Shown here one piece after another: positions 1-64,000 of a stretch of DNA of 64,000 bases. Made by a program: the position numbers and the translations under genes. Origin of the DNA: Pseudobutyrivibrio ruminis AD2017 (GTDB taxonomy: Bacteria; Bacillota; Clostridia; Lachnospirales; Lachnospiraceae); contig NZ_AUJQ01000009.1 of assembly GCF_000424305.1 (NCBI RefSeq), forward strand, positions 62,001 to 126,000. Direction: 5' to 3'. Below the pieces are notes generated by a model. It was not told where the DNA came from, searched no databases, and worked only from the letters and a program-made list of their open reading frames with translations. Each line of letters opens with the position of its first letter. The stretch's first letter is position 1.

Positions 1-501
1 AGCGCTGAAATGGCAAGACGCTCAGTTTTATATAACGATTTGCAGGACAGAATTGATATAATAGAAGGTGATATTAAGGAGGCCAGCAAGATATTTGGCA
101 AGGCTTCCATGGAAGTGGTTACCAGCAACCCACCTTACATGACAAATCACCATGGGCTGAAAAATCCTAACGACGCCAAGGCCATAGCAAGACATGAGCT
201 GCTTTGTTCGCTAGATGATGTGGTTAGAGAATCAGCTGCAGTTTTAAAACCAAAGGGTCGATGCTATTTCGTGCATCGTCCATCAAGGCTTGTGGAAATA
301 TTCGAAGCCATGCGAAAATATAGAATCGAGCCAAAGCGTATGAGACTTGTGTATCCATACGTTAATAAAGAGCCAAACATGGTGCTCATAGAGGGCGTCA
401 GAGGCGGCAGACCACAGCTTACAGTGGAATCTCCATTAATAGTGTACGATGCACCAGGCAAGTATACTAAGGAAATATTAGAGATATACGGAATGAAATA
501 A
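1..501 (+). CDS. tRNA1(Val) N6-adenine methyltransferase-like protein (5' partial)
   Basis: SAM-dependent methyltransferase of the TrmN6/YfiC type, which methylates an adenine in tRNA1(Val). The reading frame is open to the first base of the window (the codons before the ATG at 10 read Ser-Ala-Glu in frame), so the N-terminal SAM-binding part lies upstream and the ATG at 10 is probably internal. The N6-adenine methyltransferase signature NPPY is visible in TSNPPYM. The C-terminal part KEPNMVLIEGVRGG is typical of the family. It lies 15 bp before rsmI, a common pairing in Firmicutes. Family assignment is good; the exact tRNA substrate is inferred. Confidence 0.85.
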   Translation, partial: SAEMARRSVLYNDLQDRIDIIEGDIKEASKIFGKASMEVVTSNPPYMTNHHGLKNPNDAKAIARHELLCSLDDVVRESAAVLKPKGRCYFVHRPSRLVEIFEAMRKYRIEPKRMRLVYPYVNKEPNMVLIEGVRGGRPQLTVESPLIVYDAPGKYTKEILEIYGMK

Positions 502-516
502 AAGTATGAGGTAAAA

Positions 517-1359
517 ATGAGCGGAACAGTTTATTTAGTTGCAACTCCAATCGGAAACCTTGAGGATATGACTTTTCGCGCGGTGAGAATCCTTAAAGAG
601 GTAGATTTGATTGCGGCAGAAGATACTAGAAATTCAATAAAGCTATTAAATCATTTTGAGATAGATACACCAATGACCAGCTACCATGAATTCAATAAGG
701 TAGATAAAGCAATCACTCTTATTGAAAAGCTTAAAGAAGGACAAAACATTGCGGTCATTACTGATGCAGGAACTCCTGGCGTATCTGACCCAGGCGAAGA
801 GCTGGTAAAGATGTGTTACGAGGAAGGAATTGAGGTTACATCGGTTCCTGGCCCAGCTGCATGTATCACTGCAGTAACAATGTCCGGACAGGCCTGCAGA
901 CGCTTTGCATTTGAGGCATTTTTACCAAAAGACAAAAAAGAACGTCGAAGAGTTCTTGAAGAGACAAAGAATGAAACTAGAACAATCATCATTTATGAGG
1001 CGCCACATCATCTGATTGGTACCCTTAAGGAGCTTAGAGACGTCCTTGGTGAGGATAGAGGAATTACCCTTTGTAGAGAACTTACCAAAAAGCATGAGGA
1101 AAAAGAAAAGACTACAATTGGCGGAGCACTTAAGTCTTATGAAACTAAAGAGCCAAGAGGAGAATACGTGCTAGTTATCGCTGGCAAGTCAAAGGCCGAG
1201 GTAATAGAAGAAGCAAGAGCAGCTTTTGATGAAATGTCCATTGAAGAACACATGCAGATGTATTTAGACCAGGGCATGGATAAGAAAGAAGCTATGAAGG
1301 CAGTTGCAAAGGATAGGGGAGTTAGCAAGCGTGATATTTATAATGCGCTTCTAGATTAA
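517..1359 (+). CDS. rsmI: 16S rRNA (cytidine(1402)-2'-O)-methyltransferase
   Basis: RsmI methylates the 2'-O of C1402 in the decoding centre of 16S rRNA. The 280-residue length and tetrapyrrole-methylase fold are as expected: the start YLVATPIGNLEDMT, then LIAAEDTRNS, AVITDAGTPGVSDPG and VPGPAA. The ATG at 517 follows a GAGG-containing ribosome site. It is in a tight run with the upstream tRNA methyltransferase and the downstream PAP2-like gene (10 bp gap), so probably one operon. Nothing unusual seen. Confidence 0.95.
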   Translation: MSGTVYLVATPIGNLEDMTFRAVRILKEVDLIAAEDTRNSIKLLNHFEIDTPMTSYHEFNKVDKAITLIEKLKEGQNIAVITDAGTPGVSDPGEELVKMCYEEGIEVTSVPGPAACITAVTMSGQACRRFAFEAFLPKDKKERRRVLEETKNETRTIIIYEAPHHLIGTLKELRDVLGEDRGITLCRELTKKHEEKEKTTIGGALKSYETKEPRGEYVLVIAGKSKAEVIEEARAAFDEMSIEEHMQMYLDQGMDKKEAMKAVAKDRGVSKRDIYNALLD

Positions 1360-1369
1360 AGGAGAAATA

Positions 1370-1828
1370 ATGAATTTTATCGCAGATTTATTTACAAATA
1401 AGATTTTTATTGCGCCAGCATCAGCCTGGTTCTTAGCTCAAATATTAAAGGTCATTATTGATACTGTAAAATCAGGCTTCTGTAAGGAGCGTTTAATCGG
1501 CGGCGGTGGAATGCCTAGCTCACATGCTGCTACAGTAACAGGACTTGTTGTTATAACAGGAGCAATATATGGAGGCGGCTCATTTGAACTTGTAATGGCT
1601 CTGTTTTTCGCATTTATTGTTATATATGATGCGAGAGGTGTTCGCTATGAAACTCAGCGTCAGGGTATAGCATTAAATAATCTTAATGATGAAAGAAAAG
1701 AAGAAGGCAAGCAGCCACTTGATATTATCAAGTTCAAGGAAAAGCTTGGACATACTATTCCAGAGCTTGTGGCTGGCATGGTTCTTGGCGTTATTTGCGC
1801 TGTGATTGTGTATCATTTACCATTCTAG
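1370..1828 (+). CDS. Divergent PAP2 family membrane protein (DUF212, YuiD-like)
   Basis: 152-residue integral membrane protein of the divergent PAP2/DUF212 family, related to acid phosphatase/vanadium haloperoxidase proteins. The phosphatase-like motif GGMPSSHAA is present near residues 43-52, and ARGVRYETQRQG and HTIPELVAGMVLG are typical family stretches. About four hydrophobic segments are seen. The substrate is unknown; a lipid phosphate is the usual guess from the fold. An AAGGAGAA ribosome site lies just before the ATG. Confidence 0.85.
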   Translation: MNFIADLFTNKIFIAPASAWFLAQILKVIIDTVKSGFCKERLIGGGGMPSSHAATVTGLVVITGAIYGGGSFELVMALFFAFIVIYDARGVRYETQRQGIALNNLNDERKEEGKQPLDIIKFKEKLGHTIPELVAGMVLGVICAVIVYHLPF

Positions 1829-1879
1829 AAGTGGTTTATAGATAATAGATTTGCATAAGAGAAGGGAAAGGGGGAAGAA

Positions 1880-2650
1880 GTGTTGGAAAATATGGAAAGC
1901 ATAAAAGCACTAAAAGAGATGATAGATGAATCGTCTAAAATAGTGTTTTTCGGCGGCGCTGGAGTATCAACAGAAAGCGGTATTCCAGATTTTCGTAGTA
2001 AAGATGGTCTTTATAATCAGCATGATGTCAGGTTTGATATGTATCAGCCAGAGTATTTGCTTAGCCATTCTTGTTTGATGCGTGAGCCTAAGGTTTATTT
2101 CGAATTCCATCGTCAGAAGATGGACACTAGAAATATCGAGCCGAACAATGCCCACAAATATCTTGCCAAGCTGGAAGAGACAGGAAAGCTGATAGGTGTA
2201 GTTACTCAAAACATCGATGGTCTACATCAAAAAGCGGGAAGCAAAAACGTCTACGAGATTCACGGTAGTGCACTTAGAAATTACTGTATGAATTGCGGAA
2301 CCAGCTATCCGGTAGATTTTATCTTCGATTCAGAGGATGAAATTCCAAAATGTGATTATTGTGGCGGCACAGTTCGTGCAGACATTACATTATATGAAGA
2401 GGGATTGCCAGAGGACCAGGTTGAAGGCGCAATCAGTGCTATTTCATCAGCAGATATGTTAATAATTGGTGGCACATCTCTTACTGTTTATCCTGCGGCA
2501 TCATTTGTTAATTATTTCAGAGGTAAGTATTTGGTAATCATTAATCAGAGTGATTTGGCCGTTAGAAAGGCAGAAAACACATTGATTATCCGAGAGCGAA
2601 TCGGAGAAGTGTTTACTGAGCTTGCAAAGCTACAGGGTATTGAATTGTAG
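1880..2650 (+). CDS. cobB: NAD-dependent protein deacylase (sirtuin)
   Basis: Sir2-family enzyme that removes acyl groups from lysine using NAD. Family motifs in order: GAGVSTESGIPDFRS (NAD binding), TQNIDGLHQKAG, and EIHGS with the catalytic His at about residue 128. Four zinc ligands follow in two pairs, CMNCG and CDYCGG. GGTSLTVYPAA and INQSD complete the Rossmann core. The GTG at 1880 follows a purine-rich GGGAAAGGGGGA site; an in-frame ATG at 1892 is an alternative start. Standing at the end of the first gene run, it has no terminator that I can see. Confidence 0.93.
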   Translation: MLENMESIKALKEMIDESSKIVFFGGAGVSTESGIPDFRSKDGLYNQHDVRFDMYQPEYLLSHSCLMREPKVYFEFHRQKMDTRNIEPNNAHKYLAKLEETGKLIGVVTQNIDGLHQKAGSKNVYEIHGSALRNYCMNCGTSYPVDFIFDSEDEIPKCDYCGGTVRADITLYEEGLPEDQVEGAISAISSADMLIIGGTSLTVYPAASFVNYFRGKYLVIINQSDLAVRKAENTLIIRERIGEVFTELAKLQGIEL

Positions 2651-2735
2651 CTACAAAGTTAATTAGAAAAAATTATTAAATAAATACTATTAAAGCCTTG
2701 AAAAACGCATCGGTTCATGTTAATATCTTAATTCG

Positions 2736-2744
2736 TGGTATAAA
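2736..2744 (+). promoter_or_regulatory. Extended -10 promoter of rpsF-ssb-rpsR
   Basis: TG at 2736-2737 followed by G and TATAAA at 2739-2744 forms an extended -10 element. No good -35 is seen. Transcription would start near 2751, leaving a leader of about 65 nt before rpsF that contains short inverted bits such as TTGG/CCAA near 2785-2800. S6:S18 autoregulation of this operon is known in many bacteria, but I could not confirm the RNA motif by eye. Confidence 0.5.
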
Positions 2745-2815
2745 ATTTATTATATCCTTGCTAGGCTATTAAATAATTAGTAGTTTGGCCAATAGACCAA
2801 AAGGAGGTAGAAAGC

Positions 2816-3106
2816 ATGAACAAGTATGAATTAGCACTCGTTGTTAATGCGAAGATCGAAGACGATGCAAGAACTGCCACAGTTGAAAAGGCAAAGGAGT
2901 ACATCACTCGCTTTGGTGGACAGATCACAGACGTCGATGATTGGGGCAAGAAGAGACTTGCTTATGATATTCAGAAGATGAATGAAGGTTTCTATTACTT
3001 CATCCATTTCGATGCTGAGGCAGGCGTTCCTGCACAGATCGAAGAGAATGTTCGCATCATGGACAACGTTCTTCGTTTCTTATGCGTTAGAGCTGACGAG
3101 GCTTAA
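2816..3106 (+). CDS. rpsF: 30S ribosomal protein S6
   Basis: Small-subunit protein that forms a dimer with S18 on the platform of the 30S subunit. It is 96 residues and starts MNKYELALVVNAKIED. WGKKRLAYDIQKMNEGFY and MDNVLRFLCVR are characteristic. A strong AAAGGAGG ribosome site lies before the ATG. It is first in the classic rpsF-ssb-rpsR operon. Confidence 0.97.
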   Translation: MNKYELALVVNAKIEDDARTATVEKAKEYITRFGGQITDVDDWGKKRLAYDIQKMNEGFYYFIHFDAEAGVPAQIEENVRIMDNVLRFLCVRADEA

Positions 3107-3130
3107 TAGTGTAAGACAAGGAGATTAATT

Positions 3131-3580
3131 ATGAATAAAGTTATTCTTATGGGACGTCTCACAAGAGACCCTGAGGTTCGTTACGGTGGAGCAAACAATA
3201 GCGCTGTTGCAAGATTTTCACTTGCTGTAGATCGTAGATTCAAGCGTGATGGAGATGAGCAGACAGCTGATTTTATTAACTGTGTTGCATTTGGCAAGAC
3301 AGCTGAGTTCCTTGAAAAGTATGCTCGCAAGGGCACAAAGTTCGTAGTTGAAGGTCGTATTCAGACAGGTAGCTACACTAACAAGGAAGGTCAGAAGGTT
3401 TACACTACTGATGTAGTTTGCGAGAATGTCGAGTTCGCAGAGAGCAAGAATTCTCAGAGTAATGGTGGTGCAGTAAACGGCGGCTTTGACGGTGGCAGCA
3501 ACTTCACACCAAGCTCTGATGCAGGCGACGGATTTATGAACATCCCTGATGGAATTGACGAGGAATTACCGTTCAACTAA
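3131..3580 (+). CDS. ssb: Single-stranded DNA-binding protein
   Basis: SSB protects single-stranded DNA in replication, repair and recombination. It has an N-terminal OB fold (MNKVILMGRLTRDPEVRY to about residue 107), then a Gly/Asn/Ser-rich linker, and ends in the acidic tip DEELPFN that recruits partner proteins. 149 residues is normal. It sits between rpsF and rpsR, as is usual in Firmicutes. Confidence 0.97.
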   Translation: MNKVILMGRLTRDPEVRYGGANNSAVARFSLAVDRRFKRDGDEQTADFINCVAFGKTAEFLEKYARKGTKFVVEGRIQTGSYTNKEGQKVYTTDVVCENVEFAESKNSQSNGGAVNGGFDGGSNFTPSSDAGDGFMNIPDGIDEELPFN

Positions 3581-3626
3581 GTCAAGGCAACGAAAGCCTT
3601 GGCTAACATCTATAGGAGGTTAAATC

Positions 3627-3881
3627 ATGGCTTTTAATAAGACAAGCGATGGTCAGCAGAGAAGAAGACCAATGCATAGAAGAAAGAAAGTCTGTGTTTT
3701 CTGTGGTAAAGATAACGTTATCGACTACAAGGATACAGCAAAGCTTAAGAAGTACATTTCTGAGCGTGGAAAGATTCTTCCACGTCGTATCACAGGCACA
3801 TGTGCTAAGCACCAGAGAGCTCTTACAGTAGCTATCAAGCGTGCTCGTCACGTTGCACTTATGCCATACGTACAGGATTAA
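3627..3881 (+). CDS. rpsR: 30S ribosomal protein S18
   Basis: S18 pairs with S6 in the 30S platform. It is 84 residues with a basic N-terminus and the typical [15 protein letters not shown] and [19 protein letters not shown] stretches. The CxxC-type cysteines of the zinc-containing form are only partly present (CVFCG). ATAGGAGG precedes the ATG. It ends the operon; a strong terminator follows. Confidence 0.97.
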
Positions 3882-3893
3882 TAAGTTTTCAAG

Positions 3894-3924
3894 GACCAAG
3901 TTCATTTGAACTTGGTCTTTTTTT
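3894..3924 (+). terminator. Rho-independent terminator of rpsF-ssb-rpsR
   Basis: A perfect 10-bp stem, GACCAAGTTC (3894-3903) with GAACTTGGTC (3908-3917) and a 4-nt loop, is followed by a T run. Confidence 0.93.
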
Positions 3925-3933
3925 ATTTAATTA

Positions 3934-3942
3934 TGTTATAGT
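3934..3942 (+). promoter_or_regulatory. Putative extended -10 promoter for the deacylase gene
   Basis: TG at 3934-3935, T, then TATAGT at 3937-3942, 30 bp before the next gene and just after the operon terminator. The -35 is not clear. Confidence 0.45.
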
Positions 3943-3971
3943 ATTAGCTATAAATAATTAGGGAGGCAACA

Positions 3972-4529
3972 ATGTCAATAAACACAGAGTTACAGGATGG
4001 GCGCCCTGCAGATACTGAGGGCCGATTAGATAGAGAAATACGTGTATATGATTATTTAGATAATCTTGGGATAAATTACAAGCGCGTGGACCATGATGCT
4101 GCGGATACTATGGAGGCTTGCGCGGAGGTTGATAAGATTCTTGGTACACTTATGTGCAAGAATTTGTTTCTTTGCAACAGGCAAAAGACTAACTTTTATT
4201 TGCTGCTTATGCCGGGTGATAAGAAGTTTAAAACTAAGGAATTATCAAAACAAATAAATTCTGCAAGACTTTCATTCGCAGAGGCTGAGGATATGGTAAA
4301 GTATTTGGATATTGAGCCAGGTTCAGTTAGTGTAATGGGACTTATGAATGATAAGGACCATGTAGTGCAGCTTTTGATAGATGAGGATGTGAAAAATAGC
4401 GAATATATCGGCTGCCATCCATGCGTAAATACTTCTAGCTTAAAGATAACAACTAAGGATATTTTCGAGGTATTTCTTCCAGCGGTAGGCTATGAACCAA
4501 GAATAGTTACATTAGTTGGAGAGGATTAA
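3972..4529 (+). CDS. Prolyl-tRNA deacylase-like protein (YbaK/ProX family)
   Basis: Trans-editing domain protein of the YbaK/aminoacyl-tRNA deacylase family, which hydrolyses mischarged tRNA such as Ala-tRNA(Pro). The fold is visible as LGINYKRVDHDAADTMEAC, then GTLMCKNLFLCNRQKTNFYLL, KKFKTKELSKQI and SVSVMGLMND, ending with YIGCHPCVNTSSLKI. 185 residues fits ProX-type proteins. GGGAGG lies 9 bases before the ATG. The 3' end lies next to sfsA, suggesting co-transcription. Which mischarged tRNA it clears is not decided by the sequence. Confidence 0.85.
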   Translation: MSINTELQDGRPADTEGRLDREIRVYDYLDNLGINYKRVDHDAADTMEACAEVDKILGTLMCKNLFLCNRQKTNFYLLLMPGDKKFKTKELSKQINSARLSFAEAEDMVKYLDIEPGSVSVMGLMNDKDHVVQLLIDEDVKNSEYIGCHPCVNTSSLKITTKDIFEVFLPAVGYEPRIVTLVGED

Positions 4530-4536
4530 GCGTCCT

Positions 4537-5187
4537 ATGAGATATAGCAATATTGTAGAAGCCAAATTCATATCAAGGCCTAATCGCTTTATAGCGCAGG
4601 TGGAAATTGATGGGCATGCAGTAACTGTGCACGTTAAAAATACTGGTCGTTGCAAGGAACTACTTTTACCAGGAAGGACTGTATACCTTGAAAAAGCAAC
4701 AAATCCAGACCGAAAGACACCTTATGACCTGATAGCAGTAGACACGCCAATAGGAATAATCAATATAGATTCTCAGGCGCCAAATGCAGTGGTGAAGGAG
4801 TGGCTTGAAAAGCAGGATTATGATTATATCGACCCAGAGCATAAATACGGGGAATCCCGAATAGATTTCTTCATGAAAAAGGGTGAAGAAGAGTATTTGC
4901 TGGAGGTAAAGGGCTGCACCCTGATAAAGGATGGGGTAGGCTATTTCCCAGATGCTCCAACTGAGCGAGGCGTGAAGCACTTAAGAGAGCTGGCAAAGGC
5001 TACAAAATTAGGGTATAAGGCCATGATAGCTTTTGTAATTCAGGTTGATGGGGTTACAGAAGTTCGCCCTAATATAGAGACTCATCCTGAATTCGGCATA
5101 GCCCTTAATGAGGCAAGGGACGCAGGGGTAGAAGTGCTATTCTTGCAGTGTCATGTAGAAAAAGATTTATTAGAAATTATAAATTAG
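4537..5187 (+). CDS. sfsA: Sugar fermentation stimulation protein homolog SfsA (DNA/RNA nuclease-like)
   Basis: SfsA family protein with an OB-like N-terminal domain and a PD-(D/E)XK-like nuclease domain. HVKNTGRCKELLLPG, ESRIDFF and LLEVKGCTL show the family, the last two holding the acidic/lysine residues of the nuclease fold. I prefer the ATG at 4537 over the TTG at 4516 because the start MRYSNIVEAKFISRPNRF matches the family, and GGAGAGG (4519-4525) then stands 11 bases upstream. With that start it follows the deacylase gene without overlap. The physiological role is poorly defined. Confidence 0.9.
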   Translation: MRYSNIVEAKFISRPNRFIAQVEIDGHAVTVHVKNTGRCKELLLPGRTVYLEKATNPDRKTPYDLIAVDTPIGIINIDSQAPNAVVKEWLEKQDYDYIDPEHKYGESRIDFFMKKGEEEYLLEVKGCTLIKDGVGYFPDAPTERGVKHLRELAKATKLGYKAMIAFVIQVDGVTEVRPNIETHPEFGIALNEARDAGVEVLFLQCHVEKDLLEIIN

Positions 5188-5206
5188 ATGCAGTACACAT
5201 AGAATG

Positions 5207-5215
5207 TGGTAAAAT
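5207..5215 (+). promoter_or_regulatory. Extended -10 promoter for yqeY
   Basis: TG (5207-5208), G, TAAAAT (5210-5215). It overlaps the GTG codon at 5206 that would give a longer reading frame, supporting the downstream ATG at 5251 as the true start of the next gene. Confidence 0.5.
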
Positions 5216-5250
5216 ATTTTCAAAATGATTATGGAAAGAAGGGTATTATA

Positions 5251-5688
5251 ATGCAATTTGAAACATTACAAAAAGATATGGTTGCAGCAATGAAGGCTAG
5301 AGACAAGGCTAGAAAGGATGCTATTTCATCACTTGTATCGGATGTTAAGAAGGCCGCAATTGATGCTGGAACACGCGATAACATCGCTGATGAATTGGTA
5401 GATCAGGTTATCCTTAAATCGCTTAAGACAGCTAAGGAGCAGCTTGATACATGCCCAGCTGATAGAACAGACCTTAAAGAGGAGTATCAGTTCAGATATG
5501 ATGTAATTAAGGAGTACGCTCCTGCAATGATGTCTGATGATGAAATCAGAGCATTCTTAAATGAGAATTTTGCAGAGGTAATTGCAACAAAGAATAAGGG
5601 TGCAATCATGAAAGAGGTTATGCCTGCACTTAAGGGCAAGGCTGATGGTAAGGCTATCAACATGATTGTTGCTGAATTATGTAAATAA
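5251..5688 (+). CDS. GatB/YqeY domain-containing protein
   Basis: 145-residue protein of the YqeY family, related to the C-terminal domain of the amidotransferase subunit GatB. It contains MQFETLQKDMVAAMKARDKAR, the helical QFRYDVIKEYAPAMMSDDEI and the conserved end MKEVMPALKGKADGKAIN. It may act on tRNA or the amidotransferase, but the role is unproven. The ATG at 5251 is preferred because it follows GGAAAGAAGGG and matches the family start. Confidence 0.9.
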   Translation: MQFETLQKDMVAAMKARDKARKDAISSLVSDVKKAAIDAGTRDNIADELVDQVILKSLKTAKEQLDTCPADRTDLKEEYQFRYDVIKEYAPAMMSDDEIRAFLNENFAEVIATKNKGAIMKEVMPALKGKADGKAINMIVAELCK

Positions 5689-5778
5689 AGCGCGCAAAAT
5701 AATAGAAATTGTGTAAAAGACATGAATGTAAAGGGCGTCAGGTGGATAACTTGGCGTCTTTTTGTTAAAGGGTGGATA

Positions 5779-6048
5779 ATGGATAGATTTCTTTTAATAT
5801 ATTTGATAATAGCTAATATAGTAGGCTTCTTAATAATGGGCGAGGACAAAAGAAGAGCTATTAAAGGAATGTGGCGAATACCCGAGAAAACTTTATTCTT
5901 ATGCAGCCTTGTGGGCGGAAGCATAGGAACATGGGCAGGAATGTACACGTTTCATCACAAGACAAAGCATTGGTATTTTGTGATTGGAATGCCAGCTATT
6001 TTAATTTTGCATTTGGTGATTGCATGCAGAATGTGGATGATTGGATAG
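5779..6048 (+). CDS. DUF1294 family small membrane protein
   Basis: 89-residue membrane protein of the DUF1294 family, with hydrophobic segments at each end. GEDKRRAIKG, RIPEKTLFLCSLVGGSIG and HKTKHWYFVIGMP are the hallmarks. The ATG at 5779, after AAAGGGTGG, gives the usual family start (DRFLLIYLIIANIVGFLIMG); the upstream ATG at 5722 would add a non-family N-terminus. The function is unknown. Confidence 0.85.
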   Translation: MDRFLLIYLIIANIVGFLIMGEDKRRAIKGMWRIPEKTLFLCSLVGGSIGTWAGMYTFHHKTKHWYFVIGMPAILILHLVIACRMWMIG

Positions 6049-6127
6049 GCAAAATGAGACGGAATTTTTGAATGTGGCATTGCTTCTTGCCTATAAAAAG
6101 AGTAATAGATTTAGAAAGTAAGTAATA

Positions 6128-7039
6128 ATGAAAGCAAAAAGAGATTATATTGGAATAATGTTAACTATACTGGGAGCCTCATGCTGGGGGCTTTCAGGTT
6201 CTGTAGGACAGTATTTGTTTGATGTTCAGCAGATGGATAGCCAGTGGTTGGTGCCAATAAGATTAGGTTTATCAGGCTTAGTACTGATGGTGTACTGCCT
6301 GGTTAAATATAAAAAAGAGGTCCTTAAACCTTGGGTGACACCAGGTAGGGCAAAGTACATGTTAGTTTACGGATTTTTAGGTGTAAGCTGCTGTCAGTTT
6401 TTGTACTTCCTAACGATTGAATTATCAAATGCAGCTATAGGCACAATCCTACAGGATTTAGCACCAATATTTATATTATTAGTCACATGTATTCACGGTA
6501 AAAGATTTCCAAAGGCAGGAGAAATCTGCTCCATCGTTCTTGCAATCCTAGGCGTATTTTTCCTTACAACACATGGAAATATGGAAAACATTTCGGTGCC
6601 AACATCGGCCTTGCTTGCAGGTATAGCCAGTGCAGTTGGAGTAATGATATACAACGTGCTTGCCCCAAGGGTAACTGGTGACATGCCAGTAGTAATCGCT
6701 CAGGCCTGGTCCTTTTTAATGGGCGGGTTGGCAGGATTTTTGATATTTAGAGTTTGGCAGATTCACTACGTCCCAAATATATATGGCATTCTTGGAATTA
6801 TATTCGTAGTATTGGTAGGAAATATCGGCGCCTTCACCTTATACATAAGTGGTGTCAAAAGAATCGGCCCACAAAAAGCTATCCTTTACAGCTTTGCAGA
6901 GCCTATAACAGCTGCTATAATAGCAACAACTATATTGGGCAGCAAGTTCACAGCATACGATGCGCTGGGCTTCGGATTGATATTTTTAATGCTATGCAGT
7001 ATAACATTTGTAAATAGCAATAGTAAAAACGCCAGTTAA
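6128..7039 (+). CDS. EamA/DMT-superfamily transporter
   Basis: 303-residue drug/metabolite transporter with about ten membrane helices in two EamA repeats. The first repeat starts GASCWGLSGSVGQYLF; the second contains GNIGAFTLYISGVKRIGPQKA followed by YSFAEPITAAIIATTILG. The substrate cannot be read from the sequence. It ends 9 bp before the adenosine-deaminase-like gene, so the two are probably co-transcribed, and the transporter may handle a nucleoside, base or related metabolite (inference only). Confidence 0.9.
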   Translation: MKAKRDYIGIMLTILGASCWGLSGSVGQYLFDVQQMDSQWLVPIRLGLSGLVLMVYCLVKYKKEVLKPWVTPGRAKYMLVYGFLGVSCCQFLYFLTIELSNAAIGTILQDLAPIFILLVTCIHGKRFPKAGEICSIVLAILGVFFLTTHGNMENISVPTSALLAGIASAVGVMIYNVLAPRVTGDMPVVIAQAWSFLMGGLAGFLIFRVWQIHYVPNIYGILGIIFVVLVGNIGAFTLYISGVKRIGPQKAILYSFAEPITAAIIATTILGSKFTAYDALGFGLIFLMLCSITFVNSNSKNAS

Positions 7040-7048
7040 GGAGATGAA

Positions 7049-9508
7049 ATGACATATTTAACCTGTTTCTTTTTAGATAACGAAAAAGACATCATCGTAA
7101 ACCTATACAAGGATTTGGATAGGCTATTTTATGTGCTGAAAACACCAAATCACAGTACAGGTAATCTGATACGTAATATTGCTAAAACATGCCAACTGCC
7201 ATTATCTGAAGATGAGAATGGTATGCTGATTATAAATGGCGAAGTGCCTTGTTTTATAGATGGAAATAATCAGGAAAGCTATATATTTAAGCTTGGCGAT
7301 ACTGAAATTGCCAGCATTTACCCAGACGGAAGCGTTGATGTAAAGGCTACCATTCCAGCTATTGCAAAGACACTGATGAGCCAGACTAAGAATTTTAAGC
7401 TAGAGCCAGAAAAGACTATATTCAAAACCTTTATCAGAAAGGATTTGAAGTTTAAGGCAGACTTACACACTCACATGAATGGTAATCTTACTGGAGATAT
7501 CTTAATAGCCTTAGGTATAGCTCACCAGATAAGATATCCATTGTATTATGTTAAAAAACTGGAGCTTGAGCTTACAAAGGAACAGTGGGAAGTAGTTAAC
7601 GCCCAAAGAGAAAAGGTAGCCCGCCAGTTTGTATCTTCTGACCTGAAGGGAAAGTACCTGGACAGAAGAATCAACGACAATACCTTTATAAATTTCGCTG
7701 ATTTAATCTTAAACAATCTGGATAATGCAGAGCTTAATATCGTTAAAATAAGAAATTCCCTGGCAGTAATCAAGGACGGTCAGGCTGTATTCACTAATCT
7801 TGAAAAGGTTTACCTGTATAGATACGTATTCTGTAAGGGTAAGGAAAGTGAAGAAAAGATAGATTTAACAAAGGTTGATTTTATCCCTGATGAGGATGTT
7901 AGAAATGCAGTAAAACAGATGCTTAGAGATAAGGAAAACCCAGCATACTGCAATAACACCATCTTCCAGGATAAGCTGCTTTGGATTGCCAGAAGCTATA
8001 AGAAGCAGGGTGTATCTTACGCAGAAATCAGTGATACCACCCTTGTAAAGAAATACGAATCTATCGAAATGCTAAGACAGGTTCATGAGGTAATGCCTCA
8101 TATCTATAAAGAAACAGGGGTTATGATTAGATTTTTGGCAGCAATGCGTCGAATCCCTCTTACTATTGTAAAGGATGCGGTTACACCAGCTAACTATTTG
8201 GAGCAGAACCTTGAGGTACTGAAGGCAACAGCCTTAGACCCATACGTTGCAGGCTGTGACTTCGTTGGTGAGGAAATCAACGATATTATCACCTTAAAGC
8301 CTGCTTTCAAGGAGATTGTAAAGATTGCAAAGGCTGACCCTACATTTGTAATACGAGTTCACGCTGGCGAAAACGACAGCCAAAAGGATAACATTGCTCA
8401 TTCAATTGCATGTGTTAAGGAATCATTAGAGCCAGGTCAGAAGATGCCTAAAATGCGTCTTGGACATGGTCTATATACCTACAGCCCTACATCGAAAAAG
8501 GGAAAGGAAGCCCTTAAGGAGCTGAAGGATAACAACATTGTATTGGAATTCCAGATTACCAGTAATGTGCGCCTTAACAACCTAAATACCCTTGAAAATC
8601 ATCCATTGAAGCAGTACTTAAAGCAGGGAATTCGATGCGTTCAGGGTACAGATGGAGCCGCACTTTACGGTACAAGCTCAATAGATGAGCAGCTTTCTTT
8701 GGCGAAGATGCTTGGTCTTACAGATGATGAGTTAAGACAGATGCGCGATGCCGAAGCAAATATCATAAAAGAAAGCCAAATAGCATATTCTACTAAGAAG
8801 GCAGCTTTCACAAAGCTGTTAGCTGGCAGGGATATGGAAGAAGTGCTGCTTGAGAAGATGGAAGCAGTAAAAATATCAAATCATGTGGGTTCAAAGAAGG
8901 CTAAGCTTAACGCCAACACTGAATTGAAGGACCAGATAGAGGAGATTACCTGGGATAGACTTCCAGTTGTACTTCTTGGAGGAAGCTTTAACACAGAAAG
9001 CAGAACCACAAAAATCAGTGCAAATGCAACAAAGCAGTTAGATGAGCTGATGGAATATTTAAATCCAGAGGAAGTATGCTTTGTAGTAGGACATAAGCTT
9101 TCTGGTTATGAAAAATATATACTAGATAACAATAAGAAGGGATTTAGAGTATATTCCTTTGTACCATCCCTGATAACTAAAAAGGAAGCAGAACGAATAA
9201 AAGCAGCTGATGTAAAGGTTAGAGTTTCCATAGAATCTGAGGGAATGGGACTGTACAAGAGTATTAACTACGAGATTTTTGAGCGTCGCCCATCTATGGT
9301 GGTGGCTTTTGATGGAAACAGCGCAGCTGCCAACCTGATTCAGGAAGCCAAAAATGGTAAGGGACGCTCGGCTATATTCGTATGGGCTCATTCAAAGAAC
9401 CTGATGCAAAAGGCTAATTCATTGCATGGATATGTATTTTCTTTTGATAGCGATAATCCTATAAATAAGGTTATCGATTCAATGAAAAACACAATTGAAA
9501 ATCAATAA
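7049..9508 (+). CDS. Large adenosine deaminase-like amidohydrolase with a C-terminal SLOG-like domain
   Basis: 819-residue protein. An unassigned N-terminal part (1-130) is followed by an adenosine/AMP-deaminase-like TIM barrel: the metal motif HTHMNG (His140, His142), HAGEN (His438, Glu441), GHGL (His473) and GTDGAAL (Asp535). Adenosine deaminases normally have Asp-Asp at the last motif; here the second is Gly536. That residue contacts the purine N7, so the substrate may not be adenosine. A 65-residue stretch with little barrel character follows, and then residues about 640-815 form a Rossmann-like domain (VVLLGGSFNT, VCFVVGHKLSGYEKYIL, VVAFDGNSAAA), which I read as SLOG-like. SLOG domains bind nucleotide-type ligands. 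Ordinary deaminases are about 340 residues. TAAGGAGATGAA precedes the ATG; a terminator follows. Confidence 0.75.
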   Translation: MTYLTCFFLDNEKDIIVNLYKDLDRLFYVLKTPNHSTGNLIRNIAKTCQLPLSEDENGMLIINGEVPCFIDGNNQESYIFKLGDTEIASIYPDGSVDVKATIPAIAKTLMSQTKNFKLEPEKTIFKTFIRKDLKFKADLHTHMNGNLTGDILIALGIAHQIRYPLYYVKKLELELTKEQWEVVNAQREKVARQFVSSDLKGKYLDRRINDNTFINFADLILNNLDNAELNIVKIRNSLAVIKDGQAVFTNLEKVYLYRYVFCKGKESEEKIDLTKVDFIPDEDVRNAVKQMLRDKENPAYCNNTIFQDKLLWIARSYKKQGVSYAEISDTTLVKKYESIEMLRQVHEVMPHIYKETGVMIRFLAAMRRIPLTIVKDAVTPANYLEQNLEVLKATALDPYVAGCDFVGEEINDIITLKPAFKEIVKIAKADPTFVIRVHAGENDSQKDNIAHSIACVKESLEPGQKMPKMRLGHGLYTYSPTSKKGKEALKELKDNNIVLEFQITSNVRLNNLNTLENHPLKQYLKQGIRCVQGTDGAALYGTSSIDEQLSLAKMLGLTDDELRQMRDAEANIIKESQIAYSTKKAAFTKLLAGRDMEEVLLEKMEAVKISNHVGSKKAKLNANTELKDQIEEITWDRLPVVLLGGSFNTESRTTKISANATKQLDELMEYLNPEEVCFVVGHKLSGYEKYILDNNKKGFRVYSFVPSLITKKEAERIKAADVKVRVSIESEGMGLYKSINYEIFERRPSMVVAFDGNSAAANLIQEAKNGKGRSAIFVWAHSKNLMQKANSLHGYVFSFDSDNPINKVIDSMKNTIENQ

Positions 9509-9520
9509 GCTTTGAAAAGG

Positions 9521-9553
9521 CTTGCTACTTGATTTGGTAGCAAGTCTTTTTTT
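9521..9553 (+). terminator. Rho-independent terminator
   Basis: 8-bp stem CTTGCTAC (9521-9528) with GTAGCAAG (9537-9544), 8-nt loop, then a T-rich run. It ends the transporter/deaminase transcript. Confidence 0.9.
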
Positions 9554-9591
9554 GTTACCAAAATGTAATATAAAATAGTTATATTAAATAC

Positions 9592-9655
9592 TTTTTGCCA
9601 GAAAATAGCAATTTTTGCCAAAAAGTTGAATGGCTATAAAGTTGAATGCTATTAT
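9592..9655 (+). promoter_or_regulatory. Promoter region of the coiled-coil surface protein with paired direct repeats
   Basis: TTTTTGCCA occurs at 9592-9600 and 9612-9620, a 20-bp period. Just downstream, AAAGTTGAAT occurs at 9622-9631 and 9638-9647, a 16-bp period. TTGAAT (9626-9631) and TATTAT (9650-9655) could be the -35 and -10 with an 18-bp spacer. The repeats look like binding sites for a dimeric activator; the protein is unknown. Confidence 0.45.
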
Positions 9656-9731
9656 CTACGAAACAAAAGATGTAATTAATAGAAAATGGTTAATATCTTA
9701 GGTACGGGGAAATTCGAAAGGAGTATTTACA

Positions 9732-12700
9732 ATGATGAGAAAGAAAGTTATTACTACTTTAGCATTAGGTTTAGGCGCTGGAATGGTAATGCAGCCAATG
9801 GCTGTTGCAGCTCAGGAAGTAAATATTACAAATCAGGAAGAAAAGAATGAAGAAAATCAGGTTGGATTAAATAATAGCATTTCAGATACAGTTAATGAGG
9901 CTGGTGAAGCAGTAGAAGCAATTGAAAAGGCAAAAGTATCTGCTGAAAGCGCAAAGGAAGTTGTAGAGGGGCTTGAGAAAGCAGCATCAGCTGAAGCAGA
10001 AGTAGCTAAGAATGCATCAGAAGAAGCAGCAAAGGATGCATCATCAGCAACAGAAGCAGCAGATACTGTTGAAACACTTGCTGAAGCTACATATACATCA
10101 GAGGCGGAAGCACAGGCAGCAAAGGATGAAGCTAAGAAAGCTCTTGATGCGGCTACAAAGGCAGCAGAAGATGCAGAACTTCAGGCAACTAAGGCAAATA
10201 AGGCATATGAAGCAGCAGAAATGGATAAGGATGTTGCAGATGAAAAGGTAAAGGATGCTCAGAAGAAGTACGATGAAGCAGTTACAGCAGTAGAAAAGGC
10301 AGAAAAAGAGCTAGTGGCTATAGTTGAAAAGTACAGTATTGGCGAAGCAGATGAGCAAGGAAATCCAGTATATAATGGTGATGTTGCCAACGCTGTAGAA
10401 GCAGCAACAAAGGCAGTAGAGGCAGCTAAGGCAGCTTTAGTAAGTGCTCAGGAAAATTTAAAGACAGCAGAAGAAGAGCAGCAGATTGCAAAAGACCAGG
10501 AAACAAAGGCTAAGGATGCAGCCTGTAAAGCAGAGCAGGCAGTAGAAGCAGCTCAGGAAGATGTAAAAGAGAAGGAAAAGAACGTAGAGAATGCAGCTGC
10601 AAATATAGATAAACTTGAACAGGACAAGGTTGCTAAGGAGCAGCAGATTGAGAATCTTCAGGACGAGATAGATAAGCAGCAGGGTATTATTGAAAACGCT
10701 GTAAAGACTATCGAAGCTGAGCAGGATATCATTGAAAAGGCAGAAAATGACAAAAAGATAGCAGAAGCTAACAAGAAGGCAGCAGAAATAGAAAGAGATG
10801 CTGCAATTAATGAGATAACAAATGCTAAGAATGATTTAGAAAAAGTAAAAGATAATTATGGCGAAGATTCTGAAGAATATAAGGCTATCTTAGACAAAAT
10901 CAATGAGCTTGAAGGAAAGATTACAGAATTAGAGAATAAGATGTCAGAAGCTGACGGTAAGATTGTAGAGGCAAATGATGCTAAAAGTGCCGCAGTAGAA
11001 GCTAAGAATCAGGCTGAATTGGCTAAGACATCAGCAGAAGCTGATGCAGCTTATAAGAGTGCAAAATTAGCAGATATGCAGGCCGAAGAGGGTGAGGCTA
11101 AGCGCTTAAGCGATGAGGCTAATGCAAAGATTAAAGACTTACAGGATAAGATTGACGTGGCTCAGAAGAAAACAGAAGCTGCAAACCAGAAGCTTGAGGA
11201 TGCAAAGGAAAAATTAGTAGAAGCTCAGAGCGAGTATGCAGCTTTTGAAGACATTGAAGATACAATGGAAAATGTTGAGAGAGAGGAGAAGAAGAGCAGA
11301 TCTCTTAGTGTAAATACAAAAATAGTTGAAGAATTAATTAAATACTACATTTATACAACAAATAAGGATTTAACTGCTGATGAAATCAGCTTTTTGGTTG
11401 ATACAAGTAACATAAACTGGAAAAAGAATAGCATTACAGCATACAACAATAAAACTGGTGAAGCTCTTGGATTTTTTAACTTTGAAACATTAGACAAGTA
11501 TGGAAACCATATCATGTTTTTTTATGGAGAGACAGCAGATATCTCAATCATTAGCAAGCCAACTGCAACATCAGCAGATGTAAATAATGTTCTTTTTACA
11601 GAAAAGGATTTTATTAATGGAAATACAGAGTATCAGCTGGCTACTCAGGCAGCTCGTGATGCAGTATCAGCTGCAGAAAAAGCAGCATTTGATGCAAATG
11701 CTAAGCAGAAGGAAGAACAGCAGGCTCTTAACGAATATATCAACCAGAACAAGCAGGCATATGAGAACGCAAAGCAGGCAGCTAAGGATTACGAAGCTGC
11801 AAAGGAAAAGACAAATCAGGCTGAAAAGATTCTTGAAGCAGCAAATGCAGAAGTAACAAGACTTGAGAATGAAATTTTAAAGCAGCAAGGAATTATCGAT
11901 AATGCAGATTCTACAATCAGTGCACAAAATAGCATCATTAATAATGCTAGTGATGATAAGAAAACAGCTGAGAACACATTAAATGATCTTAATGTGGCTA
12001 AGAAGGCAGCTGAGGATGCAGTTGGTAAGGCTCAGAAGGATTTTGATGAAGTTGTTGAAAAGCATGGAGAGAATTCTGAGGAAGCAAAGCAGATTAGAGA
12101 AAAGCTTGAAAGCTTTAAGAAAGAAATCGAAGGTTTAAATAATAAGATAGAGGCTGCAAGCGGCAAGCTTGAAAAGGCAAAAGAGGCTAAGGAGGCAGCA
12201 GAAGTTGCTAAGAATAAGGCCATAGAAGACAAAACAAAGGCAGAATCTGAATTAGAAGCTATAAAGGGCGATTTAGCAGATGCTATAGATGCTAAGGATA
12301 AAGCAGACAAAGCTCTAACAAAGGCAATTGAATCATTAGATAAGGCTAAAGTTGACAAGAAGGTAGCAGATGAAAAGCTTAATGAAGCAACTGGGGAAGT
12401 ATTAAATGATACATCAAAGGTTGACGCATTAAATAAGGCTGTGATGGCAGCACAGGATAAGCTTAAAGCAGTAGAAGCTGCATACAACAAAGTTATTGCA
12501 GCTGCACAGACAATCCAGAAGCTTCAGTCTGAAAGTGGTTACACATCAGCAGCTCTTATCGATGCAAAGGCAGAGTTTGAGAAGGTTGTTAAGGATTATG
12601 AGGCCGCAAAGGAAGCGGCAGAAGCTGCTAATAAGAGCGTTGAAATCGCAAAGGCAGCTGTAGAACGCGCAACACAGGCAACAGACAACAAAGGATTCAA

Positions 12701-13157
12701 CATTGTTAGACCAAATCCAACTTCTAGCCCAGCTGGTGGAACAACATATACTACAAGAACAACAACTATAGTAGCAACAGCAGAGCCTGTAGTAATCGTT
12801 GATGAAGAAGTTCCAGCAGTAGGTAACATTGCTACAACACTTTCAGCGCCATCAGAAAGAAAGGTTATTAAGACTACACCAATCAATCCAGAGGACGATT
12901 CTGATGTAACAATTATCGACGAGGAAACACCACTTGCAGGTGAGAAAATCGAAGATGATACAGATAAGGACAGTAAGGAAAATATAAGAATCGTAGATGA
13001 AGAAACAGCTAAGGGACTTACAGTAGATGACGAGCACAGATTTACAAAGCCATGGTGGTTATTGTTATTAATCATCATTGCTGTAATTGGAGGCACAACA
13101 ACAATTATCGCGAAGAAGATGAATGCCGAAGAGGTTAAGGAAGACAAGAATAATTAA
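9732..13157 (+). CDS. Giant Ala-rich coiled-coil surface protein
   Basis: 1141 residues. Residues 1-28 form a signal peptide (basic MMRKK, hydrophobic core, then VAAQ). Most of the rest is Ala/Glu/Lys-rich heptad coiled coil. Residues about 312-450 and 714-850 are diverged copies of each other (both begin with KQQGII, with DKKxAE further on), an internal duplication offset by about 402 residues. Between them, about 523-635 is a Tyr/Phe/Asn-rich globular insertion. Near the C-terminus three short related motifs occur (VDEEVPAVG, IDEETPLAG, VDEETAKG), then a Trp-flanked membrane helix (about 1107-1126) and a charged tail. No LPXTG is seen, so anchoring is by the helix. The role is probably a surface stalk or adhesin-like fibre; the family is not recognised. 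An AAAGGAG site precedes the ATG. Confidence 0.85.
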   Translation: MMRKKVITTLALGLGAGMVMQPMAVAAQEVNITNQEEKNEENQVGLNNSISDTVNEAGEAVEAIEKAKVSAESAKEVVEGLEKAASAEAEVAKNASEEAAKDASSATEAADTVETLAEATYTSEAEAQAAKDEAKKALDAATKAAEDAELQATKANKAYEAAEMDKDVADEKVKDAQKKYDEAVTAVEKAEKELVAIVEKYSIGEADEQGNPVYNGDVANAVEAATKAVEAAKAALVSAQENLKTAEEEQQIAKDQETKAKDAACKAEQAVEAAQEDVKEKEKNVENAAANIDKLEQDKVAKEQQIENLQDEIDKQQGIIENAVKTIEAEQDIIEKAENDKKIAEANKKAAEIERDAAINEITNAKNDLEKVKDNYGEDSEEYKAILDKINELEGKITELENKMSEADGKIVEANDAKSAAVEAKNQAELAKTSAEADAAYKSAKLADMQAEEGEAKRLSDEANAKIKDLQDKIDVAQKKTEAANQKLEDAKEKLVEAQSEYAAFEDIEDTMENVEREEKKSRSLSVNTKIVEELIKYYIYTTNKDLTADEISFLVDTSNINWKKNSITAYNNKTGEALGFFNFETLDKYGNHIMFFYGETADISIISKPTATSADVNNVLFTEKDFINGNTEYQLATQAARDAVSAAEKAAFDANAKQKEEQQALNEYINQNKQAYENAKQAAKDYEAAKEKTNQAEKILEAANAEVTRLENEILKQQGIIDNADSTISAQNSIINNASDDKKTAENTLNDLNVAKKAAEDAVGKAQKDFDEVVEKHGENSEEAKQIREKLESFKKEIEGLNNKIEAASGKLEKAKEAKEAAEVAKNKAIEDKTKAESELEAIKGDLADAIDAKDKADKALTKAIESLDKAKVDKKVADEKLNEATGEVLNDTSKVDALNKAVMAAQDKLKAVEAAYNKVIAAAQTIQKLQSESGYTSAALIDAKAEFEKVVKDYEAAKEAAEAANKSVEIAKAAVERATQATDNKGFNIVRPNPTSSPAGGTTYTTRTTTIVATAEPVVIVDEEVPAVGNIATTLSAPSERKVIKTTPINPEDDSDVTIIDEETPLAGEKIEDDTDKDSKENIRIVDEETAKGLTVDDEHRFTKPWWLLLLIIIAVIGGTTTIIAKKMNAEEVKEDKNN

Positions 13158-13232
13158 CCAAAAAGCCCTTATTAATACATCGAATCTTCAAAAAGATTTG
13201 GTACACTGTCTCCACAGTAAGCGAGGTGGGGT

Positions 13233-13403
13233 ATGGATTTTAATTTTGAAGATGAGAGCAAACCTTATTCATCTGATGATGCTTTTGAAGATTTGGAAAA
13301 GATAAGGAATATTCTTCATGAAGCTCAGAAGAATATTAATAAGGATAAGCTGAAATCAACTCCTATCGATTTGAGTATACAAATTAATATTGATGATAAA
13401 TAA
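13233..13403 (+). CDS. Small acidic hypothetical protein (56 aa)
   Basis: A short open frame from ATG 13233 to TAA 13401-13403. It begins MDFNFEDESKPYSSDDAF and ends SIQINIDDK. It is acidic, with one probable amphipathic helix in the middle (EDLEKIRNILHEAQKNI). A strong GCGAGGTGGGG ribosome site stands just upstream and a terminator begins at its stop codon, which supports real expression. It lies 75 bp after the coiled-coil surface protein. No family is recognised. Confidence 0.6.
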   Translation: MDFNFEDESKPYSSDDAFEDLEKIRNILHEAQKNINKDKLKSTPIDLSIQINIDDK

Positions 13404-13430
13404 AAGGCTGAGAAATCAGCCTTTTATTTT
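13402..13430 (+). terminator. Rho-independent terminator
   Basis: AAAAGGCTG (13402-13410) pairs with CAGCCTTTT (13417-13425) around a 6-nt loop, followed by ATTTTG. It ends the surface-protein/small-protein unit. Confidence 0.88.
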
Positions 13431-13498
13431 GTTAGTATATTGTCCAAAATGGATATTTTAGATATATTTAAAGCATGAAATTATAAAAATAGGAGAAT

Positions 13499-14323
13499 AT
13501 GAAGATGGGGAAAACACTTTATTTAGAATGCAATTCAGGAATTAGTGGAGACATGACAGTAGGGGCATTAATAGACCTTGGAGCTGATAAAGAGGTTTTA
13601 AATAAAGTGCTTTCAACTGTTAATGTAGAAGGTTTTGAAATTAAATATAGCAGAGTAAAGCGTGCTGGACTTGATTGTCAGGATTTTGATGTAGTGCTTG
13701 ATAAGGAACATGATGGACATGACCACGATATGGAATATCTTTACGGGCACACTCATGAGCATGAAGAGCACCATGAACATCATCACGAGCACCATCACGA
13801 CAATCATCATGAACACAGGGGATTAAAGGAAATCACAGAAATAATTGACAGTGCAGCCATGACAGATAACGCTAGAAGTATCGCAAAACATATCTTTGAA
13901 ATCCTAGCAGATGCAGAATCTAAGGCACACGGCGTGCCAGTTAATGAGGTTCATTTCCATGAGGTTGGTGCAGTAGATTCCATAGTGGATGTTATTTCAA
14001 TAGCTGTATGTATAGATAATCTAGATGTAGATAAAGTAATCGTTCCAAAGCTGTATGAAGGCCATGGCACAGTTAGATGCCAGCATGGAATACTTCCAGT
14101 GCCTGTTCCAGCGGTAACAAATATAGTGGCAGACCACAAAATCAGCCTGGAAATAATAGATGTTAAGGGAGAGCTTGTGACGCCAACAGGTGCAGCTACA
14201 GTTGCAGCAATTAGAACAGATGAGACATTGCCAAAGGAGTTCAAAATTAAAAAGGTTGGCATGGGAAGTGGCAAAAGAGACTATGGTTTAGCAGGCTTTG
14301 TTAGAGCCATGATTATAGAATGA
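13499..14323 (+). CDS. larC: LarC-like nickel insertion protein, N-terminal (LarC1) part only
   Basis: LarC inserts nickel into the pincer cofactor used by lactate racemase-type enzymes. This 274-residue protein matches the N-terminal LarC1 region: MGKTLYLECNSGISGDM, VNEVHFHEVGAVDSIVDV, and LVTPTGAATVAAI. Residues about 78-107 are a His-rich stretch (with EHHEHHHEHHHDNHHEH) suited to metal binding. The C-terminal LarC2 domain is missing, and no LarC2 coding is seen in any frame downstream before the next gene. LarA, LarB and LarE are not in the window. AGGAGAAT precedes the ATG at 13499; MGKT at 13505 is an alternative start. Confidence 0.85.
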   Translation: MKMGKTLYLECNSGISGDMTVGALIDLGADKEVLNKVLSTVNVEGFEIKYSRVKRAGLDCQDFDVVLDKEHDGHDHDMEYLYGHTHEHEEHHEHHHEHHHDNHHEHRGLKEITEIIDSAAMTDNARSIAKHIFEILADAESKAHGVPVNEVHFHEVGAVDSIVDVISIAVCIDNLDVDKVIVPKLYEGHGTVRCQHGILPVPVPAVTNIVADHKISLEIIDVKGELVTPTGAATVAAIRTDETLPKEFKIKKVGMGSGKRDYGLAGFVRAMIIE

Positions 14324-14407
14324 GAGAGGCCCAAAAGCCTTGTAATTTTGGGGTTTAAATAATATATTATATTTAGGGGAGATGTATGAAACGGGAGGTT
14401 ATTAGAG

Positions 14408-15796
14408 TTGGCAGACAAAAAAATTGGGTCAATTAAAGAAGAGTTAAATGATTTTTCTGCAGGAGATATCTTGCATATGCTTAAGGAATTACCTGATGCA
14501 TGTTGCCTTTTTAAGGTAATAACAGATCCTTTTGGAACAGTGCAGGATATGCAGTTTTTGTTTGTAAATGAGAAATACTCGTCGCTGGTAGGAAAGCCAT
14601 CAGCTGAGCTGATTGGAGCAACATATTACAGTACAGTAAGCAACAGGGATGAGGACTGGATTAGACTTACATATCAGGCTGCTTTTATGCGTCAGTCTGT
14701 TATAAATAGAACATTTAATACACAGTTTAATAAATGGTTTGAATTTTGGGCTGTTCCCGTGTATAGAAAGGGATTTTGCGCCTTCATCATCCATGATGTT
14801 ACCGCAGAAAAGCGTAAAGAAGAGACACGAGAAATTGTTACTAATTCAAACAATATAATCATAGAATGTGCCAAAGTGCTTTCTACATACGATTTCAAAA
14901 AAGGAATCAGAGCCGTGTTAAAGAGCTTAGGTTCTGTCTTAAAGGCTGATAGAGTATACTTGGTGGAATCAAAAAGAGGGGAACCTGGTGATTTCTATGA
15001 ATGGATGGATAGACAAAGCGGAAGAGGTCTTCCTGGCAAAAAGGAATTCGAGAAATACGACATCTTTACAATATGGAGCAAGCAGCTTCAGGAAAATAAG
15101 GTGGCTATAGTAGAGGATTCTGTAGCGGTTCGTGCTATTAGCGAGGAGATATACGAGGATGTTTTGGCAGGAAACATCAGTCGCTATGCTGTTGCAGCCT
15201 TAAATGATAAGAAGGATGTTATTGGATATCTCATAGTAGATAATTACGTTCCAAATTTGGATGTTAATCTTAGAGAGGTTATGGAATCTGTTTCAATCTT
15301 CATATCTGAAGAGCTGAGAAACTATAATCTTGCCCATGAAATGATGTACATGAGTACCCATGATGTTCTCACAGATTTGGGTAATAGACAGGCGTTTAGT
15401 TCTACTCTCAAGATGATAGAGGGAATGAATGTGTCTGTTGGGATATGTTACGTAGATATAAATGGTCTAAAGGAAGTTAATGATACAAAGGGGCATGACG
15501 CCGGAGACGAATTAATAAAAGAGGTGGCAAACTCAGTATCTTCCGTATATAAAAAGAAATATTGCTACAGAATCGGTGGAGATGAATTTATAGCAATGAT
15601 TCCACAGATAGACGCTGAATATTTTAGCGAGCTAACAGATAAATTAAGGAAAAAGGGAAAGAAAATACCTATGGCAATAGGTGCTATTTGGCAGGATAAT
15701 GCGGAAAACATTGAGGCAATGATTATTTCCGCAGATCAGCTGATGTACAGCGATAAGGCGATGTATTATCAGGATAGCAAGGACCGTAGGCACTAG
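14408..15796 (+). CDS. PAS-GAF-GGDEF diguanylate cyclase
   Basis: 462 residues, cytoplasmic, no membrane helix. A PAS-like sensor occupies about 17-135 (VNEKYSSLVGKPSAELIG), a GAF-like domain about 150-290, and a GGDEF domain about 310-460 (THDVLTDLGNRQAF, then the active-site GGDEF at 390-394 in YRIGGDEFIAMI). The intact GGDEF predicts c-di-GMP synthesis from two GTP. No RxxD inhibitory site is seen five residues upstream. TTG start at 14408 with GGGAGG about 9 bases upstream. It lies 9 bp before the AraC regulator, so the two may be co-transcribed. Confidence 0.88.
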   Translation: MADKKIGSIKEELNDFSAGDILHMLKELPDACCLFKVITDPFGTVQDMQFLFVNEKYSSLVGKPSAELIGATYYSTVSNRDEDWIRLTYQAAFMRQSVINRTFNTQFNKWFEFWAVPVYRKGFCAFIIHDVTAEKRKEETREIVTNSNNIIIECAKVLSTYDFKKGIRAVLKSLGSVLKADRVYLVESKRGEPGDFYEWMDRQSGRGLPGKKEFEKYDIFTIWSKQLQENKVAIVEDSVAVRAISEEIYEDVLAGNISRYAVAALNDKKDVIGYLIVDNYVPNLDVNLREVMESVSIFISEELRNYNLAHEMMYMSTHDVLTDLGNRQAFSSTLKMIEGMNVSVGICYVDINGLKEVNDTKGHDAGDELIKEVANSVSSVYKKKYCYRIGGDEFIAMIPQIDAEYFSELTDKLRKKGKKIPMAIGAIWQDNAENIEAMIISADQLMYSDKAMYYQDSKDRRH

Positions 15797-15805
15797 AGAA
15801 ATTTT

Positions 15806-16741
15806 ATGGCAAAACAAAAGAAGCAGATTGAATATAGATATTATGAAATACCAGATGGACATTATGTAATGGCTCTTCTTGGAGAGACTTGGGTTCGAAG
15901 CTATGGGGCGGAGCAGGAGAATCTGCTTCATTTCCACAACTATATGGAAATAGGCTATTGCTACTGGGGAAATGGCCAGCTTACTATTGAGGAATCCACT
16001 GTTCCATACAAGGGTGGGTTGATAACCATAATTCCTGAAAATATACCTCATGAAACAAAGAGCTACAATGAGGGAATATGTAAATGGGAGTATCTATACA
16101 TCGATTTGGAGCGCTTTATTCGTAACGAGATGCAGTTTAAGCGAATGCTTCCTGAAGAGGTAATTAAGAAGCTTAATAGTCACGGTTATGTTATTCAGTG
16201 GAACCAGAACAAGGTTATGACCAACATAATCAAGAATATTATTGAGGAATACAGGGAGACAAAGCCATACTACAAGGAGGCTGTAAAAGGTTACCTAAGA
16301 GCCTTTGTGGTAGAGCTACTAAGGATTAACGAGGATATGAGTTCATCCTTAACCCTGGAGGAAAAGCGATTAAACAGCTACATTGAAAAGAGCGTTAATT
16401 ATATTGCTGAGCATTATGCAGAAGAGATAAAAATGTCTGACGTGGCAAGCGAATGTGGATTGTCAGAAAGCCATTTTAGGCGTATTTTCGAGGAAAGCAT
16501 GAGTATGAAGCCTTTGGATTATCTGAATATGGTTCGTATAGATAAGGCCTGCGAGATAATCCAAAACAAGGATTATGCCATGGAAGAGGTAGGATTCAGG
16601 GTAGGTTATCAGACCCCATCCACCTTCAACAGAAACTTTAAAAAGCTGACTGGAAAGACTCCATATCAGTGGAAAAAGGAAGAAAATATCTTAGGAATAT
16701 CAAAAAAGAATTATCAAATCAGTGCTAAGAAAGGATGGTAG
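15806..16741 (+). CDS. AraC-family transcriptional regulator
   Basis: 311 residues. The N-terminal cupin-like ligand domain (about 20-140, with HFHNYMEIGYCYWGNGQL and the typical IIPENIPHETKS) is followed by two helix-turn-helix motifs in the last 110 residues (MSDVASECGLSESHFRRIFEE and VGFRVGYQTPSTFNRNFKKLTGKTP). The domain order is that of sugar-responsive activators. The ABC sugar transporter genes begin 235 bp downstream, and that gap holds repeats suited to binding sites, so it probably controls the transporter and beta-galactosidase. Confidence 0.92.
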   Translation: MAKQKKQIEYRYYEIPDGHYVMALLGETWVRSYGAEQENLLHFHNYMEIGYCYWGNGQLTIEESTVPYKGGLITIIPENIPHETKSYNEGICKWEYLYIDLERFIRNEMQFKRMLPEEVIKKLNSHGYVIQWNQNKVMTNIIKNIIEEYRETKPYYKEAVKGYLRAFVVELLRINEDMSSSLTLEEKRLNSYIEKSVNYIAEHYAEEIKMSDVASECGLSESHFRRIFEESMSMKPLDYLNMVRIDKACEIIQNKDYAMEEVGFRVGYQTPSTFNRNFKKLTGKTPYQWKKEENILGISKKNYQISAKKGW

Positions 16742-16767
16742 ATTCGTCAAGAATCTACCATCCTTTC
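16729..16767 (+). terminator. Perfect 17-bp hairpin after the AraC gene
   Basis: The arms 16729-16745 and 16751-16767 are perfectly complementary over 17 bp around a 5-nt loop (GTCAA). The araC-type stop codon lies inside the left arm. Only a short, broken T tail follows, so it may act as an mRNA-stabilising or partial terminator structure. Confidence 0.75.
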
Positions 16768-16841
16768 TTCATAGTTTCTACAAATTTTCGTGGAAAAACA
16801 ATTATTTAACAATCTCAAATAGTCGAATTTGCACATTTCTA

Positions 16842-16933
16842 GCGCAAATATATAAGACCACCTGTTGCGCAAAACTAGTATTATGACCATATGAGGGGCG
16901 GGTACAAAACATATTATTGTGCAATATGCACAA
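16842..16933 (+). promoter_or_regulatory. Candidate operators upstream of the sugar-binding protein gene
   Basis: GCGCAAA occurs at 16842-16848 and 16867-16873 as a direct repeat. An inverted repeat TTGTGCA-ATA-TGCACAA lies at 16917-16933, 43 bp before the start codon. The direct repeats would suit the neighbouring AraC-type regulator; the palindrome would suit a dimeric repressor. Confidence 0.4.
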
Positions 16934-16975
16934 CGTACTCGCAAAATTTTTTACAAACAGTAAGGAGAATGGAGA

Positions 16976-18331
16976 ATGAAGAGAAAGTTACTTTCACTCA
17001 TGCTTGTTGGCACAATGGCTGCATCAATGGTAGCTTGCGGAAGCAGTGCTGACACAACAGACAACGCATCTAAGGATGCAGCAGATGGAGCTGCTACAGA
17101 AGCAGTTCAGTCAGATGACGAGAACACATTAACAGTTTATGCTTGGGATGAAAACTTCAACATTCCAGCACTTAAGGCAGCTGAGAAGGATTATCAGGAT
17201 GTTAATCCAGATTTCAAGCTTGAGGTTATAACACAGTCACAGTCTTCAGATGTTGAGCAGGCAGTAACACTTGCAGCAGAAGCTGGTGACTATAGCACAT
17301 TACCAGATATCGTGCTTTTCCAGGATCACTATTTCCAGCAGTACGTTACAAACTATCCAGATGCATGGCAGGATGCCAGCGATGCTGATTGCGATTGGAA
17401 CGGACTTGGAGCTGAGAAGCTTTCATACTCTACAATCGATGGCAAGCACTATGGTTTCCCTGTAGATGCAGGTACAGCAATCTTCGCTTACAGAACAGAC
17501 CTTCTTGAGCAGGCAGGCTACACAATCGATGATGTAACAGGTATTACTTGGGACGAATTCGATAAGATTGGTAAAGATGTTCAGGCTAAGACAGGTAAGT
17601 ACCTCCTTTGCATGGATGGTTCAGGAAACGATTTATTCTACATGATGCTTCAGGAAGAAGGCGTTTCCCAGTTCAAAGACGGAAAGCCATACATCAAGGA
17701 TAACGAAACACTTGTAAAGGTATTCAATGTTGTTGCACAGCTTGCAAAGGATAACGTTCTTTACCTTGCAAATGATTGGTCTGATTATACAGATCAGGCA
17801 ATCCAGGGCGACATGGTTGCTGGTGTATTCAATGGTAACTGGATTATCCCAACAATGAAGCAGGTTTCTGAGAACTCAGGAAAGTGGGAAATCGTTCCAG
17901 CTCCAACACTTACAGGTAAGCCAGGATACGCTTCAAACGGTGGTTCTTCACTTTATATCACAGCTAACTGCAAGAAGGTAGACCTTGCTAAGGATTTCTT
18001 AGCTTACACATTTGGTGGTCGTTCAGCTGAAGACGGACAGTCTACAACATACGATGAGGCACTTCTTAACGGTGGTGTTATCGGAACATGTGCAGCAGCT
18101 GCAGAGTCAGATGTATATCAGCAGGGTGTTGATTTCTTCAACGGACAGCCAATCTACGCTGACATCGTAGAGTACACACAGAACGTAGCAACAGTAGAGC
18201 AGTCAGATTACCACTATCAGGCTAGAACACACCTTGGTACTGCACTTCAGAACGTTCTTGATAACGGATACACAACAGAGCAGGCTCTTGAGGAGGCTGA
18301 ATCAAATCTTAAATTTGATATGGGACTTTAA
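16976..18331 (+). CDS. ABC sugar transporter, substrate-binding lipoprotein
   Basis: 451-residue extracellular binding protein (family 1 type). The lipoprotein signal runs MKRKLLSLMLVG to Cys21 (VACG lipobox), followed by an Asp/Thr/Ala-rich linker. The mature part has the usual start ENTLTVYAWDENFNIPALKA and the ligand-site region DGKHYGFPVDAGTAIFAYR. The setting with GH2 beta-galactosidase and galactokinase suggests galactosides or galacto-oligosaccharides as ligand (inference). AGGAGAATGGAGA precedes the ATG. A hairpin between this gene and the permeases may favour its higher expression. Confidence 0.92.
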   Translation: MKRKLLSLMLVGTMAASMVACGSSADTTDNASKDAADGAATEAVQSDDENTLTVYAWDENFNIPALKAAEKDYQDVNPDFKLEVITQSQSSDVEQAVTLAAEAGDYSTLPDIVLFQDHYFQQYVTNYPDAWQDASDADCDWNGLGAEKLSYSTIDGKHYGFPVDAGTAIFAYRTDLLEQAGYTIDDVTGITWDEFDKIGKDVQAKTGKYLLCMDGSGNDLFYMMLQEEGVSQFKDGKPYIKDNETLVKVFNVVAQLAKDNVLYLANDWSDYTDQAIQGDMVAGVFNGNWIIPTMKQVSENSGKWEIVPAPTLTGKPGYASNGGSSLYITANCKKVDLAKDFLAYTFGGRSAEDGQSTTYDEALLNGGVIGTCAAAAESDVYQQGVDFFNGQPIYADIVEYTQNVATVEQSDYHYQARTHLGTALQNVLDNGYTTEQALEEAESNLKFDMGL

Positions 18332-18351
18332 TTCAATTAGATAATGTATTT

Positions 18352-18384
18352 AATGGGAAGTGGTTCACCCCACTTCCCATTTTT
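18352..18384 (+). terminator. Intra-operon hairpin between binding protein and permease genes
   Basis: AATGGGAAGTGG (18352-18363) pairs with CCACTTCCCATT (18370-18381) around a 6-nt loop, followed by TTT. It lies between the binding-protein stop and the GTG start of the permease, and is likely a partial terminator or 3' mRNA protector. Confidence 0.75.
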
Positions 18385-18403
18385 AAAAGAAAGGGTAGAC
18401 ATC

Positions 18404-19298
18404 GTGGAGAAGAAGAAAAAGGGAATGACACTTGCAAAAAAGCAATTAGCAGCTGGCTGGTTGTTCCTTACACCAGCTACAATACTTATTTTTATAATGA
18501 GTTTTTATCCAATCGTACAGGCTTTTATCACATCATTTAAGAGTGGAAAGGGCGTTAATATCAAGTTCGCAGATCCACTAACATACAATTACCAACGAAT
18601 GCTACAGGATGTAATTTTCAAAACATCGATGAAAAATACATTCCTTTATTTAATAGTAGAGGTTCCTGTTATGTTAATTTTGGCTATCTTATTAGCACAG
18701 CTTCTTAACAACAAGGACCTTAAGTTTAAAGGTATTTTTAGAACATGCATATTCTTACCATGTGCAACATCTCTTGTATCATACTCATTGATTTTCAAGT
18801 CAATGTTTGCTACACAGGGTCTTATCAACACAGTTCTTCAGAATATTGGTCTTACACATGAGAATATCAATTTCCTTGGAACAGCATCAACAGCAAGAGC
18901 AATTATCATCATTGCCCTTATCTGGAGATGGACAGGATATAACATGGTATTTTACCTTGCTGGTCTTCAGAACATTGAATATTCAGTATATGAGGCAGCT
19001 AAAATCGATGGTGCAAACGGATGGAAGACATTCTGGTACATCACAGTGCCACTTCTTAAGCCAACAATCGTTATGACAGCAATCATGTCTATTAACGGTA
19101 CATTACAGCTCTTCGATGAGTCAGTAAACTTAACAAGTGGTGGACCTGCAAACTCAACAATCACAATGTCTCACTACATTTACAACCAGGCATTTGGACA
19201 GGGTGTAGGAAACCTAGGATACACATCAGCAATGTCATTTGTAGTATTTATAATGGTTGCAATACTTGCATTTATCAATCTGAAAGTAGGTGATACAC

Positions 19299-19306
<8 letters not shown>
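18404..19306 (+). CDS. ABC sugar transporter permease (MalF type)
   Basis: About 300 residues with six membrane helices; the hydrophobic part begins LAAGWLFLTPATILIFIMSF. The EAA loop contacting the ATPase is YEAAKIDGANGWKTFWYITVPLL. I choose the GTG at 18404: GAAAGGG stands just upstream, and the alternative start at 18344 lies within the preceding hairpin. It overlaps the second permease by a few bases, so translation is coupled. Confidence 0.92.
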
Positions 19307-23154
<3,848 letters not shown>

Positions 23155-23167
23155 GGCATAATTTATA

Positions 23168-23176
23168 TGGTATAAT
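23168..23176 (+). promoter_or_regulatory. Extended -10 promoter overlapping the lacZ terminator
   Basis: TG (23168-23169), G, TATAAT (23171-23176). The predicted start near 23183 falls inside the left arm of the terminator, so transcripts from here would escape the hairpin and serve the downstream gene. Confidence 0.5.
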
Positions 23177-23177
23177 G

Positions 23178-23212
23178 AATGTCGGCTGCAAAGGTGTGGC
23201 CGGCATTTTTTT
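23178..23212 (+). terminator. Rho-independent terminator after lacZ
   Basis: AATGTCGGC (23178-23186) pairs with GCCGGCATT (23199-23207), one G-T pair, followed by a T run to 23212. Confidence 0.85.
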
Positions 23213-23257
23213 AAAGCAAATACTTGCTTAAACTAGAAGGAAAGTTGAGGGATAATT

Positions 23258-23785
23258 ATGTTTGAATCAAATGACACATTCGTAGAAGAGGCAGTAAAAG
23301 TAATTGAGACAGCTCAGGATAAAACAAAGAAAACAGCTGCTTCAATAATTACATTACTATTATTAGTTAGTCTTGTTACCTATTCACGAGGGTTTTTGAC
23401 AATTATTATGGCGATTTTGCTCATTGCTATGGCTATATATACGATAATATTATACTCGAACAAAAACATAGAATATGAATATGACTACACAAATGGTAGC
23501 CTTGAAATCGCTAAAATCATTAACAACGAGAAGAGAAAAAAGGTTGTTACTATTGAATCAAGCGAAGTAAAGATGGTTGCAGCAACAGATACTAATGAAT
23601 CACTTAAATACGACCATGTTCAGCTTAAAACTTATGATTGCAGCGCCCATGATTCAGAGCAAAAAGATTACATCTTAGTGGCTCACAGCGAGGCAAAAGG
23701 CAACGATTTTAAAGTAATATTCACACCTTCCGACAAATTGCTCAAAGCAATGGCTAAATACAACAAACACGATATATACATTTAA
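23258..23785 (+). CDS. DUF6106-like membrane protein
   Basis: 175 residues. Two closely spaced membrane helices lie at about 28-65, followed by a soluble domain beginning NIEYEYDYTNGSLEIAKI. The layout (two helices, then a YEYxxxNGxLxI domain) resembles DUF6106 proteins of Clostridia. The function is unknown. GAGGG precedes the ATG. It lies 10 bp before galK and probably shares its transcript. Confidence 0.65.
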   Translation: MFESNDTFVEEAVKVIETAQDKTKKTAASIITLLLLVSLVTYSRGFLTIIMAILLIAMAIYTIILYSNKNIEYEYDYTNGSLEIAKIINNEKRKKVVTIESSEVKMVAATDTNESLKYDHVQLKTYDCSAHDSEQKDYILVAHSEAKGNDFKVIFTPSDKLLKAMAKYNKHDIYI

Positions 23786-23795
23786 GGAGAATTAA

Positions 23796-24965
23796 ATGAA
23801 CGTACAAGAACTAAAGCAAATATTCGAATCAAAATTCGGCGAAGCTGGCGATATCCGAACATATTTCGCTCCAGGCCGTGTAAATCTTATCGGTGAACAC
23901 ACAGATTACAATGGTGGTCACGTATTTCCATGCGCACTTACAATTGGAACATACGCAGTAGCAAGAAAGCGCGAGGATAAGGTAATTAAGCTTTACTCAG
24001 CAAACATCGAAAGAGTAGGAGTTATTGAAAGCTCACTTGATGATCTTACAAACAAGGATGAGTACAACTGGGCAAACTATCCACTTGGTGTTGTTTGGGC
24101 CTTAATTGAGAAGGGTGCAGAAATTAAATCAGGATTTGAAATGGTAGTTTGGGGCAATATTCCCAACGGTTCAGGCCTTTCATCATCTGCTTCACTTGAG
24201 GTACTTACAGGCACAATGCTTAACGATATGTTTGGCCTTAACAAGACAATGATTGATTTAGCCCTTATCGGACAGTATTCAGAGAACAACTTCAATGGAT
24301 GTAACTGTGGTATAATGGACCAATTTGCGGTAGCAATGGGACAAAAAGACCACGCCATTTTCCTTGACTGTGCAGATTTATCCTATAAATATGCCAGCGT
24401 AAAGCTTGATGGAGCCAAGATTGTTATCACAAATTCTAAGGTAAAGCACTCACTTGTAGACAGCGCATATAACGACAGAAGAAATGAGAGCGCTCAGGCA
24501 CTTGCTGATCTTCAGACAGTATGCGGCATCAGCACTCTTGGTGAGCTTACAGACGAGGAATTCGAAAAATACGGTTCAGCTATCAAGGATGAGGTTAACT
24601 ACCGCAGAGCAAAGCACGCCGTAGCTGAGAACCAGCGTACAATCAAGGCTGTTGATGCACTTAATGCTAACGATATCGAAACATTTGGAAAGCTCATGAA
24701 CGCTAGCCACATTTCACTTCGTGACGATTACGAAGTATCATGTGAAGAGGTAGATTTCCTTGTAGAAACAGAGTGGTCAGTTCCAGGTGTAATCGGTGCC
24801 CGCATCACAGGCGGCGGCTTCGGAGGCTGTACAGTAGCAATCGTAAAGGATGAGGCTGTTGAGAACTTTAAAGAAACAGTAGGCAAAGCCTACAAAGAAA
24901 AATACGATCTAGATGCTGAATTCTACGTAGTAGATATCGGCGATGGCGCAAAGAGAATTGCATAA
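23796..24965 (+). CDS. galK: Galactokinase
   Basis: Phosphorylates galactose to galactose 1-phosphate with ATP, the first step of the Leloir pathway. 389 residues, normal length. The galactokinase signature GRVNLIGEHTDYNGG, the GHMP ATP loop GNIPNGSGLSSSAS, the NNFNGCNCGIMDQFA substrate region and the C-terminal ITGGGFGGCT are all present. AAGGAG precedes the ATG. It follows the lacZ unit, and the product of LacZ is its substrate. Confidence 0.97.
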   Translation: MNVQELKQIFESKFGEAGDIRTYFAPGRVNLIGEHTDYNGGHVFPCALTIGTYAVARKREDKVIKLYSANIERVGVIESSLDDLTNKDEYNWANYPLGVVWALIEKGAEIKSGFEMVVWGNIPNGSGLSSSASLEVLTGTMLNDMFGLNKTMIDLALIGQYSENNFNGCNCGIMDQFAVAMGQKDHAIFLDCADLSYKYASVKLDGAKIVITNSKVKHSLVDSAYNDRRNESAQALADLQTVCGISTLGELTDEEFEKYGSAIKDEVNYRRAKHAVAENQRTIKAVDALNANDIETFGKLMNASHISLRDDYEVSCEEVDFLVETEWSVPGVIGARITGGGFGGCTVAIVKDEAVENFKETVGKAYKEKYDLDAEFYVVDIGDGAKRIA

Positions 24966-24968
24966 ACC

Positions 24969-24995
24969 AAAGGGGCTTTTTACAGCCCCTTTTTT
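24969..24995. terminator. Bidirectional terminator between galK and the LacI-type gene
   Basis: AGGGGCT (24971-24977) pairs with AGCCCCT (24984-24990), extended by A/T pairs and followed by a T run. The minus-strand regulator's stop codon lies in its loop, so it serves both convergent genes. Confidence 0.88.
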
Positions 24996-25999
24996 GTTGT
25001 CAATCCTTGCTTTAAGATAGGTAAGGTAGAATAACCCTGCGTTAGTAACAGAGGATTATCAATTTTACGTATGAGGGTTTGAGCGGCTTGGAATCCTAAA
25101 TCAAACATATCAATGTCGACTACAGTAGGCTTAGGCTCGATAATGTTTGCGTAGGGATAGCTATCAAATGTGATAAAGGCAATATCATTAGGAACATCAA
25201 GCTTCAAATCTAAAATTCCTGCGGAAACTCCAAAAGCAATGGTGTTATTTTCACATATAATAGCCTGTGTTTTAGGATTATCGGTAAGTATTTCTTTGGT
25301 TAAGCTTCTAGCGTTAGAAATATTAGAGGAAATACTATATATATTTTCGGCCTTCAAATGTAAGCCATGGTTGATAAATGCTTTCTTAACACCCTTTAAG
25401 CGTTGATTTGAAATAAAATCAGTTCTTTTTTCTCCAATGAAAACAATATTCATGTACCCACATTCAAGCAAATGCTCTGCAGCACATTGGCCAGCTAAAA
25501 CGTGATTTGTATCAATCCAACAAAGCTGATTATCCATGCTTGGACTACCGATAATCACATGAGGAAAATTTGAATCGATGATATATTTAGCAGTTTCCTC
25601 AGTCACAGCGGAACCATGTACAAGTATTCCATCTGCACAGCCCGATTGTATGGCTTGAATAACAGGGGATTCCTGTCCATCCTTCATTGATATATCCATA
25701 AGACTTAATGTGTAATCAAGGTCAGACAAGGCACTATAGGAGCCGTCCATGATTTCAAACATGTGAGGATTAAGATATGGCTCATTTTTCTTCATTGATG
25801 TAAGAAAAATAATGTTTTTAGTATTCTGTTTTGCAAAACTCACAGCCCTGGAATTTGGGGTGTAGTTCAGCTTTCTAATGGTTTCTTGCACTCTGTTAAT
25901 AGTATCCTGTGAGATAGAACCCTTCCCATTAATGATTTTCGATACAGTAGAGATGGAAACCCCAGCTTCGTTTGCAACATCTTTTATAGTTACACTCAT
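24980..25999 (-). CDS. LacI-family transcriptional regulator
   Basis: 339 residues. The N-terminal helix-turn-helix and hinge are typical (TIKDVANEAGVSISTVSKIING, then LNYTPNSRAVSFAKQNTK). The periplasmic-binding-protein-like ligand domain follows, with DGILVHGSAVTEE and AFITFDSYPYANII. It is convergent with galK and divergent from the GH13 gene. The 188-bp gap to that gene holds several AGGA...TCCT dyads, so it probably represses itself and the GH13 gene. The effector sugar is not known. Confidence 0.92.
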   Translation of the reverse strand: MSVTIKDVANEAGVSISTVSKIINGKGSISQDTINRVQETIRKLNYTPNSRAVSFAKQNTKNIIFLTSMKKNEPYLNPHMFEIMDGSYSALSDLDYTLSLMDISMKDGQESPVIQAIQSGCADGILVHGSAVTEETAKYIIDSNFPHVIIGSPSMDNQLCWIDTNHVLAGQCAAEHLLECGYMNIVFIGEKRTDFISNQRLKGVKKAFINHGLHLKAENIYSISSNISNARSLTKEILTDNPKTQAIICENNTIAFGVSAGILDLKLDVPNDIAFITFDSYPYANIIEPKPTVVDIDMFDLGFQAAQTLIRKIDNPLLLTQGYSTLPILKQGLTTKKGL

Positions 26000-26036
26000 A
26001 AACCCTCCCGTAAAAAATGCACAAATTAAAAAAATA

Positions 26037-26160
26037 AGGATAGCGTTTTCCTACAAAAGGAAAAGAAAATATCCTAATAAACATTGAAAATACATGTCTT
26101 GTGAATTAAATTTTATGTCATGAAAGATAAATAATCAACGAGTAAGGAAAAAAGTTTCCT
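26037..26160. promoter_or_regulatory. Candidate LacI-type operators in the divergent gap
   Basis: AGGATAGCGTTTTCCT (26037-26052) has the central CG usual for LacI-family operators. A second dyad, AGGAAA-N4-TTTCCT, lies at 26145-26160, 28 bp before the GH13 start. A weaker AGGA...TCCT pair lies at 26058-26075. The spacing would allow control of both divergent genes. Confidence 0.45.
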
Positions 26161-26187
26161 AAAATATATGCGAAAGGAATATGTATT

Positions 26188-27924
26188 TTGATATTAAGTG
26201 GTATAAGTCATGCACCTTTATCTAAGGATGCGTACATGGTTGCAGAAGATAGTCTTGTAGTATCGATAAAAGCAGCAAAGGGAGATTTAGCAAAAGTAGA
26301 TTTATATTTTGGCGACAGAGTATGTCAGAAGGATCCAATAGATGTATTCAAAGTTAAGATGGAGCTTGTAGCTTCAGATATGGTAAACGATTACTTTGAA
26401 TGTGAGATAAAGACAGATTATACAAGGGTATGCTATTACTTTGAGCTTACAGATTTTGCAGGTGAGAAGCTATTTTTTGATGAATATGGTTTCTCACAGA
26501 GCATAAGTACTAACAGAACTCAATATTTCCAATTCCCTTATCTAAGAAAGGAGGATATGATTTCAATTCCTGAATGGGTAAATGGAATTGTTATGTATCA
26601 TATCTTTCCAGATAGCTTTGCAGATGGAAAAAGAAGTATATCTTGTGAAGAAAAAAATATACAGGAGGGCGATATCCAGTATCACTCAAATTTAGGTGGA
26701 ACCATTAAGGGCATTGAGGAAAATCTAGATTATATTGCTTCACTAGGAGCAAATTGCATATATATAAATCCTATATTTAAGGCAAATTCATATCACAAGT
26801 ATGACACTGTAGACTATATGGATATTGATCCATGTTTTGGCACAATTGAGGATTTTAAGAAGCTTGTAAAAGCCTGTCATAGCAAGGATATTAAGGTGAT
26901 ATTAGACGGCGTATTCAATCATTGCGGCCCAGATTTCTTTGCCTTTAAGGATGTTCTAAAAAATGGAGAGAAATCAAAATATGTAGATTGGTTTTATAAG
27001 CTGAGATTTCCAATCGAGACAAAGCCTATTCCGAACTACGAAGCATTTGCATACGTGGCAGCTATGCCTAAGCTGAATACAGGAAATCCAGAGGTGGAAA
27101 AATACTGCTGTGATGTGGGCAGATTCTGGATTAGAGAATGTGGAATTGATGGATGGAGAATGGATGTAGCCAATGAAATCAACCATGATTTCTTTAGGGC
27201 CTTCAGAAAGGCTATAAAAGAGGAAAATCCAGATAGCTTTTTGATTGGGGAAATCTGGGAGGATTCTACTATATGGCTCCAAGGTGACCAGTTTGATTCA
27301 ACTATGAACTATACCTTTACAAATATCTGCAAGGATTTCTTCGGAACAGAAGAAATAAGCGTATCAACCTTTGACGCCAGAATTCATAAGATGAATCGCA
27401 GATATCCAAGGCAGGTAGCACTGGCGCAAATGAATTTTTTGGATACACATGATGTGCAGCGCTTTAAATCGGCCTGCAATTCGGATGAAGAAAGGCTGAA
27501 GTTGGCCCTTGCCTACATGGTATGTGCTGTTGGTATCCCATCAGTATTTTATGGAGATGAAAAGGGAATCGAGGGTACAACAGAGCCAGAATATCGCAGC
27601 CCAATGGCATGGGATAAGCAAACAGAGCTGGAAGATTATTATAGACAGTTATTGCAAGTCCGACGAAGCACTAAAGCCCTTCAAAAGGGAAACTATAAAA
27701 CAGTCCTATGTGATGATGAAAAGAAGCTGTACATGTTTTCAAGGACTTATGAAGACGAAACAGCACTCATCATTTTTAATATGGGAAATAATGCGGAAGA
27801 GGTATCAATTCCAAATTATTTAAATCAAGGCTGGATAAATGCTTTATCAGGAAAGGAGGAAGCAGAAAAACAAATAGGTGTTGAGAGAAGAACAGCTTTG
27901 ATATTAATTAAAAAAGGGAACTAG
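26188..27924 (+). CDS. Glycoside hydrolase family 13 (neopullulanase/alpha-glucosidase-like)
   Basis: 578 residues, no signal peptide, so intracellular. An N-terminal beta domain (1-115, CBM34-like) is followed by the GH13 barrel. Catalytic residues: nucleophile Asp326 in WRMDVANE, acid/base Glu355 in LIGEIW, and Asp422 in LDTHD. NPIFKANSYHKYDTVDY and DGVFNHCG are conserved regions I of maltogenic amylase/neopullulanase-type enzymes. It probably acts on imported malto- or pullulan-type oligosaccharides. TTG start at 26188 after AAAGGA; the ATG at 26181 is out of frame. Confidence 0.9.
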   Translation: MILSGISHAPLSKDAYMVAEDSLVVSIKAAKGDLAKVDLYFGDRVCQKDPIDVFKVKMELVASDMVNDYFECEIKTDYTRVCYYFELTDFAGEKLFFDEYGFSQSISTNRTQYFQFPYLRKEDMISIPEWVNGIVMYHIFPDSFADGKRSISCEEKNIQEGDIQYHSNLGGTIKGIEENLDYIASLGANCIYINPIFKANSYHKYDTVDYMDIDPCFGTIEDFKKLVKACHSKDIKVILDGVFNHCGPDFFAFKDVLKNGEKSKYVDWFYKLRFPIETKPIPNYEAFAYVAAMPKLNTGNPEVEKYCCDVGRFWIRECGIDGWRMDVANEINHDFFRAFRKAIKEENPDSFLIGEIWEDSTIWLQGDQFDSTMNYTFTNICKDFFGTEEISVSTFDARIHKMNRRYPRQVALAQMNFLDTHDVQRFKSACNSDEERLKLALAYMVCAVGIPSVFYGDEKGIEGTTEPEYRSPMAWDKQTELEDYYRQLLQVRRSTKALQKGNYKTVLCDDEKKLYMFSRTYEDETALIIFNMGNNAEEVSIPNYLNQGWINALSGKEEAEKQIGVERRTALILIKKGN

Positions 27925-27933
27925 TTAACAGTA

Positions 27934-27960
27934 AAGAGCCACCATTACTTGGTGGCTCTT
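27934..27960. terminator. Hairpin between convergent GH13 and CdaR-like genes
   Basis: An 11-bp stem AAGAGCCACCA / TGGTGGCTCTT around a 5-nt loop. The T tail is weak on both sides, so the strength is uncertain. Confidence 0.7.
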
Positions 27961-28841
27961 ATATAATTGTAAAGCATTAGCGAGAGCTTTACAGTAATCG
28001 CATCTGAGAATTTTCTTACATCATATCCAGTTAAATCAGCGAATTTATCCAGGCGATAGATAAGAGTATTACGGTGAATAAACATCTTGCGGCTGGTTTC
28101 GGCTAATGATAAATCATTGTCGAAAAATGCTTCTAAAAGGTTCAAAGTTTCCACGTCAAGACCGGATAAAATGTCGAAATTGATATGGTTGTTTAAATAT
28201 GTCTCAACCTCATCGGCAGGTATATTGTAAAGCAATCTGCCTAGCCCAAGGGTGCTGTATGAATAAATATGACCTGAGCTGTTAAAGATATTGCCGATGT
28301 GCATGGCAATAACAACGTCTTTGTAGGAAGAAGGTAAATCTGTAAATTTATCAGTAGGTAAATCATAAGAAACCTTAAAAGACATAAAGGCTTCTGATTC
28401 TAGCATGTCCAAGAATTCCATACAGTATTGATTAATTTCCTCAGAATCTGGCTCTTTTTCAAAGTGTACAATAAGTGCAATGTGCTTTGAATCAATCTGA
28501 ACCAGTGCATCCTGCGAATCAGGAAGCAAGCTCTTTAATAAAGATACAGCCTCCTTTGAATAATCAGTCTGGCTTTCCAGATAGAAAACCATGCGAACAG
28601 CATTTTCATCAATGTGGAAGCGATGAATGTAGGCTGCAGCGTCCGAATAAGAAAGCTCTCTGGTAAGGAAAGCCCTGTAGAAGGAGCTTTTAGAATCAAG
28701 CACATTGAATCTAACAACCATTTCCTTAAGCTTATTTATAGTTTCATCATCTGAAAGTTCAGAATCAGATATTTCAAAATTAATTCCAGTAGCCTTTGAT
28801 AATTGCTCTAATAATTTTTGCTTTTTCTCTTCAAAATTCAT
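27945..28841 (-). CDS. CdaR/PucR-type transcriptional regulator
   Basis: 298 residues. The C-terminal helix-turn-helix of the PucR/CdaR kind is clear (NDLSLAETSRKMFIHRNTLIYRL then LTGYDVRKF). The upstream part is a GGDEF-like/unknown regulatory domain. I choose the ATG at 28841, preceded by GGGGT, over the longer frame to 28871. It stands beside the shared sugar ATPase and may control it or the GH13 gene; targets are not shown by the sequence. Confidence 0.82.
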   Translation of the reverse strand: MNFEEKKQKLLEQLSKATGINFEISDSELSDDETINKLKEMVVRFNVLDSKSSFYRAFLTRELSYSDAAAYIHRFHIDENAVRMVFYLESQTDYSKEAVSLLKSLLPDSQDALVQIDSKHIALIVHFEKEPDSEEINQYCMEFLDMLESEAFMSFKVSYDLPTDKFTDLPSSYKDVVIAMHIGNIFNSSGHIYSYSTLGLGRLLYNIPADEVETYLNNHINFDILSGLDVETLNLLEAFFDNDLSLAETSRKMFIHRNTLIYRLDKFADLTGYDVRKFSDAITVKLSLMLYNYIRATK

Positions 28842-28885
28842 TTCAATACCCCAATAAAAAGATAGCAACATTATAGCATAAAAAA

Positions 28886-28915
28886 ACTGGATGCGAGTGC
28901 ATCCAGTCTTTTTTT
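28886..28915 (-). terminator. Rho-independent terminator of the MsmK-type ATPase gene
   Basis: ACTGGATGC (28886-28894) pairs with GCATCCAGT (28899-28907) around a GAGT loop. A-rich DNA on the left gives the T run for the minus-strand transcript, and a T run also lies on the right. Confidence 0.9.
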
Positions 28916-28928
28916 ATATGGCTAAGTA

Positions 28929-30035
28929 TTAGTTAGCAATTGTAAGCTCTGTATCCTTATCGAAGAAGTGAGCCTTCTCCATATCAAGAGCAAACTTAAC
29001 TGTGTCGCCACCTCTAGCTGTTGTACGTGGGTCAACTCTTGCTGTAACCTGAGTTCCAGCATAATCGAAGTATAAGTAAACTTCTGCACCAAGAAGCTCG
29101 TATACAGAAATCTTAGCTTCGATAACTGAAGCAGACTGTGTATCAACGAAGATCTGTGAATCATGTATATCTTCTGGACGGATACCAAGGATTACAGACT
29201 TGTTAGCATAACCAGCATCCTTAAGTGTCTTTGTCTTTGCTGGTGGAATCTGAAGGCTAGAACCGTTAACCTGGATAGCTGAGCAATCAGCGTTAAGTGT
29301 TCCCTCAAGGAAGTTCATCTGAGGTGATCCGATGAATCCAGCAACGAAGAGGTTGCATGGCTTCTGGTAAAGGTTAGCTGGTGTATCGATCTGCTGAACA
29401 ACACCGTCCTTCATAACTACGATTCTTGTACCAAGTGTCATAGCCTCTGTCTGATCATGTGTAACGTAGATCATTGTTGCTCCAAGTGAATCATGAAGCT
29501 TAGAAATCTCTGTTCTCATCTGAACACGAAGCTTAGCATCAAGGTTTGAAAGAGGCTCATCCATAAGGAATACCTTAGGGTTACGAACGATTGCACGACC
29601 CATAGCAACACGCTGTCTCTGACCACCTGAAAGAGCCTTTGGCTTTCTGTCAAGAAGCTTCTCAAGGTCAAGGATTCTAGCTGCCTCACGTACCTTCTTG
29701 TCGATTTCATCCTTTGGTACCTTACGTAACTTAAGACCAAATGCCATGTTATCGTAAACTGTCATATGTGGGTAAAGAGCGTAGTTCTGGAATACCATTG
29801 CGATATCTCTGTCCTTAGGCTCTACGTCGTTCATTACCTTACCGTCGATGATAAGCTCACCATCTGAAATCTCCTCAAGTCCAGCAATCATACGAAGTGT
29901 TGTAGACTTACCACAACCTGAAGGTCCTACAAAGATGATGAATTCCTGATCCTTGATGTCAAGGTTGAAATCCTTAACAGCGTGGAAGCCATTAGGATAT
30001 CTCTTGTTAATGTTTTTTAATTGAATGTCTGCCAT
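28929..30035 (-). CDS. msmK: ABC transporter ATP-binding protein (MsmK/UgpC type)
   Basis: 368-residue ATPase that powers several carbohydrate ABC importers. Walker A GPSGCGKST with Lys43, the Q loop in AMVFQNYALYPHMTV, the signature LSGGQRQRVAMGRA, Walker B VFLMDEPLSNLDA, and a C-terminal TOBE/OB regulatory region from about 235 (ILGIRPEDIH). No permease or binding-protein gene adjoins it, while the 16976-20135 transporter lacks an ATPase, so it probably serves that system and others. AGAGAGGA precedes the ATG. Confidence 0.95.
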   Translation of the reverse strand: MADIQLKNINKRYPNGFHAVKDFNLDIKDQEFIIFVGPSGCGKSTTLRMIAGLEEISDGELIIDGKVMNDVEPKDRDIAMVFQNYALYPHMTVYDNMAFGLKLRKVPKDEIDKKVREAARILDLEKLLDRKPKALSGGQRQRVAMGRAIVRNPKVFLMDEPLSNLDAKLRVQMRTEISKLHDSLGATMIYVTHDQTEAMTLGTRIVVMKDGVVQQIDTPANLYQKPCNLFVAGFIGSPQMNFLEGTLNADCSAIQVNGSSLQIPPAKTKTLKDAGYANKSVILGIRPEDIHDSQIFVDTQSASVIEAKISVYELLGAEVYLYFDYAGTQVTARVDPRTTARGGDTVKFALDMEKAHFFDKDTELTIAN

Positions 30036-30310
30036 TGTAAAAATCCTCTCTTTTGTTTAAATCTATTTGGGAATCTCCCTTTAACTATCTACGATTATAA
30101 AAAATGGAGAAATTGTGAACAATGTTAGAATAACCAAAAATAACAAAATCCTTTCGTTATTTTGACAAGCCTATGTCAAAACTGCACAAATATAGAGTGC
30201 TGAAATTGAGCATTTACACTATAGTTAAAGATATAATGTATATAAAAGAATGGTTAGTGTGGTATAATACATTGGAGTATATATATTAATAACATAGGGA
30301 GATTGTTATT
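30036..30310. promoter_or_regulatory. Divergent promoter region between msmK and gdpP
   Basis: No gene is seen. For the right-hand gene an extended -10 is clear: TG (30260-30261), G, TATAAT (30263-30268). No -35 matches. The minus-strand promoter of msmK must also lie here but I cannot place it with confidence. Confidence 0.5.
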
Positions 30311-32368
30311 ATGGAAGAGAGTAAATATAATAAGCGTTTAAAACGATATCTAAGATTCCCTCTGTACATGCTTATTATCTTTTTAATAGGCTGTATCGTG
30401 GTAAGCTTTGTAGATACAAAAATAGCAGGAATAATGACTTCATTCGTCTTTTTATATGGAATCATTTGCTACATATATTACAGGGCTAATCTTAAATCTT
30501 TCAAAAACACAATTGTAGATTATGCTGTTCACTATGGAACTGTTCAAAAGGAGCTCATTAAGAACTTCCGCTTGCCTTACGTTTTGTTGGATTCAACAGG
30601 CAAAATTATATGGATGAACGAAGAGTTTACAGACCTGGTGGACAAAAGCAAAACTTATAACAAATCAATAACAGGTATATTTTCAGAAATTACCCGTGAA
30701 GGCATAGATCATGCTAAGGATGATAACTTTGATCTTCATATTGAATATAATGATAGAAAATATTTGGCATGCTTGCAGAGATTAGACATGAGAGAGCCTC
30801 TTTCTGGTGGAAACATTCCAGTCGAGATGGAAGAATCTCAGGATGGAATGGTAGCCATCATTCTTTTTGATGAGACAGATATTCAGGCTACCAAGGCAAA
30901 GATTAACGACCAGTCAATGGTCATGGCTCTTCTATATGTAGATAACTATGATGAAGTTTTTGATCAGGTAGAAAATGCTAAACGTTCAATGCTTTTAGCT
31001 TTATTGGATAGAAAGATTAACAAGTATTTTGGCGAGGCAAATGCCATCGTTAGACGTCTTGAAAAAGACAAATATTTAATCGTTTTCCAGCACAAATATT
31101 TACAGCAGTTTGAAGAGGATAAGTTCTCACTTGTTGAAGATATCACCACTCTTAAGATGGGCAACGATAAAGAAATCACTATCAGTATCGGTGTTGGTCT
31201 TGGCAGTGATAATTACACACAAAAGGCTCAATATGCACACGTGGCAATAGATTTGGCATTGGCCAGAGGTGGTTGCCAGGTTGTTGTTAAGAACGGCCAG
31301 AATGTTTCTTATTATGGTACACACGGTAAGGAAGTGGAACGTACCACACGTGTTAAAGCAAGAGTTAAGGCTCAGGCTCTCAGGGAATTAATGGAAACCA
31401 GAGAGCGAATCATCGTTATGGGCCACAATTTATCAGATGCAGATTGCTTAGGTGCATCTGTAGGCGTATACTGCGCAGGCCGCGAAATCGGCAAGCCAGT
31501 AAACATCGTAATCGACACAATTACAAGTTCTATGCGACCAGTGGTTGAGTCCTTTACTGAAAGAGAAGAATATCCTGATGATATGTTTATCACCAGCGAG
31601 CAGGCGCTTAATTTGTGCAATGACAACACACTTATCATGGTTGTGGATACAAACCGACCAAGCTACGTGGAATGTCCAGGACTTCTTGCAAAGAACAAAA
31701 ATATAGTAGTAATCGACCATCACAGACAGGTGGAGGAAACAATTGAAAACCCAATTCTTTCCTACATCGAGCCTTATGCATCATCTGCTAGTGAGATGAT
31801 TGCTGAAGTTTTGCAGTATTTTGCAGACAAAATCAACATCAACCCAACAGAGGCTGATTGTATTTATGCTGGTATCCTTATTGATACTAACAACTTTATG
31901 ACAAAAACTGGTGTCCGTACATTTGAAGCAGCAGCTTTCCTTCGCCGTAATGGTGCCGAGGTTACTCGTGTTAGAAAGATGCTTCGTGAAAATATGGAAA
32001 CCTACAAGGCACGTGCTGAAATCGTTAGAAACGCAAGAGTTTACAGAGATGCATTTGCTATTGCAGAATGCGAACCAGATGGAAATCTTGAAAGTCCTAC
32101 AGTTGTTGGCGCACAGGCAGCCAATGAGCTTTTAAATATCGTAGGAATAAAGGCTTCCTTTGTTCTTACAAAGTTTATGGACAAGATTTTCATAAGCTCT
32201 CGTTCAATCGATGAGATAGATGTACAAAGAATTATGGCACGTCTAGGCGGTGGTGGCCATGTAAATATTGCCGGCGCCCAAATCCAAAACAGAACATTAG
32301 AAGAGGTTCGCGAGGACCTTGAAGTTACAATAGATAAAATGCTAGAAGAAGGAGAAATCAGACTATGA
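30311..32368 (+). CDS. gdpP: Cyclic-di-AMP phosphodiesterase GdpP
   Basis: 685-residue membrane enzyme that hydrolyses c-di-AMP to pApA. Two membrane helices at about 14-55, a PAS-like domain about 80-170, a degenerate GGDEF domain about 185-340 (no GGDEF motif), then the DHH domain ([20 protein letters not shown] at 469-471 in VVIDHHRQ) and the DHHA1 domain near 647 ([12 protein letters not shown]). The order and length are those of B. subtilis GdpP. It overlaps rplI by 4 bp, and gdpP-rplI-dnaB is a conserved Firmicute operon. Confidence 0.96.
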
Positions 32369-32811
32369 AAGTAATATTACTTGCTGATGTAAAATCACTT
32401 GGTAAGAAGGGGGAGGTAGTAGAAGTTAGCGAAGGCTATGCAAGAAACATGTTGTTCAAGAAAAAGCTTGGTGTTGAGGCTACGAACGCAGCGCTTAACG
32501 ACCTTAAGCTTCAGAATAAGCACGATGAAAAGGTAGCTCAGGAAAACTATGAGGCCGCTTTGGCATTTGAAAAGGAAATTGCTGAGTGGAAGGTTGAGAC
32601 CAAAATCAAAACAGGAGAAGGCGGACGTACCTTCGGTTCAGTATCTACAAAGGAAATCGCTGAAGCAGCTAAGAAGCAGTACGGCAAGGAAATCGATAAA
32701 AAGAAAATCGTCCTTGAGGATCCAATCAGAGCCCTTGGTACATACGAGGTTAAGGTTAAGCTTCATCCAAAGGTAACAGCTACACTGCGCGTTCATGTGT
32801 CAGAACTATAA
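32365..32811 (+). CDS. rplI: 50S ribosomal protein L9
   Basis: 148 residues. N-terminal domain [21 protein letters not shown] and the typical [13 protein letters not shown], a long connecting helix, and a C-terminal RNA-binding domain ending [18 protein letters not shown] overlaps the gdpP stop (ATGA), giving translational coupling. Confidence 0.97.
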
Positions 32812-32828
32812 TATTAGGGGAATAATTA

Positions 32829-34178
<1,350 letters not shown>

Positions 34179-34186
34179 AGTAATAA

Positions 34187-34218
34187 AAAAAGAGCATCGC
34201 GAAAGCGATGCTCTTTTT
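34187..34218. terminator. Bidirectional terminator between dnaB and ferredoxin
   Basis: A 14-bp arm AAAAAGAGCATCGC (34187-34200) pairs with GCGATGCTCTTTTT (34205-34218) around a GAAA tetraloop, serving both convergent genes. Confidence 0.93.
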
Positions 34219-34252
34219 AACCGGTTTTCTTGATTAAGTTATTACTTAATGA

Positions 34253-34423
34253 TTAGCCCTGAGCGATAGCGCCTGTTGGGCAAACACCTGCACAAGTACC
34301 ACAATCAACACATGCACCTGCATCGATGTTGAACTGTGAATCTCCCTGAGAGATAGCTCCTACTGGGCACTCAGGCTCGCATGTACCACATGATACACAT
34401 GAATCAGAAATTACGTATGCCAT
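34253..34423 (-). CDS. 2[4Fe-4S] clostridial-type ferredoxin
   Basis: 56-residue electron carrier. Two cluster motifs of the CxxCxxCxxxCP type are complete: CVSCGTCEPECP (residues 9-20) and CVDCGTCAGVCP (38-49). It starts MAYVISDSC and ends TGAIAQG, the classic small bacterial ferredoxin form. A perfect AGGAGG site lies ahead of the ATG. Such ferredoxins link pyruvate:ferredoxin oxidoreductase, hydrogenase and Rnf in anaerobes, a role inferred from the family. A good promoter lies upstream. Confidence 0.95.
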   Translation of the reverse strand: MAYVISDSCVSCGTCEPECPVGAISQGDSQFNIDAGACVDCGTCAGVCPTGAIAQG

Positions 34424-34742
34424 AATAAAATTCCTCCTTAAATATAATTAATAAAAATTATCAATTACGAGTTGATGTCCTTATAATACATCTAAATTGT
34501 GTCTAAATCAAGGACAAAATTAAATTTTTAAAAATATAGCTAAAATCAAGGGGGAGAGCAGTTCACACAAACTAACTTCTGTTGATTTAGGCTAACATAA
34601 GTTTAAATTGTGTACACAACTTAGTTGTAAACAAACTAACCTATTTATTAACTATGTATTAACAATACCTATAATCAATTGCGAAAAATCGAAATACATG
34701 GTATCATCAATTGAAATCAAATCAAGAAAGGAAGTATTTGAA
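34424..34742. other. Divergent regulatory region between ferredoxin and the DUF1858 gene
   Basis: 319 bp with no gene. It holds the minus-strand ferredoxin promoter (34483-34511), a perfect 12-bp palindrome TTGTGTACACAA at 34608-34619, two copies of ACAAACTAAC (34567-34576 and 34630-34639), and TTAACT (34648-34653) with TATAAT (34670-34675) as a probable promoter for the right-hand gene. Confidence 0.6.
34483..34511 (-). promoter_or_regulatory. Ferredoxin promoter
   Basis: On the minus strand, TTGATT (34511-34506) and TATTAT (34488-34483) are separated by exactly 17 bp, a good match to the housekeeping sigma consensus. Confidence 0.7.
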
Positions 34743-34949
34743 ATGGCAAGAGTATCAAAGGCAACAATGATTGGTGAGCTTCTTCAGATCGATGCTGACG
34801 TAGCACCTATTTTACTTAATATCGGCATGCACTGTCTCGGATGTCCATCATCTCAGATGGAAACAATTGAGGAGGCAGCTATGGTACACGGTATCGATGC
34901 TGATGATCTTGTAGAAGAGATTAATACATTCTTAGATTCAAAGGCTTAA
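34743..34949 (+). CDS. DUF1858 (hybrid-cluster-associated) small protein
   Basis: 68 residues, DUF1858 family, often found with or fused to hybrid cluster proteins and redox regulators. MIGELLQIDADVAPILLNIGMHC and the CxxC pair in MHCLGCPSSQMETIEEAA define it; the cysteines may bind a metal or cluster. The ATG at 34743, after GAAAGGAAG, gives the family start; the long upstream extension in frame is not protein-like. It stands across a divergent promoter region from a ferredoxin, which fits a redox role (inference). Confidence 0.85.
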   Translation: MARVSKATMIGELLQIDADVAPILLNIGMHCLGCPSSQMETIEEAAMVHGIDADDLVEEINTFLDSKA

Positions 34950-34959
34950 TGAGCAAATA

Positions 34960-34988
34960 AAAAGAACCAGAAGCTTCTGGTTCTTTTT
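34960..34988. terminator. Bidirectional terminator between the DUF1858 gene and mecA
   Basis: AAAAGAACCAGAA and TTCTGGTTCTTTT form a near-continuous palindrome with T runs at both ends. Confidence 0.88.
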
Positions 34989-34995
34989 TGTTTGC

Positions 34996-35745
34996 TTAAA
35001 TTGTGGCGAGCTTTTGAATTGCATCGCCCTCAGCCATTATTTCGTAATGCTCTGACATGTATTGGCTTGTGCCAACTACATAGTTCTGTTGGTTGCTGTA
35101 TTCTGATAAGATATTGCAAACCTTATTGTAGGTCTCGGCTGAGTCTTCAGACTTGCTAACTACTAAATAGTATTTGTTGTCAAATGGACTCTTGTAGAGA
35201 GAATTCTTTCCAGTGTAAAAACCTGCTAGAACATCTGATAATCTAATGACATCATCAAGATTGTCAAAAACAAACATCTTAGTAATGTCTACAGGTAAGC
35301 CTTCCTTGGCTGCTGCTTCTGGTGAAGCGGCTATAGCCTTCTGAGCCTTTTCTATTAGGCTGTTAAAGATATTTAAAATGTCATCAGCTGCTGATTCGTT
35401 GAATGGTTTAGCTGGTGCATTGGTAACATCCATATCATCATCATCGAAATCGTCATCATCTTCAGAGAATCTGGAAAAACGTGTATCTAACTCATCAGGA
35501 TTCTCTACCTTAGTAACAAGTAGAATAATGGATTCGGATGAAAGTGGTATAGCTTCTATCATAAGCGGAATATCTTCTGCTTCGAAACCGTACTGGTATG
35601 CAGCCTGTTCCATAAGCTCTCTAAAAAGCTCTCTGGCTTTGGCTGAGCCGTAAGCAAGCTCTGATAGCTTGATGTGGCGGCTGATTAAATCTTCTCTCGA
35701 AAGAGTGCATCTGATCTGGTTCTCGTTGATTCTTTCAATCTTCAT
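34996..35745 (-). CDS. mecA: Adaptor protein MecA
   Basis: 249-residue adaptor that brings substrates to the ClpC/ClpP protease. The N-terminal substrate-binding part begins MKIERINENQIRCTLSREDL; an acidic linker (SEDDDDFDDDDMD) joins it to the C-terminal ClpC-binding part with YKSPFDNKYYLVVSKS. I choose the ATG at 35745, preceded by GGGAGGTGA, over the longer frame to 35787. In Firmicutes the family controls competence or envelope proteins; local targets are unknown. Confidence 0.9.
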   Translation of the reverse strand: MKIERINENQIRCTLSREDLISRHIKLSELAYGSAKARELFRELMEQAAYQYGFEAEDIPLMIEAIPLSSESIILLVTKVENPDELDTRFSRFSEDDDDFDDDDMDVTNAPAKPFNESAADDILNIFNSLIEKAQKAIAASPEAAAKEGLPVDITKMFVFDNLDDVIRLSDVLAGFYTGKNSLYKSPFDNKYYLVVSKSEDSAETYNKVCNILSEYSNQQNYVVGTSQYMSEHYEIMAEGDAIQKLATI

Positions 35746-35917
35746 AAAAATCACCTCCCGAATCGAAATAAGATGCGTCTTAAGCAAATTTCTTATTCGA
35801 ATTATATATATATTATATCGGAATGTAAAGGAGAGAAGCTATAGAAATCGTGATAAAAATATTAAATTTTTATAAAATTACACCGTTATATAAAAGTGAT
35901 AAAAAATAAATTAGGGG

Positions 35918-35946
35918 TTGCAATGTAATTTTATATGTGATATAAA
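35918..35946 (+). promoter_or_regulatory. Promoter of the kinase/ParA-like unit
   Basis: TTGCAA (35918-35923), 17-bp spacer, TATAAA (35941-35946) with TG one base upstream (extended -10). A GGAAGGAG ribosome site lies before the ATG at 35991. Confidence 0.7.
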
Positions 35947-35990
35947 CTTATCTGCAAGATGCCTTTCCGAAAGGAAGGAGCTGATGTAAT

Positions 35991-37283
35991 ATGATACCTG
36001 ATGGTATTTCAGACAGGTACGACATAGTTCAGATACTGCAAGAAACAGCAGCTACAGCAGTATTAATTGTCAATTACAAAAAGATAGGAGCATTAAGGAT
36101 TCTTAAGGCTATTCACAGGGCACATCCTAATGCACACAGCATCCTATCCGAAGCACATCTTTTACAAGGGATTAAATCATCCCAAATACCCACCATTATA
36201 AGCGTAGAAGATACAGATGAAATGTATTATTTGGTTGAGGAATATGTAGAGGGTCAATCTCTGCGGGAGTATCTGTTAGATACAACAATCACCAAGGAAA
36301 CGCTATTAAATATTGCTATAAGTCTATGCAATGTTATAGAGGCTTTGCATAATGCCGATGGAGGACCAATTCTTTATCGAGATATGAAGCCTGAGCATGT
36401 AATATTGCAGAATGATACTGTACGTCTAATTGATTTTGGCATTGCAGTTAGGAAATCTGAAGCAGCAAAGGCAAGGCCCCTAGGCACTATTAATTGGGCT
36501 GCACCAGAACAACTGAAGGCTGGTCCTTTAGATGAGCGATGCGATGTTTTTGGCGTAGGCAAGATTTTGGAATATATGCTAAATAACAGTTTTGAAAAAG
36601 ATGATTATAGATTAAGAAAACTGGTAAGTCAGGCGACTGATGAAGATATACAAAATAGAATCAAATCTATCACAATATTAAAAAATCGATTGCTTGAATT
36701 GCAGGGAAAAACAAATAAAAAATATGCGGATAAAAGGGATCTTTGCAAAAAAATAGCAGTAGTGGGCACGTCTCACGCTGTAGGTGCAACAAGAATAGCC
36801 ATAAATATGTGTAGGTTTTTGAACAAAAAGGGAACTGATGCATATTACAAGGATGAAAAGGGCAATAACGTTCATAACCTAATGGAAAATTTTGATGGTG
36901 CAAAAATAAAGGATGGAATTTTATACCACGATAATTTCAGAGGCATTCTTAATTATGGAGAAGCCGTTGAAACACAAAAGCCTCCTAAAGGTGTATACCT
37001 AATTGATTGTGGGGTAGATATGGAAGCAGCCTTAGATTGCGATAAGATTATCGTAATTGCTGGCGGAGCTTTGTGGCAAAAGCAGTGTTTCCCGGATTGG
37101 ATAGGTGATAAAACCGTAACATTAATAGGAAATATGTCGGGAAAGCTAAGTATGATAAAGCTAGCCAAAAGCCTTAAAAAGAAGGTTTATATGTATCCAC
37201 ATTCTACAAGCATCATGGGATTATCCAAAGAAGAGGAAAGGATTATCCAAAAGATATTGCAGGATGAAAAACTTTGCTATTAA
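35991..37283 (+). CDS. Ser/Thr protein kinase fused to a ParA/MinD-like domain lacking the Walker lysines
   Basis: 430 residues. Residues about 8-240 form a Hanks-type kinase: Lys39 in LRILKAI, catalytic Asp131 in LYRDMKPEHV, and Asp148 in DFGIAV, with a poor Gly-rich loop. APEQLKAGPLDERCDVFGVGKIL is the normal C-lobe start. Residues about 252-425 form a ParA/MinD-like domain (KIAVVGTSHAVGATRIAINM, then VYLIDCGVDMEAAL). In its P-loop both lysines of the KGGVGKTT motif are replaced (SHAVGATR). It has no membrane helix. The 3' end overlaps the next gene by 20 bp. The cellular role is not known; TadZ/CpaE-type localisation proteins have similar atypical P-loops. Confidence 0.75.
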   Translation: MIPDGISDRYDIVQILQETAATAVLIVNYKKIGALRILKAIHRAHPNAHSILSEAHLLQGIKSSQIPTIISVEDTDEMYYLVEEYVEGQSLREYLLDTTITKETLLNIAISLCNVIEALHNADGGPILYRDMKPEHVILQNDTVRLIDFGIAVRKSEAAKARPLGTINWAAPEQLKAGPLDERCDVFGVGKILEYMLNNSFEKDDYRLRKLVSQATDEDIQNRIKSITILKNRLLELQGKTNKKYADKRDLCKKIAVVGTSHAVGATRIAINMCRFLNKKGTDAYYKDEKGNNVHNLMENFDGAKIKDGILYHDNFRGILNYGEAVETQKPPKGVYLIDCGVDMEAALDCDKIIVIAGGALWQKQCFPDWIGDKTVTLIGNMSGKLSMIKLAKSLKKKVYMYPHSTSIMGLSKEEERIIQKILQDEKLCY

Positions 37284-37899
37284 ACTATTTCGACGTAAAA
37301 TGTCGACAAAAAATTTAAAATTTACAAAACAAAACAAAAAGATCGTAGGAGTAATTGGCGCATCACCAAAAATGGGAGTAACCCATTTATCCTTAAGCAT
37401 TGCAAATTTCTTATGTTCAGCCTTAAAGAAGAAGACTTTATATATAGAACTTTGTGATGATAGTCAGTTGCTTGCGGTTGTGGGCGATAGGCAGATTAAC
37501 TTTGATGATCATACGGGATTTTTGTACAAGGGGGTTACCTATGTGCTTGCCTGTGATGTGGATGAAGCCATGCAACTAATAGATAGCTGGGAAGGATTTA
37601 TAGTAGTTGATTTTGCTAGTTACTCAAAAACTAATAGCATTGTTTTTCAAAGATGCGATACAAGGATATTGATTGGTTCGATGACGCCATGGTGCCAGCG
37701 TAATGTGTACCAAATTGCAACTAAACTGAAAGGAGATTGTATGGAAGATATTTCATATATTAATTTAAAAAACGACAAATCCGAACGGGTTTTAATAAAA
37801 AAAGAATTTAAGTGGAATGCTTTCGTCAGACCAATCATTGATAATCCTTTTCGATTAAAGGAAAGTGACTTTGAACCTTTGATTCAAATTATAAAGTAG
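37264..37899 (+). CDS. ParA/MinD-like protein with degenerate P-loop
   Basis: 211 residues. KKIVGVIGASPKMGVTHLSLSIANFL corresponds to the start of a ParA-like fold, but the P-loop reads SPKMGVTH, lacking both lysines, as in the domain fused to the upstream kinase. FIVVDFASY matches the usual second acidic strand. It overlaps the kinase gene by 20 bp. The ORF ends 205 bp before the next gene with a terminator between. It is likely a partner of the kinase fusion; function unknown. Confidence 0.7.
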   Translation: MKNFAIKLFRRKMSTKNLKFTKQNKKIVGVIGASPKMGVTHLSLSIANFLCSALKKKTLYIELCDDSQLLAVVGDRQINFDDHTGFLYKGVTYVLACDVDEAMQLIDSWEGFIVVDFASYSKTNSIVFQRCDTRILIGSMTPWCQRNVYQIATKLKGDCMEDISYINLKNDKSERVLIKKEFKWNAFVRPIIDNPFRLKESDFEPLIQIIK

Positions 37900-37996
37900 C
37901 TGCCAAAATTTTATTTCCTAGAGATTTCAATATCGTCAACGGAATCAATTAAAAAGATTAGACAATATATTTTTTTATGATAGGAATGAATTTTTT

Positions 37997-38019
37997 AGAG
38001 GGCGTTAAGCCCTCTTTTT
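37997..38019 (+). terminator. Rho-independent terminator
   Basis: GAGGGC (37998-38003) pairs with GCCCTC (38009-38014) around GTTAA, then a T run. It ends the kinase/ParA-like transcript. Confidence 0.85.
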
Positions 38020-38065
38020 GGCGTAGTGAAATATTGGGCGAAAAGTGGAATTTATACCGTTATTT

Positions 38066-38074
38066 TGGTATACT
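38066..38074 (+). promoter_or_regulatory. Extended -10 promoter of the GH18 gene
   Basis: TG (38066-38067), G, TATACT (38069-38074), 32 bp before the start codon. No -35 is recognised. Confidence 0.5.
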
Positions 38075-38105
38075 TTAACGGAATATAGATATAAGGGAGA
38101 TGCTT

Positions 38106-39854
38106 ATGAGCTATCGACATAATACACATAACAGAAGAAGAAAAAAGAGATATAGAGTACCTAGAGGCTACATATATATAGCAATAGGTTTGATGCTTTT
38201 TGCAGTATTAATTGTGGGAGTTTACGCAATTAAGAAATACACACCAACCAAGGAGCATGTTGAACTGAGCCAATACTTCACATTAACCCACGAAGCGGAA
38301 GCGGCAGTGGTACTTAACAGTGAATACATGGAGCCTGCTGAGGATTTGTCTCATGGCTACGCTATGGTAGACAGCGGTAAGGTTTATTTTGAGCTTGGAT
38401 TTGTAAAGGATTATTTAGATGATGGATATGTTTACGATCCATCTGAAATAACTCTTAGATACGCAACCGACTCTGAAATATACACAGCTACACTTGGAAG
38501 CAACAGCTATCTTGTGGACAAGTCCAACAATTCATTGGATAACAACATAGTAATCGCAAAGGATGATACAGTGTTTATCTTGGCTGATTACATGCAGCTT
38601 CTTACAGATTTCCAGTATACATATTTTGAAAATCCAGATAGAGTTGTGGTAGAACCAGCTGGCTTTAAAAAGCAGACAGCTACAGCAAAGGGTAAGACAC
38701 AGATAAGAATCTTAAATGGCCCAAAGAGCCCTATCTTGGAAGATGTAACAAAGGGTGAAAACATTACAGTAGTCAGAGATACAGGCAAATGGAGCTTTGT
38801 TGTATCTGAAAACGGTGTTTTGGGCTACATGAAAAACAACAAGATTTCAGATCAGAAGGAAGTAACCGTTGAGGCAACACTTCCTGAAAGAACCTATAAT
38901 CACATCAACACAGGTAAAGAAATATCTTTGTTGTGGCACCAGGTAACATCACAGGCTGCAAACGCCGATGTTGCAAGTGTGTTGGCAGATTCAGGCAAGG
39001 TAAATGTAATCTCTCCAACATGGTTTCATTTGAACGATAACAAAGGTGGAATTGCTTCAATTGCAAGCAGTAGCTACGTAAGCACTTGCCATGCAGCAGG
39101 TGTTCAGGTATGGGGACTTATCAGTAACCTTGAAGATGAAAGTGTTGATACAACAACAGTTTTAAACACAACTAGTGCAAGAGATACTCTTGTAAATAAC
39201 CTGATTGCACAGGCAATCACATACGGATTAGACGGTATAAACATTGATATTGAACAGTTGGCTGGTGCAGCTTCAGATGGTTACATTCAGTTCATCAAGG
39301 AGCTTTCAATCAAATGTGAAAAGAACGATATCATATTGTCAGTAGATAATTATGTGCCAACAGCATCTTCTGCTGGCTACAACCGCAAGGAACAGGCTAA
39401 ATATGCTGACTATGTAATCATCATGGGTTATGATGAGCACTACAATGGTAGCGAGGAAGCAGGTTCAGTTGCATCTGTTGGCTGGGTTGAACAGGGTGTA
39501 AAGGATACACTTGAGGAGGTTCCAGCTAACCAGGTTGTTCTTGGAATGCCTTTCTACTGTAGAGTTTGGGAAGTTGCAGAAGATGGCGCACTTTCAAGCA
39601 AAACATACGGTTTAAATGCAATTCAAAGTTACCTTAAGACTAACGGAGTCTCAACAACATGGGACGACGCGACAGGCCAGTATTATGGCGAATACGTAAA
39701 AGAGAACACAACATACAAGGTATGGGTAGAGGATGAAGCTTCACTAGAGGAGAAGCTTAAGGTTATGGATAATTATGGATTAGCTGGCGGCGCATTTTGG
39801 AAGAAAGGTTTTGATAACACAGCCGCATGGAACGTAATAGCAAAATATTTATAA
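38106..39854 (+). CDS. Membrane-anchored GH18 family hydrolase with SH3-like domain
   Basis: 582 residues. A basic N-terminus and one membrane helix (about 22-43) anchor it, with the rest outside. Residues about 195-240 look like a bacterial SH3-type wall-binding domain (KTQIRILNGPKSPILE, then WSFVVSENGVLGYM). The GH18 barrel follows, with DGINIDIE holding the catalytic Glu in the DGxxxDxE motif, as in spore-coat/YaaH-type peptidoglycan hydrolases. SLLWHQVT and VILGMPFYCRVWEV are typical. The ATG at 38106 is chosen because AGGGAG then stands 6 bases upstream; 38100 would be too close. Likely a wall-remodelling enzyme. Confidence 0.88.
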   Translation: MSYRHNTHNRRRKKRYRVPRGYIYIAIGLMLFAVLIVGVYAIKKYTPTKEHVELSQYFTLTHEAEAAVVLNSEYMEPAEDLSHGYAMVDSGKVYFELGFVKDYLDDGYVYDPSEITLRYATDSEIYTATLGSNSYLVDKSNNSLDNNIVIAKDDTVFILADYMQLLTDFQYTYFENPDRVVVEPAGFKKQTATAKGKTQIRILNGPKSPILEDVTKGENITVVRDTGKWSFVVSENGVLGYMKNNKISDQKEVTVEATLPERTYNHINTGKEISLLWHQVTSQAANADVASVLADSGKVNVISPTWFHLNDNKGGIASIASSSYVSTCHAAGVQVWGLISNLEDESVDTTTVLNTTSARDTLVNNLIAQAITYGLDGINIDIEQLAGAASDGYIQFIKELSIKCEKNDIILSVDNYVPTASSAGYNRKEQAKYADYVIIMGYDEHYNGSEEAGSVASVGWVEQGVKDTLEEVPANQVVLGMPFYCRVWEVAEDGALSSKTYGLNAIQSYLKTNGVSTTWDDATGQYYGEYVKENTTYKVWVEDEASLEEKLKVMDNYGLAGGAFWKKGFDNTAAWNVIAKYL

Positions 39855-39920
39855 TCATGTAATTGGTTAAAAGACACAGAAAAATCACGGTTTTTAAAGT
39901 TTTGTGACGTTTTAAAGGGT

Positions 39921-39948
39921 TTGTGTTATAAAGTAAAAGTGTTATAAT
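39921..39948 (+). promoter_or_regulatory. Promoter directly before Sua5
   Basis: TTGTGT (39921-39926), 16-bp spacer, TATAAT (39943-39948). The transcript should start near 39955, next to the ATG at 39956. Confidence 0.55.
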
Positions 39949-39955
39949 TTTGAGT

Positions 39956-41017
39956 ATGATTACTAGGATTATGGATGTATCAACTGAGCCTTTGAATATG
40001 GAATATATTAAAGAGGCATCAGAGATATTAAGAAACGGCGGATTGGTAGCTTTTCCAACCGAAACAGTATATGGATTAGGTGGAGATGCTACAGATAAAG
40101 AGGCATCGCGAAAGATATATGCAGCGAAGGGTCGTCCATCGGATAACCCACTTATTGTGCACATCGCGAAGTTCTCACAATTAGAGGCTATATCAACTGA
40201 TTTACCTGAAAATGCTAAAAAGCTTGCGGACGCTTTTTGGCCAGGACCACTTACAATGGTAGTTAACAAAAACGAAGTTGTTCCTTATGAAACAACAGGT
40301 GGTCTTGATACAGTAGCAGTAAGAATGCCAAACAATCCAATTGCACTTGCACTTATAGAAGAAAGCGGATGTATGATAGCAGCACCAAGCGCTAATACAT
40401 CTGGCCGTCCAAGCCCTACAAAGGCAAGCCATGTATATGAGGATTTGTCTGGCAAAATTGAAGCCATATTAGATGGCGGTTCAGTGGACATAGGTCTTGA
40501 ATCTACAATCGTAGATTTGACAGAGGATGTGGTGACAATCCTTCGCCCAGGCTATATCAATATGGATATGCTAAGAGAGGTGGTAGGAGAGGTCAGAATG
40601 GACCCAGGCATTGTTTACAATGACAAGGGAACCACATCAGGTGCTAGGCCAAAGGCGCCTGGCATGAGATATAAGCACTATGCACCAAAAGGAGACTTAA
40701 CTATTATCTCAGGGGAAGAAGATGTAGTAGTTTCCACAATTAATCAAATGACAAAAGAAGCTCTTGCCAAGGGACAGCGAGTAGGTGTTATCGCTACATC
40801 TGAATCAGCGGATAGATATTCAGATGGCCACGTACTTGTTATTGGAGACAGAGCAGATGAAGGAAGCATAGCTCATAATCTATACGCCATCCTTCGTCAG
40901 TTTGATGAGATTGGTGTAGATGTAATCTATTCAGAAAGCTTTGCTACTCCTAAGATGGGACAGGCAATTATGAACAGATTGCTTAAGGCTGCAGGCCAAA
41001 AGACAATAGAAGTATAG
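39956..41017 (+). CDS. Threonylcarbamoyl-AMP synthase (Sua5 type)
   Basis: Makes threonylcarbamoyl-AMP from threonine, bicarbonate and ATP for t6A37 in tRNA. About 353 residues: the YrdC core (GGLVAFPTETVYGLGGDA, KGRPSDNPLIVH, APSANTSGRPSPT, GGSVDIGLESTIVDL, LRPGYI) plus the C-terminal Sua5 domain (PGMRYKHYAPKG). The start is uncertain: TTG 39950, ATG 39956 or ATG 39971; no clear ribosome site is seen and the promoter abuts it. Sua5 next to a LMW-phosphatase gene is a conserved Firmicute pair. Confidence 0.93.
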   Translation: MITRIMDVSTEPLNMEYIKEASEILRNGGLVAFPTETVYGLGGDATDKEASRKIYAAKGRPSDNPLIVHIAKFSQLEAISTDLPENAKKLADAFWPGPLTMVVNKNEVVPYETTGGLDTVAVRMPNNPIALALIEESGCMIAAPSANTSGRPSPTKASHVYEDLSGKIEAILDGGSVDIGLESTIVDLTEDVVTILRPGYINMDMLREVVGEVRMDPGIVYNDKGTTSGARPKAPGMRYKHYAPKGDLTIISGEEDVVVSTINQMTKEALAKGQRVGVIATSESADRYSDGHVLVIGDRADEGSIAHNLYAILRQFDEIGVDVIYSESFATPKMGQAIMNRLLKAAGQKTIEV

Positions 41018-41043
41018 TGGTATAGCAGTCAGGAGATAATGGA

Positions 41044-41496
41044 ATGAAAGAAATTAATAGAGTGATTTTTGCTTCGGGAAGCGGAACCTCTAGGGCGCCA
41101 ATGGCTGCGGCAATATTCCACAGTATTGAGCACACAAGGCCTATTATTTGTGAGGCTAGAGGCTTGATTGTTCAGTTTCCAGAGCCGCTTAATCAGAAGG
41201 CTGAAGCAATACTTATCAGTAATGGAACCACGCTGAAGGATTATTCTTCCAAGCAATTGATGGATTCGGATTTCTCCGAAAACACTCTTGTAATAACTAT
41301 GGAGGAAAGCCAGAGGCAAAAAATATTAAATGAATATACGAATGCCAATGAGGAAAACACTCGCCTTTTAAATGAGCTTGTTGGGGACGAGCTTGAGGTG
41401 ATGGATCCTTATGGTGGTTCAGTACAGACATATGGGCTGTGCTACGAAGTCTTAAAGGCATCAATAGAGAAGTTAATGAGGGTTATTTCTGCATAA
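41044..41496 (+). CDS. Low-molecular-weight phosphatase-like protein without catalytic cysteine
   Basis: 150 residues, fold of the LMW protein-tyrosine/arginine phosphatase family. The P-loop C-x5-R is replaced by S-x5-R: SGSGTSR at 11-17, followed by the normal APMA. The general-acid loop DPYGGS is kept. The gene order Sua5 then this matches the ywlC-ywlE pair of Bacillus, where YwlE is a protein-arginine phosphatase. With Ser in place of Cys it should be inactive or act as a binder. AGGAGATAATGG precedes the ATG. Confidence 0.82.
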   Translation: MKEINRVIFASGSGTSRAPMAAAIFHSIEHTRPIICEARGLIVQFPEPLNQKAEAILISNGTTLKDYSSKQLMDSDFSENTLVITMEESQRQKILNEYTNANEENTRLLNELVGDELEVMDPYGGSVQTYGLCYEVLKASIEKLMRVISA

Positions 41497-41523
41497 ATTA
41501 TATAGGTATTGGAGGACAAGACC

Positions 41524-42009
41524 ATGAGTGACAAGAGACTTGATTACATTAGCTGGGATGAATACTTTATGGGCGTAGCAGTATTATCGGGTATGAGATC
41601 TAAAGACCCTAACACACAGGTTGGAGCTTGTATTGTAAGCCAGGATAATAAGATATTATCCATGGGTTACAATGGTTTTCCAAATGGTTGTTCAGATGAT
41701 GAGTTTCCTTGGGCAAGAGTAGGAGACCCTCTGGAGAATAAATATTTCTATACAACACACAGCGAATTGAACGCTATCTTGAACTACAGAGGTGGTTCAT
41801 TAGAAGGTTCAAAGTTGTATGTATCTCTTTTTCCATGTAATGAATGTGCCAAGGCTATTATTCAGTCAGGCATAAAAACAATAATATATGACAGTGATAA
41901 GTACGAGAATACTCCTTCTGTAATAGCATCAAAAAGAATGCTTAAGGCAGCAGGTGTAGAGTTCCACCAGTATCAGCATACTGGTAGAGAAATAAAGTTC
42001 AACGTATAA
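41524..42009 (+). CDS. dCMP deaminase family protein
   Basis: Zinc deaminase of the dCMP/ComEB family. 161 residues from ATG 41524 (GGAGG 8 bases upstream). The zinc site is complete: His79 and Glu81 in THSELNA, Cys105 and Cys108 in PCNECA. An N-terminal SWDEYFMGVAVLSGMRSKDP is the family start. It probably converts dCMP to dUMP for thymidylate synthesis. It sits 40 bp before the atp genes; whether they share a promoter is unclear. Confidence 0.92.
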   Translation: MSDKRLDYISWDEYFMGVAVLSGMRSKDPNTQVGACIVSQDNKILSMGYNGFPNGCSDDEFPWARVGDPLENKYFYTTHSELNAILNYRGGSLEGSKLYVSLFPCNECAKAIIQSGIKTIIYDSDKYENTPSVIASKRMLKAAGVEFHQYQHTGREIKFNV

Positions 42010-42049
42010 ACCAGATTAGATACTATAAGTAGCCAGATAGGAGCAAGCA

Positions 42050-42298
42050 GTGAGGGACAAGAAAAAGGCGAAAGGCGATGTGGCAAATTCTTTAGTAATG
42101 GTGCTACAGCTAGGGATAAACATAATAGTACCAATCCTTTTATGTACGGTAATTGGTGTTGCACTATCTAATTATTTTGGTACCAAGGGATTTGCAATTG
42201 GGGGCATTCTCATTGGTGTGGTAGCAGCATGTAATGGGGCATACCGTTACCTAAGAGGATATTTAAAACGATTCGAGTCGAAGGAAAAGCATGATTAA
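42050..42298 (+). CDS. AtpZ/AtpI-like ATP synthase accessory protein
   Basis: 82-residue membrane protein with two helices, AtpZ/AtpI type, thought to help c-ring assembly or ion supply. NSLVMVLQLGINIIVPILLCTVIG and FAIGGILIGVVAACNGAYR are typical. GTG start at 42050; a GATAGGAG site lies before it. It overlaps the next gene by 8 bp. Confidence 0.8.
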   Translation: MRDKKKAKGDVANSLVMVLQLGINIIVPILLCTVIGVALSNYFGTKGFAIGGILIGVVAACNGAYRYLRGYLKRFESKEKHD

Positions 42299-42737
42299 TT
42301 GGATGAAAAGACTAAATCAAGCTTTGCCAGGCTTGGTTTTGGGAATACTAATATATGGCGGATTAATCGAAATCGTGGGGGTATGGTTTGTTAAGGACAA
42401 GATCAGATATACCACAGGATTAATCAGTGGAATCGGCTGTGCGATATTTATGGCCATACACATAGCCATGATTATCGAAGAATCAGTACGAATTGGTGAA
42501 GGGCATGAAAAATATCTGTCCTTTAAATCGGTGCTGAGGTATTTGATTGTATGTGCAGTGATGATTCTTATGATGGTGTTTAAACTTGGAAACATGTTTA
42601 CAGCACTCATCGGTATTTTAGGGCTCAAGGTTAGTGCTTATGCGCAGCCTTTGCTAAATAAAATTCTCGGTAATAACAATTTAAATACAGCCGAGGGGAT
42701 TAACAACGAACTAAATACGAAGGAGGTGAAAGTGTGA
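42291..42737 (+). CDS. ATP synthase subunit I-like membrane protein
   Basis: 148 residues with about four membrane helices (LNQALPGLVLGILIYGG, FKSVLRYLIVCAVMILMM), placed just before atpB as the AtpI-type subunit usually is. ATG start overlapping the upstream gene by 8 bp; the 3' end overlaps the atpB start (GTGA). The exact assembly function is inferred from position. Confidence 0.75.
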   Translation: MINWMKRLNQALPGLVLGILIYGGLIEIVGVWFVKDKIRYTTGLISGIGCAIFMAIHIAMIIEESVRIGEGHEKYLSFKSVLRYLIVCAVMILMMVFKLGNMFTALIGILGLKVSAYAQPLLNKILGNNNLNTAEGINNELNTKEVKV

Positions 42738-43462
42738 CAGAAGGAATTTTACTGGCCTCAAGCGATACTGTGGACATGATAAAAGGCCTGTACAAGTACG
42801 AAGTATTTGGACAGGAGGTATGGCTTACCACTTCTCATGTTTGCATCCTTATCGTTTGGCTTTCATTGGTGATTTTCTCTATCATTGCCAATCGCAAGCT
42901 AAAGAATGCCACTGAAGTTCCTGATACCTTCCAAAGCATCTTGGAGCTGATTGTTTCGCTTTTAGATGGAATAGTGGAAGGAAGTATGGGTAAGCACGCA
43001 CCAGTGTTTGCAAACTGGATATGCACGATATTCTGTTTCATCTTAGTATCGAACCTATCTGGTTTGGTTGGCCTAAGACCACCAACCGCCGATTACGGTA
43101 CTACACTTGCGCTTGCATTAATTACCTTTGTTTGCATTCATGTAGTTAAGATTAGGCATCAGAGTGCAAAGGATATTTGGATTGACAAATGTTCTCCTTT
43201 GCCACCATGGTTGCCAATTTGGTTACCAATCAATGTTATTTCTGACATTGCGGTGCCAATTTCAATGTCATTACGTTTGTTTGCAAACGTTCTTTCAGGA
43301 ACTATCATTATGGGTCTTGTGTATGGATTGCTAGGAAAGTTCGCCATTGTTTGGCCTGCAGCACTTCATGTGTACTTTGATATTTTTTCAGGTGCAATCC
43401 AGACCTATGTATTCTGTATGTTGACAATGACATACATTGCGCAAAGTTATGGGGATACTTAA
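42734..43462 (+). CDS. atpB: ATP synthase F0 subunit a
   Basis: 242 residues with about six membrane helices; forms the ion half-channels facing the c ring. LFANVLSGTIIMGL carries the essential Arg of the a subunit (SLRLFANVLSG). GTG start 42734 after AAGGAGGTGAAAGT, overlapping the previous stop. Confidence 0.96.
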   Translation: MTEGILLASSDTVDMIKGLYKYEVFGQEVWLTTSHVCILIVWLSLVIFSIIANRKLKNATEVPDTFQSILELIVSLLDGIVEGSMGKHAPVFANWICTIFCFILVSNLSGLVGLRPPTADYGTTLALALITFVCIHVVKIRHQSAKDIWIDKCSPLPPWLPIWLPINVISDIAVPISMSLRLFANVLSGTIIMGLVYGLLGKFAIVWPAALHVYFDIFSGAIQTYVFCMLTMTYIAQSYGDT

Positions 43463-43471
43463 TTGCCCTGA

Positions 43472-43762
<291 letters not shown>

Positions 43763-43802
43763 TCATTATCGGGAAGAAATAAATAAAAAGGAGGGCTAAA
43801 AG

Positions 43803-44305
43803 TTGGAAAGACTATTTGATTTAGACTTTCAGTTAGTAAACGATGCAGTGCTTTTAGCCATAGCAGTATTCTTCCTATTCCTTATAATGTCAAATCTTTT
43901 GTTCAATCCAGCAAGAAAGCTTTTGCAGGATAGAAAGGATGGCATTGCAAGGGACATCGCAGATGCTAAGAAAGATAAGGAAGAGGCAGAAAAGCTAAAG
44001 GCAGAGTACGAGGCAAAGCTTAAGGATATCAACAAAGAGCGTGATGCAATCCTGGCTGAAGCAAGACAAAAGGCCTTGAAGAATGAAACCAAAATTATTA
44101 GCGACGCTAAGGAAGAAGCCGCAGCTATCATCATTCGTGCAAACGAGGAGGCTGAGCTTGAGAAGAAGAAGGTTGCTGATGAGGTTAAGCAGGAAATGAT
44201 CAGCGTTGCAGCTGTTATGGCTAGCAAGGTTGTAGCTGCTAACATCGATACAACTATTCAGAACACCTTAGTCGAGCAGACTCTTAAGGAAATGGGTGAA
44301 AACAC

Positions 44306-44318
<13 letters not shown>
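43803..44318 (+). CDS. atpF: ATP synthase F0 subunit b
   Basis: 171 residues. One N-terminal membrane helix (about 15-33) and a long Lys/Glu/Ala-rich coiled coil form the peripheral stalk (LLFNPARKLLQDRKDGIARDI is the family start). TTG start at 43803 after AAAGGAGGG. It overlaps atpH by 13 bp. Confidence 0.95.
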
Positions 44319-46374
<2,056 letters not shown>

Positions 46375-46389
46375 GGAGGGTGATCTGTT

Positions 46390-48679
<2,290 letters not shown>

Positions 48680-48691
48680 GAGGTGGCATAG

Positions 48692-49099
48692 ATGGCAGAT
48701 AACACCTTTAAGGTATCAATCATCACGCCAGAGCGTAGCTTTTACGAGGGAGAAGCTACAATGGTTGAATTTAATACTGCCTGTGGTGAGATTGGCGTTC
48801 TGCCAAAACATATACCACTCACCACAGTAATCGCGCCAGGTATCTGTACTATCACAGAGGCCGATGGTGTGAAAAAAGCAGCTGTACATGCGGGCCTCGC
48901 TGAGATCCTCCCAGATAAGGTGACATTGCTTGCCGAGATTGCTGAGTGGCCAGACGAGATAGATGTAGAGCGTGCTAAAAAGGCTGAAGAAAGAGCTAAA
49001 AATCGTTTAGCACAAAAGGATGCCAGTCTTGATGTGCTAAGAGCGGAGATTGCGCTAAAGAAAGCGCTAGTTAGACAAGAAATACATCAAAATCATTAA
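48692..49099 (+). CDS. atpC: ATP synthase F1 subunit epsilon
   Basis: 135 residues: N-terminal beta sandwich (FKVSIITPERSFYEGEATMVEF; GEIGVLPKHIPLTT) and C-terminal helical hairpin (DVERAKKAEERAKNRL). AGGAGGTGG precedes the ATG. Last of the structural atp genes. Confidence 0.95.
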   Translation: MADNTFKVSIITPERSFYEGEATMVEFNTACGEIGVLPKHIPLTTVIAPGICTITEADGVKKAAVHAGLAEILPDKVTLLAEIAEWPDEIDVERAKKAEERAKNRLAQKDASLDVLRAEIALKKALVRQEIHQNH

Positions 49100-49144
49100 G
49101 GGTAGCTGTTAGAGCCCATAATGTTTGGCGGGGGAGGTAATACT

Positions 49145-49375
49145 ATGCTCGATGCTGATACAAAACGAGATATTGAAGATTTAAAAATTCAATTGAAGAA
49201 GTTTGAGGATGAGGAGGCACAGCTCATGAAAGAGCTTGAGACCTTACGTGCCCGAAAGACAGAGGTCAAAGACAAACTCAAGGTCCTCAGCAATGACGAT
49301 AAGTATCAGCAGGATATGCTGAATATGGTGTACCAGCAGCGACATGGCGCTGCCGCCCAAAAGCCAAAAGAATAA
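49145..49375 (+). CDS. Small coiled-coil protein after the atp operon
   Basis: 76 residues, highly charged and helical, with a probable coiled coil about 5-50 (KRDIEDLKIQLKKFEDEEAQL). I prefer ATG 49145, preceded by GGGGGAGGT, over ATG 49121. It lies between atpC and the terminator, so it is co-transcribed with the ATP synthase. No family recognised. Confidence 0.7.
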   Translation: MLDADTKRDIEDLKIQLKKFEDEEAQLMKELETLRARKTEVKDKLKVLSNDDKYQQDMLNMVYQQRHGAAAQKPKE

Positions 49376-49409
49376 ATGCTCTAGTATTGCTAGAGAACCG
49401 TGAAATCAT

Positions 49410-49442
49410 GGCGCCGCATACGTTGCGGCGCCTTATTTTATT
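49410..49442 (+). terminator. Rho-independent terminator of the atp operon
   Basis: GGCGCCGCA (49410-49418) pairs with TGCGGCGCC (49424-49432) around a 5-nt loop, then a T-rich tail. Confidence 0.92.
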
Positions 49443-49781
49443 TGTATATATGGCTATGAGGGTCTTTGTGATATAGATTTAGCTAGGGGTGTTTGGGTAG
49501 TTTGGGCGCGAGTCAATGTATTTGCTAGTGCCGCTGAGTAGACGCGCCCAAAATTGAACCATCTTTAGTGGTTATTTGGGCGGAGAATAATGTAATTATA
49601 AGCTTTGATGAAGACATCCGCCCAAGAAAAAGCATGATATAGCCAAATTTGTGGGCGGCCAAAACGATTCTATAAGCTTCGTAAAGAAAATCCGCCCAAA
49701 TTCAAGGATTTTCAAGAAATAATTGGGCGGATGATACGATATCACTGGGCTCGTAGGATTACTCCGCCCAACAATATCTAT
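49443..49781. other. Gene-free stretch after the atp terminator
   Basis: No coding frame is seen. Its main content is the four-unit GC-rich dyad array at 49501-49771, described separately; the first 58 bp show nothing recognisable. Confidence 0.6.
49501..49771. repeat. Four-unit array of GC-rich dyads, about 74-bp period
   Basis: Each unit has a left arm TTGGGCG and a right arm CGCCCAA. Left/right arms: unit A 49501-49510/49543-49552 (TTTGGGCGCG with CGCGCCCAAA, perfect 10 bp); B 49576-49584/49617-49625; C 49651-49659/49691-49699; D 49723-49731/49763-49771. Spacers inside units are 32, 32, 31 and 31 nt, and the left arms lie 74, 75 and 72 bp apart. Spacers differ strongly, though units B and C share short pieces (TATAAGCTT). 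It is not a CRISPR array. Unit D ends 10 bp before the stop codon of the minus-strand nuclease-like gene. Confidence 0.85.
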
Positions 49782-50558
49782 TTAATTTAGTAGAAAACTT
49801 ACGGCAGCCACAGCCTCATTGTAGCTAAATGGTTTCGCCTTTGATTCAAAGGTTGTTATTAGGTTTTTACCTTGGAAAATGCCATAGCTATAATATACCC
49901 TAAGTTTTTTGAAGGCTGCCAAAGCGTAGTCTTCGTTATCCATTAAACCAAAGTGTTCCCAGTAGAAAACTTCTCCAGTTATAGGATGCTTAAATGTGAA
50001 ATCAGGATAGAAAGCTCTATTACCTATTATCAATTCACATTCATAGCGATAAGCAATATTATTTTCAGAAAGAACCATATCAATAAATACTTCTGATTTA
50101 GAACGTACCTTTTTACCAGAGGGGCAAGGAAAAGATAGCTGTTCAGGATGACTAGGATTTGTATTATATTTTTCTTTAGACCAGTTATTTTCAGGAAGAT
50201 TGTTATTATCAAAGTTTAAGAGTTCACAAATCCTTGGATTTGACTTGTATTTAAAAAGATTATATTCATTTTCAGGTGAATGGCTCAATAAGAGTTCTAT
50301 AGATGATAGTCGCTCTTTTAGAGTAGCCAATTCTAATTGCATAAGCTTTTTATGAGCAAGATTCTTTGCAAGAACTATTTCGGAAGAGGGAATATAATCA
50401 GTTTTGTTATTTAAGCGTCGATAGAATTTGGTATATTTTCCATTAGACCTAAATAGTAAATCCCCATCAGGTAAAGTACTTATTCTATTTTCTAAATCAT
50501 GGATTTTGTCTGAAATAGAATGATATTGCACATTTAAATAATTTGTAATATAAATCAC
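49782..50558 (-). CDS. PD-(D/E)XK nuclease-like hypothetical protein
   Basis: 258 residues. N-terminal half is helical, Leu/Asn-rich and charged; the C-terminal half looks like a PD-(D/E)XK nuclease fold: RSKSEVFIDMVL, YRYECEL, YPDFTFKHP and YWEHFGLMDNEDYA (acidic residues in SKSE, PDF and WEH, with His where Lys is usual). Similar frames are frequent in Lachnospiraceae as uncharacterised proteins (family memory, not searched). The GTG at 50558 abuts its AAGGAG, leaving no normal spacing, so the start is uncertain. The gene is AT-rich and lies beside the dyad array. Confidence 0.65.
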   Translation of the reverse strand: MIYITNYLNVQYHSISDKIHDLENRISTLPDGDLLFRSNGKYTKFYRRLNNKTDYIPSSEIVLAKNLAHKKLMQLELATLKERLSSIELLLSHSPENEYNLFKYKSNPRICELLNFDNNNLPENNWSKEKYNTNPSHPEQLSFPCPSGKKVRSKSEVFIDMVLSENNIAYRYECELIIGNRAFYPDFTFKHPITGEVFYWEHFGLMDNEDYALAAFKKLRVYYSYGIFQGKNLITTFESKAKPFSYNEAVAAVSFLLN

Positions 50559-50720
50559 TCCTTAATATTAAGGATAGGAAATGAATTGATTAAAAAAATT
50601 AGACTAATATATGTTAACAGCATCATATAGTGATGTCAAGCTAAGACTTTAAAAAGATAGTTAAAACCATTAGAATAAGACATAGGTTGTAAAAATACAA
50701 AAGTTAAAGAGGATATAAAA

Positions 50721-51188
50721 ATGAATTATATAGGCGATTTGAGAAAAGTGATTGGTCACGATACCATAATGACTGTAGGCTGTGGCGTGTTAGTGGAAAA
50801 TGAAAAGGGCCAGGTGCTATTGCAAAAGCGAAGCGATAATGGTCAGTGGTGTGTGCCGGGAGGCGCATTAGAGCTTGGGGAGACATATAAGGAAGCTGCA
50901 GCAAGAGAACTTAGGGAAGAGGTTGGTATAGAAGTTAAGGAGCTTCAGCTGTTTGGCCTGTACTCAGGTGATGATAGGATGATTACATATCCAAACCAGG
51001 ATGTTGTCTATTCACTTGCAGTGATTTTTAAGACAAATAAGTACACGGGAACTATCTCAGATGAGGATTCCGAGGTGCTTGAACATAGATTTTTTGACCC
51101 ACAGGATATTCCAAAGGATTTGTTTGCACCTGATGCAAGACCAATAACAGATTGGGCTAAGGGAAAAACTCAAGTTGTAGTAGAATAG
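50721..51188 (+). CDS. NUDIX hydrolase
   Basis: 155 residues. The Nudix box is complete: GALELGETYKEAAARELREEVGIE (positions about 54-77; G-x5-E-x7-REUxEE form). A pyrophosphohydrolase of nucleotide-type substrates; the substrate is not decided. AAGAGGATATAAAA precedes the ATG. Probably co-transcribed with greA. Confidence 0.92.
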   Translation: MNYIGDLRKVIGHDTIMTVGCGVLVENEKGQVLLQKRSDNGQWCVPGGALELGETYKEAAARELREEVGIEVKELQLFGLYSGDDRMITYPNQDVVYSLAVIFKTNKYTGTISDEDSEVLEHRFFDPQDIPKDLFAPDARPITDWAKGKTQVVVE

Positions 51189-51209
51189 TTGTAAATGGAG
51201 GTAACACAA

Positions 51210-51713
51210 ATGGGAGAGAGACTTACAAAAGGTGATATAGAAAAGATTCAGGCAGAGATAGATGAGCGTAAGCTTGTGCTTCGTCCAAAGCTTCTAGAGG
51301 AAGTTAAGGAGACAAGGGCCCAGGGAGATTTGTCCGAGAACTTCGAGTACCATGAGGCAAAGCGTGCCAAGAACATGAACGATAGCCGTATTCGTTACTT
51401 AGAGAAGATGCTAAAGTTTGCTGAGGTAGTAGATGATAGCAGTGCCGATGACGAAGTAGGAATCAATAACACAGTTACAATTTACATCCCAGAAGACGAT
51501 TGTGAGGAAACTTATAAGCTTGTAACAAGCATTCGTGGTAACTCACTTAAAGGGCTAATTTCCATAGAATCACCACTTGGAGCCGCAATACGTGGTAAAC
51601 ATGTGGGCGATAGAGTCATGGTAAAAGTAAATGATAATTATTCCTACGAAGTAGAGATTAGGTTGATAGATAAATCAACAACAGACGAGGATGACCAGAT
51701 AAAAAGATATTAA
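51210..51713 (+). CDS. greA: Transcription elongation factor GreA
   Basis: 167 residues. Rescues backtracked RNA polymerase by stimulating transcript cleavage. N-terminal coiled coil with the acidic tip (GDLSENFEYHEAKRAKN) and the C-terminal FKBP-like domain with ESPLGAAIRGKHVGD. ATG 51210 is chosen as GGAGG (51197 region) is then correctly spaced; the earlier ATG 51195 would begin MEVTQ. Confidence 0.95.
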   Translation: MGERLTKGDIEKIQAEIDERKLVLRPKLLEEVKETRAQGDLSENFEYHEAKRAKNMNDSRIRYLEKMLKFAEVVDDSSADDEVGINNTVTIYIPEDDCEETYKLVTSIRGNSLKGLISIESPLGAAIRGKHVGDRVMVKVNDNYSYEVEIRLIDKSTTDEDDQIKRY

Positions 51714-51737
51714 TATTATACGGGATACAGATTTTTG

Positions 51738-51780
51738 AGAGTGCTAGCAGGGTTATTTTAGACTAGCACTCTATTATTTT
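51738..51780 (+). terminator. Rho-independent terminator after greA
   Basis: AGAGTGCTAG (51738-51747) pairs perfectly with CTAGCACTCT (51763-51772) around a 15-nt loop, followed by ATTATTTT. Confidence 0.85.
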
Positions 51781-51789
51781 GAGGTAATT

Positions 51790-53073
51790 ATGATTGTTGT
51801 AGTAGATAGCTTGGTAAATTATTTGATATACATATTTCTTATACACTTTTGCTGGAGGATTCACTTTAGAAAAAAGATATGGTGCATAGCGTCATCAGTG
51901 GCAATAAGTGTAGTATCAGGAATAATAGCGAATATATACGGGGATTCTCTTATATTTTATTTGCTATGTAGTGTAGTGGCAATGCTATTGTTATTTGAAT
52001 ATAAAATACCAAATCTCATACTGATAACCTTAGGACTGACATGGTTCATGGGGATGATGGATACTTATTCACTAAACATTCTTCGCATATTGACTGGAAA
52101 ATATGCTCGCACCGAAACTATAGAATGGTGGCAGCTTACAGCCTATCTAATCTCATTTGCTATAGAGTTTTGTATGTATTACTTTGTGCTAAAACGAAAT
52201 GGGGTTTACCTAAAGAGTCTAAAGAAGCGGTATTTAGTAGGTCTATTGCTTTTGACACTTATATTTGAGCTTGTTGTAACATACGTTTTTTCGGTGCTTT
52301 ATGGCAACATTAATGAACATGAATGGTACATCCATATTAGATTTGCATTGTGCCTGATAGGAGCCATATATTCAATATACATTACGCTACAGCTGGCTGT
52401 GAGTAATTACCAATACGAAAAACAAAACAATCAATTAGCAAAGGCATTAAAGATACAGCAAGATCAATATCAGTATCAGAAGGATACCAACAAGAATCTA
52501 AGAAAATTTCGTCATGACCTAATCAATCATATTGGAGCCATGCAGGAGTTGCTTGCCAAGGAACAATACAATAATGCCAAGGATTATATAGAAAAGACTT
52601 GGAAAGTAACAGAATCCCTGGCTACTAAGATTAATACAGGCGACGATTATGTGGATGCGATTTTAAACTATTATGCATATTGCTGTGAGAAGAAAGATAT
52701 AGATTTTTCATTGACAGGAAAGTTGATTAGGCCATTAGACATTGATGTGCTTGATTGTACTACCCTGCTTGGAAATTCACTGCAGAATGCTTTGGAGGCA
52801 GCTGAAAAACTGGGCGCAGGATTTGTAAAAGTAGAGTTAATAGACCACGCAGATGAGGTATTTATCTCAGTGTACAATTCATGCCAAGATATAGAGTTTT
52901 CTAGTGTCACTGATATCGAGACTACAAAGCCTGATAAAAAGAATCATGGATTTGGTCTTAAAAACATAGCGTCAATTGTTGATAAGTACAAGGGTGAATA
53001 CTATATAACTGTGGATAAAGCACCTGCTGGAAACGTCTTTAAGCTTGATATTTCCCTTCCACGAAGAGGTTAG
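51790..53073 (+). CDS. GHKL-type sensor histidine kinase (AgrC-like)
   Basis: 427 residues. The N-terminal half has about six membrane helices (from MIVVVDSLVNYLIYIFLIHF), as in peptide-sensing AgrC/ComD-type kinases. A coiled linker leads to the H-box with His242 in FRHDLINHIGAM, then the N box LLGNSLQNALEAA (Asn329) and GFGLKNIAS. GAGGTAATT precedes the ATG. The response regulator starts 3 bp downstream. The signal is unknown; no peptide-pheromone gene is seen nearby. Confidence 0.88.
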   Translation: MIVVVDSLVNYLIYIFLIHFCWRIHFRKKIWCIASSVAISVVSGIIANIYGDSLIFYLLCSVVAMLLLFEYKIPNLILITLGLTWFMGMMDTYSLNILRILTGKYARTETIEWWQLTAYLISFAIEFCMYYFVLKRNGVYLKSLKKRYLVGLLLLTLIFELVVTYVFSVLYGNINEHEWYIHIRFALCLIGAIYSIYITLQLAVSNYQYEKQNNQLAKALKIQQDQYQYQKDTNKNLRKFRHDLINHIGAMQELLAKEQYNNAKDYIEKTWKVTESLATKINTGDDYVDAILNYYAYCCEKKDIDFSLTGKLIRPLDIDVLDCTTLLGNSLQNALEAAEKLGAGFVKVELIDHADEVFISVYNSCQDIEFSSVTDIETTKPDKKNHGFGLKNIASIVDKYKGEYYITVDKAPAGNVFKLDISLPRRG

Positions 53074-53076
53074 AAA

Positions 53077-53781
53077 ATGATAATAGGAATTGTTGATGAT
53101 GAAGCCCTATGGGCTGAAAAGATAAAAGAGTATATTGAAGAATACCTGGCGCTTGTAGATGTGAAAGATTACAGGATTAATATGTATGCAGATGAAAAGT
53201 CCCTGCTACCTGAGGTAGATAATATTGACCTGCTATTTTTAGATGTTGAGCTTGCAGATGGTAAGAATGGCTTTGATATTGCAGAGCATATACAACAATT
53301 GGACTGCGATATGAAGATATGCTTTCTGACATCCCATATTGAATTTGCGCGACTTGGGTATAAGGTCAATGCATTTAGATATATAGATAAGCTACATCTA
53401 GAGGAGATTGATGAAGCGTTGGCATCATACATATTAACATATGCAAATGCAAGCTACATTGATTGTAAGAATGCACTAGGTGTAGAGTGCAAGATTAACC
53501 TTGGGGAAGTTATTTACATCGAAAAGGTAGATAGAAAAATCTGCTATCGTATGAAAGATGGTGCAGTCTATTACAATGAAGGAAACCTAAAGGACATTGC
53601 AGCAGAATATCAGGATATTGGGTTGATATTAATACAAAGGTCCTTCGTGATAAATATGAAATATGTAGATAGTTACGATAGCAGGCAGGTGACCCTCCTA
53701 GGTGGAATCAGCCTGAACATCAGCAGAGACAGATTGCAGGATTTCAAAAAGAGATACTTTGATTATCGTAGGAAGATGTAG
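53077..53781 (+). CDS. LytTR-family response regulator
   Basis: 234 residues. Receiver domain at 1-120 with the phosphoacceptor Asp56 in LLFLDVELADGKNG, and a C-terminal LytTR DNA-binding domain (about 130-230: VEKVDRKICYRMKDGAVYYNEG, FVINMKYVDSYDSRQVTLLGG). Such regulators bind direct repeats with about one or two DNA turns spacing; a perfect repeat of that kind begins 7 bp after this gene. Confidence 0.9.
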   Translation: MIIGIVDDEALWAEKIKEYIEEYLALVDVKDYRINMYADEKSLLPEVDNIDLLFLDVELADGKNGFDIAEHIQQLDCDMKICFLTSHIEFARLGYKVNAFRYIDKLHLEEIDEALASYILTYANASYIDCKNALGVECKINLGEVIYIEKVDRKICYRMKDGAVYYNEGNLKDIAAEYQDIGLILIQRSFVINMKYVDSYDSRQVTLLGGISLNISRDRLQDFKKRYFDYRRKM

Positions 53782-53787
53782 TGGCAA

Positions 53788-53825
53788 TTTGTGTAGTTTA
53801 GACATTTTTTGTGTAGTTTAGACAT
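53788..53825 (+). promoter_or_regulatory. Perfect 18-bp direct repeat, putative LytTR binding site
   Basis: TTTGTGTAGTTTAGACAT occurs at 53788-53805 and 53808-53825, a 20-bp period. A TATAAC -10 lies at 53855-53860, so the second copy ends about 30 bp upstream of it, the position of activator sites that replace a poor -35 (53832-53837, AACATA). Confidence 0.75.
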
Positions 53826-53867
53826 GAAATCAACATAAGCCTCTTGATTTGTGATATAACATCTAGG

Positions 53868-53880
53868 CGGCAAGAAGCCG
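53868..53880 (+). promoter_or_regulatory. Short leader hairpin and ribosome site before the lysozyme gene
   Basis: CGGC (53868-53871) pairs with GCCG (53877-53880) around AAGAA in the leader RNA, and CAAGGAGG then stands just upstream of the ATG at 53912. Confidence 0.4.
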
Positions 53881-53911
53881 TAATGTAATACAAGTCAAGG
53901 AGGACAAACAA

Positions 53912-55471
53912 ATGCCAATAAAATGGGAAAGAATGTTTCCGACCGAAGGTTGGAAACCAAACAAGCCACACAATGTAAAATCAGTGGCTACATCTAACAT
54001 AGCGGTACTTGAAAATGAAGAAGTAAATAATACAGAAAAGAAAAGCAGATTTGGTGAATCTGCTACATTGGAGCTTAGTGACAATTATTTCAGAGAAAAG
54101 AGTCCTAATAGTGCAGCAATGCTGATGGAGAGCAAGGCAGCAGCTAGAACGCTAAAAGTAGGTTCAAGAGGTGAGGATGTAAAAAGATTACAGGAAAACT
54201 TAAATACATTAGGTTATAACACAGGCAAGCCTGATGGAATCTTTGGTAATGGAACTAAAAATGCCGTAATTGCTTTTCAGCGCGCTAAGGGATTAACTGC
54301 AGATGGAATAGTAGGAAGTGGAACTCAAAATGCAATTACAAGGGCATTGAATGAAAAAACAGCAGCAGCCAATAGCAATATTTTAAAGGTAGGCAGCAAA
54401 GGCGCAAAGGTAACTCAATTGCAGAGAAATCTTAATTCGTTAGGTTATAATGCGGGAACACCTGATGGAGCTTTTGGCACAGGAACAAAAAATGCAGTGG
54501 TTTCATTCCAAAAGACATATGGATTGAGTGCTGATGGAGTTGCTGGAAAGGCTACGCAGGACGCAATAGCTACAACTATTAGCAGAAAAAGTAAAGGCAT
54601 TCTTTCAAAAGGCCAGGTAAGTAATGATGTAAGGAATCTTCAGAACGACTTAAAGACTCTTGGCTACTTAGCAAGTAATGCTGATGGAGCATTTGGTACT
54701 GGTACAGAAGCAGCAGTTAAAGCATTTCAGAAGAATCATAATTTAACCCAAGATGGTTTAGTTGGTGCTAGCACAAGGAGTCATATTAGTGCTGCAGTAG
54801 AGCGGAAGAAACAAAAACAAGCAACTTCAACAACTAATCCTTCACAACCAAAGAATTCTGAGCCTGAGAATCATAGCAAGGAGTCCGAGAGGCTTGAAAT
54901 GAGTGATAAAGGATTTTCATTATTAATGCAATATGAAGTTGGACAAAATGCTAATGGAGTAGACTATGATAAGAATGGAAATATTACAGCTATAGCTATA
55001 AAAGATATTGGGGATGGAAAATATACAGTAGGGTTTGGAAACACAGTAGACAAAAATGATTCCACACAGATTACTGAATATAGGGAAAAGTATGGGCTAG
55101 ATGTTACCAAAATTGGAACTAAAGTTGATATAGGAACATGTAAAAAAATATATAATGATCATGTAAATTATTATACGAGCAAGGTCGATGATTTGCTGAA
55201 AAGAACAAACTATCATGCGAAGCAAAATGAATATGAAGCTTTAGTTCTTGCGGTATATAATAGACCGGCATTAGCTAATAAGGGTAAAGCATTAGAAAAT
55301 CTCTTGAAAAACAACGTCAAAGATAAAAAAGAGTGGGAAAAACAAATAATGGATGATTATCATAATGGAGTATCCACTCAAAAATGGAATATTTACAATA
55401 AGGGATGGAGAAATAGAACATTGGATGAGATAGAACTATTTTTCGAAAGCGACTATAAGCGAAACCATTAA
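53912..55471 (+). CDS. Three PG-binding domains plus C-terminal lysozyme-like protein, no signal peptide
   Basis: 519 residues. Starts MPIKWERMFPTEGWKPNKPH with no signal peptide or membrane helix. Three peptidoglycan-binding domains lie at about 80-138, 157-215 and 229-290 (each with QxNLNxLGYN and a DGxFGxGT stretch). A Lys/Ser/Pro-rich linker leads to a GH24-like lysozyme domain from about 328: Glu342 in LLMQYEVGQ and Thr372 in KYTVGFGNTV as probable catalytic residues, and NEYEALVLAVYNRP as the usual helical part. It is preceded by the LytTR repeats and followed by a lipoprotein and a small protein. Since nothing shows export, it may act on lysis of its own cell or be delivered by an unknown route. 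Confidence 0.78.
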   Translation: MPIKWERMFPTEGWKPNKPHNVKSVATSNIAVLENEEVNNTEKKSRFGESATLELSDNYFREKSPNSAAMLMESKAAARTLKVGSRGEDVKRLQENLNTLGYNTGKPDGIFGNGTKNAVIAFQRAKGLTADGIVGSGTQNAITRALNEKTAAANSNILKVGSKGAKVTQLQRNLNSLGYNAGTPDGAFGTGTKNAVVSFQKTYGLSADGVAGKATQDAIATTISRKSKGILSKGQVSNDVRNLQNDLKTLGYLASNADGAFGTGTEAAVKAFQKNHNLTQDGLVGASTRSHISAAVERKKQKQATSTTNPSQPKNSEPENHSKESERLEMSDKGFSLLMQYEVGQNANGVDYDKNGNITAIAIKDIGDGKYTVGFGNTVDKNDSTQITEYREKYGLDVTKIGTKVDIGTCKKIYNDHVNYYTSKVDDLLKRTNYHAKQNEYEALVLAVYNRPALANKGKALENLLKNNVKDKKEWEKQIMDDYHNGVSTQKWNIYNKGWRNRTLDEIELFFESDYKRNH

Positions 55472-55489
55472 CAAGGAGAATAATCATTT

Positions 55490-56371
55490 ATGAGAAAGAT
55501 GTATATAGCTATAGGACTGATAACTTTAGCCATATTATTAATCGGATGTGCAAAAAAGGATATAAATAACATATTCCAGGTAAATGAAGTAGTAACTAAT
55601 AAAGAAAGTGAAATAGCTGGAGAGAAAGAATTAACTTTAATTGCGTTAAACGTTGAAAATTCTCCATTTAAAGCTAACAATCAATTATTTGAGTTTTTAA
55701 ATAATAAAAATTTTGAAATTGAAAAATATAAAAAAGATTGTGATGCTACCCAAGAATATTATGCGTATTCTCTAGAGGTTTATGATAAATGGGAAAATGA
55801 AATAAATGAACTAAGTAGTATTGCAAAACTGCCAAATGAATCTAATATTATATTTCAAGATTATATGGATGAGTGCAAAAAGTTGAATAGCTATATATAT
55901 AGTACAAATTGTATGTATGCTGGAAGTATGTATATACCAATTTCGTGTGACCAACTAAAAATGAAATGTGAATTGCTATACGGAGAGCTATTGTCAGTAT
56001 ATCCAGAAAGCATAAGTGAATACTCTGACGATGTAATAAATGATGTTAGATGGATTAATTATGATGATACCTTTTTTACATTTGAATACTCAAATGATTT
56101 TGAAGAACTATTAAATGACTATAAGATAGATGAAAAAAGCATTTTTGAACTGCGAAATATTATAATGAACGAATGCGAGCTGCTGAATAATTTAAATAAT
56201 GAGTTTGACTTTAGTAATTACGGAAAAAACTGTCTTCAAATGGATGATGAGTTGATGAAGCTTGAATATGAAAATAAGTTTGATGAATCAATAATAACGA
56301 GGAATGAGAAGAATCGTCTGAAAATTTTTATCAACGAATTAGTGAGTTTACAGTATCTAATAGATTGTTAA
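55490..56371 (+). CDS. AT-rich lipoprotein of unknown function
   Basis: 293 residues. Lipoprotein signal MRKMYIAIGLITLAILLIGC with the lipid-attachment Cys20 (LIGC lipobox). The mature part is acidic and Asn/Lys/Ile-rich with many Cys and Tyr, and helical in its second half. The region 55470-56640 is clearly richer in A+T than its surroundings. AACAAGGAG precedes the ATG. It lies 18 bp after the lysozyme gene and is a natural candidate for an immunity or partner protein of the lysozyme (inference). No family recognised. Confidence 0.6.
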   Translation: MRKMYIAIGLITLAILLIGCAKKDINNIFQVNEVVTNKESEIAGEKELTLIALNVENSPFKANNQLFEFLNNKNFEIEKYKKDCDATQEYYAYSLEVYDKWENEINELSSIAKLPNESNIIFQDYMDECKKLNSYIYSTNCMYAGSMYIPISCDQLKMKCELLYGELLSVYPESISEYSDDVINDVRWINYDDTFFTFEYSNDFEELLNDYKIDEKSIFELRNIIMNECELLNNLNNEFDFSNYGKNCLQMDDELMKLEYENKFDESIITRNEKNRLKIFINELVSLQYLIDC

Positions 56372-56395
56372 AAAATAAAAAAGGAATTATTTGAA

Positions 56396-56644
56396 ATGAA
56401 AGTAGCGACACTAAATTATAGTAAATTATTCAATTCAGTTGGAATACATCTACATCAAAGATATCCAAGTCTCCGCCATGAAATATTGCAAAAAGAAATA
56501 GAACATGCTATTGAAAGTTCTAATACAAAGCTTTCACTGGTGGATGGAATATTTAATGTAACACTACAAGGAGAAGACCTAACAGATGGCAAGCCAGGGC
56601 AAGTATATAAAGTGGCTGTAGAATTAGGTGAAGGGCTAGATTAA
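56396..56644 (+). CDS. Small hypothetical protein (82 aa)
   Basis: 82 residues, no signal or membrane helix. Sequence runs MKVATLNYSKLFNSVGIHLH, then a helical part (RHEILQKEIEHAIESS), and ends in TDGKPGQVYKVAVELGEGLD. GGAATTATTTGAA precedes the ATG. Last gene of the lysozyme unit, followed by a terminator. No family recognised. Confidence 0.55.
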   Translation: MKVATLNYSKLFNSVGIHLHQRYPSLRHEILQKEIEHAIESSNTKLSLVDGIFNVTLQGEDLTDGKPGQVYKVAVELGEGLD

Positions 56645-56669
56645 GGTAAATTATATTTAAGTCAAAAAA

Positions 56670-56704
56670 GGCGCATAGCAACTAGTTTGCTATACGTCTT
56701 TTTT
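56670..56704 (+). terminator. Rho-independent terminator of the lysozyme unit
   Basis: GGCGCATAGCAA pairs with TTGCTATACGTC with one mismatch and one G-T pair, followed by a T run to 56704. Confidence 0.78.
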
Positions 56705-56708
56705 CGCA

Positions 56709-56742
56709 CTTTAGACATTTTTTATAAATAATATGGTAAAAT
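56709..56742 (+). promoter_or_regulatory. Half-site and extended -10 of the next gene
   Basis: CTTTAGACAT at 56709-56718 shares TTTAGACAT with the LytTR repeats. TG (56734-56735), G, TAAAAT (56737-56742) is an extended -10, 41 bp before the ATG. Confidence 0.4.
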
Positions 56743-56782
56743 ATACTATGCATAATAATGTTTGAGAAAATGGGGAAGAATT

Positions 56783-58045
56783 ATGGTAAAAGAGAAACTT
56801 AGTCAAATCGGGGAGACAGTTCTTGAAAAAATTGATGGGCTTGATGTGAAGGATAAGCTTATCGAGCATAGCTTTAACCATTCGGATATAACAAGAGATG
56901 ATTTTATGCTGAAGGGAGCTCTTGCCAGTGAAGGATATGATTGGTGGTGGCACAGCTTCACCGGTCATAACAAACAGACGGGCGAGGAAAAGGCTTTCTT
57001 TATCGAGTTTTTCACAATCAACCCAGAGCTAGGTGGCGATGAGCCAGTGTTTGGCCAGCTGCCAGAGAATAAAGCATCGGGCGTAAAGCCATCCTACATG
57101 ATGGTGAAGGTAGGCTGCTGGGGCGAAGGCGCAAAACAGATGCATCGCTTCTTTGGCTGGAACAAGGTCAACATCAAGGAGGATGTACCATTTCTCATAA
57201 GTGCAGATGATTGCTTCTGCTCTGAGACTCGAACCCTTGGCAAGGTAGAGGTTACAGAGGAAGATGCCAAGAACCATCCAGAGTGGATGTGCCAGGCTGG
57301 TAAGATGGTTTGGGATCTTAACATCGAAAAGCAGATAGCTTTCAACGTGGGCTACGGCGCAGGCTGGGCGTCACGTGAAATAGAGGCATTTGAAATGTTC
57401 TGGCATGCAGAAGGCATGAAGACATTATTTGCAGGTTCAGTTATACTAGACGGTGTCGAATACGAAGTCAGCCCAGATAGCTGTTACGGCTATGCAGATA
57501 AAAATTGGGGTAAGGACTTCACATCTCCATGGGTGTGGCTTGCAAGCTCACATCTTAAGAGTAAGGTATCAGGAAAATGGCTGGAAAACAGCGCATTTGA
57601 TATCGGAGGAGGCCGTCCAAAGGTTAGAACTGGCCACAGCTTTGATGATGTAATCCTTGGAGCATTTTGGTATGAGGGTCAGCCTTACGAGTTCAACTTT
57701 TCAAGATTTTGGACTCTCACCAGTACAGATTTCAATTGCACCACAGAGGGTGAGCAGGTAGTATGGGAAATTACCCAGGAGACACCGCTTGCCAAATTAG
57801 AAGCTAAAATCACCTGTGATAAAAAGGATATGCTTCTTATAAACTACGAGGCACCGAACGGTGAAAAGCGCCACAATAATCTATGGAATGGCGGCAACGG
57901 CACAGGCGAGATTAAGCTATATAAGAAAATTCTCAAGACCAAGGACACTAAGGCCAATAAAAAAGCCGAGTGGAAATGGGAGCTTGTGGATGATATGGAA
58001 GCCTATAATATAGGTTGCGAGTTCGGCAAGTACGACGAGCAATAA
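56783..58045 (+). CDS. Tocopherol cyclase-like (lipocalin-like) protein
   Basis: 420 residues, cytoplasmic, similar to tocopherol cyclase/AttH-CrtC-type double lipocalin-like proteins: SEGYDWWWHSFTGH, FFIEFFTINP, the central YGYADKNWGKDFTSPWVWLASSHL and SFDDVILGAFWYEGQPYEF. The substrate is unknown; in anaerobic Clostridia tocopherol itself is unlikely. ATG 56783 is chosen because GGGGAAG precedes it and MVKEKLSQ starts a soluble frame. Confidence 0.7.
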   Translation: MVKEKLSQIGETVLEKIDGLDVKDKLIEHSFNHSDITRDDFMLKGALASEGYDWWWHSFTGHNKQTGEEKAFFIEFFTINPELGGDEPVFGQLPENKASGVKPSYMMVKVGCWGEGAKQMHRFFGWNKVNIKEDVPFLISADDCFCSETRTLGKVEVTEEDAKNHPEWMCQAGKMVWDLNIEKQIAFNVGYGAGWASREIEAFEMFWHAEGMKTLFAGSVILDGVEYEVSPDSCYGYADKNWGKDFTSPWVWLASSHLKSKVSGKWLENSAFDIGGGRPKVRTGHSFDDVILGAFWYEGQPYEFNFSRFWTLTSTDFNCTTEGEQVVWEITQETPLAKLEAKITCDKKDMLLINYEAPNGEKRHNNLWNGGNGTGEIKLYKKILKTKDTKANKKAEWKWELVDDMEAYNIGCEFGKYDEQ

Positions 58046-58072
58046 GTAATAATAGATTGGAGAATAGTTAAA

Positions 58073-59509
58073 ATGGCAGTTTTAGCAGGTTTACAGCCAG
58101 AAAGAGTATTTCATTATTTTGAGGAGATTTGTAGTATCCCTCACCCAAGTTATCACGAGGAAAAGATTAGTGCATATCTTGTAGAATTTGCAAAGGCACA
58201 CAATCTTGAATATTACACAGATGACCTTTACAACGTAATCATGATTAAGGAAGCTTCAGAGGGAATGGAGAATGTAGCTCCATTAATCCTTCAGGGCCAC
58301 ATGGATATGGTTGCTGAGCAGGAGCCAGATTGCAAGAAGGACATGCTTACAGAAGGTCTTGATCTTGAAGTAGTTGATGGATTCGTTACAGCTAAGGGTA
58401 CAACACTTGGCGGTGATGACGGAATCGCAGTAGCTATGGCACTTGCAATTTTAGAGGACGATACACTTAAGCACCCACGTCTTGAGGTAATCATTACAGT
58501 ATCTGAGGAAGTAGGTATGGAAGGTGCAGCAGGCATCGATGTATCAATGCTTAAGGGTCGCAAGATGCTTAACCTTGATTCTGAGGAAGAAGGACATTTC
58601 CTTAGCGGATGTGCCGGTGGATGCCGAATGGATATTGAGTACCCATTTAAGAAGGAATCAGTTAAGGGCGCACTTGTTTCAATCGAAGTTAAGGATTGTA
58701 CAGGTGGACACTCAGGCACAGAAATCATCAAGGGTAGAGCAAATGCTACACAGATGGTAAACAGAATCCTTGCAGCCGGTATCGATGTTGCTGATGTTTG
58801 CCTTGCAGATTATGTAGGTGGTACAAAGGACAATGCCATCCCACGTGCTACAACAGCAAAGGTAGTTACAAATGCAGATGCTATCAAGGCTATGGAGGCT
58901 GAGGCAGCAGCTATTAAGAATGAGTACGCAGTTACAGACCCAGAGATGAAAATCGAAATCAAGTCTGAAGGTAATGTAGTAGTTGATGGCGTAAATCCAG
59001 CAGATACAAGAAAGATTGTAGAGTTAATTCTTTCTTTACCAAACGGAGTTCAGGCTATGAGCCACGATATCGAGGGCTTAGTTGAGACTTCATTAAACTT
59101 AGGTATCCTTAACTTACTTGAGGACGAGCTTAAGTTCTCATTCTCACTTAGAAGCTCAGTAGATAGCGCAAAGGCCGCTCTTATGCGCAAGGTAAGAATG
59201 ATAGCTGAAGGCTTCGGCTGCAAAATATCTACTCATGGTGAGTACCCAGCATGGGAGTTCAAGCGTGAATCTACATTCAGAGATGAGCTTGTAGCTTTAT
59301 ATAAAGAGATGACAGGCGAGGATGCCATCGTTGAGACTATGCACGCAGGTGTTGAGTGCGGACTTTTAGCATCTAAGCTTCCAGGACTTGATGCAGTATC
59401 AATCGGTCCAGAGCTTTACGATATTCATACTCCAAAGGAGCGCCTTGGAATTGCTTCTACAGAGAGAATATACAATTACGTTCGTCGCGTAATCGAAATG
59501 CAGAAATAA
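58073..59509 (+). CDS. pepD: Aminoacyl-histidine dipeptidase
   Basis: 478 residues, M20-type zinc metallopeptidase that cleaves Xaa-His dipeptides. Motifs: LQGHMDMVAE (metal His and Asp), GTTLGGDDGIAVAMALAI (bridging Asp), SEEVGMEGAAG (catalytic Glu), DCTGGHSG, and PELYDIHTPKERL. GGAGAATAGTTAAA precedes the ATG. Cytoplasmic. Confidence 0.95.
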   Translation: MAVLAGLQPERVFHYFEEICSIPHPSYHEEKISAYLVEFAKAHNLEYYTDDLYNVIMIKEASEGMENVAPLILQGHMDMVAEQEPDCKKDMLTEGLDLEVVDGFVTAKGTTLGGDDGIAVAMALAILEDDTLKHPRLEVIITVSEEVGMEGAAGIDVSMLKGRKMLNLDSEEEGHFLSGCAGGCRMDIEYPFKKESVKGALVSIEVKDCTGGHSGTEIIKGRANATQMVNRILAAGIDVADVCLADYVGGTKDNAIPRATTAKVVTNADAIKAMEAEAAAIKNEYAVTDPEMKIEIKSEGNVVVDGVNPADTRKIVELILSLPNGVQAMSHDIEGLVETSLNLGILNLLEDELKFSFSLRSSVDSAKAALMRKVRMIAEGFGCKISTHGEYPAWEFKRESTFRDELVALYKEMTGEDAIVETMHAGVECGLLASKLPGLDAVSIGPELYDIHTPKERLGIASTERIYNYVRRVIEMQK

Positions 59510-59552
59510 TAAGCAATTAAACAAATAAGGGGTAACAGGAAGGAGAAGGACT

Positions 59553-60626
59553 ATGCTTAGAATCGGAATGCTTACAAGTGGTGGTGACTGCCAGGCATTG
59601 AACGCTGCTATGCGTGGTGTTGTTAAGGGTTTGGCTGCAAATGTGAAGGACCTTGAGGTTTACGGCTTCTTCAATGGCTATAAGGGTCTGATTTATGGGG
59701 ATTACAGACTCCTTACCAGCCAGGATTTCTCAGGTATTTTGACACGTGGTGGCACTATCCTGGGCTCTAGCCGTCAGCCATTCAAGCTCATGCGTGAGCC
59801 AGATGAGAACGGCCTTGATAAGGTAGAGGCAATGAAGTCCAACTATTACAAGCTAAACCTTAGCTGCCTGGTTATCCTTGGTGGTAACGGAACACAGAAG
59901 ACAGCTAATCTTCTTAGAGAGGAAGGGCTTAACATTATCCATCTTCCAAAGACTATTGATAACGATATCTTCGGAACAGATGTGACCTTCGGTTTCCAGA
60001 GTGCCATTGATATCGCATGTAACACCATCGATTGCATCCATACTACAGCATCATCTCATAGCCGTGTATTTATCGTAGAGGTTATGGGACATAAGGTAGG
60101 CTGGCTTACATTGTATGCAGGTGTTGCATCAGGAGCTGATATCATCCTGCTTCCAGAGATTCCATACGATATCAAGAAGGTCATAAAGGCCATCAATCAT
60201 CGTGCGGAAGAAGGTAAGGGCTTCACCATCCTTGCAGTTGCCGAGGGCGCAATATCCAAGGAAGATGCAAAGCTTTCGAAGAAGGATTACAAGAAGAAAT
60301 TAGAGACCTCCAAATATCCATCAGTTTCCTATGAAATCGCTGATAGAATCCAGAAGGAAACAGGTATTGAGGTACGTGTCACTGTTCCGGGACACATGCA
60401 GCGAGGCGGTAGCCCAGATCCATTCGACAGAGTACTTTGTACACGTCTTGGTTCAGCAGCTGCACAGGCTATCATGGACGGAGATTTCGGTAACATGATT
60501 GCAATGGTAGATGGCAAGACAAAGCGCATTCCTCTTGAAAAGGTTGCAGGAAAGCTTAAGGTAGTTGAGCCAGATTGCCAGATGATAGAAGAAGCTAAGC
60601 GAATCGGCATTAGCTTCGGTGATTAA
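59553..60626 (+). CDS. pfkA: 6-phosphofructokinase, mixed-type
   Basis: 357 residues. Phosphorylates fructose 6-phosphate in glycolysis. MLTSGGDCQALNAAMRG, ILGSSRQPF, catalytic PKTIDND (Asp136), MGHKVGWLTLYAG, and PGHMQRGGSPDPFD. The phosphate-donor switch residues are Gly113 (GGNGT, ATP-type) and Lys133 (PKTIDND, usual in PPi-type), so donor use may not be plain ATP. GAAGGAGAAGG precedes the ATG. Confidence 0.93.
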   Translation: MLRIGMLTSGGDCQALNAAMRGVVKGLAANVKDLEVYGFFNGYKGLIYGDYRLLTSQDFSGILTRGGTILGSSRQPFKLMREPDENGLDKVEAMKSNYYKLNLSCLVILGGNGTQKTANLLREEGLNIIHLPKTIDNDIFGTDVTFGFQSAIDIACNTIDCIHTTASSHSRVFIVEVMGHKVGWLTLYAGVASGADIILLPEIPYDIKKVIKAINHRAEEGKGFTILAVAEGAISKEDAKLSKKDYKKKLETSKYPSVSYEIADRIQKETGIEVRVTVPGHMQRGGSPDPFDRVLCTRLGSAAAQAIMDGDFGNMIAMVDGKTKRIPLEKVAGKLKVVEPDCQMIEEAKRIGISFGD

Positions 60627-60654
60627 AAGAAAGAAAAAAGGGTAGGTATTTGTT

Positions 60655-62244
60655 ATGTCTTATATGGCATTATATAGAAAGTTCAGGCCACAGACCTTTG
60701 AGGATGTTAAGGGCCAGGACCACATCGTGACAACTTTAAAGAATCAGATAAAGAGTGACCGTATAGGACATGCATATCTTTTCACAGGAACAAGAGGAAC
60801 AGGTAAGACAACTATCGCCAAGATTCTTGCCCGCACCATCAACTGCGAGAATCCTGTGGACGGCTGCCCATGTATGGAATGCGCTATGTGCAAATCCATC
60901 ACAGCCGGCAATTCCATGAATGTAATAGAAATGGATGCTGCCTCAAACAACGGTGTAGATAGCATCCGACAGATAGTAGAGGAGGTGGCATACCCTCCTA
61001 CAGAAGGTAAATACAAGGTTTACATCATCGATGAGGTACATATGCTTAGTACCGGAGCCTTTAACGCCTTGCTTAAGACCTTGGAGGAGCCACCTTCTTA
61101 TGTTGTGTTTATATTGGCAACAACAGAAGTACACAAGATTCCAATTACCATCCTTAGCCGTTGTCAGAGATATGATTTTCATCGTATTTCCATCGACACC
61201 ATTTCAGCCCGCTTAAAGGAGCTGATGGATAAGGAGGGTGTAGATGTAGAGGATAAGGCCATCCGCTATATCGCCAAGGCAGCAGACGGTTCCATGCGAG
61301 ACGGATTAAGTCTTTTAGACCAGTGTATAGCCTTTTATATAGGCCAGACTCTTACCTATGATAATGTACTGAAGGTGTTAGGCGCCATTGATACTGAGGT
61401 ATTTTCAAGATTACTTCGTCATATCATTAATGGGGAAATCACCCAGTGCATCGGCATCTTAGAGGAGATAATCACTCAGGGCCGTGACCTGAACCAGTTT
61501 GTAATAGATTTCACATGGTATCTTAGAAACCTGATGCTTCTCAAGAGTTCAGATGATATGGAGGATGTACTTGAAATGTCTTCTGATAATCTGGCTTTAT
61601 TAAAAGAAGAAGCCAAGATGGTTGACACCGAGATTTTGATGCGATATATTCAAGTTCTCTCGGCACTTTCTAATGATATTAAGTATGCAAGCGGTAAGCG
61701 AGTTCTTATCGAGATTGCACTTATCAAGCTGTGTAAGCCAGAGATGGAGCAGGATATTTCTGCTCTCAACAATAGAATGGCAAACCTTGAGAAAAAGGTG
61801 GAAAAGGGTGTGCCAGTAGTAATGGCTGCTCCTGCAGCAGGGCAGGCAGCACCTGCAGCTGCGCCAGTAACAAAGGCCCCACTACCAGCAGCAGTGCCAG
61901 ATGAAGTAAAGCAGGTGGCATCCAGCTGGGGCAATGTTTTAGGCCAGGTACCACCAAACATCAAAATGTATCTTAAGGAAGTAAACACTATTACAGTCAA
62001 TGAACTAGGCGAGCTGGTACTGATATTTGACCAGCCACAGGGAAGTGAACGCATGGCAGGCGATTTCGTAAATAGACCAGAGGTCATTGAAGAAATATCT
62101 AAAGCCATCGAAAACATGATTAAAAAGACTGTAAATATCAAAGTAGAGATTAATTCCAGCGGCGTAAGCTCACAGGATTCAAAGACAGATATCCGAGATT
62201 TCTTCGCCAGCAAAGGAATTGAAATAGAAGTAGACCCAGAATAG
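60655..62244 (+). CDS. dnaX: DNA polymerase III subunit gamma/tau
   Basis: 529 residues; clamp-loader subunit. Walker A GTRGTGKTT, zinc ligands in CENPVDGCPCMECAMC, Walker B YIIDEVHML and the SRCQRYDFHRI sensor region. The Ala-rich linker (AAPAAGQAAPAAAPV) then leads to a C-terminal tau-like tail. I see no clear slippery site for frameshifting. Followed by ybaB-recR, a standard order in Firmicutes. Confidence 0.96.
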   Translation: MSYMALYRKFRPQTFEDVKGQDHIVTTLKNQIKSDRIGHAYLFTGTRGTGKTTIAKILARTINCENPVDGCPCMECAMCKSITAGNSMNVIEMDAASNNGVDSIRQIVEEVAYPPTEGKYKVYIIDEVHMLSTGAFNALLKTLEEPPSYVVFILATTEVHKIPITILSRCQRYDFHRISIDTISARLKELMDKEGVDVEDKAIRYIAKAADGSMRDGLSLLDQCIAFYIGQTLTYDNVLKVLGAIDTEVFSRLLRHIINGEITQCIGILEEIITQGRDLNQFVIDFTWYLRNLMLLKSSDDMEDVLEMSSDNLALLKEEAKMVDTEILMRYIQVLSALSNDIKYASGKRVLIEIALIKLCKPEMEQDISALNNRMANLEKKVEKGVPVVMAAPAAGQAAPAAAPVTKAPLPAAVPDEVKQVASSWGNVLGQVPPNIKMYLKEVNTITVNELGELVLIFDQPQGSERMAGDFVNRPEVIEEISKAIENMIKKTVNIKVEINSSGVSSQDSKTDIRDFFASKGIEIEVDPE

Positions 62245-62286
62245 TCTACGTAACATTAACCAGATAGAAAATGGAGGATTAAAGAT

Positions 62287-62628
62287 ATGGGTAAAGGAAG
62301 AGGCGGATTTCCAGGCGGAGCAATGGGTGGAGCTAACATGGCTAACCTTATGAAGCAGGCTCAGCGTATGCAGCGTCAGATGGAAGAGGCTCAGGCAAAG
62401 CTTGAGGAGACAGAGGTTACAGGTACAGCCGGTGGCGGTGTTGTAGAAGTAACAGTTACAGGTTCAAAGGAAATCACAAAGGTACACATCGATCCAGAGG
62501 CAGTAGACCCAGATGATGTTGAAATGCTTGAGGACCTTGTTATGGCAGCAACAAACGAAGCACTTCACAAGATTGATGAGATTACAGCAGCATCTATGCC
62601 AAAGATGCCAGGTGGACTAGGATTCTAA
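62287..62628 (+). CDS. YbaB/EbfC family nucleoid-associated protein
   Basis: 113 residues. Starts with a Gly-rich GKGRGGFPGGAMGG, then the helical NLMKQAQRMQRQMEEAQAKLEETEVTG and the beta part VVEVTVTGSKEITKVHID. Binds DNA in the dnaX-ybaB-recR group. AAAATGGAGGATTAAAGAT precedes the ATG. Confidence 0.94.
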   Translation: MGKGRGGFPGGAMGGANMANLMKQAQRMQRQMEEAQAKLEETEVTGTAGGGVVEVTVTGSKEITKVHIDPEAVDPDDVEMLEDLVMAATNEALHKIDEITAASMPKMPGGLGF

Positions 62629-62631
62629 TAA

Positions 62632-63231
62632 ATGGAATATTACAGCAAAGAAATTAGCAACTTAATAGCAGAGCTAAGCGATTTGCCAAGCATTGGAAAT
62701 AAGTCAGCCCAGAGGCTGGCTTTCCATATATTAGGCATGGACGAAGAAAAGGTAAACGACCTTGCCAATGCTATAGTGCAGGCAAGAAAAAACGTTAGAT
62801 ACTGTAAGGAATGTTTTACCCTTACAGATGAAGAACTTTGTCCTATATGCTCTAATCCAAAGCGTAACCACAACATAATCATGGTGGTTGAGGACACTAG
62901 GGATTTGGCAGCCTATGAAAAGACAGGCAAATTCGACGGAGTTTACCACGTACTTCACGGTGCAATCTCACCTATGGCAGGCATCGGCCCTGGTGACATC
63001 AAGCTAAAGGAACTGATGGTTAGATTACAGCAAAATGATGTAGAAGAGGTTATTGTAGCTACCAATTCTTCGTTAGAAGGTGAGACTACAGCCGCTTACA
63101 TTAGCAAGCTGATTAAACCTACAGGCATAAAGGTAAGTAGAATAGCATCAGGCGTGCCAGTTGGTGGCAACCTTGAATATATAGACGAGGTAACATTACT
63201 TAGAGCGCTTGAGGGTAGAACTGAATTGTAG
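62632..63231 (+). CDS. recR: Recombination protein RecR
   Basis: 199 residues. RecFOR pathway DNA-binding protein. Helix-hairpin-helix LPSIGNKSAQRLAFH, the zinc site CKECFTLTDEELCPIC, and a Toprim domain (MVVEDTRDLAAYEKTGKF, LKELMVRLQ). ATG starts 4 bp after ybaB, coupled to it. Terminator follows. Confidence 0.97.
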   Translation: MEYYSKEISNLIAELSDLPSIGNKSAQRLAFHILGMDEEKVNDLANAIVQARKNVRYCKECFTLTDEELCPICSNPKRNHNIIMVVEDTRDLAAYEKTGKFDGVYHVLHGAISPMAGIGPGDIKLKELMVRLQQNDVEEVIVATNSSLEGETTAAYISKLIKPTGIKVSRIASGVPVGGNLEYIDEVTLLRALEGRTEL

Positions 63232-63240
63232 ATATTTTGA

Positions 63241-63268
63241 GAAAGACCTTCGGGTCTTTCTTTTTTTT
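63241..63268 (+). terminator. Rho-independent terminator after recR
   Basis: GAAAGACC (63241-63248) pairs with GGTCTTTC (63251-63258 approximately) around a TTCG-type loop, followed by a long T run. Confidence 0.92.
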
Positions 63269-63305
63269 GTAAAAATACTACACAGAGAGGCTAAAATGTA
63301 TGATT

Positions 63306-63369
63306 TGGCAAAAAATGACAAAATCTGGCAAGAATTGTAGTTGACTCAGTAAAATTAAAAAATTAAAAT
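63306..63369 (+). promoter_or_regulatory. Promoter region of the last gene with paired repeats
   Basis: TGGCA occurs at 63306-63310 and 63326-63330, a 20-bp period. TTGACT (63341-63346) and TAAAAT (63364-63369) with a 17-bp spacer form a good promoter. TGGCAA is the reverse complement of the TTGCCA repeats before the coiled-coil protein gene. Confidence 0.5.
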
Positions 63370-63429
63370 ATATAATTGTGAAAAAAGTGTGTAATTTTTT
63401 ACAAAAAATTGTGAAAGGGAAGTGTTATT

Positions 63430-64000
63430 GTGAAAAAGGTTAAGAAAAAAATAGTGGCAATAACAATGCTTGCAGCGTTGTTATTAAGCAGTACCGCAGT
63501 ATATGCTGACACTATTGAAGTTGGAACTATTCCAACACAGGAAGTAGTGGAACTGAAAACAGAAAACGAAGAACCTAAGGCAGATGAATCTAAAGAGGGC
63601 GAGTCTGAAGGAGAAGAACCTAAGGTAGATGAGCACAAAGAGGGCGATTCTGAAGGGGAAGTACCAAAGGAAGATGAGCACAAAGAAGGCGAATCTGAAG
63701 GAGATGTACCTGGGGAAGTTGTAAAAGAACCATGCGAACATGTGTGGGAAGATAGGTGTGAATATGTTGATAACAATACCCACAAAGTGTACAAGCAGTG
63801 CACAAAGTGCGGTGAAATAAAAGATGAGAATATAGAAGATTGCGATATCTCAGAATATAAAATTAATGAAAATTCACATAACTGTATAGAATCAGGCAAG
63901 CATATAGAGTATGCATCTTGTAAAAAATGCGAGCACGTATTTGAAAAGGTTACAGATTGTACAATACCTGAATATAAAATCACAGAAAAATCAGCTGAGA
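63430..64000 (+). CDS. Secreted repeat protein (3' truncated by the window end)
   Basis: Open from GTG 63430 to the last base, so the protein continues. A signal peptide (VKKVKKKIVAITMLAALLLS, cleavage near VYA-DT) is followed by three 15-residue acidic repeats (residues 47-61, 62-76, 77-91, each PKxDExKEGxSEG-like), then Cys-rich segments of the CxxC kind (CEHVWED, QCTKCGE, SCKKCEH). AAAGGGAAG precedes the GTG. Probably an extracellular or wall protein; function unknown. Confidence 0.75.
   Translation, partial: MKKVKKKIVAITMLAALLLSSTAVYADTIEVGTIPTQEVVELKTENEEPKADESKEGESEGEEPKVDEHKEGDSEGEVPKEDEHKEGESEGDVPGEVVKEPCEHVWEDRCEYVDNNTHKVYKQCTKCGEIKDENIEDCDISEYKINENSHNCIESGKHIEYASCKKCEHVFEKVTDCTIPEYKITEKSAE

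What the first reader, a model, noticed from the sequence alone, without database searches (positions are those of the whole stretch)
51790..56644. Candidate signal-controlled muralytic module: GHKL kinase, LytTR regulator, signal-less lysozyme, lipoprotein, small protein
The order sensor kinase - LytTR regulator - perfect direct repeats - lysozyme with three PG-binding domains - lipoprotein - 82-aa protein forms one compact unit between a greA terminator and a terminator at 56670. The lysozyme has no signal peptide, while the next gene is a lipoprotein facing the same wall. This resembles the logic of fratricide or programmed lysis systems (quorum-type kinase, murein hydrolase, lipid-anchored protector), but I recognise neither small partner.
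Basis: partly seen in the sequence, partly recalled or inferred. Interest (0 to 1): 0.75.

Follow-up and report, generated by a model that had tools for sequence, protein, structure and literature searches.

The report
Swappable wall-cutting toxin with paired immunity
A rumen bacterium appears to carry a signal-controlled wall-cutting toxin whose cutting end and protective partner gene are swapped between related species, which suggests a weapon against neighbouring bacteria that uses an unknown exit route.

Summary
In detail: kinase, LytTR regulator, a perfect 18-nt repeat pair, a signal-less PG-binding lysozyme, a lipoprotein and an 82-aa ORF lie as described. The genus is Pseudobutyrivibrio. 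Best reading: a polymorphic muralytic toxin-immunity locus. Leader plus PG-binding repeats are conserved (66-72% identity in three sister genomes) while the catalytic tip is swapped (phage lysozyme, VgrG3-C-like, phage-tail lysozyme, one unassigned type). Each of six effector loci is followed by a membrane-anchored or lipoprotein gene, mostly unrelated between loci; one carries a Pfam LprI lysozyme inhibitor. The window's tip recurs in another genus fused to an LXG (type VII toxin) domain. In a sister genome with 96-98% identical flanks the same site lacks the toxin but keeps two promoter copies, an effector fragment and three partner-like proteins. The repeats recur 20 bp apart, 40 nt before an extended -10, at four divergent loci. 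Not supported: Agr-type quorum sensing (no AgrB found), LprI membership of the lipoprotein, prophage origin. Unknown: export route, signal, and whether this lipoprotein inhibits this lysozyme; the closest relative of the tip (G002) has a neighbour without detectable similarity. All function is inferred from sequence.

The parts
51790..53073 (+). GHKL (AgrC/HPK10-like) sensor kinase, 427 aa
   Evidence: Pfam HATPase_c_5 1.5e-18; NCBIfam AgrC model 9.3e-16 but 58 bits against a 500-bit cut-off; 98% identical in G023, 51-52% in G017 and G015, 38% in G020
53077..53781 (+). LytTR response regulator, 234 aa
   Evidence: Pfam LytTR 3.3e-12, Response_reg 3.2e-9; orthologue in 5 of 29 genus genomes
53788..53825 (+). 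LytTR-type paired direct repeat, 18 nt exact, 20 bp apart (53788-53805 and 53808-53825)
   Evidence: same 20-bp geometry upstream of effectors in G017, G015 and G020 (two loci, one with a different repeat sequence) and twice in G023
53850..53860 (+). extended -10 (TGTGATATAAC), 40 nt after the start of the second repeat core
   Evidence: same 40-nt distance in G000, G017, G015, G020b and both G023 copies
53912..55471 (+). muralytic effector, 519 aa, no signal peptide
53912..54154 (+). conserved signal-less leader (about aa 1-81; xTLELSxxYF motif)
   Evidence: alignments; strong matches in 5 of 29 genus genomes, 6 loci; 1 of 397 family genomes, the window's own
54146..54820 (+). three PG_binding_1 repeats (about aa 79-303), the conserved shaft
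   Evidence: Pfam 2.3e-60, 3 stretches; with the leader 70% (aa 1-303), 72% (8-303) and 66% (24-304) identical in G017, G002, G015
54893..55471 (+). swappable catalytic tip, phage-lysozyme-like (aa 328-519)
   Evidence: Pfam Phage_lysozyme 6.5e-5; 56% identical tip in G002; LXG-fused tip in G100, E 3.4e-21; GC 31.1% against 39.3% for the conserved part
55490..56371 (+). lipoprotein, 293 aa, candidate immunity protein, no known relatives
   Evidence: hydrophobic start plus LLIGC lipobox by eye; no significant relative; GC 27.2%
56396..56644 (+). 82-aa ORF at the right cassette border, function unknown
   Evidence: of 41 genomes, 93% identical in G023 and a weak 34% hit in G033 (E 0.007); its fragments recur inside the G023 array
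56672..56696 (.). hairpin with T run closing the unit
   Evidence: named on the minus strand; not above shuffles; a 92% identical copy of 56567-56702 lies inside the G023 array

Best explanation
It is a polymorphic muralytic toxin-immunity cassette with its own two-component switch. Proposed working: (1, inferred) the membrane kinase senses an unknown signal and phosphorylates the LytTR regulator; (2, indirect evidence from conserved promoter geometry) the regulator binds the paired 20-bp-spaced repeats and turns on the promoter of the effector, the anchored partner and the 82-aa gene; (3, inferred, route unknown) the effector leaves the cell without a Sec signal, guided by its conserved leader or released by other means; (4, by homology) the PG-binding repeats hold it on peptidoglycan and the variable tip cuts the wall of susceptible neighbours; (5, inferred) the lipoprotein on the outer face of the membrane protects the producer and its kin. 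Different species carry different tips with different anchored partners, and partners can be kept after the toxin is lost.
For: Conserved leader and shaft with exchanged tips: Phage_lysozyme in the window, a 56% identical tip in G002, T6SS_VgrG3-like_C 7.8e-33 in G017 and Phage_lysozyme2 1.4e-24 in G015 (gene interrupted), and an unassigned tip in two loci of G020, the tips 61% identical to each other. Candidate partners are anchored: 11 of 12 examined (those after the six effectors, in the G023 array and in G100) reach a 15-residue hydropathy of 1.94-3.63 near the start, the twelfth (G023_214) 1.68, against -0.40 to 0.49 for 6 of 6 leader-bearing effectors. G020b carries a second lipoprotein that is LprI, the lysozyme-inhibitor family (2.3e-10). 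The tip recurs on an LXG protein followed by a 243-aa membrane-anchored protein in G100. Sister genome G023: flanks 97.7% and 96.2% identical, toxin gone, two promoter copies, 56 nt of effector, 82-aa-gene fragments and three partner-like proteins, two of which have relatives behind the G017 and G020 effectors. GC falls from 39.3% (leader and shaft) to 31.1% (tip) to 27.2% (lipoprotein). Promoter repeats conserved in sequence and exact geometry.
Against: No activity, inhibition or secretion has been measured. The nearest tip relative (G002, 56% identity) is followed by a 215-aa protein without detectable similarity to the lipoprotein, and no relative of the lipoprotein was found in 41 or in 397 genomes beyond marginal scores, so the pairing of this lysozyme with this lipoprotein is not shown. 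G002 also lacks the two-component pair and the repeats. LprI is common in the genus away from these loci (20 of 29 genus genomes), so its presence at one locus is only suggestive. The lipoprotein did not fold with confidence (pLDDT 37.7) and is not LprI by test. The tip model (pLDDT 66.3) matched T4 lysozyme only weakly (best entry titled T4 lysozyme E 0.05; 0 of 188 matches at E <= 0.001). Neither the T7SS nor the flagellar exporter tracks the effector. The toxin-loss array rests on one genome, 87% complete.
Confidence: 0.72

Rival explanations
1. A variant of the best reading on the exit step: release by lysis, as with colicins. The kinase switches on effector synthesis, some producer cells lyse, the signal-less lysozyme is set free and the lipoprotein protects kin; there is no export machine.
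For: No signal peptide in 6 of 6 leader effectors; no secretion gene recognised by eye directly beside the loci (not searched with profiles). An ABC permease and ATPase pair lies about 2.7 kb downstream of the G020b partners, with unrelated genes between.
Against: No holin or lysis gene was recognised by eye beside the loci (not searched with profiles); the leader is conserved more than release alone would seem to demand.
Confidence: 0.3
2. Another variant on the exit step: a type VII (Esx) secreted effector with a leader that does not look like LXG.
For: EssC above the cut-off in the window's genome, G002, G017 and G023; the same tip on an LXG protein in another genus.
Against: The leader has no LXG or WXG match. 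EssC is over the cut-off in 19 of 29 genus genomes with no visible link to the effector; G015 (89% complete) has none over it and G020 (83% complete) only a fragment.
Confidence: 0.25
3. Ordinary autolysin or wall-remodelling enzyme under a cell-envelope two-component system, with a regulatory lipoprotein.
For: LytTR systems control wall hydrolases in other Firmicutes (recalled); PG_binding_1 is common in housekeeping hydrolases, and 20 of 41 genomes match the full effector at E <= 0.001, those outside the genus only through the repeat region in the rows shown.
Against: No signal peptide; patchy presence (leader strong in 5 of 29 genomes); exchanged tips and partners; toxin-less array in G023.
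Confidence: 0.1
4. Remnant of a prophage endolysin captured by a regulator.
For: Phage lysozyme domain, endolysin PHROG matches and lack of a signal peptide, all typical of endolysins.
Against: No match of tip or lipoprotein in 50,697 phage records; of 600 IMG/VR stretches that held a pattern none encoded a relative of the tip; flanks are housekeeping genes; leader and regulator conserved at other loci.
Confidence: 0.03

Closest known systems
LXG polymorphic toxins of the type VIIb secretion system (PMC5555719: start of abstract in a listing and passages; PMC9600955: start of abstract in a listing; PMC9484751: abstract)
   Same: Conserved front part, variable toxin end, tandem immunity genes; the window's own lysozyme tip occurs on an LXG protein in another genus.
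   Different: No LXG domain; a PG-binding repeat shaft; own GHKL-LytTR switch; export route unknown.
X-T4SS lysozyme-like effector X-TfeXAC2609 with inhibitor X-TfiXAC2610 (PMC10933484; passages seen)
   Same: Lysozyme-like effector made in the cytoplasm and exported without Sec, with a lipobox-bearing inhibitor.
   Different: Gram-negative, delivered by a killing type IV system; that inhibitor is a beta-propeller, whereas the window's lipoprotein has no resolved fold.
T6SS muralytic effectors with LprI (DUF1311) immunity candidates (PMC12135965, PMC8867033; passages seen)
   Same: Varied muralytic domains on one carrier; LprI next to the effector, as in G020b here.
   Different: WHIX or LysM carriers and T6SS delivery; the window's own partner is not LprI by test.
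Orphan immunity gene arrays by effector displacement in Vibrio cholerae T6SS (PMC5361080; abstract seen)
   Same: Immunity genes kept after the effector is replaced, as read in G023.
   Different: Other delivery system and phylum.
Competence-linked fratricide of streptococci (recalled, not read)
   Same: LytTR-type switch, murein hydrolase, protective membrane protein.
   Different: The known hydrolase has a signal peptide, a pheromone gene lies with the switch, and the parts are not polymorphic cassettes (recalled).

Membership tests
Polymorphic toxin system | conserved N-terminal part with exchanged C-terminal toxin domains | tested here: met
   four tip types on one leader plus PG-binding carrier, in 6 loci of 5 genomes
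Polymorphic toxin system | adjacent gene that neutralises the toxin | tested here: inconclusive
   Anchored neighbour at 6 of 6 effector loci; one locus has LprI; neutralisation cannot be tested, and the G000 and G002 tips have neighbours without detectable similarity
Polymorphic toxin system | orphan or tandem immunity cassettes | tested here: met
   G023 array at the same site; one genome only, and the immunity role is itself inferred
Polymorphic toxin system | recognisable trafficking domain | tested here: not met
   No family specific to the leader; a few PHROG endolysin alignments start at aa 17 or 30 and run through it into the repeats
LXG/T7SSb effector | LXG (or WXG100-like) N-terminal domain | tested here: not met
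   No match in the window protein; matched in the G100 relative, 7.6e-17
Agr-type quorum-sensing system | AgrB peptide processor in the genome | tested here: not met
   None at E <= 0.001 in the window's genome, G015, G020 or G023; G017 has a clear one and G002 one at the 23-bit cut-off
LytTR-controlled promoter | paired direct repeats with about 20-22 bp period upstream of the promoter | tested here: met
   geometry described in PMC6193735 (9-bp repeats, 11-13 bp apart; passages); binding not tested
LprI (DUF1311) lysozyme inhibitor, for the window lipoprotein | profile match | tested here: not met
   No Pfam match; own LprI profile 1.8 bits, reached by 153 of 2000 shuffles
GH24/phage lysozyme, for the tip | family profile and catalytic Glu | tested here: met
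   Phage_lysozyme 6.5e-5, 23.7 bits against cut-off 22.3; YE and T-x-G-x-G-type motifs kept in G000, G002 and G100 by eye, their role recalled from T4 lysozyme; fold match weak; activity not tested

The most novel reading that the evidence does not exclude
The ~80-residue leader defines a new export signal for antibacterial wall-cutting proteins in Gram-positive rumen bacteria: a Sec-independent carrier (leader plus PG-binding shaft) that takes interchangeable muralytic tips out of the cell by an undescribed or repurposed route, switched on by its own kinase, with anchored non-homologous immunity proteins exchanged along with the tips.
Probability: 0.3. Interest if true: 0.82.

Novelty: new variant of a known kind. 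Interest (0 to 1): 0.62.

Why it matters
If true, it adds to the anaerobic rumen Lachnospiraceae a dedicated, signal-controlled wall-cutting weapon with exchangeable warheads, gives several new candidate inhibitors of muralytic enzymes, and opens a clear question: how a Gram-positive cell exports a lysozyme that lacks a signal peptide. It also shows that a lysozyme tip sits on carriers with different leaders (LXG and this one).

Tried and rejected
LprI idea for the window lipoprotein: by eye the helix TQEYYAYSLEVYDKWENEIN resembles LprI. One search was void (loci on the minus strand were read on the wrong strand). One search used 26 of the 30 fetched LprI loci (L072-L074 and L078 dropped as weak or other proteins; L049 still misread) and gave E 0.005 for the whole protein and 0.015 for the best stretch with one target, hhalign probability 0.8%. 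The profile used was built from 24 loci (L049 and the test protein L077 dropped; count checked): 1.8 bits, 153 of 2000 shuffles as high or higher (first 20 residues kept in place). Rejected.

Lipoprotein structure: single-sequence AlphaFold2, pLDDT 37.7, not searched further. Lysozyme tip: two sequences, pLDDT 66.3; of the 50 rows shown Foldseek listed mostly T4 lysozyme entries, with receptor constructs on top (T4-lysozyme fusions, as I recall; best E 0.0034); 0 of 188 at E <= 0.001.

Flagellar export idea: among 1318 frames of 40 aa or more from the window, 54 kb around the G000 flagellar FlhA gene and three EssC stretches (G000, G002, G017), the leader profile found no relative but the effector itself (next best E 1); FlhA is in 28 of 29 genomes and cannot discriminate. 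Weak leader hits: G004 8.1e-4 (a 379-aa signal-less protein without PG-binding domain), G018 0.18, G041 0.21, G010 0.87, G008 0.93 (only G004 and G018 were looked at); I do not count them as members.

T7SS link: no association. Agr link: no AgrB found. Prophage or plasmid: no support. A 2-mismatch copy of the repeat core at 30173 lies before an ABC transporter gene but is single, without a partner 20 bp away.
Full report
1. What is there. The region holds, in order and on one strand, a 427-aa GHKL kinase, a 234-aa LytTR regulator, a 130-bp gap with an exact 18-nt repeat pair, a 519-aa protein with three PG_binding_1 repeats and a phage-lysozyme domain, a 293-aa lipoprotein and an 82-aa ORF. 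Upstream are a NUDIX-like ORF (by eye) and greA, downstream a protein with a sub-cut-off Tocopherol_cycl match and a peptidase-like ORF (by eye). ARAGORN found no tRNA and cmscan no Rfam family at gathering score in the window.

2. Whose genome. The window is part of contig C8 of a 2.9-Mb genome.

3. Conserved carrier, exchanged tip. Residues 1-303, 8-303 and 24-304 are 70, 72 and 66% identical in G017, G002 and G015. Behind them come different domains: T6SS_VgrG3-like_C in G017 (7.8e-33) and phage tail lysozyme in G015 (1.4e-24, reading frame interrupted in that draft genome); a tip 56% identical to the window's in G002 (that protein was not scanned against Pfam); and in two loci of G020 an unassigned tip, 61% identical between the two. 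The leader profile has strong matches in 5 of 29 genus genomes (6 loci, E 1.8e-35 to 2.1e-22); five more genomes give weak hits between 8e-4 and 0.93. In a family sample of 397 genomes from 334 genera it matched only the window's own genome; only two genomes of this genus appear in the rows shown of that sample.

4. The tip on another carrier. Of 397 family genomes, 2 have the lysozyme tip at E <= 0.001: the window's own and G100. In G100 it is the end of a 536-aa protein that starts with an LXG domain (7.6e-17), followed by a 243-aa protein with an N-terminal membrane anchor. LXG proteins with variable toxin ends are T7SS effectors (PMC5555719 and PMC9600955, starts of abstracts in the listing; passages of the first). 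This is the best independent sign that the tip is a toxin module.

5. The partners. All six leader effectors are followed by one or more proteins with a strong hydrophobic start or lipobox. Counting those of G023 and G100 too, 11 of 12 such proteins reach 1.94-3.63 and the twelfth 1.68, whereas 6 of 6 leader effectors stay at 0.49 or below. G020b carries an LprI lipoprotein (2.3e-10); LprI is named as an immunity candidate beside T6SS muralytic effectors in PMC12135965 and PMC8867033 (passages). LprI is also common in the genus away from these loci (20 of 29 genus genomes, 26 of 61 in all), so its presence is suggestive only. A further anchored family (G017 320 aa, G020 333 and 320 aa, G023 513 aa) recurs at several loci (24-46% identity). 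The window's lipoprotein has no significant relative (in one search eleven other genomes gave hits of only 0.003-0.009). It is not LprI by test. The weak point: the window and G002 tips are 56% identical, yet their neighbours show no detectable similarity.

6. The same site in a sister genome. G023 matches the window at 97.7% from 49547 to 53878 and at 96.2% from 56382 to 60000, the end of the stretch compared. Between these borders the toxin and lipoprotein are missing. Instead there are, in order: the promoter, a 430-aa anchored protein (71% identical to the start of the G017 609-aa partner), an 82-aa-gene end with hairpin (92%), a second promoter (95%), 56 nt of effector (91%), a 214-aa protein, a short start of the 82-aa gene (88%), a 513-aa anchored protein, and the full 82-aa gene. 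This reads as tandem cassette exchange with loss of the toxin and retention of partners, as described for orphan immunity arrays in V. cholerae (PMC5361080, abstract). It is one genome, 87% complete.

7. Regulation. The regulator orthologue is found in 5 of 29 genus genomes (E <= 1e-30): directly before the effector in the window, G017, G015 and G020, and in G023 at the site just described. The genes around the unit differ by eye between G000/G023, G017, G015 and G020. Repeat pairs 20 bp apart stand in the window, G023 (twice), G017, G015 and G020b, each with an extended -10 exactly 40 nt after the start of the second repeat core. G020a has a different exact pair, also 20 bp apart; its contig holds another LytTR gene, 24% identical, about 4.5 kb away. 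G002 has neither repeats nor regulator. Repeats 9 bp long and 11-13 bp apart are a described LytTR site type (PMC6193735, passages). AgrB was not found in the window's genome, so an Agr peptide made by the cell itself is unlikely; the signal is unknown.

8. Export. EssC is over its cut-off in the window's genome, G002, G017 and G023, not in G015, and only a fragment is seen in G020; it is over the cut-off in 19 of 29 genomes overall. FlhA is in 28 of 29. Neither pattern picks a route. The leader resembles no protein of the flagellar or EssC stretches examined. An ABC permease and ATPase pair lies about 2.7 kb past the G020b partners (by eye); no such pair was noticed at the other loci, which were not scanned for it.

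9. Composition. GC falls from 39.3% (leader and shaft) to 31.1% (tip) and 27.2% (lipoprotein), then rises to 34.5% (82-aa) and 45.7% (next gene); the G017, G023 and G002 partners are 29.8-31.5%, the whole G017 and G002 effectors 35.8 and 35.5%. This fits separate acquisition of tip and partner.

10. Literature. No paper on such a system in Pseudobutyrivibrio is among the rows shown by my searches (open-licence PMC only): 15 of 22 papers, 15 of 29, 15 of 3,236, 4 of 4, 12 of 40, 10 of 702, 10 of 35. PMC13289728 (passages) reports nisin-like and other peptide bacteriocins for rumen isolates including this genus and has no occurrence of lysozyme, lysin or LytTR in its main text. PMC3482391 (passages) calls its one lipoprotein immunity protein exceptional and mentions PG-binding domains in toxin polypeptides. 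PMC10933484 (passages) gives the closest worked example: a cytoplasmic lysozyme-like effector with a lipobox-bearing inhibitor.

11. Verdict. Shown by sequence: conserved carrier, exchanged tips, anchored neighbours, promoter geometry, and one case of toxin loss with partner-like genes at the site. Inferred: toxicity, immunity, secretion, signal. It works like a polymorphic toxin-immunity system; of four defining features two are met, one is inconclusive (neutralisation) and one is not met (no known trafficking domain).

Noticed in passing
L094 (G004:C109), 643-1782 minus strand: A 379-aa signal-less protein with a TLELS-type stretch matching the leader profile at 8.1e-4 but with no Pfam domain at E <= 1; may hint that the leader motif is used more widely.
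   Followed up: partly
L021:185-1333: The gene before the G020b kinase is another signal-less 382-aa protein (MIIESSKVGMSSSRSYF...) with Asp-rich, EF-hand-like stretches by eye; such proteins may share an unknown export route.
   Followed up: no
L021:9064-11669: By eye, an FtsX-like ABC permease (650 aa) and an ABC ATPase (216 aa) downstream of the G020b partners, with unrelated genes between; possibly nothing to do with the effector.
   Followed up: no
window 56703-56723: A third, 83% copy of the 23-nt stretch around the LytTR repeat stands right after the closing hairpin, before the next gene, and is kept in G023; perhaps a scar of a former tandem cassette.
   Followed up: partly
window 30173-30188, minus strand: Single 2-mismatch copy of the repeat core about 140 bp upstream of a MalK-type ABC transporter gene; no partner copy 20 bp away.
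   Followed up: yes
L022:4433-6808 and L023:847-2979 (minus strand): In G002 and G018, 791- and 710-aa proteins that look signal-less by eye combine PG_binding_1 repeats with an Rv2525c-like glycoside-hydrolase domain and unassigned C-terminal parts, followed by membrane-protein ORFs; perhaps another polymorphic carrier.
   Followed up: partly
L100 (G000:C20): The window's genome has an EssC gene near an RHS-repeat-like protein (by eye) on a short contig.
   Followed up: no
window 49782-50558, minus strand: A 258-aa ORF upstream of the locus, nearly identical in G023, with no Pfam family above its cut-off; reads like a PD-(D/E)XK-type nuclease by eye.
   Followed up: no
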